Source of the DNA: a virus
Strand: one strand, 5' to 3'
Virus record (IMG/VR): IMGVR_UViG_3300047289_000054
Span: 1 to 37,410 of that record
DNA: 37,410 bases
The notes below the pieces were generated by a model. The model was given only the letters and a program-made list of their open reading frames with translations. It was not told where the DNA came from and made no database searches. Of the stretch, positions 1 through 37,410 are shown one piece after another. The position numbers and the translations under genes were made by a program. The number at the start of each line of letters is the position of its first letter. Position 1 is the stretch's first letter.

Positions 1-235
1 CTTGTCGTGAGCTAATTCTGTCAAATTCAAATCAGCCAAACTTAAATTTTCAATCGTTTTATAAAAATCTATAATCCCGTCAAAAACATTACACTTGAAA
101 TCTTTATCCGTTGAAGTAATAATCGCCAATCCACGTTTTACAATTGACTCACCGCTATCAGAATATAAATCACAATCATTTTTTCTATATGGTATATTTG
201 AATCGTTACCAACAATTCCAAGCATATCAAACGCT
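1..235. repeat. Left copy of the 235-bp terminal overlap
   Basis: Positions 1-235 match 37176-37410 base for base except position 128 (A) against 37303 (C). The overlap lies wholly inside one tail gene whose reading frame continues through the join, so it looks like the overlap of a circular or circularly permuted assembly, not a physical direct terminal repeat. The mismatch changes one codon of the tail protein, Leu (TTG) here and Trp (TGG) in the other copy. Confidence 0.95.
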
Positions 236-387
236 TTTATGTTATTTGCCGTTCTTGGAATAGAAAATGTATTTGTGTAATTTGTCTGTCTGGTATTTAC
301 TGAACCAATTTCGTTTACTTGTAACGTTTTCGCTATCGTTACATCTGGTCGTAATTCAATATCGTACCCGTTTATAACTAACCTCAT
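1..387 (-). CDS. Tail tip/baseplate-like structural protein, N-terminal part (continues at 37410)
   Basis: This is the first part of an 816-residue protein cut by the linear ends; the rest is at 35112-37410. The ATG at 387-385 overlaps the stop of the upstream gene as ATGA, typical of coupled translation, and the frame runs unbroken across the join once the 235-bp overlap is removed. The N-terminus has the pattern NTFSIPRTANN, which I associate with large tail or baseplate proteins of Bacteroidota siphophages. Its place between a distal-tail-like gene and the tape measure supports a tail-tip or tail-hub role. The exact role is inferred from context. Confidence 0.85.
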   Translation of the reverse strand, partial: MRLVINGYDIELRPDVTIAKTLQVNEIGSVNTRQTNYTNTFSIPRTANNIKAFDMLGIVGNDSNIPYRKNDCDLYSDSGESIVKRGLAIITSTDKDFKCNVFDGIIDFYKTIENLSLADLNLTELAHDK

Positions 388-1508
388 ATTTTTCTGTTTA
401 CGTTGATTGGAATATCAATTGCCAATGACAAAGTATTTAATTTTTCACGGGAATTGGAAATTCTAAATGTTCCAGTTTTTAAGTTTACCTCAATCCAATC
501 CGTATTTTCTGCTTTTGTAAATGGAGTACCAGTGAATAAAAACACTTTTACGCTATCCAACAAATCACGCAAAATCAACATTTCGTCTTCTGTGATATTT
601 TCTTGTATAAATGAAATTGAATTTGATGATTCAGTTCCCAAAGAAAGGTACGGAGAAATTGTGTCAGCTAAATTATTAAAATCGTTGTTTAAAGAACCTA
701 ATTCTTTCGTTGATATATTTTCATTTCCTTTGTTAAAAAGCCAGTAATTCCACCCTCCAAATGAGTTCATCCATTTAAGGTAATGCCCATTACAACTTGA
801 AGTTATTTTTTCAACTAAAAAATTAGCACTCCCAGCTGATGAAGAAGCCGTTACATTATTAAATCCGTCATTGAATGGAATTACATCTTCAATACTTACA
901 TCTGTTCGCCCATCGCTAAAAAATAAACGAGGTACTTTGTAGCCAGTTGTGAAAGTGTAATTAATTCCGTTGCTATTGTTTTTTAAGTTAAAATTTGTTG
1001 TGCTATAATTATAGATTGAAATATCAAACGGATAACCCGCCCAATACTTTACCAATGGCAATTGCTTCAAAACAAATAATGTATTTATAGCAAAATTATA
1101 AAGAGGGTAATTTTTTTTGTAATCAATTAAATTAGCGTAAGCATTAAACCACGTTACAGACCTTGAGCTTGTTTCGACTACTCCAGTTGAAAGATATATC
1201 TTGAACTGAATAGTTTCACTTAACATTGCTTTTGAGCTCCAATCGTACACGTATGAGCCTGATATGTTAGGATTGATTGTGTCAGCATAATTATCCACAT
1301 TCAATTCAACTGATTTTACTGATTTAAAATTGAACCAGAACCAGCCATTCAAATCTGGATAAATTGTGTATGTAAATCCGTTTGTAGTTATTTCGGATTT
1401 AACTTGTATTACTCCAGACGTGCTGCTTTTGTATCTGATTACGTTATTATTAAACGCTAACAATATTCCAGCCGTGAAGTCTTTGTCGTATATATAATCT
1501 AACGCCAT
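384..1508 (-). CDS. Probable distal tail/baseplate structural protein
   Basis: A 374-residue protein, mostly beta-strand-like and rich in aromatic, Asn, Ser and Thr residues, with no signal peptide or membrane segment. A central GHYLKWMNSFGGWNYWLF stretch resembles a motif I associate with tail proteins of Bacteroidota phages. It overlaps the tail-completion-like gene upstream by 10 bases and the large tail protein downstream by 4 (ATGA), so it belongs to the same coupled tail operon. Position suggests a Dit-like connector between tail tube and tip. There is no catalytic motif; the role is inferred from context and composition. Confidence 0.6.
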   Translation of the reverse strand: MALDYIYDKDFTAGILLAFNNNVIRYKSSTSGVIQVKSEITTNGFTYTIYPDLNGWFWFNFKSVKSVELNVDNYADTINPNISGSYVYDWSSKAMLSETIQFKIYLSTGVVETSSRSVTWFNAYANLIDYKKNYPLYNFAINTLFVLKQLPLVKYWAGYPFDISIYNYSTTNFNLKNNSNGINYTFTTGYKVPRLFFSDGRTDVSIEDVIPFNDGFNNVTASSSAGSANFLVEKITSSCNGHYLKWMNSFGGWNYWLFNKGNENISTKELGSLNNDFNNLADTISPYLSLGTESSNSISFIQENITEDEMLILRDLLDSVKVFLFTGTPFTKAENTDWIEVNLKTGTFRISNSREKLNTLSLAIDIPINVNRKI

Positions 1509-1963
1509 TCTGCTATCATTTTTTCAATTTGTGTTTTAAAAATCATTGTTTGTTCCAAACCAACTTCATCAATTATCTTTTGAATTCGCTCGTCTGTTAC
1601 AACTGAACTAATCAATTCAACCCCTCCGTAACCTTCCCTTTTCCAGCCTTTTTTGGCTATCTTACGGGAAATTAAAAAAGCCAAACTACTAATAGATATT
1701 TGACCTTGTATTCTACTTGCTATTCCTTTATCTTGAATCCATTGTTTTATCGCGTCAATTGGCGGAAATTTACCAGCTCTACGACCAGTTTCTAATTGCT
1801 GACTATAAGCTTCTCCAAACAATTTAGCATTCAATCCTTCAACTCTAACTTCTAAAGTTTCAGCGAATCTTCCGCTGGCACGCATACCCTTTGCATCATA
1901 AGCAATAATCAAATCTTTTTTAAGATTTTCAAACTCTTTTGAAAGAATTGCGCTTTTATTCAT
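1499..1963 (-). CDS. HK97 gp10-like tail completion protein
   Basis: A 154-residue protein. The middle section, YSQQLETGRRAGKFPP followed by AIKQWIQDKGI and a later AFLISRKIAKKGW, is the pattern of the HK97 gp10/virion-morphogenesis family, small proteins that act at the head-tail joining or tail-completion step. The length matches the family. It overlaps its upstream neighbour by 8 bases and the downstream distal-tail-like gene by 10. The family call rests on motif recognition by eye. Confidence 0.72.
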   Translation of the reverse strand: MNKSAILSKEFENLKKDLIIAYDAKGMRASGRFAETLEVRVEGLNAKLFGEAYSQQLETGRRAGKFPPIDAIKQWIQDKGIASRIQGQISISSLAFLISRKIAKKGWKREGYGGVELISSVVTDERIQKIIDEVGLEQTMIFKTQIEKMIAEWR

Positions 1964-2393
1964 AACTTCTTATTTGAAAAGTTATCCATAATCCACTCAT
2001 ATTTGCGTCAATCACATCAATAGCGTCAACACTTTCCCAAGACAGAATATCTAAGTCATAACAAGTTTGCATTTTTAATTCTAAAGCATTTAAAGCCGTG
2101 ATTAACGGCTCTATTTTACTTTCGTATTTGCTTTCTGATTCTGGCGCTTCTGTTTCATTATAATAATTTTGAGCGAATTCGTCTGGTCTTACAAAAAAGA
2201 AATTACCATTGTAAACTCGGCTATTCGTGTTTCTGTCATATTGACCACGTCTAACTGGGAACAATAGCAAGTGAGTTTTGTCTGGTTCAAGTTCGCCGTC
2301 TTGGTCAATTAAATTCAAGTGCGACTTGTTTCCGTAATGGAATGCAAAACTACTTGCTATACATTCCGTTTCTATAATTCTAACTAAATCCAT
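1956..2393 (-). CDS. Putative tail terminator or neck protein
   Basis: A 145-residue protein with an acidic middle (about residues 77-95, many Glu and Ser) and a C-terminal SGLWITFQIRSYE strand that could suit a tail-terminator fold. It lies directly upstream of the gp10-like protein, where siphophages usually keep neck and terminator genes. Its ATG shares one base with the stop of the 54-residue gene before it (TGATG). I do not recognise a named family; the role is inferred from size, order and the C-terminal strand. Confidence 0.45.
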   Translation of the reverse strand: MDLVRIIETECIASSFAFHYGNKSHLNLIDQDGELEPDKTHLLLFPVRRGQYDRNTNSRVYNGNFFFVRPDEFAQNYYNETEAPESESKYESKIEPLITALNALELKMQTCYDLDILSWESVDAIDVIDANMSGLWITFQIRSYE

Positions 2394-2557
2394 CAGCAGT
2401 ATATTTTTATTCCTTTAAACGAGCCGTCTTTTAATAAATGGGAAATACTATCGTAAAAATCTGGTTCAACTCTAATACTCACTTCGTTTTTGTCGATGTG
2501 TTCTGGAATATCTTTTATGAATTTTCGCAGTATAATTTTATTTTTGTTGGTGCTCAT
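2393..2557 (-). CDS. Small 54-aa protein in the head-tail module
   Basis: A 54-residue reading frame, MSTNKNKII... to ...FKGIKIYC, exactly fills the gap between two structural genes. Its ATG shares one base with the upstream stop (TAATG), and its TGA shares one base with the downstream ATG (TGATG). Such double coupling is strong evidence for a real gene. The N-terminus is basic, then come several acidic residues. No family recognised; it may be a minor head-tail joining or tail component. Confidence 0.7.
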   Translation of the reverse strand: MSTNKNKIILRKFIKDIPEHIDKNEVSIRVEPDFYDSISHLLKDGSFKGIKIYC

Positions 2558-3096
2558 TACATTTTTGTTTTTAATTTCTGGAATTCGGCTTCTATTTGGT
2601 TCTGTAAATTGTTCATTCGTAACAAATAAATAATTTCAACATATTTATTTTCTCCAAAATCAAACGGATAACCTCCGTATATCTTTGCTAATTGAGAAAG
2701 TGGCAATACATCGCTGAATTCATTTAGTTGATTACCTCCAGCAGCTTCCCAAATACCAGCATCAGCACTAACCGATTGCAAAAGTTTCTGTTCCTTGTCT
2801 TGCAAAAATACAAAATAATCGGATATGTATTTTTTTAGTTGAAAATATTTTTGTATAGGTAACGAATAAAGTTTTTCCTCGTCTATTCCAAATGCCAAAA
2901 TGAATATTTCCTTAATGTCTTCCTCGCTTTCCGACTTACTTAATTTTTTGAATAGATTACGGACTTGATTGTATGTCAAGTTATTAATATCGACTTTGAA
3001 CCAGTCTTTCGCTTTTACAGAAGTCAATAAAGCCACGTATGGAAGCTTTTTATCGTCTGATAATGAAATATATTCTTTTACCGTTATTTGTTTCAC
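2557..3096 (-). CDS. Structural-module protein, possible tail assembly chaperone
   Basis: A 179-residue protein, mostly alpha-helical by eye, with a conserved-looking C-terminal half (AGIWEAAGG, then LAKIYGGYPFDFG and IIYLLRMNNLQNQIEAEF). I associate this pattern with proteins in the tail region of Bacteroidota phages, some of which resemble tail-assembly chaperones. It overlaps the end of the large terminase gene by 4 bases (ATGA). I see no programmed frameshift site joining it to a second frame, so the chaperone role is tentative. Confidence 0.5.
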   Translation of the reverse strand: MKQITVKEYISLSDDKKLPYVALLTSVKAKDWFKVDINNLTYNQVRNLFKKLSKSESEEDIKEIFILAFGIDEEKLYSLPIQKYFQLKKYISDYFVFLQDKEQKLLQSVSADAGIWEAAGGNQLNEFSDVLPLSQLAKIYGGYPFDFGENKYVEIIYLLRMNNLQNQIEAEFQKLKTKM

Positions 3097-4481
3097 AATT
3101 TTATGTTTAAAGAAGTTGATTTTTTCAGTAATTCTTTTTCAATTCCGTAGCAAGTTAAATCAATATGCTCATCGTGTTTGGCATTAGGGAACATCGCAAT
3201 TTGTTGTAAGTAAGCTTCGTTCCAACTACCCTCCACAAGTTTCACCCTACCGCTTTCAATAAATGGACTGACCGTTCTGGCTCTTTCTATTTTAGATATT
3301 TGAACAAAGTCACTTTTGATTTCAGAAATATTCAATCTGGTTTGTTGTTTTATTAATTGAGCGATACTCTTACCACTCGCTTTTGGCTCAACATAAATCA
3401 TATTGATGTGAACTCCAACCGCTTGTATAAATTCTGGAATGAATTTTAGAAGCTCTGGCATTTCAAGGTATTTGTCTATTGATGAAAGTATGATATAATC
3501 GTTATTGAATTTGGCTGAAATTTGAATTCCAGTTGGGTCGTTTGAATTATCTTTCGTGTAAGCTCCGTCAATATACATATTCCATTTTAAAGGAGGTAAA
3601 TTTGCCTTACTTATAATTTCAAACCAATTCTTTTTCCATTCCCCTCCCTCGTCTGGTGACGGAGTTTGCATATATTGACCAGCGAATGTATATCTATTGG
3701 CTTGTCTAATTTGTTCTAATTCCTCAAATGTATGTTTGTCTTCCCAAAGAGGTTCGTTTTTTTCATTTAAAGCTGGTAGGCATAAATGGTGCCAATCTTC
3801 GCCACTTCCACCATCTAATAAAAATCCGCTCATATCTTCTTCGTGTAGTCTTTGCATAATCACGATGATTGGAGTTTCTCTGTCGTTTACACGGGAACGG
3901 ATTGTATTGTTGAACCTTTCATTTACAGCCTTTCTTTTTACCTCGCTAAATGCGTCATCTGGCTTCAACGGGTCATCAATAATAATTGCACCGCTGAATT
4001 CTTTACTATCTGTTACACCAGCTCCGAAACCAGTAATCGCTCCTCCAGAAGCCGTAGCATAAACTCCTCCCCCGTGGTCGTTGAACCATTTTGATTTGGA
4101 TTGCGCGTCTTTCTTTAATTTCATTCCCCAAAACCTTTGAAAAGCATCTGATTCAATATACTCTTTTGTTTGACTGGAATTATCAAGCGCCAAACTATCG
4201 GAATAAGAAAGGTGTATGAATTTAGAAGTTGGATTTTTAGCCAGCGACCAAGCGATAAAACATTTTACCGCCAATTCTGTCTTCCCGTAACGAGGTGGAA
4301 TATTAATTATCAATCTTTTTATATTCCCGTCAGCAACCTCTTGAAGCGTTTCAGAAATTTTAACAAAGTGCGGAGCGATAATGAAATTACGTAATGTATT
4401 TTCTTTATAGATGTAACGTGAAAAAAAAAGTAAATCACGTTCACATTTGGCTTTGAGAATTTTTTCTTTTTTGGTAAGCAT
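3093..4481 (-). CDS. terL: Terminase large subunit
   Basis: A 462-residue DNA-packaging motor. The ATPase domain has a Walker A-type loop IPPRYGKTE (residues 61-69) and Walker B GAIIIDDP (164-171, acidic pair 169-170). The C-terminal nuclease half has an Asp in MYIDGAY, an acidic YVEPKASGKS segment and a final DEHIDLTCYGIE, the RNase H-like arrangement of phage terminases. Length is normal. It would work with the adjacent small subunit to cut concatemers and load the prohead through the portal. Its ATG overlaps the TerS stop (TAATG). Confidence 0.95.
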   Translation of the reverse strand: MLTKKEKILKAKCERDLLFFSRYIYKENTLRNFIIAPHFVKISETLQEVADGNIKRLIINIPPRYGKTELAVKCFIAWSLAKNPTSKFIHLSYSDSLALDNSSQTKEYIESDAFQRFWGMKLKKDAQSKSKWFNDHGGGVYATASGGAITGFGAGVTDSKEFSGAIIIDDPLKPDDAFSEVKRKAVNERFNNTIRSRVNDRETPIIVIMQRLHEEDMSGFLLDGGSGEDWHHLCLPALNEKNEPLWEDKHTFEELEQIRQANRYTFAGQYMQTPSPDEGGEWKKNWFEIISKANLPPLKWNMYIDGAYTKDNSNDPTGIQISAKFNNDYIILSSIDKYLEMPELLKFIPEFIQAVGVHINMIYVEPKASGKSIAQLIKQQTRLNISEIKSDFVQISKIERARTVSPFIESGRVKLVEGSWNEAYLQQIAMFPNAKHDEHIDLTCYGIEKELLKKSTSLNIKL

Positions 4482-4876
4482 TAATATTCCTTTTCTAATT
4501 CATCGTTGATGATTTTGGCTTCCTCTGGAGTTAATTTACCAGCGTCAATATTTTTGTTTACGTTTTCGCTTTCTATAAATTGCATTGATAGTTTTCTCAA
4601 TTCTTCTGGTGTAGCTATTAATTTCATCAAAGCCATTTGTAGCGCTGGAGCGTTTGAATTATACCATTTTGAACGCATTGAAACTTTCAATTCTGTTCTG
4701 TTTTGTTCAAGCTGCTCAAACATTCTTTTATAGTAGTCCGAATCGTTCGGAAAATGTTCGTAGAATGTTGATTTAGCACAAGGCATATACGCAATGATGT
4801 CTTCAATAAAAAATAATTTGTTTTTCTTTATTGCTTCAACTGCCGTTTTAAATAAATCTTCTGTTTTGTATGCCAT
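4481..4876 (-). CDS. terS: Terminase small subunit
   Basis: A 131-residue protein directly upstream of terL and overlapping it by one base. An N-terminal helix-turn-helix is visible around IIAYMPCAKSTFYEHFP (about residues 27-43), as expected for the DNA-recognition domain of small terminases. The rest is helical and charged, suited to ring assembly. Start ATG at 4876 follows the oxygenase stop by 7 bases. The assignment rests on the HTH, size and adjacency to terL. Confidence 0.85.
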   Translation of the reverse strand: MAYKTEDLFKTAVEAIKKNKLFFIEDIIAYMPCAKSTFYEHFPNDSDYYKRMFEQLEQNRTELKVSMRSKWYNSNAPALQMALMKLIATPEELRKLSMQFIESENVNKNIDAGKLTPEEAKIINDELEKEY

Positions 4877-4883
4877 AATTTTT

Positions 4884-5699
4884 TTATTTTAAACCTACAA
4901 ACGCTTTCAAAGGATAGAATACAAGTGAATTTCTGTACCCTCCCTCGTGTGTTGGTATAATTGGTGTAACTCCGTGAACGTTTTTCCAAGCTGGGTACAC
5001 TAACATTGAATTATTTGCGCTATCCATTGTCGCTCCATAATCTGGAACGTGTAAGTTACCGCCTTTTGAATTTAATCTTTTCGTGATGATTACATTTACG
5101 CATCCATCTATATTTGCAGTATCTCTATGGAATGGTGCTGAAATATTAAAATTTGAAATAGAAGACGTGAATAAATCAGCGAACCTCCATTTTTCTTCAA
5201 CTTGCTCAAATATCTCTTTTTGTTTGTAATACTGCTCTGGTAATATCTCTTTCATAATCGCTTCGCTTTCTTTGGCAAGTAATAACATTGCTTTGACAAA
5301 TGTTTCAGCCGACTTCACAGAATGTATGCTTGACTTTGTAGCGTAACTTCTTTTGAATTGTGGTTTTGGCGGAACACCTCCAAGAATTGTACTCATTTGG
5401 CTGGTTCCTATCTTTCTGGCTTGTTCCCTTGTTAGATTTGGATTATCCATTTGAGCTTTCAATACATCAGAGCGGTCAAGTTTTGTTTTTGGAACATTCT
5501 TTGAAAGAAATTCAACATTGGCGAGGTCAGCAAGTTTTTGTGCCTTTTCAGAATACTTTGAGATTTCTTTTATGTAAAAGCCTATTGGTATTCCGTTTTC
5601 ATAGAATATACAATCTTCTGTAATGTTTGGCTCAATGTAAGGGCATTTCTGACCAATCTTTGTAGCGTGTTCAACTTTTATTAAATCAACTCTTTTCAT
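4884..5699 (-). CDS. TET/JBP-like 2-oxoglutarate/Fe(II) dioxygenase
   Basis: A 271-residue protein with the double-stranded beta-helix oxygenase signature in its C-terminal third. HRD at 191-193 gives the iron ligands His191 and Asp193, His242 in NVHGVTP gives the third, and Arg256 in YRNSLVFY would bind 2-oxoglutarate. Spacing and surrounding residues fit the TET/JBP branch, which oxidises the 5-methyl group of a DNA pyrimidine. The N-terminal 110 residues are basic and may contact DNA. It overlaps the glycosyltransferase gene by 4 bases, with ParB-like and terminase genes on either side, an arrangement known from predicted phage DNA hypermodification systems. No DNA methyltransferase is seen, so the source of the substrate base is unknown. 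Confidence 0.82.
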   Translation of the reverse strand: MKRVDLIKVEHATKIGQKCPYIEPNITEDCIFYENGIPIGFYIKEISKYSEKAQKLADLANVEFLSKNVPKTKLDRSDVLKAQMDNPNLTREQARKIGTSQMSTILGGVPPKPQFKRSYATKSSIHSVKSAETFVKAMLLLAKESEAIMKEILPEQYYKQKEIFEQVEEKWRFADLFTSSISNFNISAPFHRDTANIDGCVNVIITKRLNSKGGNLHVPDYGATMDSANNSMLVYPAWKNVHGVTPIIPTHEGGYRNSLVFYPLKAFVGLK

Positions 5700-6379
5700 A
5701 TCAATATTTCGTTTTTACGTTTTGGATTCATTTTAATTTTTTCTTTCCACTTTCTGCGTAAATAAGCAATATTTTTTTCTTCCTCTCCATCTGTTCTATA
5801 ATCAACTGCTCCTCCTTTATTTTTATAATGTTCAAAAGAAAAAAGATATTTTTGGTACCTAAAACAATTACCATACGCTTGTAAATGCTGGAGCGTATAA
5901 TCGTAATCTTCCTTTAGAGTTAGGCTTTCATCAAAATATAGATTACAAGGCTTTACAAAAAGCATATCTCCAATACAAAAAGTGTTTTTTGAAATTAAAT
6001 TCTTTGCATAAAAATCATTGTCTGTAGGAGGTATTCCCATTAAATACACATTTGGTATTTTTGAAAATTTATTTACCAAATCATTAATTGCGTAATCAAG
6101 CTCAACAACCTTTTTTTCAGCGAAATTCTTATTTGTGCTAACCTTTTTTAAATCATCTGATAATTGAACGCAAATTACTTTATTTTTAAAAGCATGTTTG
6201 AGTGCAAAATTTCTACTTTCTAATAGTTTACCAGTTTCAAATACGTTTTTACATCCGTGTTTTTCATATAGATGCTTTTCTCCATTTTTTACACAAAAAA
6301 TGTATTTTTGTTTTTGGCTTTGAGTGAAATTCAATTTGTCATAACGACCAGCTGAAATAACATATACTTGATAATTCAT
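5696..6379 (-). CDS. TET-associated-type DNA glycosyltransferase
   Basis: A 227-residue protein resembling the GT-A-like glycosyltransferases that accompany phage TET/JBP oxygenases. It begins with a strand-loop YVISAGRYDK, has an acidic pair in VQLSDDLK (Asp75-Asp76) where a metal/nucleotide-sugar motif is expected, and ends with FSFEHYKNKGGAVDYR, a His/Gly-Gly/Arg pattern I associate with this family. The basic tail (KWKEKIKMNPKRK) could bind DNA. The likely role is to add a sugar to the hydroxymethyl base made by the oxygenase downstream, with which it overlaps by 4 bases. Donor sugar cannot be read from sequence. Confidence 0.7.
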   Translation of the reverse strand: MNYQVYVISAGRYDKLNFTQSQKQKYIFCVKNGEKHLYEKHGCKNVFETGKLLESRNFALKHAFKNKVICVQLSDDLKKVSTNKNFAEKKVVELDYAINDLVNKFSKIPNVYLMGIPPTDNDFYAKNLISKNTFCIGDMLFVKPCNLYFDESLTLKEDYDYTLQHLQAYGNCFRYQKYLFSFEHYKNKGGAVDYRTDGEEEKNIAYLRRKWKEKIKMNPKRKNEILI

Positions 6380-6380
6380 A

Positions 6381-7007
6381 TTATTCTATTTCAGGTCCAA
6401 GTTTTTCTTTTTCATTTCTTAATTGCTCCAAAAGGAAATACCCGATATACATTTCTTTACCTCGCCAGAATTTAACCAGTTCTTGAGCTTCTTCGTAATG
6501 CTCGGCTTCAAATTCAATCTGAATAGCTTTTTTCACTCCGTCTGTCATTCCTTGCATTTCATCAGACAAATCTTCATCATCAAGTAAGCTATAATCAACA
6601 TCTTCTTCTTGCTTCCAAACATCCATACCCCATTCTTCCAACTGGTCAGCATCCCATTCGTTCGCTAAATCATCCCAATTATTTTCACCGAATGAAACGT
6701 TATCTTTAATAATATAAGCTCTTAATTTAGCCACTGAAGTTTCTTGTGGTAAAATTTTGCACGGAACTTCTTTAATACCAACTTCTTGCGAAGCTTTTAA
6801 ACGCATATTTCCAGCAATAACAACTAACTCTCCATTGTTATCGTACGCAATAACTTCGCGAAGCTCTAACATTTCTGGGTCATCAATGATTGATTGTTTT
6901 AATTTTTCAAATTTTGCGTCACGAATAATTCTTGGATTTTTTGGCAAACCATTAATTTGACCATTGTTACCAATTAATTTGTTGATTTTAATTACTTCAA
7001 TTTTCAT
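6381..7007 (-). CDS. ParB/Srx-like protein of the DNA modification cassette
   Basis: A 208-residue protein whose first 90 residues form a ParB N-domain. NPRIIRDAKFEKLKQSI is followed by VIAGNMRLKASQEVGIKEVPC, which contains the GNMR version (66-69) of the GxxR nucleotide-binding motif. The C-terminal half is very acidic (QEEDVDYSLLDDEDLSDE) and ends in a helical segment. Phage ParB-like proteins of this type commonly lie beside TET/JBP and glycosyltransferase genes, and may act as nucleases or guide modification enzymes. It sits immediately before the glycosyltransferase. It is not a plasmid-partition gene: there is no ParA. Confidence 0.8.
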   Translation of the reverse strand: MKIEVIKINKLIGNNGQINGLPKNPRIIRDAKFEKLKQSIIDDPEMLELREVIAYDNNGELVVIAGNMRLKASQEVGIKEVPCKILPQETSVAKLRAYIIKDNVSFGENNWDDLANEWDADQLEEWGMDVWKQEEDVDYSLLDDEDLSDEMQGMTDGVKKAIQIEFEAEHYEEAQELVKFWRGKEMYIGYFLLEQLRNEKEKLGPEIE

Positions 7008-7010
7008 TTT

Positions 7011-7316
7011 CTATTTATTGATTTGATTGTACTTTCTTAATGCAGCCATTCTTGATGCGTCTGTTAGACTATAAATACCAAAACGAACATTTCTGCCGTG
7101 CTTGTTTTTTATCTCCTTCAAATCGCATTTAATGTTTATTTCGTGCGTAAGCCTAATTTTTGAAATAATTGCGGTAACATTTAAAACACCAGTCATTTCT
7201 GTAAGTTCAGACCGACTTGCATTTTTGTTATTAATTAATTCAAAAAGAATTTCAGAAGTTTGATTTTTTGGTTTTTCTAAAGAGTGTCTGTTTGTAGTCT
7301 TGAAAAAGTTGAACAT
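7011..7316 (-). CDS. Winged-helix DNA-binding protein at the head of the late unit
   Basis: A 101-residue protein. The middle (ILFELINNKNASRSELTEMTG, then TAIISKIRLTHEINIKC) reads as a winged-helix fold with recognition helix and basic wing, and ends FGIYSLTDASR. It is the first gene after an intrinsic terminator and the last before the modification cassette, packaging and virion genes, so it could regulate the late operon. No exact family name can be given. Start ATG at 7316 follows an A-rich leader. Confidence 0.65.
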   Translation of the reverse strand: MFNFFKTTNRHSLEKPKNQTSEILFELINNKNASRSELTEMTGVLNVTAIISKIRLTHEINIKCDLKEIKNKHGRNVRFGIYSLTDASRMAALRKYNQINK

Positions 7317-7335
7317 AATATAGTTTTTTAGAGTT

Positions 7336-7372
7336 AATAAAAAGGGAGTTACGTTTTGGAAGCAACTCCCTT
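7336..7372 (-). terminator. Intrinsic terminator between the GHKL gene and the late unit
   Basis: On the minus strand AAGGGAGTT (7372-7364) pairs with AACTCCCTT (7350-7342), a perfect 9-bp stem with a 13-base loop, and the second arm runs straight into TTTTT. It lies 73 bases after the stop of the GHKL-like gene and only about 20 bases before the winged-helix gene, so late transcription must either start within the last few bases or read through it. Confidence 0.85.
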
Positions 7373-7444
7373 AATCAAAATATCAATATTAATTCAAAAC
7401 CATAACAAAAGTAATGATTTTTTTAATAAAAATACTTTTTTTAA

Positions 7445-8743
7445 TTATTTTGTTTGCAATTGATTATAATATAAGTTGAATAAATGATTTTGAAACGCTC
7501 TTGTTTCGTCGCCAAGTCCAGAAATATTGTGTTCGTTTTCCTCAATAATTATCTTGGCAATTTCATCAATTCCATAAATATCTAATTTTGTTGAAAGTAA
7601 TATCTTTCCTTTTTCTGCTTGTCCGAGAATGTTATTATCTAAAAATTGAACGTATTCAATCTCTGGATTATCCCAGCGGTCTAAATAAGAAGTTTCAAGA
7701 AGCTTTCCAACCGCGTCTATGACTTTGTTTACAAAATTTTCTTTTGGCTTTACAATCACATAATTCGTATCTGATTTCTTTGAACTATCATTTAACCCAA
7801 GAACATCTATTTCATCAAATTGTAATTTCAAAGATTTAAGTAAATTCATTGGGAGTGTAATTCTACCTTTTAATTCTTCAGCGTCAAGCATTGAAGCAAA
7901 TTCAACTGGAGCAAATTTTTTGTCTTTACAAGCATTTAGCCAAGCTTCTGAAAATGGTATTCCAATTTCGTATTCAGCTTTGTGTTCATAAAAACCAGCG
8001 TTCGCTCCAGTTAGAGCAAAAATCAAAACATTAATCGCTGATTCGTTATTGCATAATTTTAAAATTACAGCAATCCTATTGTAAAGTTGGAATTGATATT
8101 TAATTACTCGGCTTTCGTTTATCTCTATATCAACAAAATTATAGTGAAAAACGGATTTGTTTTGGTTTTCATAAGCCAATATACCTTTTCTAAAAATTCG
8201 TGTCTTAAAATCGCTATCTGCATTTTTATAAATTGCGCCGTATTGATTTGCAAAAATTACATTTTCATTTTTAGTGCAAAAATACAATCCAACATTTTTA
8301 TAGAAATGCTCAACATCTGGGGTCATTTCAATATAGAATTTTGTGTAATCTTCTTCTGGGTCTATAACTTCAATTTCGTTTATTTCCGCATCTTCATCTT
8401 CATCCATTGCGTTTGAATAAATTTCACGAATTGGAGCGAAAGCCGTGTCCCAATCATTACCTCCCATTGTGGTAGTTAGAGAAGTTTCGTTTCCATTGAT
8501 TAAAATTACTTTGAAGTTTTGGTCACGGAATTTTTGGTCACGAGTTGTAAATTTGATTTCGTCTTTACCAGAGAAAACATAAAATTCAATTCCTTTTCTT
8601 AAAAGCGTTGAAATTGCATATTTGTTACCACTTCCGTACATTCCAATTTTTGAAGAGTCATTTCTTTTTGAACTGGCTCCGATTAAATAAAAAGCTTGAA
8701 TGTCAATTTTCCCTTTTGATTTTATTTCTAAAAATTTTTTCAT
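7445..8743 (-). CDS. GHKL-like ATPase, motif order apparently permuted
   Basis: A 432-residue protein. IGMYGSGNKYAIS (33-45) looks like the glycine-rich ATP-lid motif of GHKL ATPases. REIYSNAMDED (106-116) matches the N-box, with Glu107, Asn111 and Asp114 spaced as in gyrase B. In standard GHKL folds the N-box comes first; here the Gly-rich motif does, suggesting a circular permutation or a divergent family. The C-terminus carries IIEENEHNISGLGDETRAF, an EE-x2-H segment resembling a degenerate helper or metallopeptidase motif. It is the last gene of its unit, followed by a terminator. Function unknown; phage GHKL proteins such as rIIA are linked to host takeover or exclusion. Confidence 0.65.
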   Translation of the reverse strand: MKKFLEIKSKGKIDIQAFYLIGASSKRNDSSKIGMYGSGNKYAISTLLRKGIEFYVFSGKDEIKFTTRDQKFRDQNFKVILINGNETSLTTTMGGNDWDTAFAPIREIYSNAMDEDEDAEINEIEVIDPEEDYTKFYIEMTPDVEHFYKNVGLYFCTKNENVIFANQYGAIYKNADSDFKTRIFRKGILAYENQNKSVFHYNFVDIEINESRVIKYQFQLYNRIAVILKLCNNESAINVLIFALTGANAGFYEHKAEYEIGIPFSEAWLNACKDKKFAPVEFASMLDAEELKGRITLPMNLLKSLKLQFDEIDVLGLNDSSKKSDTNYVIVKPKENFVNKVIDAVGKLLETSYLDRWDNPEIEYVQFLDNNILGQAEKGKILLSTKLDIYGIDEIAKIIIEENEHNISGLGDETRAFQNHLFNLYYNQLQTK

Positions 8744-8766
8744 TTGGTTTTGATTTTAATATTGAT

Positions 8767-9132
8767 TTAATTTAATTGATAGTATGCAAATTTTCTAACT
8801 ACATCTTTTGCGAGTTGTACTCCAAATATAGAAATCACAATCAAAATAGCTTCTTCATCATCTCCAATATAACTACATTCGTGATTTGAATATTCATAAT
8901 CGTAAACTTCTTGCGGGGTACATTCAACGGCAATTCTTTTTTCTATTTCCGTGTAATAGTTTCTTAATTTTTCAAGTCCTTCTTTCGTTCCGTAAAGACC
9001 AGCTCCTCCGTCAAAAATTTGTTCGTCTATGATTCCACATTTCTCCTTACCTTCTGCGAATTGTTGATTTGAAAATGCGAAAAAACATTTTTCTAAAATT
9101 GGTTCTTGATTTTTGATTTCTTGATATTTCAT
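8767..9132 (-). CDS. Conserved phage protein of unknown function
   Basis: A 121-residue acidic protein from the ATG at 9132. An in-frame ATG at 9162 would add ten residues but would run 29 bases into the upstream gene, whereas the 9132 start sits 1 base after that gene's TAA. Visible features are KCFFAFSNQQFAEGKEK, GAGLYGTKEGL and YDYEYSNHECSYIGDDEEA, the last rich in Cys, His and acidic residues. I recall similar proteins (a DUF7659-like pattern) in Bacteroidota and their phages but cannot give a function. It lies between denV and the GHKL gene. Confidence 0.65.
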   Translation of the reverse strand: MKYQEIKNQEPILEKCFFAFSNQQFAEGKEKCGIIDEQIFDGGAGLYGTKEGLEKLRNYYTEIEKRIAVECTPQEVYDYEYSNHECSYIGDDEEAILIVISIFGVQLAKDVVRKFAYYQLN

Positions 9133-9133
9133 T

Positions 9134-9550
9134 TTATTTGATTTTGATATTTGTAAATTCAACTGGCTGTCTATTGTAACGTAAATTTTTCATTCCTTGT
9201 AACCTTTCGTTAATCCTTTCTTTTAAAATTTCTCTAACGATTAAATTTGGGTTCCAATCATTAAATAATTCATTTGGTAATTCAGTATAGCTATTAGAAT
9301 AATTTAAAACATTGAAGCAACGTTTTTCAGCTTCTGAAACTAAATCTTTATGCCTTTGAACGAGGTATTTTAATTTGTCATAAAAAAATTTAACGTGACC
9401 TTGATTTAAAGAAAAGTTTTCTGGAATATTTTTTATTACCGCTTTACCAGATTTGATAGTATTGAAAACTCTTGGTAATTCTCTAATTTCCGCAAGTAAA
9501 TGCTGGTCAGTCAATTCAAATGGTTCTATGTATGCATTTATCCTTGTCAT
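9134..9550 (-). CDS. denV: Pyrimidine-dimer DNA glycosylase/AP lyase (T4 endonuclease V family)
   Basis: A 138-residue protein, the same length as T4 endonuclease V. The start MTRIN is identical, with Thr2 as the catalytic amine after Met removal. DQHLLAEIRELPRVF (15-29) carries the equivalents of T4 Arg22, catalytic Glu23 and Arg26, shifted by one residue. GHVKFFYDKLKYL matches the next conserved block. The enzyme cuts the glycosyl bond at UV-induced cyclobutane dimers and nicks the backbone. It sits between RadC-like and DUF7659-like genes, suggesting a DNA-maintenance module. UV protection fits a phage exposed to sunlight. Confidence 0.92.
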   Translation of the reverse strand: MTRINAYIEPFELTDQHLLAEIRELPRVFNTIKSGKAVIKNIPENFSLNQGHVKFFYDKLKYLVQRHKDLVSEAEKRCFNVLNYSNSYTELPNELFNDWNPNLIVREILKERINERLQGMKNLRYNRQPVEFTNIKIK

Positions 9551-9552
9551 AA

Positions 9553-9987
9553 TTACATTAAATTTTCGTCAGTAAATGATAAATACCCATTTGATGTCAA
9601 AATTAAATGGTCTAAAACTTGAACATCTAAAAGCTGGAGAGCTTGTTTTATTTTTTTAGTAATTTGTTTATCAGCGTCGCTTGGATTCAAATTTCCACTT
9701 GGATGATTGTGCGCTAAAATAACTCCAGAAGCTAAACTATCAACTGCGTATTTTGCAATTATTTTAATATCAACAACGGTACCAGCTATACCTCCTTGTG
9801 AAATTTTAGCATAGCCAGTTGTTGTATTTTTTCTATCTACTAAAAGAATAAAAAATGATTCAAAAACATCAATGTCATCTCCGTAATATTGTGAAATTAC
9901 TTCGTGAGCAACTTTACTTGATGTGATTTTAACGTTTTGAAATTCTGTTGGATTTTTTTTGATTGTGAATAAAGATTGACTTGACAT
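9553..9987 (-). CDS. radC: RadC-like JAB-domain protein
   Basis: A 144-residue JAB/MPN metalloprotein. HNHPSGNLNPSDAD (93-106) supplies the zinc ligands His93, His95 and Asp104, and Glu43 in FESFFILLV is the usual distal acid. It matches the C-terminal RadC domain and lacks the N-terminal helix-hairpin-helix part of bacterial RadC. The ATG at 9987 is chosen because a longer in-frame TTG at 10032 lies inside the promoter -7 box. Phage and mobile-element RadC proteins are common in Bacteroidota; they probably act on DNA or ubiquitin-like signals, but activity is unproven. First gene of a promoter-led unit with denV. Confidence 0.88.
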   Translation of the reverse strand: MSSQSLFTIKKNPTEFQNVKITSSKVAHEVISQYYGDDIDVFESFFILLVDRKNTTTGYAKISQGGIAGTVVDIKIIAKYAVDSLASGVILAHNHPSGNLNPSDADKQITKKIKQALQLLDVQVLDHLILTSNGYLSFTDENLM

Positions 9988-10029
9988 TTTGATTTGATTT
10001 AAAATTGATATTTGATTGATTTTGATAGG

Positions 10030-10059
10030 CAAATTTAATTAATATTTTTTAATTACAAA
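10030..10059 (-). promoter_or_regulatory. Bacteroidota-type promoter for the radC-denV unit, overlapped by an inverted repeat
   Basis: Minus strand reads TTTG (10059-10056), 18 bases, TAAATTTG (10037-10030), a full match to the TTTG/TAnnTTTG consensus. The transcript would start just below 10030, giving a leader of about 40 bases. The -33 box is embedded in an inverted repeat, AATTACA (10051-10057) and TGTAATT (10066-10072), separated by 8 bases, which looks like an operator. Confidence 0.8.
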
Positions 10060-10086
10060 ACAAAATGTAATTTTTTTTTATTTTTT

Positions 10087-10446
10087 TTAATCTTTATGAA
10101 ATTGCCCGTCACGCATTACTCCAGTTCTTTTTGAAATTATATCATAAGCACTTTGCAAACATTCTTCAAGCTTTAATCCTTGCATTTCAGCTTGGATAAT
10201 TATCGTAACGAGTATATCTCCCAACGCGTCAATTATCTCCTCTTTATCGTTCTTATATATTGCCTCTGACAATTCCATTACTTCCTCAAATGTTTTTAAA
10301 CATTGAGCGTCTGGAGTTCCCTTTTCTAATATGCCTTTTTGTTCTGCCCAGCTAATCACTAATGCTTCAAGTTCGTTGTATTTCATTTCTCTTTTTTTTG
10401 TGTTATAAACTAAATTTGCGTGTAATGTATTGTTTTGATTTTTCAT
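10087..10446 (-). CDS. mazG: MazG-like nucleotide pyrophosphohydrolase
   Basis: A 119-residue all-helical protein with the MazG/dUTPase-like metal site: FEEVMELSEAI gives Glu54, Glu55 and Glu58, and DALGDIL gives Asp73 and Asp77. Such enzymes hydrolyse (d)NTPs to monophosphates, and phage versions are thought to shape nucleotide or alarmone pools. The 10446 ATG is kept because it overlaps the stop of the upstream 42-residue gene as ATGA; an internal ATG at 10386, preceded by AAAGAGAA, would give a 99-residue protein starting MKYNELE and is a serious alternative. Last gene of the small-gene array before a promoter gap. Confidence 0.85.
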   Translation of the reverse strand: MKNQNNTLHANLVYNTKKREMKYNELEALVISWAEQKGILEKGTPDAQCLKTFEEVMELSEAIYKNDKEEIIDALGDILVTIIIQAEMQGLKLEECLQSAYDIISKRTGVMRDGQFHKD

Positions 10447-10571
10447 CTTTTTAAATCGTATTTTATTGGTTTCACATCTTTGTGCTTTTCTGAAAGTTCT
10501 TTGGCTTCTTCTTTTAATCTTTTTTCTTGCTCCCAGATAGTTTCGTTTTTATCTATTGGTTTTGTTTTCAT
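10443..10571 (-). CDS. Small charged 42-aa protein
   Basis: A 42-residue reading frame that fills the gap between the peptidase-like gene and mazG. It is very rich in Lys and Glu (MKTKPIDKNETIWEQEKR...), probably a helical or disordered peptide with no membrane segment. Its TGA overlaps the mazG ATG as ATGA, which supports both the gene and that mazG start. No family recognised. Confidence 0.6.
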   Translation of the reverse strand: MKTKPIDKNETIWEQEKRLKEEAKELSEKHKDVKPIKYDLKR

Positions 10572-10573
10572 AA

Positions 10574-10900
10574 TTATTTTTTAAATTCATAAATTTGATC
10601 AAACAACCAACCTGTTAAATAAGCCTCAGGTTCATCATTATATCTATCTACTTCCATTGCGCAATCTATGTATATAGAGTTCTTCAAATGTACTATTTCG
10701 TGTGGTATGTTGCTTAGATGAGTCGCGTCTGTAAACCCTATAATATAATGTCTATACTTACTCTCGTCTTTTAATGTAACTGCTCCAAAATCAGATAGAG
10801 ACTTTGTCTTATATTTCTTTTCAACATAAGACAAATCCTCATCTAATATAATAGTTAACTTACAACAGTATATTGGTATATCTATTGTGGTCTTTTTCAT
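10574..10900 (-). CDS. Small zinc-metallopeptidase-like protein
   Basis: A 108-residue protein with IPHEIVHLKN, an HExxH zinc motif (His66, Glu67, His70). A later DEPEAYLTGWLFDQIY provides a Glu in a helix, as in the gluzincin third ligand. This minimal arrangement recurs in small phage proteins annotated as putative peptidases. Substrate unknown; it could be inactive. No signal peptide, so cytoplasmic. The start at 10900 is preceded by AAGATATG, the boundary-repeat leader of this gene array. Confidence 0.65.
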   Translation of the reverse strand: MKKTTIDIPIYCCKLTIILDEDLSYVEKKYKTKSLSDFGAVTLKDESKYRHYIIGFTDATHLSNIPHEIVHLKNSIYIDCAMEVDRYNDEPEAYLTGWLFDQIYEFKK

Positions 10901-10903
10901 ATC

Positions 10904-11332
10904 TTAAATGCTAAACCCTTGACTATTTAACCACTCTTTTAAAGCCTCAACAACTTGTTTGTCATTTTCTGCTAATCTACCTTTTACAAAAATATCTCCA
11001 TTAGGGCATAGCTTTAAAATTTCATTTCGGTTTTTATCCATTGAAAAAAATACTGTGTCCTTTTGGAAATCTTCAGCTTTTTTTAATACTAATACTTTTT
11101 CTTCTGTTTTCATATCTTTATTTTTTAAAAGGTTTTTAATTTCTTGTTTAACTTCTTCCCAATAGTTTGATAAATCATAATCTTTATCTACTGAATTTAT
11201 ATTCAATATCTCATAAACTGCTATTAATGCACATTGTTTGCTTTCGTCCCAACTTAATGTTTGACCTTCTTTATTAATTCCAAATGAATAATATTTTCTA
11301 ATTAATTGTTCTGCTTTTTCTTTTGGTCTCAT
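10904..11332 (-). CDS. Probable fusion of two small phage proteins across a boundary repeat
   Basis: A 142-residue frame made of two unlike parts. Residues 1-70 (KAEQLIRKYYSFG, CALIAVYEIL, NYWEEVKQEI) resemble a stand-alone small phage protein. Residues 74-142 (DTVFFSMDKNRNEILKLCP, GDIFVKGRLAENDKQVVEAL) resemble another. The join, LLKNKDMKTEE, is encoded by a degenerate copy of the boundary repeat found between neighbouring genes. Elsewhere that repeat gives a ...KNK stop, then AAGATATG; here it is AAT AAA GAT ATG, so the stop has gone and reading continues. The internal ATG at 11113 with its leader may still be used to make a 69-residue protein. Function unknown. Confidence 0.7.
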   Translation of the reverse strand: MRPKEKAEQLIRKYYSFGINKEGQTLSWDESKQCALIAVYEILNINSVDKDYDLSNYWEEVKQEIKNLLKNKDMKTEEKVLVLKKAEDFQKDTVFFSMDKNRNEILKLCPNGDIFVKGRLAENDKQVVEALKEWLNSQGFSI

Positions 11333-11345
11333 ATCTTATTTGTTT

Positions 11346-11471
11346 TTAAATTAGTTCATCATATTTTTCAAAAGCTTCTTCAAGTGTTTCTTGTTTAGGT
11401 TTACCTCCAAAATAAGCAGAAGCTAAATCATTAAATTCTTTTGTCCCTATTTGTGGAATTTCTTGTTTCAT
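11346..11471 (-). CDS. Small 41-aa acidic protein
   Basis: A 41-residue frame, MKQEIPQIGTKEF... to ...EEAFEKYDELI, with its ATG preceded by the array's standard ATAAGAT leader and its stop lying inside the next boundary repeat (11330-11352). Helical and acidic, no membrane segment or known motif. It is supported by its fit in the regular spacing of the cassette array. Confidence 0.6.
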   Translation of the reverse strand: MKQEIPQIGTKEFNDLASAYFGGKPKQETLEEAFEKYDELI

Positions 11472-11490
11472 ATCTTATTTGTAGCTGATT

Positions 11491-11715
11491 TTATTTAATT
11501 AAGTCAATATAAGTTGGAGCTGGACAAATTCCGTGAGTAAACTCTTCAAAATGATTATAATCATCTCCAATTTCTTCAATACTACACACGTAATGAAATC
11601 TAGTATCTAAATTAATATCACACTCTACTAATTGTAGTGATTCTTCTAATGGTAAGAAATCTAATTTCTCATCCAACATTTTCTGTGCAAATTTTTGCTT
11701 TAATTTTTCTTGCAT
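11491..11715 (-). CDS. Small hypothetical protein of the cassette array
   Basis: A 74-residue acidic protein with a helical first half (MQEKLKQKFAQKMLDEKL) and a second half containing three Cys residues and HFEEFTHGICP. No family recognised. Its leader belongs to a variant boundary element containing GTAGCTGATTTTA on the plus strand, shared with the site at 11471-11493. Probably a dispensable early phage protein, inferred from location only. Confidence 0.55.
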   Translation of the reverse strand: MQEKLKQKFAQKMLDEKLDFLPLEESLQLVECDINLDTRFHYVCSIEEIGDDYNHFEEFTHGICPAPTYIDLIK

Positions 11716-11716
11716 A

Positions 11717-11980
11717 TTATTTATTTGTAGCTGATTTTAAAATATTTAATGTATTTTCAATATCTGCAGTAATATATTTCTGAAATAATATTTGACCTTT
11801 AAAAATATCTACATAATAATTATCAACTTCTTCGTTAGGTAATTGATTTGTAGGTCTTGGAAAATCACCACACAAATTTGAAGTTTGTAAGTAAAGTTCA
11901 TTTGAAAAATTATATAATCTTGCGTTTGATTTGTCTAATTTTACTTTAATTTCTTGTAATTTTGATTCTTGGTTTTTCAT
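11717..11980 (-). CDS. Small hypothetical protein of the cassette array
   Basis: An 87-residue protein beginning MKNQESKLQEIKVKLDKSNARL, a likely amphipathic or coiled helix, followed by a Pro/Asn-rich middle (CGDFPRPTNQLPNEE) and a C-terminal helix ending LKSATNK. That C-terminal tail is encoded by a sequence repeated, in non-coding form, at 11475-11493. No function recognised. Confidence 0.55.
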   Translation of the reverse strand: MKNQESKLQEIKVKLDKSNARLYNFSNELYLQTSNLCGDFPRPTNQLPNEEVDNYYVDIFKGQILFQKYITADIENTLNILKSATNK

Positions 11981-11993
11981 ATTTTTATTTTTT

Positions 11994-12215
11994 TTAAATT
12001 AATTTTGAATATTCGTATAACACTTTCATTTTATCGTATAAATCAATTTTACTTGATAGATTTGGACTTACAAATTTTAACGTACCTTTCATTTCTACAA
12101 TTTTACTATCAGAATAATTATCTAATTCATCTTGTAACATTTCATAAAATCTAACGTACTTACCGTTAAAAGAAGTGTCCTGTATAATTTCACTTAATAA
12201 ATCTTGAGTTATCAT
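11994..12215 (-). CDS. Small hypothetical protein of the cassette array
   Basis: A 73-residue acidic protein (MITQDLLSEIIQDTSFNGKY... to ...YDKMKVLYEYSKLI), probably mixed alpha/beta, with no Cys cluster, membrane segment or known motif. Its start has the perfect boundary-repeat leader (AATAAGATATG). No family recognised. Confidence 0.55.
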   Translation of the reverse strand: MITQDLLSEIIQDTSFNGKYVRFYEMLQDELDNYSDSKIVEMKGTLKFVSPNLSSKIDLYDKMKVLYEYSKLI

Positions 12216-12228
12216 ATCTTATTTATTT

Positions 12229-12624
12229 TTAAATTGTTCTATATCCTTGATAATCGCATTTGTCACTTGAACATTTAGTTGTTTTTTGACAAGGATAAGA
12301 GGTTAAAACAACGTTAGGTTTAGAATCTAATAATTCACTTTTACATTTAGGGCAAGTAAGTCCATTTAATACTGGGTTTCCAAAGTAACTACTGTTAGTA
12401 GTTGTATAAGAACCTAAAGATAAATCACTATTTGAAATTTGTACTTTTTTTACTAACTCAACCTTACCTTCTTTTGCATTATACCAATCTTTTTGATATT
12501 TAAACTCAAATCCACTATCTCTCATTACGATAGTCATTTCTTCTTTATCATCTGTTACCAATTTTATTGGTAAATAAACTTGTTCTAGTTGAAACGAATC
12601 ATCTTGATTAACTTCTATTTTCAT
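12229..12624 (-). CDS. Small zinc-ribbon-like protein of the cassette array
   Basis: A 131-residue protein with a beta-rich N-terminal half and a Cys-rich C-terminal half. CPKC is followed by CQKTTKCSSDKCDY, which could hold one zinc ion in a ribbon or treble-clef fold. No catalytic motif. It may bind nucleic acid or protein; the zinc role is inferred from Cys spacing only. Both flanking boundary repeats are near-perfect copies. Confidence 0.6.
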   Translation of the reverse strand: MKIEVNQDDSFQLEQVYLPIKLVTDDKEEMTIVMRDSGFEFKYQKDWYNAKEGKVELVKKVQISNSDLSLGSYTTTNSSYFGNPVLNGLTCPKCKSELLDSKPNVVLTSYPCQKTTKCSSDKCDYQGYRTI

Positions 12625-12642
12625 ATCTTATTTGTTTTTAAA

Positions 12643-12888
12643 TTAATATTTTTCCATTACTACTATCCAAGTATCTTCGTATCGAGAAGTTCCTGCAACA
12701 GACTTAACAATATATCCTTGTCTAATATAATTGTTTATTGCTTCTTTTACACTTCTTTGTCCATAATCAATAGTAAAAACTATTGTTCCTTTAGGCTTTG
12801 CTGGTTTAACAGTCATTACAGAAACTGTTGTTGCTGATGTTAGTATTACAATCACAATTCCTAACATAAAATAAAAAGCTGTTTTCAT
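12643..12888 (-). CDS. Small membrane-anchored or exported protein
   Basis: An 81-residue protein with one N-terminal hydrophobic helix (MKTAFYFMLGIVIVILTSAT), then a Pro/Lys linker and a compact domain (IVFTIDYGQRSVKEAINNYI, ending DTWIVVMEKY). The helix could be an anchor or an uncleaved signal; there is no lipobox. The exposed domain resembles small DUF-type domains with a YIRQGYIVKS turn, but I cannot name it. A possible envelope-acting early protein, such as one for superinfection exclusion, purely by inference. Confidence 0.55.
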   Translation of the reverse strand: MKTAFYFMLGIVIVILTSATTVSVMTVKPAKPKGTIVFTIDYGQRSVKEAINNYIRQGYIVKSVAGTSRYEDTWIVVMEKY

Positions 12889-12891
12889 ATC

Positions 12892-13092
12892 TTATTTGTT
12901 TTTAAATTGTTCTGTTAATTTTGAATGTAAATTATGAACACAACTTGAAACTTTTACTTGTGTATATTCTGTAAGTCCTGTGTCTAAATCTGTTCTTTTT
13001 AACAACTCAAATGTTGGTATTCCAGCTCCAAAATCTTCTATGAACATTATATGTTCCCACTTTGACCAGTTATTTTTTTTAAATAGTTTCAT
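12892..13092 (-). CDS. Small hypothetical protein of the cassette array
   Basis: A 66-residue basic protein starting MKLFKKNNWSKWEHIMFIED and containing RTDLDTGLTEYTQVKVSSC, a strand-turn-strand pattern. It ends in EQFKNK, the tail encoded by the boundary repeat itself, as in two other genes of the array. No family recognised. Confidence 0.55.
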   Translation of the reverse strand: MKLFKKNNWSKWEHIMFIEDFGAGIPTFELLKRTDLDTGLTEYTQVKVSSCVHNLHSKLTEQFKNK

Positions 13093-13095
13093 ATC

Positions 13096-13203
13096 TTATT
13101 TGTTTTTAAAAGTTTTGTACAGTTTAATAAATGTAATTAAGATTATAGTTCCTATAATCAATCCTAATGAAAAGTATCCTAAAAACCCTATTAATATTCC
13201 CAT
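13096..13203 (-). CDS. Tiny single-pass membrane peptide (35 aa)
   Basis: A 35-residue frame, MGILIGFLGYFSLGLIIG... to ...YKTFKNK, nearly all one hydrophobic helix with a basic C-terminus. The start sits after a variant boundary repeat (13201-13223), and the stop lies inside the next one (13090-13110). Regular spacing and the FKNK tail support it as a real gene. Role unknown. Confidence 0.6.
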   Translation of the reverse strand: MGILIGFLGYFSLGLIIGTIILITFIKLYKTFKNK

Positions 13204-13217
13204 AATTTTATTTGTTT

Positions 13218-13385
13218 TTAAATTTTATTTAACCTACTTTCTATTAACTTTAACTTTAATTTCTCTTGTCTTAATTCCTTACCTTTACCCCACAAATAAG
13301 TATTTTCAAACATTCTTTTTTCCATTTCAAGTGTTTTAATACTTTCGAGTGTTTTAAAATATATCTCTATTAATTTCTTTTTCAT
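13218..13385 (-). CDS. Small basic helical protein (55 aa)
   Basis: A 55-residue frame, MKKKLIEIYFKTLESIK... to ...LKLIESRLNKI, strongly charged and helical, probably forming a short coiled coil. Start and stop both fall in boundary repeats (13383-13405 and 13201-13223). No family recognised. Confidence 0.6.
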   Translation of the reverse strand: MKKKLIEIYFKTLESIKTLEMEKRMFENTYLWGKGKELRQEKLKLKLIESRLNKI

Positions 13386-13388
13386 ATC

Positions 13389-14150
13389 TTATTTATTTTT
13401 AAATTCAAAATATTCTTCACGTTCAATTTTTTCTCCGTATATTCTTTCAGATTTATTCCATAAACCATCTACACAACTAAATACAATTTTAAAGTATCTC
13501 TTTTGAGGTGGTTGGGAAGGATGGATAGTTAAAGTTGCAAGTGATGTTTCTTCATAAATCATCTCGATACTATCTATTCGTTCATTTACTTGTAATCTTG
13601 TTGGTTCGCTCCACATAAACCCAGCAGTTGTTCCACTTGTTCCCGTATATACTGTTCCTGTAGTAATTAATGGGTCGTTTGTAAAAGTTTCAGTTCTTTT
13701 TCCATTTTCCACTTTAAAACCTATTTCTTTTGGAATGATGATTTTGTAACCTGCATCAGCAAATCCGCCCAAAGCACCATAACATAAATTATTTACCCTA
13801 ACACTCTCACAACTCGGATTCTTAACAAACCATTCAAGGAACTCATCATCAATAGCTTGCACACCATCAAGAATCAAATCTTGGTCTGTGGTTAGGATTA
13901 TTTCAGGACATATTTTAGAATCTAAAATAACAGATACTTGATGAATAAAACCATTCATACCTTCTCTATTATCAATAATCCATCTTAATATTTCATCTTT
14001 AATTTCCTTATCAGAAGTGATGTAGATGTTTTGTGTTAAAACATTAATAGTTTTTTCGTGTAAAATAGGTTGTAAATACAATTTATTCTCTATTGTATCA
14101 ATCATTAACCTACTCGGTTTATCTGTTGGTAATACGTGTATGTTTTTCAT
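13389..14150 (-). CDS. Conserved phage protein with MKNIHVLPTDKPSRL start
   Basis: A 253-residue protein. Its first 15 residues and the later LTTDQDLILDGVQAIDDEFL and WFVKNPSCE blocks form a pattern I recognise from many phages, including those of Bacteroidota and large myoviruses, but whose function is unknown. The region after residue 120 (GALGGFADAGYKIIIPKE, then a Thr/Gly-rich strand region) seems to be an insertion, before a C-terminal block with FKIVFSCVDGLWNKSERIYGE. The tail EFKNK is supplied by a boundary repeat. No catalytic signature. Confidence 0.65.
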   Translation of the reverse strand: MKNIHVLPTDKPSRLMIDTIENKLYLQPILHEKTINVLTQNIYITSDKEIKDEILRWIIDNREGMNGFIHQVSVILDSKICPEIILTTDQDLILDGVQAIDDEFLEWFVKNPSCESVRVNNLCYGALGGFADAGYKIIIPKEIGFKVENGKRTETFTNDPLITTGTVYTGTSGTTAGFMWSEPTRLQVNERIDSIEMIYEETSLATLTIHPSQPPQKRYFKIVFSCVDGLWNKSERIYGEKIEREEYFEFKNK

Positions 14151-14152
14151 AG

Positions 14153-14404
14153 TTATTTATTTAAAAATTCATAAATTGTATCTGGACTTAATTTATTGGC
14201 TTTACTTTGTCTGACTGAATATTGCCAAGGTACTTGACTATTTAATTGGTCTATACTCATATTTCGTATTGTTTCCATTCTGTGTTCCAGTTTGGCAATT
14301 TCAATACAAAGCTTTCCGAGTGCTTCTTCTGGGCAAAATTTCAAATATCTTTTATAAGAAATTAATTGTGACTCAATTCTATTTCTGTGAGCTATTACTT
14401 TCAT
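14153..14404 (-). CDS. Small hypothetical helical protein
   Basis: An 83-residue basic, helical protein (MKVIAHRNRIESQLISYKRY, CPEEALGKLCIEIAKLEHRM, VPWQYSVRQSKANKLSPDTI). No named family. It ends FLNK and abuts the next gene by 2 bases. It lies directly downstream of the HNH endonuclease gene and could be transcribed from the promoter near 15035. Confidence 0.55.
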   Translation of the reverse strand: MKVIAHRNRIESQLISYKRYLKFCPEEALGKLCIEIAKLEHRMETIRNMSIDQLNSQVPWQYSVRQSKANKLSPDTIYEFLNK

Positions 14405-14406
14405 TT

Positions 14407-14940
14407 TTAAATTTGTTTTAATTTTTCTTGATATGCATTTGAAGCTTCTTCAATTGTTTTATATAATCCTAAACATAATTGTTTTCGGTTAATTCTTATT
14501 TTTGCCCTATATTTTTTTAAATCTTTTCTATAATGAACACCAACTGGTAAACCTGATTTTATTACTCTTTCTTTTGAGCAATTTTCTCTTTGACTTACTA
14601 TTCTTAAATTACTTATTGAATTATTTAAAGTGTTACTGTCAATATGGTCAATTACCATTTTATGACCTTGAAATTTATAACCTAAAAATACAGATGCTAA
14701 AATTTGATGAATTGGTATTCTTTTTGGTTTTAAACCGCTAATTTGAACAAAAACTTGTTTGTAATTTTTTATAGATATTTCTATTTTTTCATTTGTTATT
14801 TCTCCATAAAAAACCATATTTGAACCGCTACCTTTTCCATACCATTCTTTTGGTATTTTTTTAATACGACCACATTTTGTGACTTCAATGTTTGTTTCTA
14901 AACCATTGTAATAAAATGGTTTCCATTCTAAATTTTTCAT
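14407..14940 (-). CDS. HNH homing-type endonuclease with C-terminal AP2 domain
   Basis: A 177-residue protein from the ATG at 14940; an upstream in-frame ATG at 14982 would translate the leader hairpin and is less likely. The HNH motif is IPIHQILASVF with His78, then VIDHIDSNTLNNSISNLRI with Asp98-His99, Asn107 and Asn111. Residues 134-175 (GVHYRKDLKKYRAKIRI ... YKTIEEASNAY) form an AP2-type DNA-binding domain, as in free-standing phage homing endonucleases. The protein would nick or cut at a target site in related phages and spread itself. It has its own promoter-like leader with an inverted repeat. Confidence 0.9.
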   Translation of the reverse strand: MKNLEWKPFYYNGLETNIEVTKCGRIKKIPKEWYGKGSGSNMVFYGEITNEKIEISIKNYKQVFVQISGLKPKRIPIHQILASVFLGYKFQGHKMVIDHIDSNTLNNSISNLRIVSQRENCSKERVIKSGLPVGVHYRKDLKKYRAKIRINRKQLCLGLYKTIEEASNAYQEKLKQI

Positions 14941-14966
14941 AAAATAAAAAAACCACCAAATCAAAG

Positions 14967-15020
14967 GTCGCAGTCTTATCATTAGTGGAATTTATTTAAA
15001 TTTTTATAAGTATCTGCGAC
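14967..15020 (-). promoter_or_regulatory. Inverted repeat in the leader of the HNH gene
   Basis: GTCGCAG at 14967-14973 is the exact reverse complement of CTGCGAC at 15014-15020. A second paired segment, CTTAT (14975-14979) with ATAAG (15006-15010), lies just inside, giving a 12-bp interrupted stem around an AT-rich loop of 26 bases. It is unusually GC-rich for this genome and lies in the predicted 5' leader between the promoter at 15031 and the HNH start. It may be an RNA hairpin controlling the nuclease or a protein-binding site. Confidence 0.65.
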
Positions 15021-15030
15021 AATACAAGAA

Positions 15031-15038
15031 CAAATTTA
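15031..15038 (-). promoter_or_regulatory. Promoter -7 box for the HNH gene and cassette array
   Basis: TAAATTTG on the minus strand (15038-15031) is identical to the -7 box of the other promoters here, in a 136-base gap with no gene. No good TTTG is present at the normal distance upstream, so the promoter is weaker or activator-dependent. Confidence 0.5.
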
Positions 15039-15076
15039 AAAATAATTTTTAAAATTTAATGTTTTTTTTAATTTTT

Positions 15077-15397
15077 TTAATCTAAATATTGATAAATCGG
15101 TTCTTTTGTACTTTTAGTATTTAATAAATTGTAAATCTTTTGTTTTGTTAATCCAGTTTTTTCAACACAATCAGCAACTGAATCAAATATTTCACCATCT
15201 GAAATTCTAATTACTTTTTTTAGTTCTCCATTTGTTTTTTGAACATAAAAAGGATTTTTTGGTATTTTTCCATTTTTAATACTTTCCAAAACTTGATAAT
15301 CTATTTCTGTGTATTTTGAATGGTGCTTATTTAAAAGACGATGATTTTTAATACCAGCGTCTGAAAATATTTTATTGATAATTTTATTTGTTAGCAT
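15077..15397 (-). CDS. NUMOD1-like DNA-binding protein
   Basis: A 106-residue protein. The C-terminal part, VIRISDGEIFDSVADCVEKT followed by GLTKQKIYNLLN and PIYQYL, has the pattern of NUMOD1-type helix-turn-helix modules attached to homing endonucleases, but no nuclease domain is present. The N-terminal half is basic and helical (MLTNKIINKIFSDAGIKNHR). It lies next to the HNH-AP2 gene and may be a separated DNA-recognition module or a small regulator. It overlaps the upstream gene by 14 bases. Confidence 0.6.
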   Translation of the reverse strand: MLTNKIINKIFSDAGIKNHRLLNKHHSKYTEIDYQVLESIKNGKIPKNPFYVQKTNGELKKVIRISDGEIFDSVADCVEKTGLTKQKIYNLLNTKSTKEPIYQYLD

Positions 15398-15761
15398 TCT
15401 TTTTTTTATTATTTATTCTATGAACGGTCGCTTCTATTATTTCGTGGTCTATATTCCAAGCTTCAACAATTTGTGTCAGCGCAACTTTTGAAGGTAATTT
15501 TTGAAGGGAAATGAATTTTACCATTTTAGAATATTCATTTGCAATTTTAATTGTTTCTTCTTGACCATTATTGAAAACAACATTGTAATCCCTTTCAGCT
15601 AATGGTTCAAGTTCTTTAATTAAAGAATTCATTTGTTGTTTGAGTCTTTGTTTATTGTAATGCGTTCCTTGAAGTTCCTCCAAGTTTTCTAATAATAGCT
15701 GGATAAGAATAATTGCTTCCAACAATACTAACATATTTTTATCTGATTTTTCGTTGTTCAT
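15384..15761 (-). CDS. Hypothetical helical protein of the replication region
   Basis: A 125-residue protein with a long Leu/Ile/Glu-rich N-terminal helix (residues 10-34, MLVLLEAIILIQLLLENLEE), more likely a coiled coil than a membrane segment because of its acidic residues. A middle part (AERDYNVVFNNGQEETIKI) and a basic helical C-terminus follow. No named family. It follows the probable helicase loader by 11 bases and may take part in replication, by context only. Confidence 0.5.
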   Translation of the reverse strand: MNNEKSDKNMLVLLEAIILIQLLLENLEELQGTHYNKQRLKQQMNSLIKELEPLAERDYNVVFNNGQEETIKIANEYSKMVKFISLQKLPSKVALTQIVEAWNIDHEIIEATVHRINNKKKNANK

Positions 15762-15772
15762 TTTTTTTGGTT

Positions 15773-16609
15773 TTAAATTATTACTGATTTATTTTCATTT
15801 TTAGCTCTTGTAAAAAAATCTATTAAGATTAACTTTTTAACCATCACATCAATTTTTTTACTTTCTCCGTGGATGATATTATCTAATTCTTTTTTTATTG
15901 CTTTACGTTCGCTTGAATTTTGAGTTGGCTGGTTTTTCAATTGAATTTCCAATAGTTTACGAGCTTTTATATTTTTCTTGATATAATAATCCCAATATTG
16001 TGAATCGCTATCTTTTGGCACGTGAATTAATCCCCTCAAGACAAGTTCGTCAAAAATATACACAAGCGGTTCACTTACTTCATTATCACTCTTAAAATCA
16101 TTGTATTTTCTATTTATAGCTTCAGTCATTAATTGAAACTTTTCTTCTTCTGTTTTTTCTGGAGCTTGTATTTCGTTTGAAATATTTAATTCTATCTTTT
16201 TTTCTGACTTCCATTTTTGGTATTTCTTAAAAACTTTTGCGATGTAAGTAGAATTAAAAAGCTGGAAATGTTCTGTTTGTTCTGTGAATTGACCGAAACG
16301 CTCCATTTCAAAAGCTTTTACCATTTCTTCAAAAGTGAAATTTGACCAGTAACCATCAAGCATATTAATAATATCTTGCTTCATAAAACTATCAATTGGA
16401 TTTTTAATTTCCATTAATACAGAAGTTTGTGTAATCCAACCAGTAACTAAAAAAACAAAATTAGGGTCTTTTTTTATTTCTTTAATTTTTTTGAAGTCGT
16501 ATGATTTTTGCAAAAAGGATTTGACTGGCAAATTTATTTCAATTTGAACGCTTTGTCTTTTTTGTAAATAAAAATTTTCTGAATTTGTAATTTGAATTTG
16601 ATTTTCCAT
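15773..16609 (-). CDS. Replication-associated protein, probable helicase-loader-like
   Basis: A 278-residue protein from the ATG at 16609, which sits 1 base after the stop of the initiator-like gene; an upstream in-frame ATG at 16639 would overlap that gene by 29 bases. The block FTFEEMVKAFEMERFGQF, HFQLFNSTYIAKVFKKY and QKWK is one I associate with proteins placed directly after replication initiators in Bacteroidota phages. The rest is helical and charged. By position it may be a helicase loader (lambda P-like), but no Walker motif is present. I saw no DnaB-type helicase or polymerase gene, so the phage probably recruits the host replisome. Confidence 0.5.
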   Translation of the reverse strand: MENQIQITNSENFYLQKRQSVQIEINLPVKSFLQKSYDFKKIKEIKKDPNFVFLVTGWITQTSVLMEIKNPIDSFMKQDIINMLDGYWSNFTFEEMVKAFEMERFGQFTEQTEHFQLFNSTYIAKVFKKYQKWKSEKKIELNISNEIQAPEKTEEEKFQLMTEAINRKYNDFKSDNEVSEPLVYIFDELVLRGLIHVPKDSDSQYWDYYIKKNIKARKLLEIQLKNQPTQNSSERKAIKKELDNIIHGESKKIDVMVKKLILIDFFTRAKNENKSVII

Positions 16610-16610
16610 T

Positions 16611-17357
16611 TTAAAGATTGTTTTGTTGGCTTGGAACATAAAGTCCAGTAGTATCTAAATTTTGTTGGATAGTTGAAGCGGTTTGTCTTCCAGCAACAAT
16701 TGGCTCACTTTCTTTTTTATTTGATTGAAAACCTTTGTCACGACTTGCCCAAGTTTTTAATCTTCTTTCCAAATCCCAAGTTTTTTCCATTTCCATTCTA
16801 AATTTAGAATTTGATTTATTTGGTTCTGTCCAATATTCGTAAAAATCTTTTATCATTTTACGTTCATAAATAGAATTGAAAATAGAAAGCGAGGTAGCAA
16901 ATTTTAATTTGCGTTCTTCAATATTATTTTCTTTTATTTTATTTTCTATTATATTATTTTCTTTTATGGTATCACTTTCGCTTTGCGAGATTGATGCGGT
17001 CGCATTGCGCTCGCTTTCTTCCTTTTGTTTTCGGTGCTTTTCCCAGCGTTCTTTTGCATTTTTGCTATTTTGTGAGCTTGTATTTTTAAATTCAGACAAT
17101 TGTTCATTCAAAAAATCAATACAAATATACCCATCTTTTTGTTCGATTATATTTTCATCGAATAGCGAATTTAATGCGTTCGCATTACCAGCGCATAATT
17201 TTTGTATTGCCAATTTAACTGGTAAGTCACCAAGTCTTGACCAATACATAGAACATAAGTCAATAAATAATCCTTTATTTTCTCTTGAACAAATTTGAAT
17301 ATTCCCATTCTCCCATTGGTTTGGCTCAAATTTAAAATAGGGTAGTTCTTTAGCCAT
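16611..17357 (-). CDS. Replication initiator-like protein
   Basis: A 248-residue protein from the ATG at 17357 (MAKELPYFKFEPNQWENG). Residues 1-90 resemble the winged-helix N-domain of phage replication initiators (DnaD/DUF4373-like: IQICSRENKGLFIDLCSMYW, LGDLPVKLAIQKL). A low-complexity linker follows (Ser/Glu/Asn/Ile/Lys-rich, encoded by repeated TTATTTTCT tracts), then the C-terminal block FYEYWTEPN, FRMEMEKTW, RRLKTWASRD typical of these proteins. A longer frame from the ATG at 17423 would translate through hairpin A of the structured leader. It probably marks the replication region and possibly the origin. Confidence 0.72.
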   Translation of the reverse strand: MAKELPYFKFEPNQWENGNIQICSRENKGLFIDLCSMYWSRLGDLPVKLAIQKLCAGNANALNSLFDENIIEQKDGYICIDFLNEQLSEFKNTSSQNSKNAKERWEKHRKQKEESERNATASISQSESDTIKENNIIENKIKENNIEERKLKFATSLSIFNSIYERKMIKDFYEYWTEPNKSNSKFRMEMEKTWDLERRLKTWASRDKGFQSNKKESEPIVAGRQTASTIQQNLDTTGLYVPSQQNNL

Positions 17358-17383
17358 AATTCGTGTATTATATTTAAAACATA

Positions 17384-17473
17384 AACGGCTATAAATCCAA
17401 ACGCTTCTCACTTCGTTTTTCATTATAGCCGTTGTAAAATTTCTTTAGGTTGAGTATAAGTGAGAAGTCAACC
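17384..17473 (-). ncRNA. Structured leader: two hairpins with fully complementary 10-nt loops
   Basis: Hairpin A: AACGGCTATAA (17384-17394) pairs with TTATAGCCGTT (17423-17433), 11 bp. Inside it, after 4-base internal loops, AAACG (17399-17403) pairs with CGTTT (17414-17418), closing the 10-nt loop CTTCTCACTT (17404-17413). Hairpin B: GGTTGA (17448-17453) pairs with TCAACC (17468-17473), and its loop contains AAGTGAGAAG (17458-17467), the exact complement of loop A. The minus-strand RNA could therefore form a kissing-loop complex about 27 bases before the initiator ATG. Structure is read from sequence; function is inferred. Confidence 0.7.
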
Positions 17474-17518
17474 ACGGAGCTAAATTAAAAATATTAATTA
17501 AATAAAAAAAATTATTTA

Positions 17519-17692
17519 TCATTTTTTTTCGTTTGTAATTTTAAATTGAGAAAAACCTTTCTTGTAAGCAATGTACTGAAAGCCTTTTTTTCGCTTGTTT
17601 TTATGAAAGTGAAGCCATTCATCTAATTGCATATATTTCTTTCTTACAATGCCAGTTTTTAACTCAATAGCAATTATTTCTATTTCTTCCAT
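17519..17692 (-). CDS. Small basic 57-aa protein
   Basis: A 57-residue frame starting MEEIEIIAIELKTGIVRKKY and containing MQLDEWLHFHKNKRKKGFQY and a basic tail. Its ATG overlaps the ninG stop by 13 bases, and it is the last gene before the structured leader of the replication initiator. The pattern of a short beta unit followed by a basic Trp/His segment suggests nucleic-acid binding, but no family is recognised. Confidence 0.6.
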   Translation of the reverse strand: MEEIEIIAIELKTGIVRKKYMQLDEWLHFHKNKRKKGFQYIAYKKGFSQFKITNEKK

Positions 17693-18273
17693 TGCTTAAT
17701 TTGTTCCCGAATTGATTTTAATTTGTCAACATCCCAAAATTTTTGAAATTGTTTATCTATCCCAGCTAATTTGACAATTCTATCAAATGCTTCTTTTCCA
17801 ATTCTGTAAGGCAAACGTAAAGTGTAATTTTCAAAATTTCCTTCTTTATATAAATTACATTGAATACATTGTCCGTGTATGTTATCTAAATCATATTTTA
17901 ATGTTTCAAAGCTTCCAGCTGGATAGTAATGCCCAGCTTGAAATTCTTTATTCCAAAGAACACCACAACTAATACAAGGTTTTCCAGCGTCACGTTCTCT
18001 AACAAAAGAATGTATTGCGGTTTTTGTTGTGTTATGCGCCAGTTTCAAAGAAGTCAATTCTTTTTTTTCCTTTTCGGCTTTTTCAAGGCTTTTTCTTGGA
18101 GCTTGAACTTTGTTTAAAGCTTTTGCCATTTTGATTTTCCCATTTTCAGAATTTAGCAACCAATCTGGATAGCAGCTTGAACACAATCCGTAATGACGAA
18201 AAGGGGTCAGCTTATTACAACCGAACCCTTTTGCCAATCCAGTTCCTTTGCAGTGTTTGGATTTTATTTCCAT
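17680..18273 (-). CDS. ninG: NinG/Rap-like recombination protein
   Basis: A 197-residue protein of normal NinG length. The N-terminus has a Cys-rich part (CKGTGLAKGFGCNK, YGLCSSCYP), then a basic coil (KSLEKAEKEKKEL), then the core HSFVRERDAGKPCISCG, FQAGHYYPAGSF and NIHGQCIQCNLYKEGN, an HNH-like Cys/His arrangement found in lambda NinG (Rap). Rap promotes Holliday-junction resolution in lambda Red and RecBCD recombination. It lies directly after the exonuclease gene, completing a recombination set with RecT and the ssDNA-binding protein. Confidence 0.9.
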   Translation of the reverse strand: MEIKSKHCKGTGLAKGFGCNKLTPFRHYGLCSSCYPDWLLNSENGKIKMAKALNKVQAPRKSLEKAEKEKKELTSLKLAHNTTKTAIHSFVRERDAGKPCISCGVLWNKEFQAGHYYPAGSFETLKYDLDNIHGQCIQCNLYKEGNFENYTLRLPYRIGKEAFDRIVKLAGIDKQFQKFWDVDKLKSIREQIKQWKK

Positions 18274-18274
18274 T

Positions 18275-19186
18275 TTATATAATTTGATTTGCCAATTCCA
18301 AACTCAAATCATTTAAAAATGTTCTCGCTTTGTCAATTTGGCTTTTTATTGAATCTATTAAAACTTGGTCTTTTGAAGTTTTGAAAATTTTAATTCTCAT
18401 ATTTTCTGGAATTTCTCTAAAGTCTTTGAACCAATCAATATTTACACTTGGATTTTGTTCGCAAAATTCTAACAATCCTTTATGAGTATAAATTTTATTT
18501 TGAACAATTTCAACAATTAAATGAATAGAATCTTCGCGAATGTTTCCGTCATTATCCATTACGTTATAATTCCAATCCGCTCGTCTAATTTCGTCATTGA
18601 TAATCTTATGTGGAGTATCAACAAGGCAATAAATCAACTCGGCTTCTTCTATTCCAGTTAAATCCATATACCCGTTGAGCTGGTACACATAATCTTGATT
18701 TTTAATTTCAGTATCATACATTGGAAATGTAGAATAATCCCAAGATGATTTGATGTCACGAATCACTCCAGCTTTGTTATCTGGCTCCCCACTAAAATAT
18801 TCATTCTTGAAACGCTCTTTATTTTTGAAAAACGGCTTTCCGATAAAGTTAGAATACAAAGTCAAAGACTGGTCCTCAACTTGAATACCTTTTTCAGTGT
18901 ATTTGCTTTTCATAATATTGCTTCTTTTGAAAATATATTCACGATGCAATTGTTTCAAATACGTTTTAACACCAGCGGAAAGCTCAATTGGTGCGTGTTT
19001 TTTAGCTAATAAATCTCCAAGTGTAATCGTTTGCTTCTCTGTTATCTTTCCTACTTTTTGTTTTTCAAGTAAGTCAATCATTGTTTTTTCTTGATTTTCT
19101 GTCAAGTTTGGTTTTACACCAGTCATCAAAGAGCCAAGTCCAGAACAACGAAATAGGTAATTTTCAAATGTAACTTCGGTTTTCAT
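18275..19186 (-). CDS. YqaJ/lambda-exo-like recombination exonuclease
   Basis: A 303-residue protein with a PD-(D/E)xK nuclease core: Glu104 in KGIQVEDQSL, Asp136 in GEPDNKAG, Asp144-Ile-Lys146 in VIRDIKSSW, and the QLNGYMDLTG helix (Gln169 to Asp175) typical of YqaJ-type viral recombinases. It would resect double-strand ends to give 3' tails for RecT annealing. It has its own strong promoter, separated from recT by a terminator, so the two partners can be expressed at different levels. Confidence 0.82.
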   Translation of the reverse strand: MKTEVTFENYLFRCSGLGSLMTGVKPNLTENQEKTMIDLLEKQKVGKITEKQTITLGDLLAKKHAPIELSAGVKTYLKQLHREYIFKRSNIMKSKYTEKGIQVEDQSLTLYSNFIGKPFFKNKERFKNEYFSGEPDNKAGVIRDIKSSWDYSTFPMYDTEIKNQDYVYQLNGYMDLTGIEEAELIYCLVDTPHKIINDEIRRADWNYNVMDNDGNIREDSIHLIVEIVQNKIYTHKGLLEFCEQNPSVNIDWFKDFREIPENMRIKIFKTSKDQVLIDSIKSQIDKARTFLNDLSLELANQII

Positions 19187-19214
19187 AATATTGATTTTTA
19201 TTGATTTTGAATAG

Positions 19215-19245
19215 CAAATTTAATAAATAAATTTTAATTAACAAA
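19215..19245 (-). promoter_or_regulatory. Bacteroidota-type promoter for exonuclease-ninG-replication unit
   Basis: The minus strand has TTTG (19245-19242), exactly 19 bases, then TAAATTTG (19222-19215), a perfect consensus. The predicted transcript begins near 19208 with CTATTCAAAATCAA just after the -7 box, similar to the leaders of the 10030 and 22098 promoters. It lies just after the terminator at 19254-19284. Confidence 0.85.
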
Positions 19246-19253
19246 TTTTATAT

Positions 19254-19284
19254 AAAAAAAGCGAGATTTATTTTAAACCTCGCT
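19254..19284 (-). terminator. Intrinsic terminator after recT and the ssDNA-binding gene
   Basis: Minus strand: AGCGAGGTTTA (19284-19274), loop of 3, TAAATCTCGCT (19270-19260), an 11-bp stem with one G-T pair, followed by seven T. It begins 12 bases beyond the stop of the DUF3127-like gene. Confidence 0.9.
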
Positions 19285-19295
19285 GATTATAAAAA

Positions 19296-19565
19296 TTACT
19301 TTTGAATTCTCCAAGCTTGTAAAGTGTTCGCATATTGTGTAACACCATCTTTATTGGTATAAGAACGACCACGTAAATTGAATTCAACTTTAATTAGTTC
19401 TCCGTCTGAATAAGGGTCTATTAAATCCGTTTTATCTTGGTGCAATTCAAATTTAATTTCTTGCGGATATTGTTCATCTGTTTTAATAACAAAATCACGT
19501 TTTGAAAATTTTTCTGTGATTTGTTGAGTTTCGCTTCTGTAAGTTAAAATTCCTTGTAATTCCAT
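19296..19565 (-). CDS. DUF3127-like single-stranded DNA-binding protein
   Basis: An 89-residue beta-rich protein. The features FSKRDFVIKTDEQYPQEIKF, then DPYSDGELIKVEFNLRGRS and the ending NTLQAWRIQK match the DUF3127 pattern common in Bacteroidota, an OB-fold-like family thought to bind single-stranded DNA. It shares one base with the recT stop, and RecT plus an SSB is a frequent phage pairing. Length fits the family. Function is by family and context. Confidence 0.8.
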   Translation of the reverse strand: MELQGILTYRSETQQITEKFSKRDFVIKTDEQYPQEIKFELHQDKTDLIDPYSDGELIKVEFNLRGRSYTNKDGVTQYANTLQAWRIQK

Positions 19566-20461
19566 TATTTTTGTTGATTTAAAATTAAATTATTTTCTAC
19601 ATCGTTAAATTGTTCAAAAAGTCTATTGAACACTTCTGTGGGAACGCTATCTTTCAATTCCATATATTCATCAATATTTGAAACAGAATTTAAAAATTGT
19701 AGTGTTCTTTTGTCTTCCTCTTTTTCATTCAAAGTTTCAAGGTCAATTGGTTCGTTATCTGGATATTTGAAATTTCCGTCATCTTTAATAACTGACTGGT
19801 CAACCGCTGAAGCTTTTTGCATTTCAATTGAAAGTGGAGCAAATCCAGAATTCAAATGTAATTTAACAACAGTCTTTTTCGCCATTTTATCAAAGTCGTC
19901 TTTCCACAATCCAGTTCCATATTTTTTGAAAGTCTGTGAATATTTCTTTGCGTGTTTATTTATTTCTTCAATAGGCATAAAAAACACGTTTTCAAAGCCA
20001 TTTAAAAGTTTGAAGTACGAAGCGTAACCAATTACTTTTTCGCTCGTCTTGGACTTCCATTCAAAGTGATATCCGCCAAAACTATCATCTTCCACCAATT
20101 GACCTTCGTAAATTTCTTTTACTTCAAGATTTTTGTATTGATTTGAATTGATTGCCAATTGGCGAAAACCTTTGTAACCAATTTGAAATTGAGCTTCACG
20201 ACCATAAGGTATGATGTAAGCAAATCCAAGATTGTTATTAATTGGTAATCCAAGTGAAGTTGCGGTCAAACAAGCATTGAATAGACTTGCTGGCTCACAC
20301 GCTTGTAATTTATCATTCGCATTAAAAAGACTCAAAGCCGAACTGACAAATTGTGTATCTCTGTCTTTCAGAACCTCCTTGATTCTTTCTTTAATAGCTG
20401 GACTATCCAACAATTGTGCAAAGCCTTTTTTCTGGCTGGTAGTTTGAACTTGTGTATTCAT
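19565..20461 (-). CDS. recT: RecT-family single-strand annealing protein
   Basis: A 298-residue protein with the RecT pattern: FAQLLDSPAIKERIKEVL at the N-terminus, CEPASLFNACLTATSLGLPI, then AYIIPYGREAQFQIGYKGF, EVKEIYEGQLVEDDSF and KMAKKTVVKLHL. It would coat and anneal resected ends with the YqaJ-type exonuclease and the adjacent ssDNA-binding protein. The C-terminal 60 residues are acidic, as usual. Start ATG at 20461 follows a promoter-like -7 box by about 25 bases. Confidence 0.93.
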   Translation of the reverse strand: MNTQVQTTSQKKGFAQLLDSPAIKERIKEVLKDRDTQFVSSALSLFNANDKLQACEPASLFNACLTATSLGLPINNNLGFAYIIPYGREAQFQIGYKGFRQLAINSNQYKNLEVKEIYEGQLVEDDSFGGYHFEWKSKTSEKVIGYASYFKLLNGFENVFFMPIEEINKHAKKYSQTFKKYGTGLWKDDFDKMAKKTVVKLHLNSGFAPLSIEMQKASAVDQSVIKDDGNFKYPDNEPIDLETLNEKEEDKRTLQFLNSVSNIDEYMELKDSVPTEVFNRLFEQFNDVENNLILNQQK

Positions 20462-20486
20462 ATTTTTGGTTTTTAATATTGATAAA

Positions 20487-20494
20487 CAAATTTA
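20487..20494 (-). promoter_or_regulatory. Promoter -7 box upstream of recT
   Basis: TAAATTTG on the minus strand (20494-20487), followed by TTTATCAATATTAAA, resembling the initial transcribed sequences of the other promoters. A clear TTTG at -33 is missing at 18-20 bases spacing, so the match is partial. Region 20462-20539 holds no gene. Confidence 0.55.
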
Positions 20495-20539
20495 ATTAAA
20501 AAATTTTATTTAAACTAATTATTCTGTCTTTTTTATTTG

Positions 20540-20728
20540 TTAAATTGGTTTTAATATTTGCAATTTTACTGGCAATCCTTTTTTGATAATAAGCAAATCT
20601 CTGGCACGTACCGCTTCAATTTCTGTGTCATACCAACCAGCTTTGTATGTGATTCCAGAATATGTAACACGTGATTCATATTTGCCTAATTTTCTATGGT
20701 AAGTTACTCCAGTATATTTCTTACTCAT
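20540..20728 (-). CDS. Stand-alone AP2-domain DNA-binding protein
   Basis: A 62-residue protein that is almost entirely one AP2-type domain: YTGVTYHRKLGKYESRV, then a Tyr/Trp strand (YKAGWYDTEIEAVRARD) and a basic helix. This domain is normally a module of homing endonucleases, such as the HNH-AP2 protein at 14407-14940; here it stands alone. It may be a nuclease remnant, or a DNA-binding regulator since it lies just before the recT promoter. Its ATG overlaps the upstream gene by 8 bases. Confidence 0.72.
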   Translation of the reverse strand: MSKKYTGVTYHRKLGKYESRVTYSGITYKAGWYDTEIEAVRARDLLIIKKGLPVKLQILKPI

Positions 20729-20861
20729 ATTTTAAAACTCTTTCGTAAGCATTGCACATTTTCAGATTATCAGAATAATAAATAGACTGAACTTTTTCTT
20801 TCATCCAACGATTAAAACGTTCGGCATTATTTTCTTTGTTCTTTTTATTTTTATTGCTCAT
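20721..20861 (-). CDS. Small basic 46-aa protein
   Basis: A 46-residue frame, MSNKNKKNKENNAERFNRWM... to ...AYERVLKYE, with a Lys/Asn-rich start and a helical remainder. Its start overlaps the preceding stop by 11 bases (ATGAGCAATAA), and its stop overlaps the AP2 gene start by 8 (ATGAGTAA), which supports it. No family recognised. Confidence 0.6.
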   Translation of the reverse strand: MSNKNKKNKENNAERFNRWMKEKVQSIYYSDNLKMCNAYERVLKYE

Positions 20862-21036
20862 TTTTTCTTGATTTAATTGGTTCGTCATTTAAGAATGGTT
20901 TTGAAACTTCTTCAATATAGTTTCTAATTTGTTTTTCAACTGGCTGGGGAAGTTTGTCAGCAATGACAAAAGTTTTTACTCCTTTTTTGAATTTAGGTTT
21001 TCTTCCAGCGTTTCTTTCGTTTTTTGTTTCTTTCAT
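20851..21036 (-). CDS. Small basic protein, possible DNA-binding
   Basis: A 61-residue basic protein with NAGRKPKFKKGVKTFVIADK and LPQPVEKQIRNYIEEVSKPFL. The GRKPKF start, a strand, then two helices resembles short ribbon-helix-helix-like phage proteins (GRPPKF-type). It could be an early repressor-like DNA-binding protein; this is an inference from the pattern. Confidence 0.55.
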   Translation of the reverse strand: MKETKNERNAGRKPKFKKGVKTFVIADKLPQPVEKQIRNYIEEVSKPFLNDEPIKSRKNEQ

Positions 21037-21044
21037 TTCTGTTT

Positions 21045-21275
21045 CTAATTATAATTTTCGTGTTTATGTTCAAACTCAACTTCGTAACCTAACTTTTTCA
21101 ACACAGCTTCTAATGAATTCTCTACATCCATTCCTATATAACTGTTATCGTGTACTTGTGGGTTAGGATGTTCTAATTTTTCTCCGTTTAAATACAAATA
21201 AGTACCGTAAGAAGTACAGCAACCATCACCGCAAGTATAGTCCCAATCTTCAAGTGTTATTTTTAATTTTTCCAT
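21045..21275 (-). CDS. Small Cys-rich phage protein
   Basis: A 76-residue acidic protein with CGDGCCTSYGTYLYLNGEKL near the N-terminus and a helical C-terminus (ENSLEAVLKKLGYEVEF). The Cys triad may bind a metal. Similar short proteins occur in many phages without known function. Lies in the early operon. Confidence 0.6.
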   Translation of the reverse strand: MEKLKITLEDWDYTCGDGCCTSYGTYLYLNGEKLEHPNPQVHDNSYIGMDVENSLEAVLKKLGYEVEFEHKHENYN

Positions 21276-21283
21276 AATTACTT

Positions 21284-21499
21284 TTATAATGTTTCTAAAA
21301 ATTCTTCAAGCTTCATTAAATCTGATAATGATAATGAACTTAATTCGTTTAACTTGCCGATCACACCGTCTTTTTGTATTATAGCTCTAAGTCTATCCGT
21401 ATTTTCTTTGCTTAATCTTCTATCTTCTAATTCAGATATTAAACTATAAGTACTAACTTCGTCTAAATAATCTTCTATATCAATATCTATACGTGCCAT
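21284..21499 (-). CDS. Small acidic helical phage protein
   Basis: A 71-residue protein (MARIDIDIEDYLDEVSTYSL, ELEDRRLSKEN, LSDLMKLEEFLETL), very acidic and helical. I have the impression of a recurring phage family with the opening IDIEDYLDEVS, but cannot name a function. Possible DNA mimic, by charge only. Confidence 0.55.
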   Translation of the reverse strand: MARIDIDIEDYLDEVSTYSLISELEDRRLSKENTDRLRAIIQKDGVIGKLNELSSLSLSDLMKLEEFLETL

Positions 21500-21506
21500 A
21501 TTATTT

Positions 21507-21665
21507 TTATTTTAATGTTTTTAAATATTTTACGGCAGCTTCAATTGTAATAAATTCTTTGAGTAATTTTTTACTAATTTTCAAGCCAAAAAATTCAATG
21601 CTTCTGTAAACAAAAAACATATCATACTCGTAATTCAACTCGTAAACTTTTCTAAATATTTTCAT
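21507..21665 (-). CDS. Small basic 52-aa protein
   Basis: A 52-residue frame, MKIFRKVYELNYEYDMFFVY... to ...EAAVKYLKTLK, filling the gap between two early genes and starting 3 bases after the upstream stop. Mixed alpha/beta with aromatic-rich middle and basic ends; no known motif. Confidence 0.55.
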   Translation of the reverse strand: MKIFRKVYELNYEYDMFFVYRSIEFFGLKISKKLLKEFITIEAAVKYLKTLK

Positions 21666-21667
21666 AA

Positions 21668-21964
21668 TTACAAATCGTTAATTAGTTTAGTAAGTAATAA
21701 TTTTTTACTTGCTAATTCAATTTTATTATCTGGATAGATATTTCCAAACATTGATAATTCTAATTCAATTTCGTTTATTCTTTTGTTTGTTTTATACATA
21801 AGAATTGCTCTCATTTTAATTGAATCTATCAAAGCGGTAAGCTCATCATCATCAAAAGTGTCTTTGATATAATCTTCAAGAACTTCAATTTCTGTTCTTT
21901 CATCTTTTACTTGCGCTTCTAATTTGTCGAAGTAATCTGGCTCGTTGTTATAAGTGTCTATCAT
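21668..21964 (-). CDS. Early acidic helical protein of unknown function
   Basis: A 98-residue protein with a strongly acidic first half (EVLEDYIKDTFDDDELTALI) and a basic helical second half (KTNKRINEIELELSMF, ASKKLLLTKLINDL), likely coiled. No family recognised. Second gene after the early promoter. Confidence 0.55.
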   Translation of the reverse strand: MIDTYNNEPDYFDKLEAQVKDERTEIEVLEDYIKDTFDDDELTALIDSIKMRAILMYKTNKRINEIELELSMFGNIYPDNKIELASKKLLLTKLINDL

Positions 21965-21968
21965 AATG

Positions 21969-22061
21969 TTAGCTTCTAAAGATAAATTGAAAAAGAATGT
22001 ACATTGCTATTAAGTAAGCGAAATTTTGTTGGCAAATAGCCTTTGATAGGAAGTTTTTCAT
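21969..22061 (-). CDS. Leading tiny hydrophobic peptide (30 aa) of the early operon
   Basis: A 30-residue frame, MKNFLSKAICQQNF... to ...FQFIFRS, with a hydrophobic second half (AYLIAMYILFQFIF) that could insert in a membrane. It is the first frame after the early promoter at 22098-22128 and ends 4 bases before the next ATG. It could be a real membrane peptide or a leader peptide; no homologue recognised. Confidence 0.45.
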   Translation of the reverse strand: MKNFLSKAICQQNFAYLIAMYILFQFIFRS

Positions 22062-22097
22062 AATGTTTGATTTTGATTATTATTTAATTTTGATATG

Positions 22098-22128
22098 CAA
22101 ATTTAATAATTATTTTTTAATTAACAAG
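22098..22128 (-). promoter_or_regulatory. Early promoter
   Basis: Minus strand CTTG (22128-22125), 19 bases, TAAATTTG (22105-22098); one mismatch to the TTTG/TAnnTTTG consensus. It lies between the late terminator (22161-22190) and the first early gene. The sequence after the -7 box (CATATCAAAATTAAA) matches the leaders of the 10030 and 19215 promoters. Confidence 0.8.
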
Positions 22129-22160
22129 TGAAAGACAAAAAAAATTTAAAAAAAAATTAA

Positions 22161-22190
22161 ATAAAAAAAACCACTCGGTTAGAATGGCTT
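22161..22190 (-). terminator. Intrinsic terminator of the late operon
   Basis: Minus strand AAGCCATTC (22190-22182), loop of 5, GAGTGGTTT (22176-22168), a 9-bp stem with two G-T pairs, running into a T tract. It lies 27 bases after the metallophosphoesterase stop and marks the end of the late unit before the early promoter. Confidence 0.85.
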
Positions 22191-22216
22191 GATTTTAAAG
22201 GGATTTTTATTTGAAA

Positions 22217-23428
22217 TTAGAAAATATAATTATTGATTGTTTTTTGCTTTTCGTAATAATTCATTGTAGTGAAACTGCTTTTTGTGTTTTTGAAGTTTAC
22301 CTTTACCCAGTCAGACGGAGGACTAAATGCCCCAAAGTTTTGGTATTCAAAAGCTGTTGAGCTGGTTAAGTCAAAAAGTAATTGATGACTATCGCCTTTT
22401 GAAAATTCAATTTGATATCCGTGCAATTTATATTCGTCAATGTAGTTTTTTATTTTTTCAATTTGTACCGCATCCAAATGTGGTTTAAAACCAAATTTCA
22501 AACTTTTATCGTCTTTCCCGTGGGTAAGAATGAAACAACGATTTTCAAACAAATAATGGTCAATGAATTTTCTTTGATTTACAACCGAAACATTTTTATA
22601 TTTTAGCTCAATATAAGACTTGAAAGCAGAATTTACAATATAGCCAAAAGAACCAGAATGATTGTCGTTGCAAATATTTACAATGTGTATTTCATTGTAA
22701 TACTGAATTAAAGCGTCTATCAAAGTTATTTTAAAACTCAAAGCCACATCAAACGCTTTTTGATTATCCATATTCTGCGGCAATTCGTGACCTCCTCTGG
22801 TAGTCAAACCATTGTAACCATCCATAAAATCACCCAAATCGTGGATTAAAAGTTTATTTGATTTATGATTATTTATGATTTCATTTACAAATACATCACG
22901 TCTTTTAAAAAGTTCATCTTCATTCCAAACTCCGTCATACAAAGAATGACCGTCACTCACTTTCATTCCAACGTGTACATCTGTCAAAACGGCTCTATCA
23001 AATAAAGCTTTTGATTTTACTATTTTTGGCTGAACATCAACGGGGATAATTTTACCTTCAAAAAATTTTGAGAAGTCAATTTGTTCTAAATCTACAATCT
23101 TTTCTTTTATTGGCTCTGTAATTATCCATTGCTGACCATTTGAAACATTTGTAGAAACTCTTTTTATTTCGTGGTTTAAAGGAATATCAATTAATTTTTT
23201 TTGACCTAACTTTTCAACCGTGCTAATTACTTTTCCGCTATCGTTTAGCGTTCTTCTAATTTCCTTGAATTCAGTTGCGTGGAAATCTCTAATTTTTTGG
23301 AGTTGCTGGATTTGTTCTTCTGATACGAAATAACGTTGGTTACCTAACATTTTGCCACTTTTCTTTTTCAAAGTCAAGCCTAATGCAATAGCTTCCATTT
23401 CGCTCAATCTAATTCTTTGTTTTGACAT
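22217..23428 (-). CDS. Calcineurin-like metallophosphoesterase with N-terminal DNA-binding-like region
   Basis: A 403-residue protein. The metallophosphoesterase core has LTDVHVGMK (Asp150, His152), HDLGDFMDG (Gly199-Asp200), CNDNHSG (Asn256-His257, in place of the usual GNHD) and LTHGKDDK (His303). Residues 1-60 (LSEMEAIALGLTLKKKSGKM, EEQIQQLQKIRDF) look like a helix-turn-helix-containing segment. Likely a nuclease or phosphatase on DNA. It is the last gene of the late unit, after lysis genes, an odd place for a DNA enzyme. Start at 23428 follows the spanin stop by 11 bases. Confidence 0.78.
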   Translation of the reverse strand: MSKQRIRLSEMEAIALGLTLKKKSGKMLGNQRYFVSEEQIQQLQKIRDFHATEFKEIRRTLNDSGKVISTVEKLGQKKLIDIPLNHEIKRVSTNVSNGQQWIITEPIKEKIVDLEQIDFSKFFEGKIIPVDVQPKIVKSKALFDRAVLTDVHVGMKVSDGHSLYDGVWNEDELFKRRDVFVNEIINNHKSNKLLIHDLGDFMDGYNGLTTRGGHELPQNMDNQKAFDVALSFKITLIDALIQYYNEIHIVNICNDNHSGSFGYIVNSAFKSYIELKYKNVSVVNQRKFIDHYLFENRCFILTHGKDDKSLKFGFKPHLDAVQIEKIKNYIDEYKLHGYQIEFSKGDSHQLLFDLTSSTAFEYQNFGAFSPPSDWVKVNFKNTKSSFTTMNYYEKQKTINNYIF

Positions 23429-23439
23429 AATTAGATTTT

Positions 23440-23898
23440 TTATAGGAACAATTTATTTTTGATTTGTCTATAAATATACATTCCAACTGGGATTAGTAAT
23501 AGCCATAAATAGATAAAATAATTAGTTTTTTTATCTATATGCTTTTCTTTTATTGAAACTTTCTTTTCAATTGTTTTTTTTGCCGTTTTTTCTTTTACCA
23601 GAGCAACTTTTTTAAAGCTCGTGTCACTTTGTTTGGTTCTGGTATTTTTAATCCTTATACGAGCGTTTTTGTAAGGTATGTTATTTATGAAGATTTCTTT
23701 TGAATTATCTATTGGCGATATTTCAATTTCTTGCGACTGATTATCTATTACAATATTGTTTTGTATTGTAGCGGTGCTATCTGTTTTTACAATAGCGGTT
23801 GAGTCTATTGTGATTTTAGTGTCATTTTTTACAATAGCAACTTTTCTCGCTCCGCAGCTTGAAAGTAAAAGCAATAAGATAATTAAGTATCTACGCAT
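23440..23898 (-). CDS. Unimolecular spanin (u-spanin)
   Basis: A 152-residue protein with a lipoprotein signal at one end and a membrane helix at the other. MRRYLIILLLLLSSCGARK has a lipobox with Cys15, and YFIYLWLLLIPVGMYIYR near the C-terminus would span the inner membrane. The linker is Thr/Ile/Lys-rich and beta-like, long enough to cross the periplasm. This is the T1 gp11-type u-spanin layout that fuses inner and outer membranes at lysis in Gram-negative hosts. It overlaps the endolysin gene by 8 bases, completing a holin-endolysin-spanin cassette. Confidence 0.82.
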   Translation of the reverse strand: MRRYLIILLLLLSSCGARKVAIVKNDTKITIDSTAIVKTDSTATIQNNIVIDNQSQEIEISPIDNSKEIFINNIPYKNARIRIKNTRTKQSDTSFKKVALVKEKTAKKTIEKKVSIKEKHIDKKTNYFIYLWLLLIPVGMYIYRQIKNKLFL

Positions 23899-24349
23899 AA
23901 TTCTGGTAATAAGTTTTAATACCTACTTTTTTAGCTCTCAAAATTTGTTTTCTGTTTCCGTCTTTAGAATAAGAAACGTGTACCCAATCTGGATTTGAAT
24001 CATTTCCAAATTCAAAAATCAATTGGTCAAATTCCAAATTGTCTTTAATGAAGTCAAAAATTTGTTTGTTTGTTATGCTGGTCCCATCAACATCAATATC
24101 AATTGCTTGACCTTTACAATGCTGGCTCTTTGTCGCTCCTCCAATTGCATTATTTAATATACTTGAACGATAACCACTTGAAATATGAATTGGTGCCGCA
24201 AAATGGTCACGAATTGGCTGGAAAACCTTTTCAGATAATAATTTAAGATTTGCCAAATGTTCAGCCGTAGGAGAATTGTTTATTCCACGTCTTTTTGCTT
24301 CTGTGCTACGTGTCACTTCAATTAAATCTAAATTTTTTGATAGTTTCAT
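23891..24349 (-). CDS. Endolysin, M15-type D-Ala peptidase
   Basis: A 152-residue zinc peptidase of the M15 (VanY/peptidase M15A) family. SSGYRSSILNNAIGG precedes SQHCKGQAIDI, with zinc ligands His77 and Asp84, and the third ligand is His124 in DWVHVSYS. It cleaves peptidoglycan cross-links. No signal peptide, so it needs the adjacent holin to reach the wall. The gene starts at the holin stop. Confidence 0.9.
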   Translation of the reverse strand: MKLSKNLDLIEVTRSTEAKRRGINNSPTAEHLANLKLLSEKVFQPIRDHFAAPIHISSGYRSSILNNAIGGATKSQHCKGQAIDIDVDGTSITNKQIFDFIKDNLEFDQLIFEFGNDSNPDWVHVSYSKDGNRKQILRAKKVGIKTYYQNYA

Positions 24350-24784
24350 TTAATTTGTAATATCGTTAATATCAGATTTGATTTCTTTTGCTCTATTGAA
24401 AGATTTTTTAAGAAGTTGCCAAATATCAATTTTGAAAGTTTCCTCAATGTTTTCTTTAATTGAAACAAGCTCAACAAAAATTAATAAGATAGCGCATATC
24501 TTTGTGAACATAAAGTCAAAACCAAAAGCAGATTTGACAAACTCATTCAAAACAAAATTGTCAATTAAAAAAAGAAACACTATACATATTTCGTATAATG
24601 CCATTTTAGAAATTATATTCGATAATTTTCGGCTTCTTATTGATTTCCACCCGTTCAATTTAATGCTTTTGAATATTCCAGTAAAAGTATCTAAAACTAT
24701 CGCGCTACCTACGGCTATCAACAAGCCGTAGATAGGTACGAATAATAAAATTAAAGAAGTAAATATATAATTGATGTACTTCAC
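24350..24784 (-). CDS. Holin of the phage_holin_4 type
   Basis: A 144-residue membrane protein with hydrophobic segments near residues 8-32 (a long one, possibly two passes), 63-80 and 92-106. LDTFTGIFKS, SRKLSNIISKMALYE and VELVSIKENIEE are typical of the toxin-secretion/phage-lysis holin family common in Bacteroidota phages. A charged C-terminus lies in the cytoplasm. It sits immediately before the endolysin. Confidence 0.85.
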   Translation of the reverse strand: MKYINYIFTSLILLFVPIYGLLIAVGSAIVLDTFTGIFKSIKLNGWKSIRSRKLSNIISKMALYEICIVFLFLIDNFVLNEFVKSAFGFDFMFTKICAILLIFVELVSIKENIEETFKIDIWQLLKKSFNRAKEIKSDINDITN

Positions 24785-24790
24785 TTTTTT

Positions 24791-25054
24791 TTACTTGAAT
24801 AATGGTAAGATTTGACCTTTTAATAAAATTGTCAATCCTTCGTTATTTTTAACAAAATTTTTCAATGTTTCAGCATCTGAAGCATCCAAGTCAAGCTCAA
24901 TCCCTTTGTAAAGTTTTGTTGCCCAATCCCAGAATTTCAATGCGTCACCTTTTGATTCTTGTGCCAAAGCACTTGCTATCGCTTTACCAGCGTTTGCGTC
25001 TTGTATTTCTTGTCCTTGTAAATCTTTCAAATTAAAGTTTAAATTCAATTTCAT
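24791..25054 (-). CDS. Conserved small phage protein near the lysis cassette
   Basis: An 87-residue protein (MKLNLNFNLKDLQGQEI, NAGKAIASALAQESKGDALK, FWDWATKLYKGIELDLDASD, LTILLKGQILPLFK). I associate this pattern with small proteins found near tail fibres or lysis genes in many phages; the function is unknown. A 64-base gap upstream contains TATTTTTG, a possible -7 box, but no clear -33. Confidence 0.6.
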   Translation of the reverse strand: MKLNLNFNLKDLQGQEIQDANAGKAIASALAQESKGDALKFWDWATKLYKGIELDLDASDAETLKNFVKNNEGLTILLKGQILPLFK

Positions 25055-25118
25055 AATTTTTATTTTAAATTAATAAGTTATTTCAACAAAAATATAAAAT
25101 TTATTTATATATTACTAA

Positions 25119-25436
25119 TTAATTCTCAAACGGTGGTGGCAAAGTAACATTTATTGGATTAATCATCAAATCCAATTGTTTGTCTAAACTTTCTTCCATT
25201 GTAGGAACGTCCAAAGTAGCTTCTAACCAGCCACAAACTTGCTCTTTTGTTAGTTCTTCATAAGGTGTAAAATCCTCTCCTGTTGGTAAAGGCATCGAAG
25301 TTGCTCCGTACATATCAGTGTAAACACCATCTTTTGTTGCAGCATAACGCCAATGAATTGTAATTACTACGTCTTGTAAATCACCATCTTTTTTGATACA
25401 TTCCATTGCTGAAATTATCCACTTAAATATTGTCAT
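25119..25436 (-). CDS. Small protein downstream of the tail fibre
   Basis: A 105-residue acidic protein: FKWIISAMECIKKDGDLQDV, VITIHWRYAATKDGVYTDMY, FTPYEELTKEQVCGWLEATL, then a Pro-rich end. I associate this pattern (a DUF7936-like look) with proteins encoded next to tail fibres in many phages; a chaperone or fibre-associated role is possible. It starts 2 bases after the fibre gene. Confidence 0.6.
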   Translation of the reverse strand: MTIFKWIISAMECIKKDGDLQDVVITIHWRYAATKDGVYTDMYGATSMPLPTGEDFTPYEELTKEQVCGWLEATLDVPTMEESLDKQLDLMINPINVTLPPPFEN

Positions 25437-25437
25437 A

Positions 25438-26805
25438 TTATTTTGTTTTTAAAATTTCTATTTCTGCTTTTAGTTCTTTAATAGCTTCAATAAGTACAGG
25501 AACTAAATCTGTATAAGCTACGGATTTGGTTTGATTTTCATCTGTTCCTGTTGTTACTGCTTGTGGTAATATTTCTTCTACATCTTGAGCAAGTAAACCA
25601 ATATGATTATTATCGTCTAAATTCATATCAGTAGCTTCTTTATCCCAATTAAAAGTAACACCATTTAAAGCTAAAATTTTATCTAAAGCATTTTGAATTG
25701 GTAATATATCTTTTTTATATCTTTTATCTGATAAGTTATTGTAGGCACTTGTACCTGCAACTGAACCATTAACGTGTAATGTATAACTCGGCGAAGTTGT
25801 TCCTATTCCTACGTTGCCACCTGAAGGGTTTAAAGCAATTGGATAAGCTAAATCATTTATTCCAGTATGTCTGTTTTGCATCCAAAAAGTAAATGGACTA
25901 CTTGCAGAACCACCCATTACTAATTCATTTCCTACTGCATTCGGAGTAAAAGTTGCTATTGCAGCAGTACCAGCAGTTAAAGTTGGGTTGCCACTAACTC
26001 CTACTACTTGTATTTTACTATTTGGACTTGTTGTTCCTATTCCTACGTTGCCACCCGCTTCAATTACTACTTTTTGACTTCCGTTAGTATTTAATTTTAT
26101 AGCACCATTTGATTCATTTGAAACTAATAAATCAGTACCTGTATAAAATAAGAAAGATTTACCAACACCGCCAATACTTAAAGCCAACATTGATTGAGTA
26201 GCTCCGTTGATATCTAAAACTCGTCTATTTGTTGCTAAATAATTAGGCGCAGTACTTCCAATAGCAATATTCCCAGTTGGATTCACATAAATAATTCCAG
26301 ATTTTGTAACTAATTTAAAATCTATTTCAGTGTCCCCACCTAATAAAGGAGAACTCATTTCAGCCCAATTGTTTTTTGCTGAATTGTATAATCTTATTTG
26401 ATTAGTTGTAAATAAAGATAAATTACCGTTTACCGTAAAAGCGCTTAATGGAATAGTTGTGTTAATTCCTATACCACTTCCATTATCATAAATCAAACTA
26501 TTACCTAATGTATTACTTCCAGTTGCTTTTGGGATATACCCAACTCCCAAAGAACCAGACTGGCTAAATGTACGATTGAATAAAACTGGAAGCAAAGCGT
26601 TTTGTAAAGCCGAAACGCTTCCGTAAGTAACTCCGTCAACACTAATGTCGCTATAAATAGTAGGGAAATTTGTCAAAGAAATACAAGCATCGTATGTATT
26701 CACAATGCTAACTTTATTACCAGTTACAAATGGAGTGAAATTCTTAAAATAGTTTATACCATTGTAAGAAAATTTTGTGTCTGAAATATTAATTATTGTA
26801 ATCAT
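25438..26805 (-). CDS. Tail fibre with C-terminal S74 self-cleaving chaperone domain
   Basis: A 455-residue fibre. The N-terminal part (about 1-110) is beta-rich, and the middle has repeated GNVGIGTTSP-type units (four degenerate copies, 105-345) that build a trimeric shaft. The C-terminal 100 residues are an intramolecular chaperone of the peptidase S74 family: LSDKRYKKDI with the Ser-Lys catalytic pair, GLLAQDVEEILPQAV, and a final coiled coil (LVPVLIEAIKELKAEIEIL). The chaperone trimerises the fibre and is then cut off. It likely binds the host surface. Overlaps the connector gene by 4 bases. Confidence 0.88.
   Translation of the reverse strand: MITIINISDTKFSYNGINYFKNFTPFVTGNKVSIVNTYDACISLTNFPTIYSDISVDGVTYGSVSALQNALLPVLFNRTFSQSGSLGVGYIPKATGSNTLGNSLIYDNGSGIGINTTIPLSAFTVNGNLSLFTTNQIRLYNSAKNNWAEMSSPLLGGDTEIDFKLVTKSGIIYVNPTGNIAIGSTAPNYLATNRRVLDINGATQSMLALSIGGVGKSFLFYTGTDLLVSNESNGAIKLNTNGSQKVVIEAGGNVGIGTTSPNSKIQVVGVSGNPTLTAGTAAIATFTPNAVGNELVMGGSASSPFTFWMQNRHTGINDLAYPIALNPSGGNVGIGTTSPSYTLHVNGSVAGTSAYNNLSDKRYKKDILPIQNALDKILALNGVTFNWDKEATDMNLDDNNHIGLLAQDVEEILPQAVTTGTDENQTKSVAYTDLVPVLIEAIKELKAEIEILKTK
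25796..26055. repeat. 26-bp direct repeat inside the tail fibre gene
   Basis: Positions 25796-25821 and 26030-26055 are identical (beginning GTTGTTCCTATTCCTACG). They encode the GGNVGIGTTS shaft unit twice. Recombination between the copies would remove 234 bases, a multiple of three, and shorten the shaft in frame. Confidence 0.85.
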
Positions 26806-27311
26806 CCTATTCGTGACATTTTAAAGTTTTTGTTCTTTTGTTGGCTTCCGCAAATTGTGTATAACGGCTCTTTTGTTCTTGTAAGGAACAATTCCACATT
26901 CAGCCACAAATTGTATGCATAATTGCAGTTATGTTCGTACAATGTCTTTTTCATACCCGTATCAATTCGCTCACTAACATCTGTATTTAATTTTGCTTTC
27001 AAACCAAAAGCCGTATCTATTACATCTCCAAACATAGAATAACGAGCGTAAACGTAATGCGACAAAACGGCTTTCAAACCTACATTTGTGTAAGTTATAC
27101 CATTGTAATCGTATGTGCTTCCGTCTAATAAAGCTACTCTATCTTCTGGGTTCTGTAATAAATCGTAATACAATCTTTCGCCAAGTAACGGCAATAAATC
27201 AACCATTTGCGATTGCAAAATAAGTTCATTCAATTTTGCCGTGTTTACCGAACTACTTAATTGTTTGTATTGCTGAATTTCAGCACGAGTGATTAATGGT
27301 GTAGTTATCAT
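26802..27311 (-). CDS. Head-tail connector-like protein
   Basis: A 169-residue helical protein (LITRAEIQQYKQLSSSV, LNELILQSQMVDLLPLLGER, AVLSHYVYARYSMFGDVIDT). This is a DUF6712-like pattern seen next to portal genes in Bacteroidota phages and proposed to be a head-completion or connector protein. It follows the portal gene with a 4-base overlap. Function by context. Confidence 0.65.
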   Translation of the reverse strand: MITTPLITRAEIQQYKQLSSSVNTAKLNELILQSQMVDLLPLLGERLYYDLLQNPEDRVALLDGSTYDYNGITYTNVGLKAVLSHYVYARYSMFGDVIDTAFGLKAKLNTDVSERIDTGMKKTLYEHNCNYAYNLWLNVELFLTRTKEPLYTICGSQQKNKNFKMSRIG

Positions 27312-28693
27312 ACCGCTGGAGGATTTTGAATTCCTAATTTTGGAGTACCTAACATTTTACGTGCTAAATCCCCACTAATTCCGTAAATTTCTTCAATTAT
27401 TACAACCGCACTTTCCAAATCAGTCAATTGAGCCGAAACTGCTTGTTGAATTTGTAATAAGGCTTGAACACCACCGACAGAACCTTTCAATTGCGCTTGT
27501 GCTTCAATACGTTTCACATCTCCAATATTCGCTTCCATATCAACTTCAAAAAGAGAAACTATTTTAGCGTAACTTCCATTCCAGTTTGGTAAATTTTGAA
27601 CCACGTCATTGATAATAGTTTCTAAAACATTACGTTCTTTTGACGTGTTTTCCCAATACATTTTTTTGGCTTCTTGTAAACTTTCGCCACTATTACCAAA
27701 CATTGCACTATCTGGAGATTTTACCAACGAAATAGGTAAGTTATTGAATGCCATTAAAATATTCTTTGAGATAGAATTTTCAGTGTATTCAAACATCTTG
27801 TCATCAACCTCGCTATTGATAGTAATTACTTTGAAAATATCATCAATGCTTCCTTGTAAGTCTGGCAATTGAATTAACATCGCTCCACCAGCATTTTCAG
27901 CACCAATAAAACTTTCAATTGTTTCTTTAATTTCATCAGCTTCTGATTGTCTTTTGTGGTATTCGTTATTTCTAACTGGAACACCTAAATCATTGTAGAT
28001 AAACTCTGGTAAATCGTTGTCGATTAATGGAGGTGTAACAATAACTTGCTTTCCAAAAAAACCTTTACGCAAAATCATATTTTTGTAAATACTGGCTTGA
28101 CTTTCTGAATCGCAATCATTCATTACCGCGTCAATTCTTGAAAGTGGATAGTAATAATTTCTATCCATATTGTAATACAAAACTTGACCTTTGTATTTTG
28201 AAATATCGCCAGCCTTTTCAATTTGTGATTTTACAATATCTGGATTAGAATTGAACACATCAAAAACGATAGGTTTTTCTTTGCTATCGTTCCAATTATT
28301 TTTGAATAAAATTTTTGAATTGTATTCTTTTGAATCCTTTTTGCCTATTCTACATTTTTCAAACGGCAATACTTTTGGATTAATTCTGTCAAAATTTAGA
28401 TTGTAATCGTAATGAATGAAAAAACCTCTATTTTTTGCAATATCATCTGCAACATCACTTGCAAAGTCAATCAATTTTTGGTTATCATTTACTTTGAAAT
28501 TATCCGCATTGCCAAAACCTTTTCCAATTAAATATTGGATCATTATTTCGAGTGACATTTTAGCCGTAACAGAATTATTGATTAGTCTGTCAACACGTTC
28601 TGGGTATGCGTTATCTTCCCCGTTTGTGTATATTTCTAATTTCTTATCCCATTTTACAAGCCTTTTAACAATGTCAAGAACTTGTATTTTCAT
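27308..28693 (-). CDS. Portal protein
   Basis: A 461-residue protein. The core has a long region with DVFNSNPDIVKSQIEKAGD and YYPLSRIDAVMNDCD, then FNNLPISLVKSPDSAMFGNS and LQEAKKMYWENTSKERNVLE, a stem/clip pattern characteristic of phage portals, and a Gln/Ala-rich helical C-terminus (EAQAQLKGSVGGVQALLQIQ). It forms the dodecameric DNA gate used by the terminase. It is flanked by head genes, but lies about 24 kb away from terL in transcription order. Confidence 0.78.
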   Translation of the reverse strand: MKIQVLDIVKRLVKWDKKLEIYTNGEDNAYPERVDRLINNSVTAKMSLEIMIQYLIGKGFGNADNFKVNDNQKLIDFASDVADDIAKNRGFFIHYDYNLNFDRINPKVLPFEKCRIGKKDSKEYNSKILFKNNWNDSKEKPIVFDVFNSNPDIVKSQIEKAGDISKYKGQVLYYNMDRNYYYPLSRIDAVMNDCDSESQASIYKNMILRKGFFGKQVIVTPPLIDNDLPEFIYNDLGVPVRNNEYHKRQSEADEIKETIESFIGAENAGGAMLIQLPDLQGSIDDIFKVITINSEVDDKMFEYTENSISKNILMAFNNLPISLVKSPDSAMFGNSGESLQEAKKMYWENTSKERNVLETIINDVVQNLPNWNGSYAKIVSLFEVDMEANIGDVKRIEAQAQLKGSVGGVQALLQIQQAVSAQLTDLESAVVIIEEIYGISGDLARKMLGTPKLGIQNPPAV

Positions 28694-29109
28694 TATTTAG
28701 CTTTTTTGGTTCTTGAAGTTTCTTTTACAACTTCTTTTTCAACTTCAACTGGATAAATTTCAAATAAATCTTCCATTTTGAAATCTTGGTTTAAATCCTT
28801 AAATCTTTTGATTAATTGTTTTGCATAAGAATCAGTAAGATTGGCATTTGTTACCATAATACTGCTTCCAAAATCTAAAGAAATTCCTTCTCTTTTTGCT
28901 AATAATTTATATTTTGAATTTGATTCCATAGGATTAAATTTGTTAATGAAGTCTTTGTGGTACGTGTATATGCACTTTCTACAAGCGGCATTTACGACTT
29001 CTACGTTAAATTCTTTTTTGTAGTCTTGTAAAAATAATTTTAAGTAAGGAATGTTATCGGGAGTTTTCCCCCCGATAATCATATCCAAACTTATATTATG
29101 CCATTCCAT
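28693..29109 (-). CDS. Small protein of the head module
   Basis: A 138-residue protein with MEWHNISLDMIIGGKTPDNI, NAACRKCIYTYHKDFINKF and a basic tail (KEVVKETSRTKKAK). Helical; two close Cys residues (CRKC). No named family. It is placed between the tail-tube-like and portal genes and overlaps the portal start by 1 base. Possibly a head-associated or assembly factor. Confidence 0.5.
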   Translation of the reverse strand: MEWHNISLDMIIGGKTPDNIPYLKLFLQDYKKEFNVEVVNAACRKCIYTYHKDFINKFNPMESNSKYKLLAKREGISLDFGSSIMVTNANLTDSYAKQLIKRFKDLNQDFKMEDLFEIYPVEVEKEVVKETSRTKKAK

Positions 29110-29112
29110 ACA

Positions 29113-29697
29113 TTAAGACGCAAATTTAGCGACAAATGCAGTTTTAGTAGTAGCATAATCAGTTTCCAACAATGTCAAATGTAAAGTTGGTTCCTCGTAA
29201 CCTTCTGTACTTTCTAAAGTGAAAGCAATTGTTCCGTCATTTTCTTTTGTGTTCCAAGTCATTGTTTGTAATTCCAAACCAGACTTCAAACCTAACACAA
29301 CAAATGCGTCAGCATTAGAAGCGCCTTTCCATTTTTGCTCAATTACAACTACATATTTTGAACCTTCTGAAAGGTTTGTAGCTTGTAATTTATTTGCAGC
29401 GCTTGCGTTTAAAATAACTCCAGAAAAAACGTGTTTGAATTTATCTGGTCCCATTTCTTTTTTCACAAGCTCGGTATTCGCTCCATTCACTTGTTTCACA
29501 CCTTGTAAAATGTAACCACTTTTACCTGACTTCAAAGCCAAGTTAGTAACTACGGTTTTATTTGTAGATGAAAAAGTTGTGGCTGCAATATCAACGTCTT
29601 CTGCATTAATCAAAAGAACGTCTGTTTCAATACCCCCTATCGCTGGGTTAGCGCAGTCGAATAACATATCCGCTGAAATTAATCCTTCACATGCCAT
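29113..29697 (-). CDS. Probable major tail (tube) protein
   Basis: A 194-residue beta-rich protein starting MACEGLISADMLFDCANPAI, with LINAEDVDIAATTFSSTNK in the first strand set and GTIAFTLESTEGYEEPTLHL before the C-terminus. This pattern resembles major tail proteins of Bacteroidota siphophages. Size and soluble, Ala/Thr-rich composition are typical of an abundant structural protein. It has its own 40-base leader after the major capsid gene. A head decoration role cannot be excluded. Confidence 0.55.
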   Translation of the reverse strand: MACEGLISADMLFDCANPAIGGIETDVLLINAEDVDIAATTFSSTNKTVVTNLALKSGKSGYILQGVKQVNGANTELVKKEMGPDKFKHVFSGVILNASAANKLQATNLSEGSKYVVVIEQKWKGASNADAFVVLGLKSGLELQTMTWNTKENDGTIAFTLESTEGYEEPTLHLTLLETDYATTKTAFVAKFAS

Positions 29698-29736
29698 ACC
29701 TATATTTTTTTAAAGTTAAGAATGTTGGGCTTACAA

Positions 29737-30807
29737 TTAGTAAGCCGCAACAGTCATATATTTTTCTAAATGTTTAGCGTCAATTCCGTAAACACCATCA
29801 ATTACATTTACTTTATGGTATTGGTCGTAGAATGCGTCAATTGTTCCGAAATCGTCAGTAGCTAATGTACCAATTCTTAAGTTAGAAGGAGTTGATAAAA
29901 CCGCTCTGTGAGGTAAGTTCCATTTAGTTCCGTTATCTTGGTAAGCAGCGATTACTCTGTCGAAAACTTCAACTTTCACAACTGGAATTCCTCTGTAAGT
30001 TAATTGAACTTGACCATTCTCGTTGATTGTAGTGTTTCCGTTTCCAGTATTTTGTAAACTTTCCAAGTCATTCAAGTAACCATCCCATAAAGAACGAGTT
30101 ACGTAGAATTTAGCAGCACCAGAATCCAATAATCTTGAATCAGCTTTGCTATACATTGCTTTTAAAGTAGCGATTGCATCTCCAGAAGCCAAAGCTTGAG
30201 CAGCATAAGAAGCTCCAGCATTTTTAGCGATAGCTACATATTTAGAATCAGTTGTAGGAATGTCAGTGAAGATTTGTTTGAACAAACCATTCAATGAATT
30301 GAAATATCCTAAATCAGTTCCAACTTTGAAAACACCACCTCCAGAAGTAAGCGCAGCAGCAGTATCACTGAACCAAGCTTGACGGATTAAGTTTTCGTTG
30401 AATCCTTCAACAACTTTTGCAACTAAAAAGTTACCAACTGGCGAATTTGAACCTTCAATTACATTGTAAAAATCTGGGTTCATTTTTGACATTTGACGAA
30501 TCAATTTGTCTTGAGCGTTTGCGTTAGCAGAACAATGCTCTAATCTGAAATCCATATCAACTGGAGTCCAAGTTTTTTCAGTTAGTGTAATTCCACCTAC
30601 TGCGTTTGGAGTACAACCAGCAACGGTCTTACCCATTAATCCCATTCGTCCAGCGAATACGATTTGCTCATTGTATTTAATACCTTGTTCGATTTCGTGT
30701 AAATCATTTAAGGTAGGATCGCCAAAAGTTAATTCGTTGATTACTTTTGACCAGTCTTTAAGCTCTTCTCTGTTAAAAGAAAAAGCACTTGAAATTGCTG
30801 TTGCCAT
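29737..30807 (-). CDS. Major capsid protein
   Basis: A 356-residue protein with the expected length and composition of an HK97-fold capsid protein and no membrane segment. Visible parts include NELTFGDPTLNDLHEIEQGI at the N-terminus, AKFYVTRSLWDGYLNDLESL in the middle and QVQLTYRGIPVVKVEVFDR, a strand-turn typical of the peripheral domain. It follows the ClpP-type protease by a 1-base overlap, the classic protease-capsid pair, and shows good-codon, Ala-rich composition. The family was identified by context and pattern. Confidence 0.8.
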   Translation of the reverse strand: MATAISSAFSFNREELKDWSKVINELTFGDPTLNDLHEIEQGIKYNEQIVFAGRMGLMGKTVAGCTPNAVGGITLTEKTWTPVDMDFRLEHCSANANAQDKLIRQMSKMNPDFYNVIEGSNSPVGNFLVAKVVEGFNENLIRQAWFSDTAAALTSGGGVFKVGTDLGYFNSLNGLFKQIFTDIPTTDSKYVAIAKNAGASYAAQALASGDAIATLKAMYSKADSRLLDSGAAKFYVTRSLWDGYLNDLESLQNTGNGNTTINENGQVQLTYRGIPVVKVEVFDRVIAAYQDNGTKWNLPHRAVLSTPSNLRIGTLATDDFGTIDAFYDQYHKVNVIDGVYGIDAKHLEKYMTVAAY

Positions 30808-31874
30808 TATTTACGTTTTTGTTTTAAGTTTGTTAATGCTTTTTGCGCCGGAGTTAAATCGTCACCCTCTCCGTCTTTAGGGTCTTTTTTAGAATCTACA
30901 ATTACTTTTGAAGTAATACCAGCCTTAAGCTCTTTTACTTCTTTAGCAATGTTTAAAATTTGCGTTTCTTTTTCAGCCAATAAATCAGCGCTTGCCAATA
31001 ATTCAGCTTCTTTGTCAGCAAGTTGTTTTCTTAATGCTTCTAATTCTTCTTTAGCAGCATCTTCTACTTCCGCTTCAACGATTTCAGTTAATGAACCAGC
31101 AACAAATACGTAAGTACTTCCTTCTGGCATTAAATACTTTCCCTCAGCAGGTTGTCCGTCAACGTTTGCCATTGCCCCGATTGCTGGAGTTTCTCCCTCC
31201 ATAACTTCTGGGAATTCAATTTCTACGCCATTTGCGTCTTGCAATACGATATTTAAAATCGGTTTTGCAAATAAATTCTGGATAGCTTCAAATTTAGCTT
31301 CAATCCAGCTTTTGTCCTCTTTTGTCATTTGTTTATCATTGTTTAAATTAAGATACGCTTTTGCAAGGATTGGCTCATTTAATAAAGTTGCAAATCCTAA
31401 CGATGTAGCTTGGTCTTCAGTAAGCCAAGTTTCATTTTTTAGAAGCGGTGCTATTGCATCAACTTCCAATCCAGTTTGATTAGTATAAAACTTAACCAAT
31501 CTATTTTCTGCATCCCTTACAGATTGAGCATATTTTTCAATCTCGTCAGCAGTTCCGTCAATTGAACCCCACGGAGAATGAATCATAAATTGGGTGCCAC
31601 TTGTCAAAACTCTTTTATCGCCAGCCATAAAAATCACGGTCGCAATAGAAGCAACCAAACCGCTTCCAATTGTAGTCAAAGGAACTTGTAATGATTTCAA
31701 ATAATTGAAAATATCAAAACCAGTATCTACTACACCGCCTTCTGAATTAATATGAATACGAAAAGAAGTCGCTTCAGATTGTGCTTTCACTTGCTGAATA
31801 ACATCAATAAGTTCAACTCCTTTTTGAAAAGAGTCGCTTCCTATTTGTCCGTTAATGTAAATTGTTCCTTCCAT
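30807..31874 (-). CDS. ClpP-type prohead protease with scaffold-like C-terminus
   Basis: A 355-residue protein. Residues 1-170 form a ClpP-like serine protease: INSEGGVVDTGFDI, the nucleophile Ser76 in GSGLVASIATVIFMAGDKR, and His99 in QFMIHSPWGS. Residues 190-355 are an acidic region ending in a coiled coil (LEALRKQLADKEAELLASAD) and a Lys-rich tail, as in protease-scaffold fusions whose C-terminal part guides capsid assembly. It lies immediately before the capsid gene. A 53-base gap upstream has TAATTTTG just before the start, too close to be an ordinary promoter. Confidence 0.9.
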   Translation of the reverse strand: MEGTIYINGQIGSDSFQKGVELIDVIQQVKAQSEATSFRIHINSEGGVVDTGFDIFNYLKSLQVPLTTIGSGLVASIATVIFMAGDKRVLTSGTQFMIHSPWGSIDGTADEIEKYAQSVRDAENRLVKFYTNQTGLEVDAIAPLLKNETWLTEDQATSLGFATLLNEPILAKAYLNLNNDKQMTKEDKSWIEAKFEAIQNLFAKPILNIVLQDANGVEIEFPEVMEGETPAIGAMANVDGQPAEGKYLMPEGSTYVFVAGSLTEIVEAEVEDAAKEELEALRKQLADKEAELLASADLLAEKETQILNIAKEVKELKAGITSKVIVDSKKDPKDGEGDDLTPAQKALTNLKQKRK

Positions 31875-31927
31875 AATACTACAAAATTAATTTAATTTGT
31901 TTTATATAATTAAAATGTATTTTTTAA

Positions 31928-32167
31928 TTATTTTTTCATATACCTAATGATATTGTAAATCGTTTGTTCTGTGCAATTGTATTTATCAGCGCAATACTGG
32001 ATTGCCGTTACTTTTGGATTTGTTTTTAATTCGCTCAAATAAAATTCGTACACCGTCAAATAATCCATTAAATGTACTGGCATCATTCCGCGTCTTACCA
32101 ATTCTAAAAATAATTTATTATCTAATCCTTTTAAAAATTCGTAGTTTACCATTTCTTTAATTCGCAC
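31928..32167 (-). CDS. Small helix-turn-helix protein in the head module
   Basis: A 79-residue protein. The C-terminal part (VTAIQYCADKYNCTEQTIYNIIRYMKK) is a helix-turn-helix with a basic end. The N-terminal half is helical (MVNYEFLKGLDNKLFLELVR). It overlaps the Cys-rich gene upstream by 22 bases; the second Met, 6 residues in (ATG at 32152), would reduce the overlap to 7. Proteins of this pattern are found near structural genes in Bacteroidota phages; a regulatory or packaging-related role is possible. Confidence 0.65.
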   Translation of the reverse strand: MRIKEMVNYEFLKGLDNKLFLELVRRGMMPVHLMDYLTVYEFYLSELKTNPKVTAIQYCADKYNCTEQTIYNIIRYMKK

Positions 32168-32397
32168 ATTTCTAATTCGCTTCTAATTTTTGCCGATATT
32201 GGACATTTACAAAGGTTACAATAATGACCCTCAATTTCTTTTAAGTCGTCTTTAATGAAAGCCAAAACTTTTCCTTGTTTTAATTGTGGGCAAAACGCAC
32301 ATATTTCAGCACGTTTTTCCGCCAATTGTTCTGTAACTTCACTTTTTGAAATGAAATTCTGCCAGCCGTTAAGAATGTTTTTAATATTCATTTTCAA
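32146..32397 (-). CDS. Small Cys-rich zinc-binding-like protein
   Basis: An 83-residue protein with CAFCPQLKQG, then HYCNLCKCPISAKIRSE and a final C in EMCELKKW, probably a zinc ribbon with four or more Cys ligands. Similar short proteins accompany structural genes in many phages. It starts 5 bases after the tape-measure stop. Function unknown. Confidence 0.65.
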   Translation of the reverse strand: MKMNIKNILNGWQNFISKSEVTEQLAEKRAEICAFCPQLKQGKVLAFIKDDLKEIEGHYCNLCKCPISAKIRSELEMCELKKW

Positions 32398-32402
32398 ATA
32401 TA

Positions 32403-35108
32403 CTAAAAATTCGCATTATCTTGTACCGTTGCGTAACGATTTCCAACTCTTTGTATTTCGTCAACCGCTACAATTGGAGCTGGCATTGAAGCGATTGCTT
32501 CTGTAATAGAAGATAAATCCATTGTATTTGGTTTTACACCTTGTGTGATGATTCCACCTCCAGCGAAAAATCCCCTATTACTTGAACCTCCATTGTAATT
32601 GTTATTGAAATCCATAAAAGCACCGAATGCGCGTCTGTTTAAAATACCAATACCCTCTCCAGCTTCCGCTTCAAATGAAGTTCCGTCTTCTCCCCAGAAT
32701 TTTGTTCCACCAGCCGAATGACGTTTTCCGCCAATTTCTTGAATACCCCCTTGTTCAAATTTTGGCTGGTTATCAGTTGAAAGTATTTTTTTAACATTGG
32801 CAATACCAGAAACTACTGCCGCTCCAGCTGCCACTGCTCCCAATGCTGGACCAACTACTGGTATTCCAGCCATCGCTTTGTAAGCTGCCGTTGCTGATTG
32901 GTAAGTGTCAATTGTGGTTTGTGCCACCGCCATTGCTTTTCCAGCTGCTGATTCTTTACCTAAAATGGTTGCTAAATTTCCAAAAGTTTGTGACGCAAGA
33001 TTTAATTTATTTGAAGCCACAATTGCTTCAACTTCCATTTTTTGTTTTGCGTATTTGTCGTTGATTAATTTAGTGTCGGCGCCAGTTTTTTCAGCTGCTT
33101 GAACTTCCGCTAATCTTTTCGCTTCTAATTGTTGAGTTTGAAAAGCTAAATCATAATCCCTATTGGCAGTATCTGCCGCAAGTTTGTTTTCTAAATCAAT
33201 AGCTTTCTTTGCCTTATCATCTTCAACTTTTTTTGCGTCTAATGCTTTTTTATCAGTGTCAAATTTATCATCAATAGCTTTTATTGCCGTATTATATTGT
33301 TCAGCTGTTATTGTGCCAGCAGCTAATCGTGCAGTCTGTGCCGCAGCTTCTGCTTCTGATGTCTTATTTAGACGTTCTAACTCTTGTCTATATAATTCAT
33401 CACTTAAGAATTTATTCGCGTCTAATTTGCTCTTATTTGCGTTCAAGAATATTTGTAATTCTAAATCGGCTTGAGCAATTGTTGCGTCAGTTTGTTTTTG
33501 TAAGAAACTATTTTTTATTTCTAACTTTTGAGCTTCATATTCTGTTTGAGTTATTTTACCCTTTTCTTTTTCATATTCTAAAACCGATAAACGTTTATCC
33601 CTTAATTGCTCCTCGAATTTTAAATTTTCTTCTAATGATTTAGCACGTATACCTTGACTGGCTATAAATAATTGTATTTCAGAATTTTGTTTTGCAATAG
33701 CTTGGTCGATAATCTTTTCAGCAGCGGCTTGTCTTTTTTCTTTTGCAGCTTGAGCATCTGATTCAGCTTTTTCTGCTTTCGCTTGTGCATTTTCCGCCAA
33801 TTTATCTTCTTGGTTTTGCGCTTTTTCTAATCTTTTGGTAGTTTCATCTTTTATAGAAATTTTCCCTAATTCAGCTTTTTTAATAGCTTCCAATTCCTTT
33901 TCTGTGATACGACCTTGATTTAACAAATAATTTCCGTAAGCCATTGTGTTACGTTTCAAATTCGTTAATTCTTGGTCAGATAATTGCCCCTTAATTCTGG
34001 CTCCCTCAATAGCATTTTTCAATTCAGCTTCGGCAAGTGCAGAACGTTGTCTAAAATTGGCTTCCTCTATTTTTTGAGCTTGTTGGATATAGGCAATTCT
34101 TTCTTTTTCTGTAAGCGTTCTATTTTTAGATTTCACAATCAATTCATCATATTGTTGTGAAGCTTTCGCATTCGCTACTTCTTGGGAACGTTGCGCGTCA
34201 GCTAAATCTTGTTGAGCATTTTTAAGATTTGCAGCTTCTTTCGCCGCACTCGCCATTGACGAACCAAAACCAGAAAAGGCTTCTTTTAATGATTTCGCTC
34301 CAGTTATTAAAGATAAAAACGTTTGTCTAATTACATCTACAACAGCACTAATTGCCGCAAAACCTTGCTCAACTTTATCCATTACTGGGTCAAGGCTTTT
34401 GAATAATCCAATCAAAGTACCTAATACAACACCAATAACTGCCAATACGGCTCCAATTGGTGTAGCGATAAAAGCCAAAGATGCTTTTACTAATCCTAAA
34501 ACACCTTGTACCATTCCTGTTATAGCGCCCTTGAATAAGTTACCAGCACCCCCAGCTTCTTGCGCTCTTTGTGCAAATGCACCCAAACCTCCATTCAATG
34601 GATTAATACTCGCAAATGCTTCCCTTACACTATCTGTGTAATTACCAATGTTTATTTTTTGTTTCAAATAAGCATCGGCATTAGATTTTATGTAATCATT
34701 ATTTTCATCAAGCTTTTTATTTAAAGCAGTGATTTGCGCTTGACCTTCAGCAGTTGTCGTGTTCGTTTCATTACGCAATTTATTCAACAACTTGTTTTGC
34801 TCTCTGGCTTCTGATATTGAAGCGACTTCTGTGTTTAAAGCCAAATTCAAAAGCTCGGTTTGAGTAACTTGATTTTCAGTAGCTTTTCCACTTTCTTGGA
34901 TAGCTTTTACATTTGAAGAATAAGCACTATTTAAAGATTTCAAAACGGCTTCATTTTCAATAAATTGTTCCGAAGTTCCTTTACCAGAAATTACTAATTC
35001 TTTTTGAGCGTTTTTTATAGAATCAATTTGCTTCTTCAAATCTGAAGTTGATTTTAAAAGTAAATCTATATCAATGTCTAATTCTGCTAATACTATTTTT
35101 TGTGCCAT
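32403..35108 (-). CDS. Tail tape-measure protein
   Basis: A 901-residue protein, the largest in the window. The N-terminus has long coiled coils (LLKSTSDLKKQIDSIKNAQK, LLNKLRNETNTTTAEGQAQI). A hydrophobic stretch follows around residues 195-240 (GVLGLVKASLAFIATPIGAV). The long middle is Lys/Glu/Ala/Gln-rich coiled coil, and near 730-770 there is a second hydrophobic Gly/Ala block (MAGIPVVGPALGAVAAGAAV). The C-terminus is Gly-rich (QGGIQEIGGKRHSAGG). These are hallmarks of tape measures. At about 0.15 nm per residue it suggests a tail near 135 nm, an estimate. The gene starts 3 bases after the large tail protein. Confidence 0.9.
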   Translation of the reverse strand: MAQKIVLAELDIDIDLLLKSTSDLKKQIDSIKNAQKELVISGKGTSEQFIENEAVLKSLNSAYSSNVKAIQESGKATENQVTQTELLNLALNTEVASISEAREQNKLLNKLRNETNTTTAEGQAQITALNKKLDENNDYIKSNADAYLKQKINIGNYTDSVREAFASINPLNGGLGAFAQRAQEAGGAGNLFKGAITGMVQGVLGLVKASLAFIATPIGAVLAVIGVVLGTLIGLFKSLDPVMDKVEQGFAAISAVVDVIRQTFLSLITGAKSLKEAFSGFGSSMASAAKEAANLKNAQQDLADAQRSQEVANAKASQQYDELIVKSKNRTLTEKERIAYIQQAQKIEEANFRQRSALAEAELKNAIEGARIKGQLSDQELTNLKRNTMAYGNYLLNQGRITEKELEAIKKAELGKISIKDETTKRLEKAQNQEDKLAENAQAKAEKAESDAQAAKEKRQAAAEKIIDQAIAKQNSEIQLFIASQGIRAKSLEENLKFEEQLRDKRLSVLEYEKEKGKITQTEYEAQKLEIKNSFLQKQTDATIAQADLELQIFLNANKSKLDANKFLSDELYRQELERLNKTSEAEAAAQTARLAAGTITAEQYNTAIKAIDDKFDTDKKALDAKKVEDDKAKKAIDLENKLAADTANRDYDLAFQTQQLEAKRLAEVQAAEKTGADTKLINDKYAKQKMEVEAIVASNKLNLASQTFGNLATILGKESAAGKAMAVAQTTIDTYQSATAAYKAMAGIPVVGPALGAVAAGAAVVSGIANVKKILSTDNQPKFEQGGIQEIGGKRHSAGGTKFWGEDGTSFEAEAGEGIGILNRRAFGAFMDFNNNYNGGSSNRGFFAGGGIITQGVKPNTMDLSSITEAIASMPAPIVAVDEIQRVGNRYATVQDNANF

Positions 35109-35111
35109 TTT

Positions 35112-37410
35112 TTATGCTTTTCTTAAGTTTAAATATCCAGTTACTGGGAATCCGCTTGACCAAACTGCCGTTACTTTAAAAGTTGTACTATCATAAACCC
35201 CTTGTGTAAGTGTAAAAGGTGCAGAGTAGTAATATGAAGTACCAGTATTTGAAATGTTTATTGTTTGCCCTCCTATAACTATTTGACCAGTAATTGTTCC
35301 AGAGCCAATATTTCCTCTTTTTACTCCAATCTGGAAAGTTTCACTCGCTGCATTTACAGTGATTCTTGTTGAACTTTCAAGTGTAAATGTAGTAGATGTC
35401 GGTTCTGTGTTTATAGTTGTGTTTGAAATTATATAGTTTGGAATATTTGTTGTGACGGTTGCTACCGCTTGAGCAATTACGCCAAAAGAATTTGAAATTT
35501 TATAAATAAAGCTTGATGTTCCATTCAATACACTTGGAGTAAATGTTACACTTTTCTTATTAATGAAATCAGTTATTGTTCCCAAAGTAAAAGCGGATAT
35601 ATCTACTGAATAAACATTAGCATCTGGAGCCCCAAATTCATCATTTGCCATCACATTTAATTGTTGTGGGAAAATTGTATCTACAAAGAAATTATCATCT
35701 ACCGCTTTGATAAATTTAGGTTGTATTTTAACCAATTCAACTTTCGTATCTTTGTAAGGAATAAAATTGTTGATTTTATTAATAAAAAATGAACCGCCTA
35801 ATTGCTTCAAATAAACTGGCTTTGAAAAGTCAATATTTGAAATATCACTTTCGTTCAAACGTAAAGTTGTGGTCATTATTTTCGCTTTGTTTAAAATGCT
35901 CGCAAAATCAGAATAATATTTACTTTGTATTGAGCTATATTTTAAATCCGTATAACTATCAAATTGTATTGTGCTTAATGTCGCATTTTGATTTAAAACT
36001 TCACTCGTTATATTATAAGTTCCAGTAATTTGTTGCGCTCTAAGAAAGTAAAACCTATTTGACAAAGTTTTATAATCAATACTTCCGTTATCTTTCACTT
36101 CTTTGTTCCATAATCTGTAAACATTTGATGTAAAGCCAATATTTGAAGTTTGATTAAAGTCTGGAGAATAAATTACAGAACTAATAATATTTTTTGAATC
36201 TGGCAAAACTGGATTATCAATCTCAATAAAGCCATCGTTGAAAAAACTATTTTCATCATTGTATTTATGTCTTAACCAATTCTTTTGAGAATATGCGCCG
36301 TAAATGTAATTTTCATTATCTAATGATTGAAATTTACCGCTCCAATCAATTGGGGTTCCGTATAAAATTTCGCTCAAATATTTGAAAGTATAACTATTAT
36401 CAGTTTTATCCTTGAAAATTGTTAGGTTATACATCCATAAAATTTCGCTCAAAAATTGCTTGATTTGCATACCTCCAAATTCTTCCTCAAATAAAACTGC
36501 ATTTGTCAATTCCTTGAAGTCTGCAGTTAAAAAGAAATCACTCACGCTTGTAGGGTAATCATCATAATTATTGAAAACAACTTCCAACTGAAATTTAAAA
36601 GTTTCTCCAGCGGTCAATGAAATATATTGACTGACTGTTCTTGTTGTTCCATCACATAAAAAAGACTCGCCAAGGAAACGTGCGTAAGCGATATAAGTAC
36701 TACCATTTGTTCTTTGAATAGAAATATAAGGGTTCAAAGTAAAAGTTACTTTAATCTTGATATTTTGAACCGCAACAAGGGTTATCTGGTCGCCAGAAGC
36801 AGTGATTTTACTTGTAGTAATTAATGAAAATGAATTGAATTTAACTGGCACATATTTTCCAGCGTAATCATTTGTTACGTTCGTCACATAATTTGAAATA
36901 TCATTACTCGTTAAAATTGAAGCTCCAACTACTGGGGGACTTGCTTTTGGGTATGTGATATATAAATTTGTGAAATCTGGATTTGTCTTGAAGCTTCCGT
37001 TTATTGTTATTCCAAGCGTACTTTGAATTTTACCCAATAACCAGCTAACCTTTACAGACGGAACAAGATAATCAATATTGATTTTATTTGAATGAATCGC
37101 TTTTCCATTGTAATCAGCAAAAATATATACGTAAGGTTTTGACAAATCTTGACTATCTACTACCGATTGAACCGTCTTGTCGTGAGCTAATTCTGTCAAA
37201 TTCAAATCAGCCAAACTTAAATTTTCAATCGTTTTATAAAAATCTATAATCCCGTCAAAAACATTACACTTGAAATCTTTATCCGTTGAAGTAATAATCG
37301 CCCATCCACGTTTTACAATTGACTCACCGCTATCAGAATATAAATCACAATCATTTTTTCTATATGGTATATTTGAATCGTTACCAACAATTCCAAGCAT
37401 ATCAAACGCT
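35112..37410 (-). CDS. Tail tip/baseplate-like structural protein, main and C-terminal part
   Basis: This is the larger part of the 816-residue tail protein that begins at 387 and continues through the join. The central part has FEEEFGGMQIKQFLSEILWM and a following FKYLSEIL, features I associate with large Bacteroidota tail proteins. Near residue 625, LNVMANDEFG opens an Ig-like domain of the Big_9/cadherin-like type (about 615-705), followed by a last beta-sandwich of about 110 residues. Such Ig domains are thought to aid surface binding. The copy in the overlap encodes Trp where the left-end copy encodes Leu. Confidence 0.85.
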   Translation of the reverse strand, partial: AFDMLGIVGNDSNIPYRKNDCDLYSDSGESIVKRGWAIITSTDKDFKCNVFDGIIDFYKTIENLSLADLNLTELAHDKTVQSVVDSQDLSKPYVYIFADYNGKAIHSNKINIDYLVPSVKVSWLLGKIQSTLGITINGSFKTNPDFTNLYITYPKASPPVVGASILTSNDISNYVTNVTNDYAGKYVPVKFNSFSLITTSKITASGDQITLVAVQNIKIKVTFTLNPYISIQRTNGSTYIAYARFLGESFLCDGTTRTVSQYISLTAGETFKFQLEVVFNNYDDYPTSVSDFFLTADFKELTNAVLFEEEFGGMQIKQFLSEILWMYNLTIFKDKTDNSYTFKYLSEILYGTPIDWSGKFQSLDNENYIYGAYSQKNWLRHKYNDENSFFNDGFIEIDNPVLPDSKNIISSVIYSPDFNQTSNIGFTSNVYRLWNKEVKDNGSIDYKTLSNRFYFLRAQQITGTYNITSEVLNQNATLSTIQFDSYTDLKYSSIQSKYYSDFASILNKAKIMTTTLRLNESDISNIDFSKPVYLKQLGGSFFINKINNFIPYKDTKVELVKIQPKFIKAVDDNFFVDTIFPQQLNVMANDEFGAPDANVYSVDISAFTLGTITDFINKKSVTFTPSVLNGTSSFIYKISNSFGVIAQAVATVTTNIPNYIISNTTINTEPTSTTFTLESSTRITVNAASETFQIGVKRGNIGSGTITGQIVIGGQTINISNTGTSYYYSAPFTLTQGVYDSTTFKVTAVWSSGFPVTGYLNLRKA
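37176..37410. repeat. Right copy of the 235-bp terminal overlap
   Basis: Matches positions 1-235 except at 37303 (C, versus A at 128). Removing either copy yields a closed circle of 37,175 bp with an intact 816-residue tail gene across the join. Confidence 0.95.

What the first reader, a model, noticed from the sequence alone, without database searches (positions are those of the whole stretch)
10898..14150. Array of small gene cassettes joined by interchangeable boundary repeats
About a dozen copies of one short repeat (core CATATCTTATTTGTTTTTAA on the plus strand) lie exactly at gene joints. Each copy carries the end of one gene, the ribosome site and the ATG of the next, and the same repeat supplies FKNK or related tails to unrelated proteins. 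This gives short homologies at every boundary, so a RecT-type recombinase could swap, delete or add single genes while keeping translation signals. It resembles the boundary-sequence idea from lambdoid phages, but with much shorter cassettes and many copies in a row.
Basis: partly seen in the sequence, partly recalled or inferred. Interest (0 to 1): 0.75.

Follow-up and report, generated by a model that had tools for sequence, protein, structure and literature searches.

The report
Shared linker repeats between phage genes
Many phages that probably infect flavobacteria share one roughly 25-base linker that ends one small gene and starts the next, and near-identical phages differ by single genes cut out or put in exactly at these linkers, so phages may trade genes like building blocks with a common connector.

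Summary
Confirmed and extended. The window (a ~37 kb phage genome) has six near-identical copies of a gene-joint repeat (gene sense AATTTAAAAACAAATAAGATATGAAA; 0.07 expected) plus about six degenerate ones. The repeat holds the upstream gene's last codons and stop, an A-rich leader and the downstream ATG. It also occurs in over 100 other viral contigs (259 distinct copies in 144 fetched loci), often clustered, next to unrelated small genes. Near-identical siblings (97-99% flanks) carry 0, 0 and 1 genes where the window carries a 12-gene insert; the junction lies in a boundary repeat. In another phage pair (99-100% flanks) one 42-codon gene is present or absent, exchanged within a 24-nt perfect copy. 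Homologous genes with different neighbours lose homology at the repeat's outer edge. Wobble-codon choice and multiple frames show nucleotide-level conservation. Best reading: a stop-leader-start boundary sequence reused at many joints and serving as short homology for gene gain, loss and exchange. RecT is not general: most carriers lack it; some have ERF or Rad52-like annealases. It resembles lambdoid boundary sequences, T4 regulatory cassettes and mycobacteriophage start-associated sequences; its spread across so many phages looks unreported.

The parts
13383..13409 (-). boundary repeat, strong copy: end of 253-aa gene (EFKNK*), start of 55-aa gene
13090..13116 (-). boundary repeat, strong copy: end of 35-aa gene (TFKNK*), start of 66-aa gene
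12886..12912 (-). boundary repeat, strong copy: end of 66-aa gene (EQFKNK*), start of 81-aa gene
12622..12648 (-). boundary repeat, strong copy: start of 131-aa gene; 27 nt identical to the 12886 copy
12213..12239 (-). boundary repeat, strong copy (T at -10): start of 73-aa gene; upstream gene stops in the other frame (RTI*)
11330..11356 (-). boundary repeat, strong copy: start of 142-aa gene; upstream gene ends ELI*
13201..13227 (-). degenerate copy (AATTTAAAAACAAATAAAATTATG) at start of 35-aa gene
11978..12004 (-). degenerate copy at start of 87-aa gene
11713..11739 (-). degenerate copy (CAGCTACAAATAAATAATATG) at start of 74-aa gene
11469..11495 (-). degenerate copy (CAGCTACAAATAAGATATG) at start of 41-aa gene
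10898..10911 (-). short remnant (TTTAAGATATG) at start of 108-aa gene
14148..14182 (-). upstream boundary of the insert (IYEFLNK* then ATG of 253-aa gene); pairs with 10573-10600
10573..10600 (-). downstream boundary of the insert (QIYEFKK* then ATG of 42-aa gene); direct repeat of 14155-14182, crossover site seen in L298
10574..14150 (-). 12-gene insert between the 83-aa and 42-aa genes (genes 13389-14150 through 10574-10900); absent from L298 and L295, replaced by one gene in L297
19565..20461 (-). RecT-family annealase
18275..19186 (-). exonuclease, likely partner of RecT

Best explanation
The repeat is a stop-leader-start boundary sequence. In gene sense it reads about (GAACA)ATTTAAAAASAAATAAGATATGAAA: it terminates the upstream gene in either of two frames (the third frame can close just past the ATG), provides an A-rich unstructured leader and supplies the next ATG. 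Because the same sequence sits at many joints in one genome and at joints in many other phages, it gives 20-30 nt of homology wherever small accessory genes meet. Recombination between copies removes, inserts or swaps single genes or runs of genes without breaking reading frames or start signals. Shown: the repeat, its position, its spread, breakpoints at it, two clean gain/loss events through it or a related joint repeat, permuted gene order. Inferred: that phage single-strand annealing proteins (RecT, ERF, Rad52-like) or replication slippage carry out the exchange; that the leader is an effective translation start in the host; and that the repeat spread by recombination and is kept because it works.
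For: Statistics: 6 copies against 0.07 expected; 346 profile hits against 2 in shuffled loci; 84% of copies open an ORF of at least 30 codons against 24% of control ATGs, and upstream ORFs stop at -6, -16 or +1. Close relatives: flanks 97-99% identical, but 0, 0 and 1 genes in place of 12. Single-gene event: L306 against L305, 99.97% and 99.3% flanks, one 42-codon gene more or less, crossover in a 24-nt perfect repeat AATTTAAAAACAAATAAGATTATG. 19 clean indels among near-identical loci have direct repeats of median 17 nt against 1 nt in simulated deletions, p=1e-10; 8 of 19 are 20 nt or more against 0.7%. Hybrid joints switch parent inside the motif (L109, L243, L015). Gene order permuted (L243, L018). 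Homologous genes with different neighbours: identity about 0.9 over -15 to -1 with the motif, about 0.5 without, about 0.3 upstream of -27. Break rate per covering alignment 54% at motif against 29% at neighbouring starts, p=6e-7. Nucleotide-level conservation: AAC 84% and AAG 92% in tail codons against 32% and 25% background. Repeat lengths of 22-27 nt match the minimal pairing segment reported for Red-beta (23-27 bp) but are below that for RecA (31-34 bp) (PMC3945230).
Against: Only one clean recent event uses the exact motif family with near-identical flanks on both sides; the window's own event uses a related IYEF-tail repeat. Similar swaps at other joints of the siblings use other repeats or none. 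Most loci were fetched by the motif; in loci found by protein the excess is smaller (31% against 16%, n=16, p=0.036). Most carriers lack a recognised RecT, ERF or Rad52 gene, though the contigs are often incomplete. All main data are metagenome contigs; cultured Flavobacterium elemo phages show degenerate copies and indels at other short repeats.
Confidence: 0.72

Rival explanations
1. The repeat is only a favourable translation start (or stop-start coupling) signal for flavobacterial ribosomes, reached independently at many genes; breakpoints fall there because viable exchanges must fall between genes.
For: It sits where a translation start region would be; it is A-rich and unstructured; A at -12/-13 is a positive determinant in Flavobacterium johnsoniae (PMC6847099); host genomes hold a few copies at real gene starts.
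Against: It has G at -3 (93%) and T at -6 (99%), where A is favoured in F. johnsoniae. Host genomes have only 94 distinct exact copies in 257 Gb, and the upstream TTT is present in 4 of 94 against 94 of 146 in viruses. Conservation reaches into the upstream gene's last codons with fixed wobble bases and variable stop-to-ATG spacers. Breakpoints are commoner here than at other operonic starts.
Confidence: 0.17
2. The repeat is a binding site for a phage or host factor (RNA or protein) that co-regulates the early small genes, as proposed for mycobacteriophage start-associated sequences; recombination is a by-product.
For: Copies are clustered in early-type regions, on one strand, across unrelated genes; a near-fixed C or G at -10 is not needed for coding.
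Against: No conserved fold; the same gene family occurs with and without the repeat; the spacer to the ATG varies.
Confidence: 0.08
3. The shared FKNK/WFEQFKNK C-terminus is a functional protein tag, and the DNA repeat follows from it.
For: At least 37 distinct proteins end in WFEQFK[NK]K.
Against: Wobble bases are fixed against codon bias, and many copies are read in another frame with no such tail.
Confidence: 0.02

Closest known systems
Boundary sequences of lambdoid phages (short conserved sequences at module joints)
   Same: Short homologies at gene joints that let homologous recombination swap modules while keeping function.
   Different: Those are said not to be identifiable at most mosaic boundaries (PMC3029335); here one sequence recurs at many joints in one genome and across many otherwise different phages, with single small genes between.
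T4-type phage mobile regulatory cassettes (PeSL, promoter plus stem-loop; Arbiol et al. 2010, cited in PMC4177764; paper itself not held, details from memory)
   Same: Repeated intergenic element in regions of small accessory genes, proposed to mediate modular shuffling.
   Different: Here the element has no stem-loop and no promoter evidence; it overlaps the stop codon and the start codon.
Start-associated sequences (SAS) of cluster K mycobacteriophages (PMC3203893)
   Same: Short asymmetric repeats a few bases before start codons of unrelated non-structural genes, nearly absent from host genomes, one orientation.
   Different: SAS are 13 bp, GC-rich, contain a Shine-Dalgarno core, sit mostly in gaps over 50 bp and are confined to one phage cluster; here the repeat includes stop, leader and ATG, is A-rich and spans many phages. 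No gene exchange at SAS is described in the text read.
Integron gene cassettes (attC)
   Same: Single-gene cassettes with a recurring end sequence.
   Different: No palindromic attC-like fold; short AT-rich non-palindromic repeats; exchange looks homologous.

Membership tests
Boundary sequences (lambdoid type) | short conserved sequence at joints between exchangeable genes | tested here: met
Boundary sequences (lambdoid type) | breakpoints between related phages fall inside the conserved sequence | tested here: met
Boundary sequences (lambdoid type) | exchange by homologous recombination functions | not testable with these tools
   annealase genes present in the window and some carriers only
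Start-associated sequences | repeat directly before start codons of unrelated non-structural genes, one orientation | tested here: met
Start-associated sequences | GGGATAGGAGCCC consensus with Shine-Dalgarno core | tested here: not met
   consensus ATTTAAAAACAAATAAGATATG
T4 PeSL cassettes | early promoter plus stem-loop in the intergenic element | tested here: not met
   no stable or conserved fold; promoter activity not tested
Integron attC cassettes | palindromic attC that folds into a hairpin | tested here: not met
Integron attC cassettes | IntI-type integrase in the genome | not tested
   no integrase was specifically searched for

The most novel reading that the evidence does not exclude
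Phages of flavobacteria, from small genomes to ones of about 250 kb, share a common stop-leader-start connector that works as a general adaptor for single-gene exchange between otherwise unrelated phages, maintained by selection for exchangeability as well as for translation.
Probability: 0.3. Interest if true: 0.82.

Novelty: new variant of a known kind. Interest (0 to 1): 0.64.

Why it matters
Whether phage mosaicism comes from short boundary homologies or from illegitimate recombination plus selection has been argued for decades, partly because boundary sequences cannot be found at most joints (PMC3029335). This phage group carries an obvious, countable boundary sequence in many copies, with near-identical genomes differing by one gene across it. 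That makes the question directly testable, gives a handle to find mobile small phage genes of unknown function, and warns annotators that shared C-terminal FKNK tails come from the DNA linker.

Tried and rejected
Host translation signal alone: rejected as full explanation. Protein tag: rejected by wobble bases and frame use. RNA structure: none. RecT as general agent: rejected. Close DNA relatives of the region among named phages: only scattered short hits; the 253-aa protein has no match there. Function of the small genes: no Pfam or PHROGs hit at E up to 0.01 for the short array genes tested, nor for the 253-aa gene; two weak PADLOC matches (ThsB-like E=0.003, Cas8b E=0.0009) judged chance. 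A scan for relatives of the 87-aa gene gave none by tblastn although DNA-level relatives exist in loci already held. Two calls to the genome search and one to the fetch from genomes failed on list or length limits; one script hit its time limit. Literature searches for such repeats in flavobacterial or Bacteroidota phages found nothing relevant.
Full report
What is there. The window is a phage genome of 37,410 bases, 31% G+C, with nearly all genes on the minus strand. Sibling contigs run across its two ends, so it is probably complete and circularly permuted. It encodes a portal, tail proteins, a RecT annealase and an exonuclease. Between the 83-aa gene (14153-14404) and the 42-aa gene (10443-10571) lie twelve genes, most of them short, joined by a repeat. 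In gene sense the strong copies read AATTTAAAAACAAATAAGATATGAAA. Six further joints have degenerate versions. Perfect identity between strong copies reaches 27 nt, against at most 13 nt between other gene starts in the window.

Anatomy. In 259 distinct copies from 144 viral loci the conserved block runs from about -24 to +5 around the ATG. Positions -15 to -1 were part of the search seed, but TTT at -18 to -16 (70-82%) and a weaker GAACAA at -24 to -19 were not, and they are conserved too. 84% of the ATGs open a frame of at least 30 codons, against 24% of control ATGs. The upstream gene ends inside the repeat in most cases: at -6 (157 copies, giving KNK* tails), at -16 (38 copies, giving LI*-type ends) or at +1 (19 copies). 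The longest versions read GAATGGTTTGAACAATTTAAAAASAAATAAGATATGAAA and encode WFEQFK[NK]K*.

Nucleotide rather than protein conservation. In KNK/KKK tails that are not followed by GATATG, Asn is AAC in 47 of 56 cases (background 32%) and the middle Lys is AAG in 45 of 49 (background 25%). Together with the use of other reading frames, this excludes the peptide tail as the main conserved object. The stop-to-ATG spacer varies (GATATG, GATTATG, TATG, GATG), which does not fit one rigid ribosome signal. In F. johnsoniae the positive determinants are A at -3, -6, -12 and -13 (PMC6847099); the repeat has A at -12/-13 but G at -3 and T at -6. In 257 Gb of bacterial and archaeal genomes there are 94 distinct exact copies, and only 4 carry the upstream TTT, against 94 of 146 in viruses. 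One Flavobacterium MAG contig (L210) carries two full copies, which points to Flavobacterium as a likely host group.

Comparison of close relatives. L295, L297 and L298 are 97-99% identical to the window in the flanks. Where the window has twelve genes, L298 and L295 have none and L297 has one. L298 joins the 83-aa gene to the 42-aa gene through the direct repeat 14155-14182 / 10573-10600, with the switch within AATTTATGAATTT. L295 and L297 have AAACAAATAAGATATG-type joints at the same place.

A single-gene event in this motif family. L306 and L305 are 99.97% identical over 3,348 nt on one side and 99.3% over 451 nt on the other. L306 has one extra gene of 42 codons, flanked by two copies of AATTTAAAAACAAATAAGATTATG (24 nt, perfect); L305 has one copy, its left side from the first and its right side from the second. 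Direction, gain or loss, is not known.

General pattern. Among all fetched loci I found 19 clean presence/absence differences between near-identical stretches (two are the same event seen against two siblings). Their junctions carry direct repeats of median 17 nt, against 1 nt for simulated random deletions (p=1e-10); 8 of 19 are at least 20 nt, against 0.7%. Four of them belong to this motif family or to related joint repeats; others use duplicated gene starts. Cultured elemo phages of Flavobacterium, free of metagenome assembly doubts, show degenerate copies of the motif and three indels with junction repeats of 11, 24 and 32 nt.

Older exchanges. Single window genes recur in other phages with homology ending at the joints. 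L018 joins the 87-aa gene straight to the 108-aa gene; L243 has the 87-aa gene before the 55- and 35-aa genes, the reverse of the window's order; L109 joins the end of the 253-aa gene to the 87-aa gene. Across homologous gene pairs with different upstream neighbours, identity is about 0.9 over -15 to -1 when both have the motif and about 0.5 when not, falling to about 0.3 beyond -27. Corrected for the number of covering alignments, 54% of alignments break at motif boundaries against 29% at neighbouring operonic starts (p=6e-7); in loci fetched by protein rather than by motif it is 31% against 16% (n=16, p=0.036). The uncorrected test gives 88 of 205 against 130 of 950, but it is biased by how loci were chosen.

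Who does it. RecT was found in 5 of 39 carrier records, three of which are the window and its siblings; ERF in 8 of 36, a Rad52-like protein in 1 of 36. Many contigs are partial, so absence is weak. The repeat is therefore not tied to RecT. The perfect lengths (22-27 nt) match the minimal pairing segment cited for Red-beta (23-27 bp) and lie under that for RecA (31-34 bp) (PMC3945230), which makes annealing proteins plausible. This step is inference.

Known relatives. It works like the lambdoid boundary sequences and the T4 mobile regulatory cassettes, and looks like the start-associated sequences of cluster K mycobacteriophages (PMC3203893). It differs from the T4 element by having no stem-loop, and from SAS by sequence, by spanning stop and start, and by its spread. 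I found no report of it for flavobacterial phages, but the library holds open-licence papers only.

Verdict. The cassette reading is well supported; the specific enzyme is not. Sibling genomes also swap genes at joints without the repeat, so the repeat favours exchange at certain joints rather than being required for it.

Noticed in passing
window 13389-14150: The first ~142 residues of the 253-aa protein recur in at least 288 viral stretches, often several copies per phage, with different C-terminal parts; a 98-nt block (13806-13903) is much more conserved than the rest. No match in the named phage collection by tblastn.
   Followed up: partly
window 14407-14982: HNH endonuclease gene (PF13392) present here but missing cleanly in siblings L297 and L298, with little or no junction repeat; probably a mobile homing-type gene.
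   Followed up: partly
window 25103-26465 and 32762-33732: Tail-fibre region replaced or diverged in sibling phages with 92-99% identical flanks.
   Followed up: no
window 6982-7019 and 15378-15397: Siblings carry an extra gene here between duplicated gene starts (29- and 20-nt direct repeats), another case of gene gain or loss at start-codon repeats.
   Followed up: partly
L118, L119, L124 and other loci: A large linked group of small phage proteins with recurring starts (MKQTAVEWL, MKQETLEEAAE) and recurring ends (WFEQFKNK) but variable middles.
   Followed up: no
L210: Flavobacterium sp. MAG contig with two full boundary repeats before members of the 253-aa family: a possible prophage or co-binned phage giving the host.
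   Followed up: no
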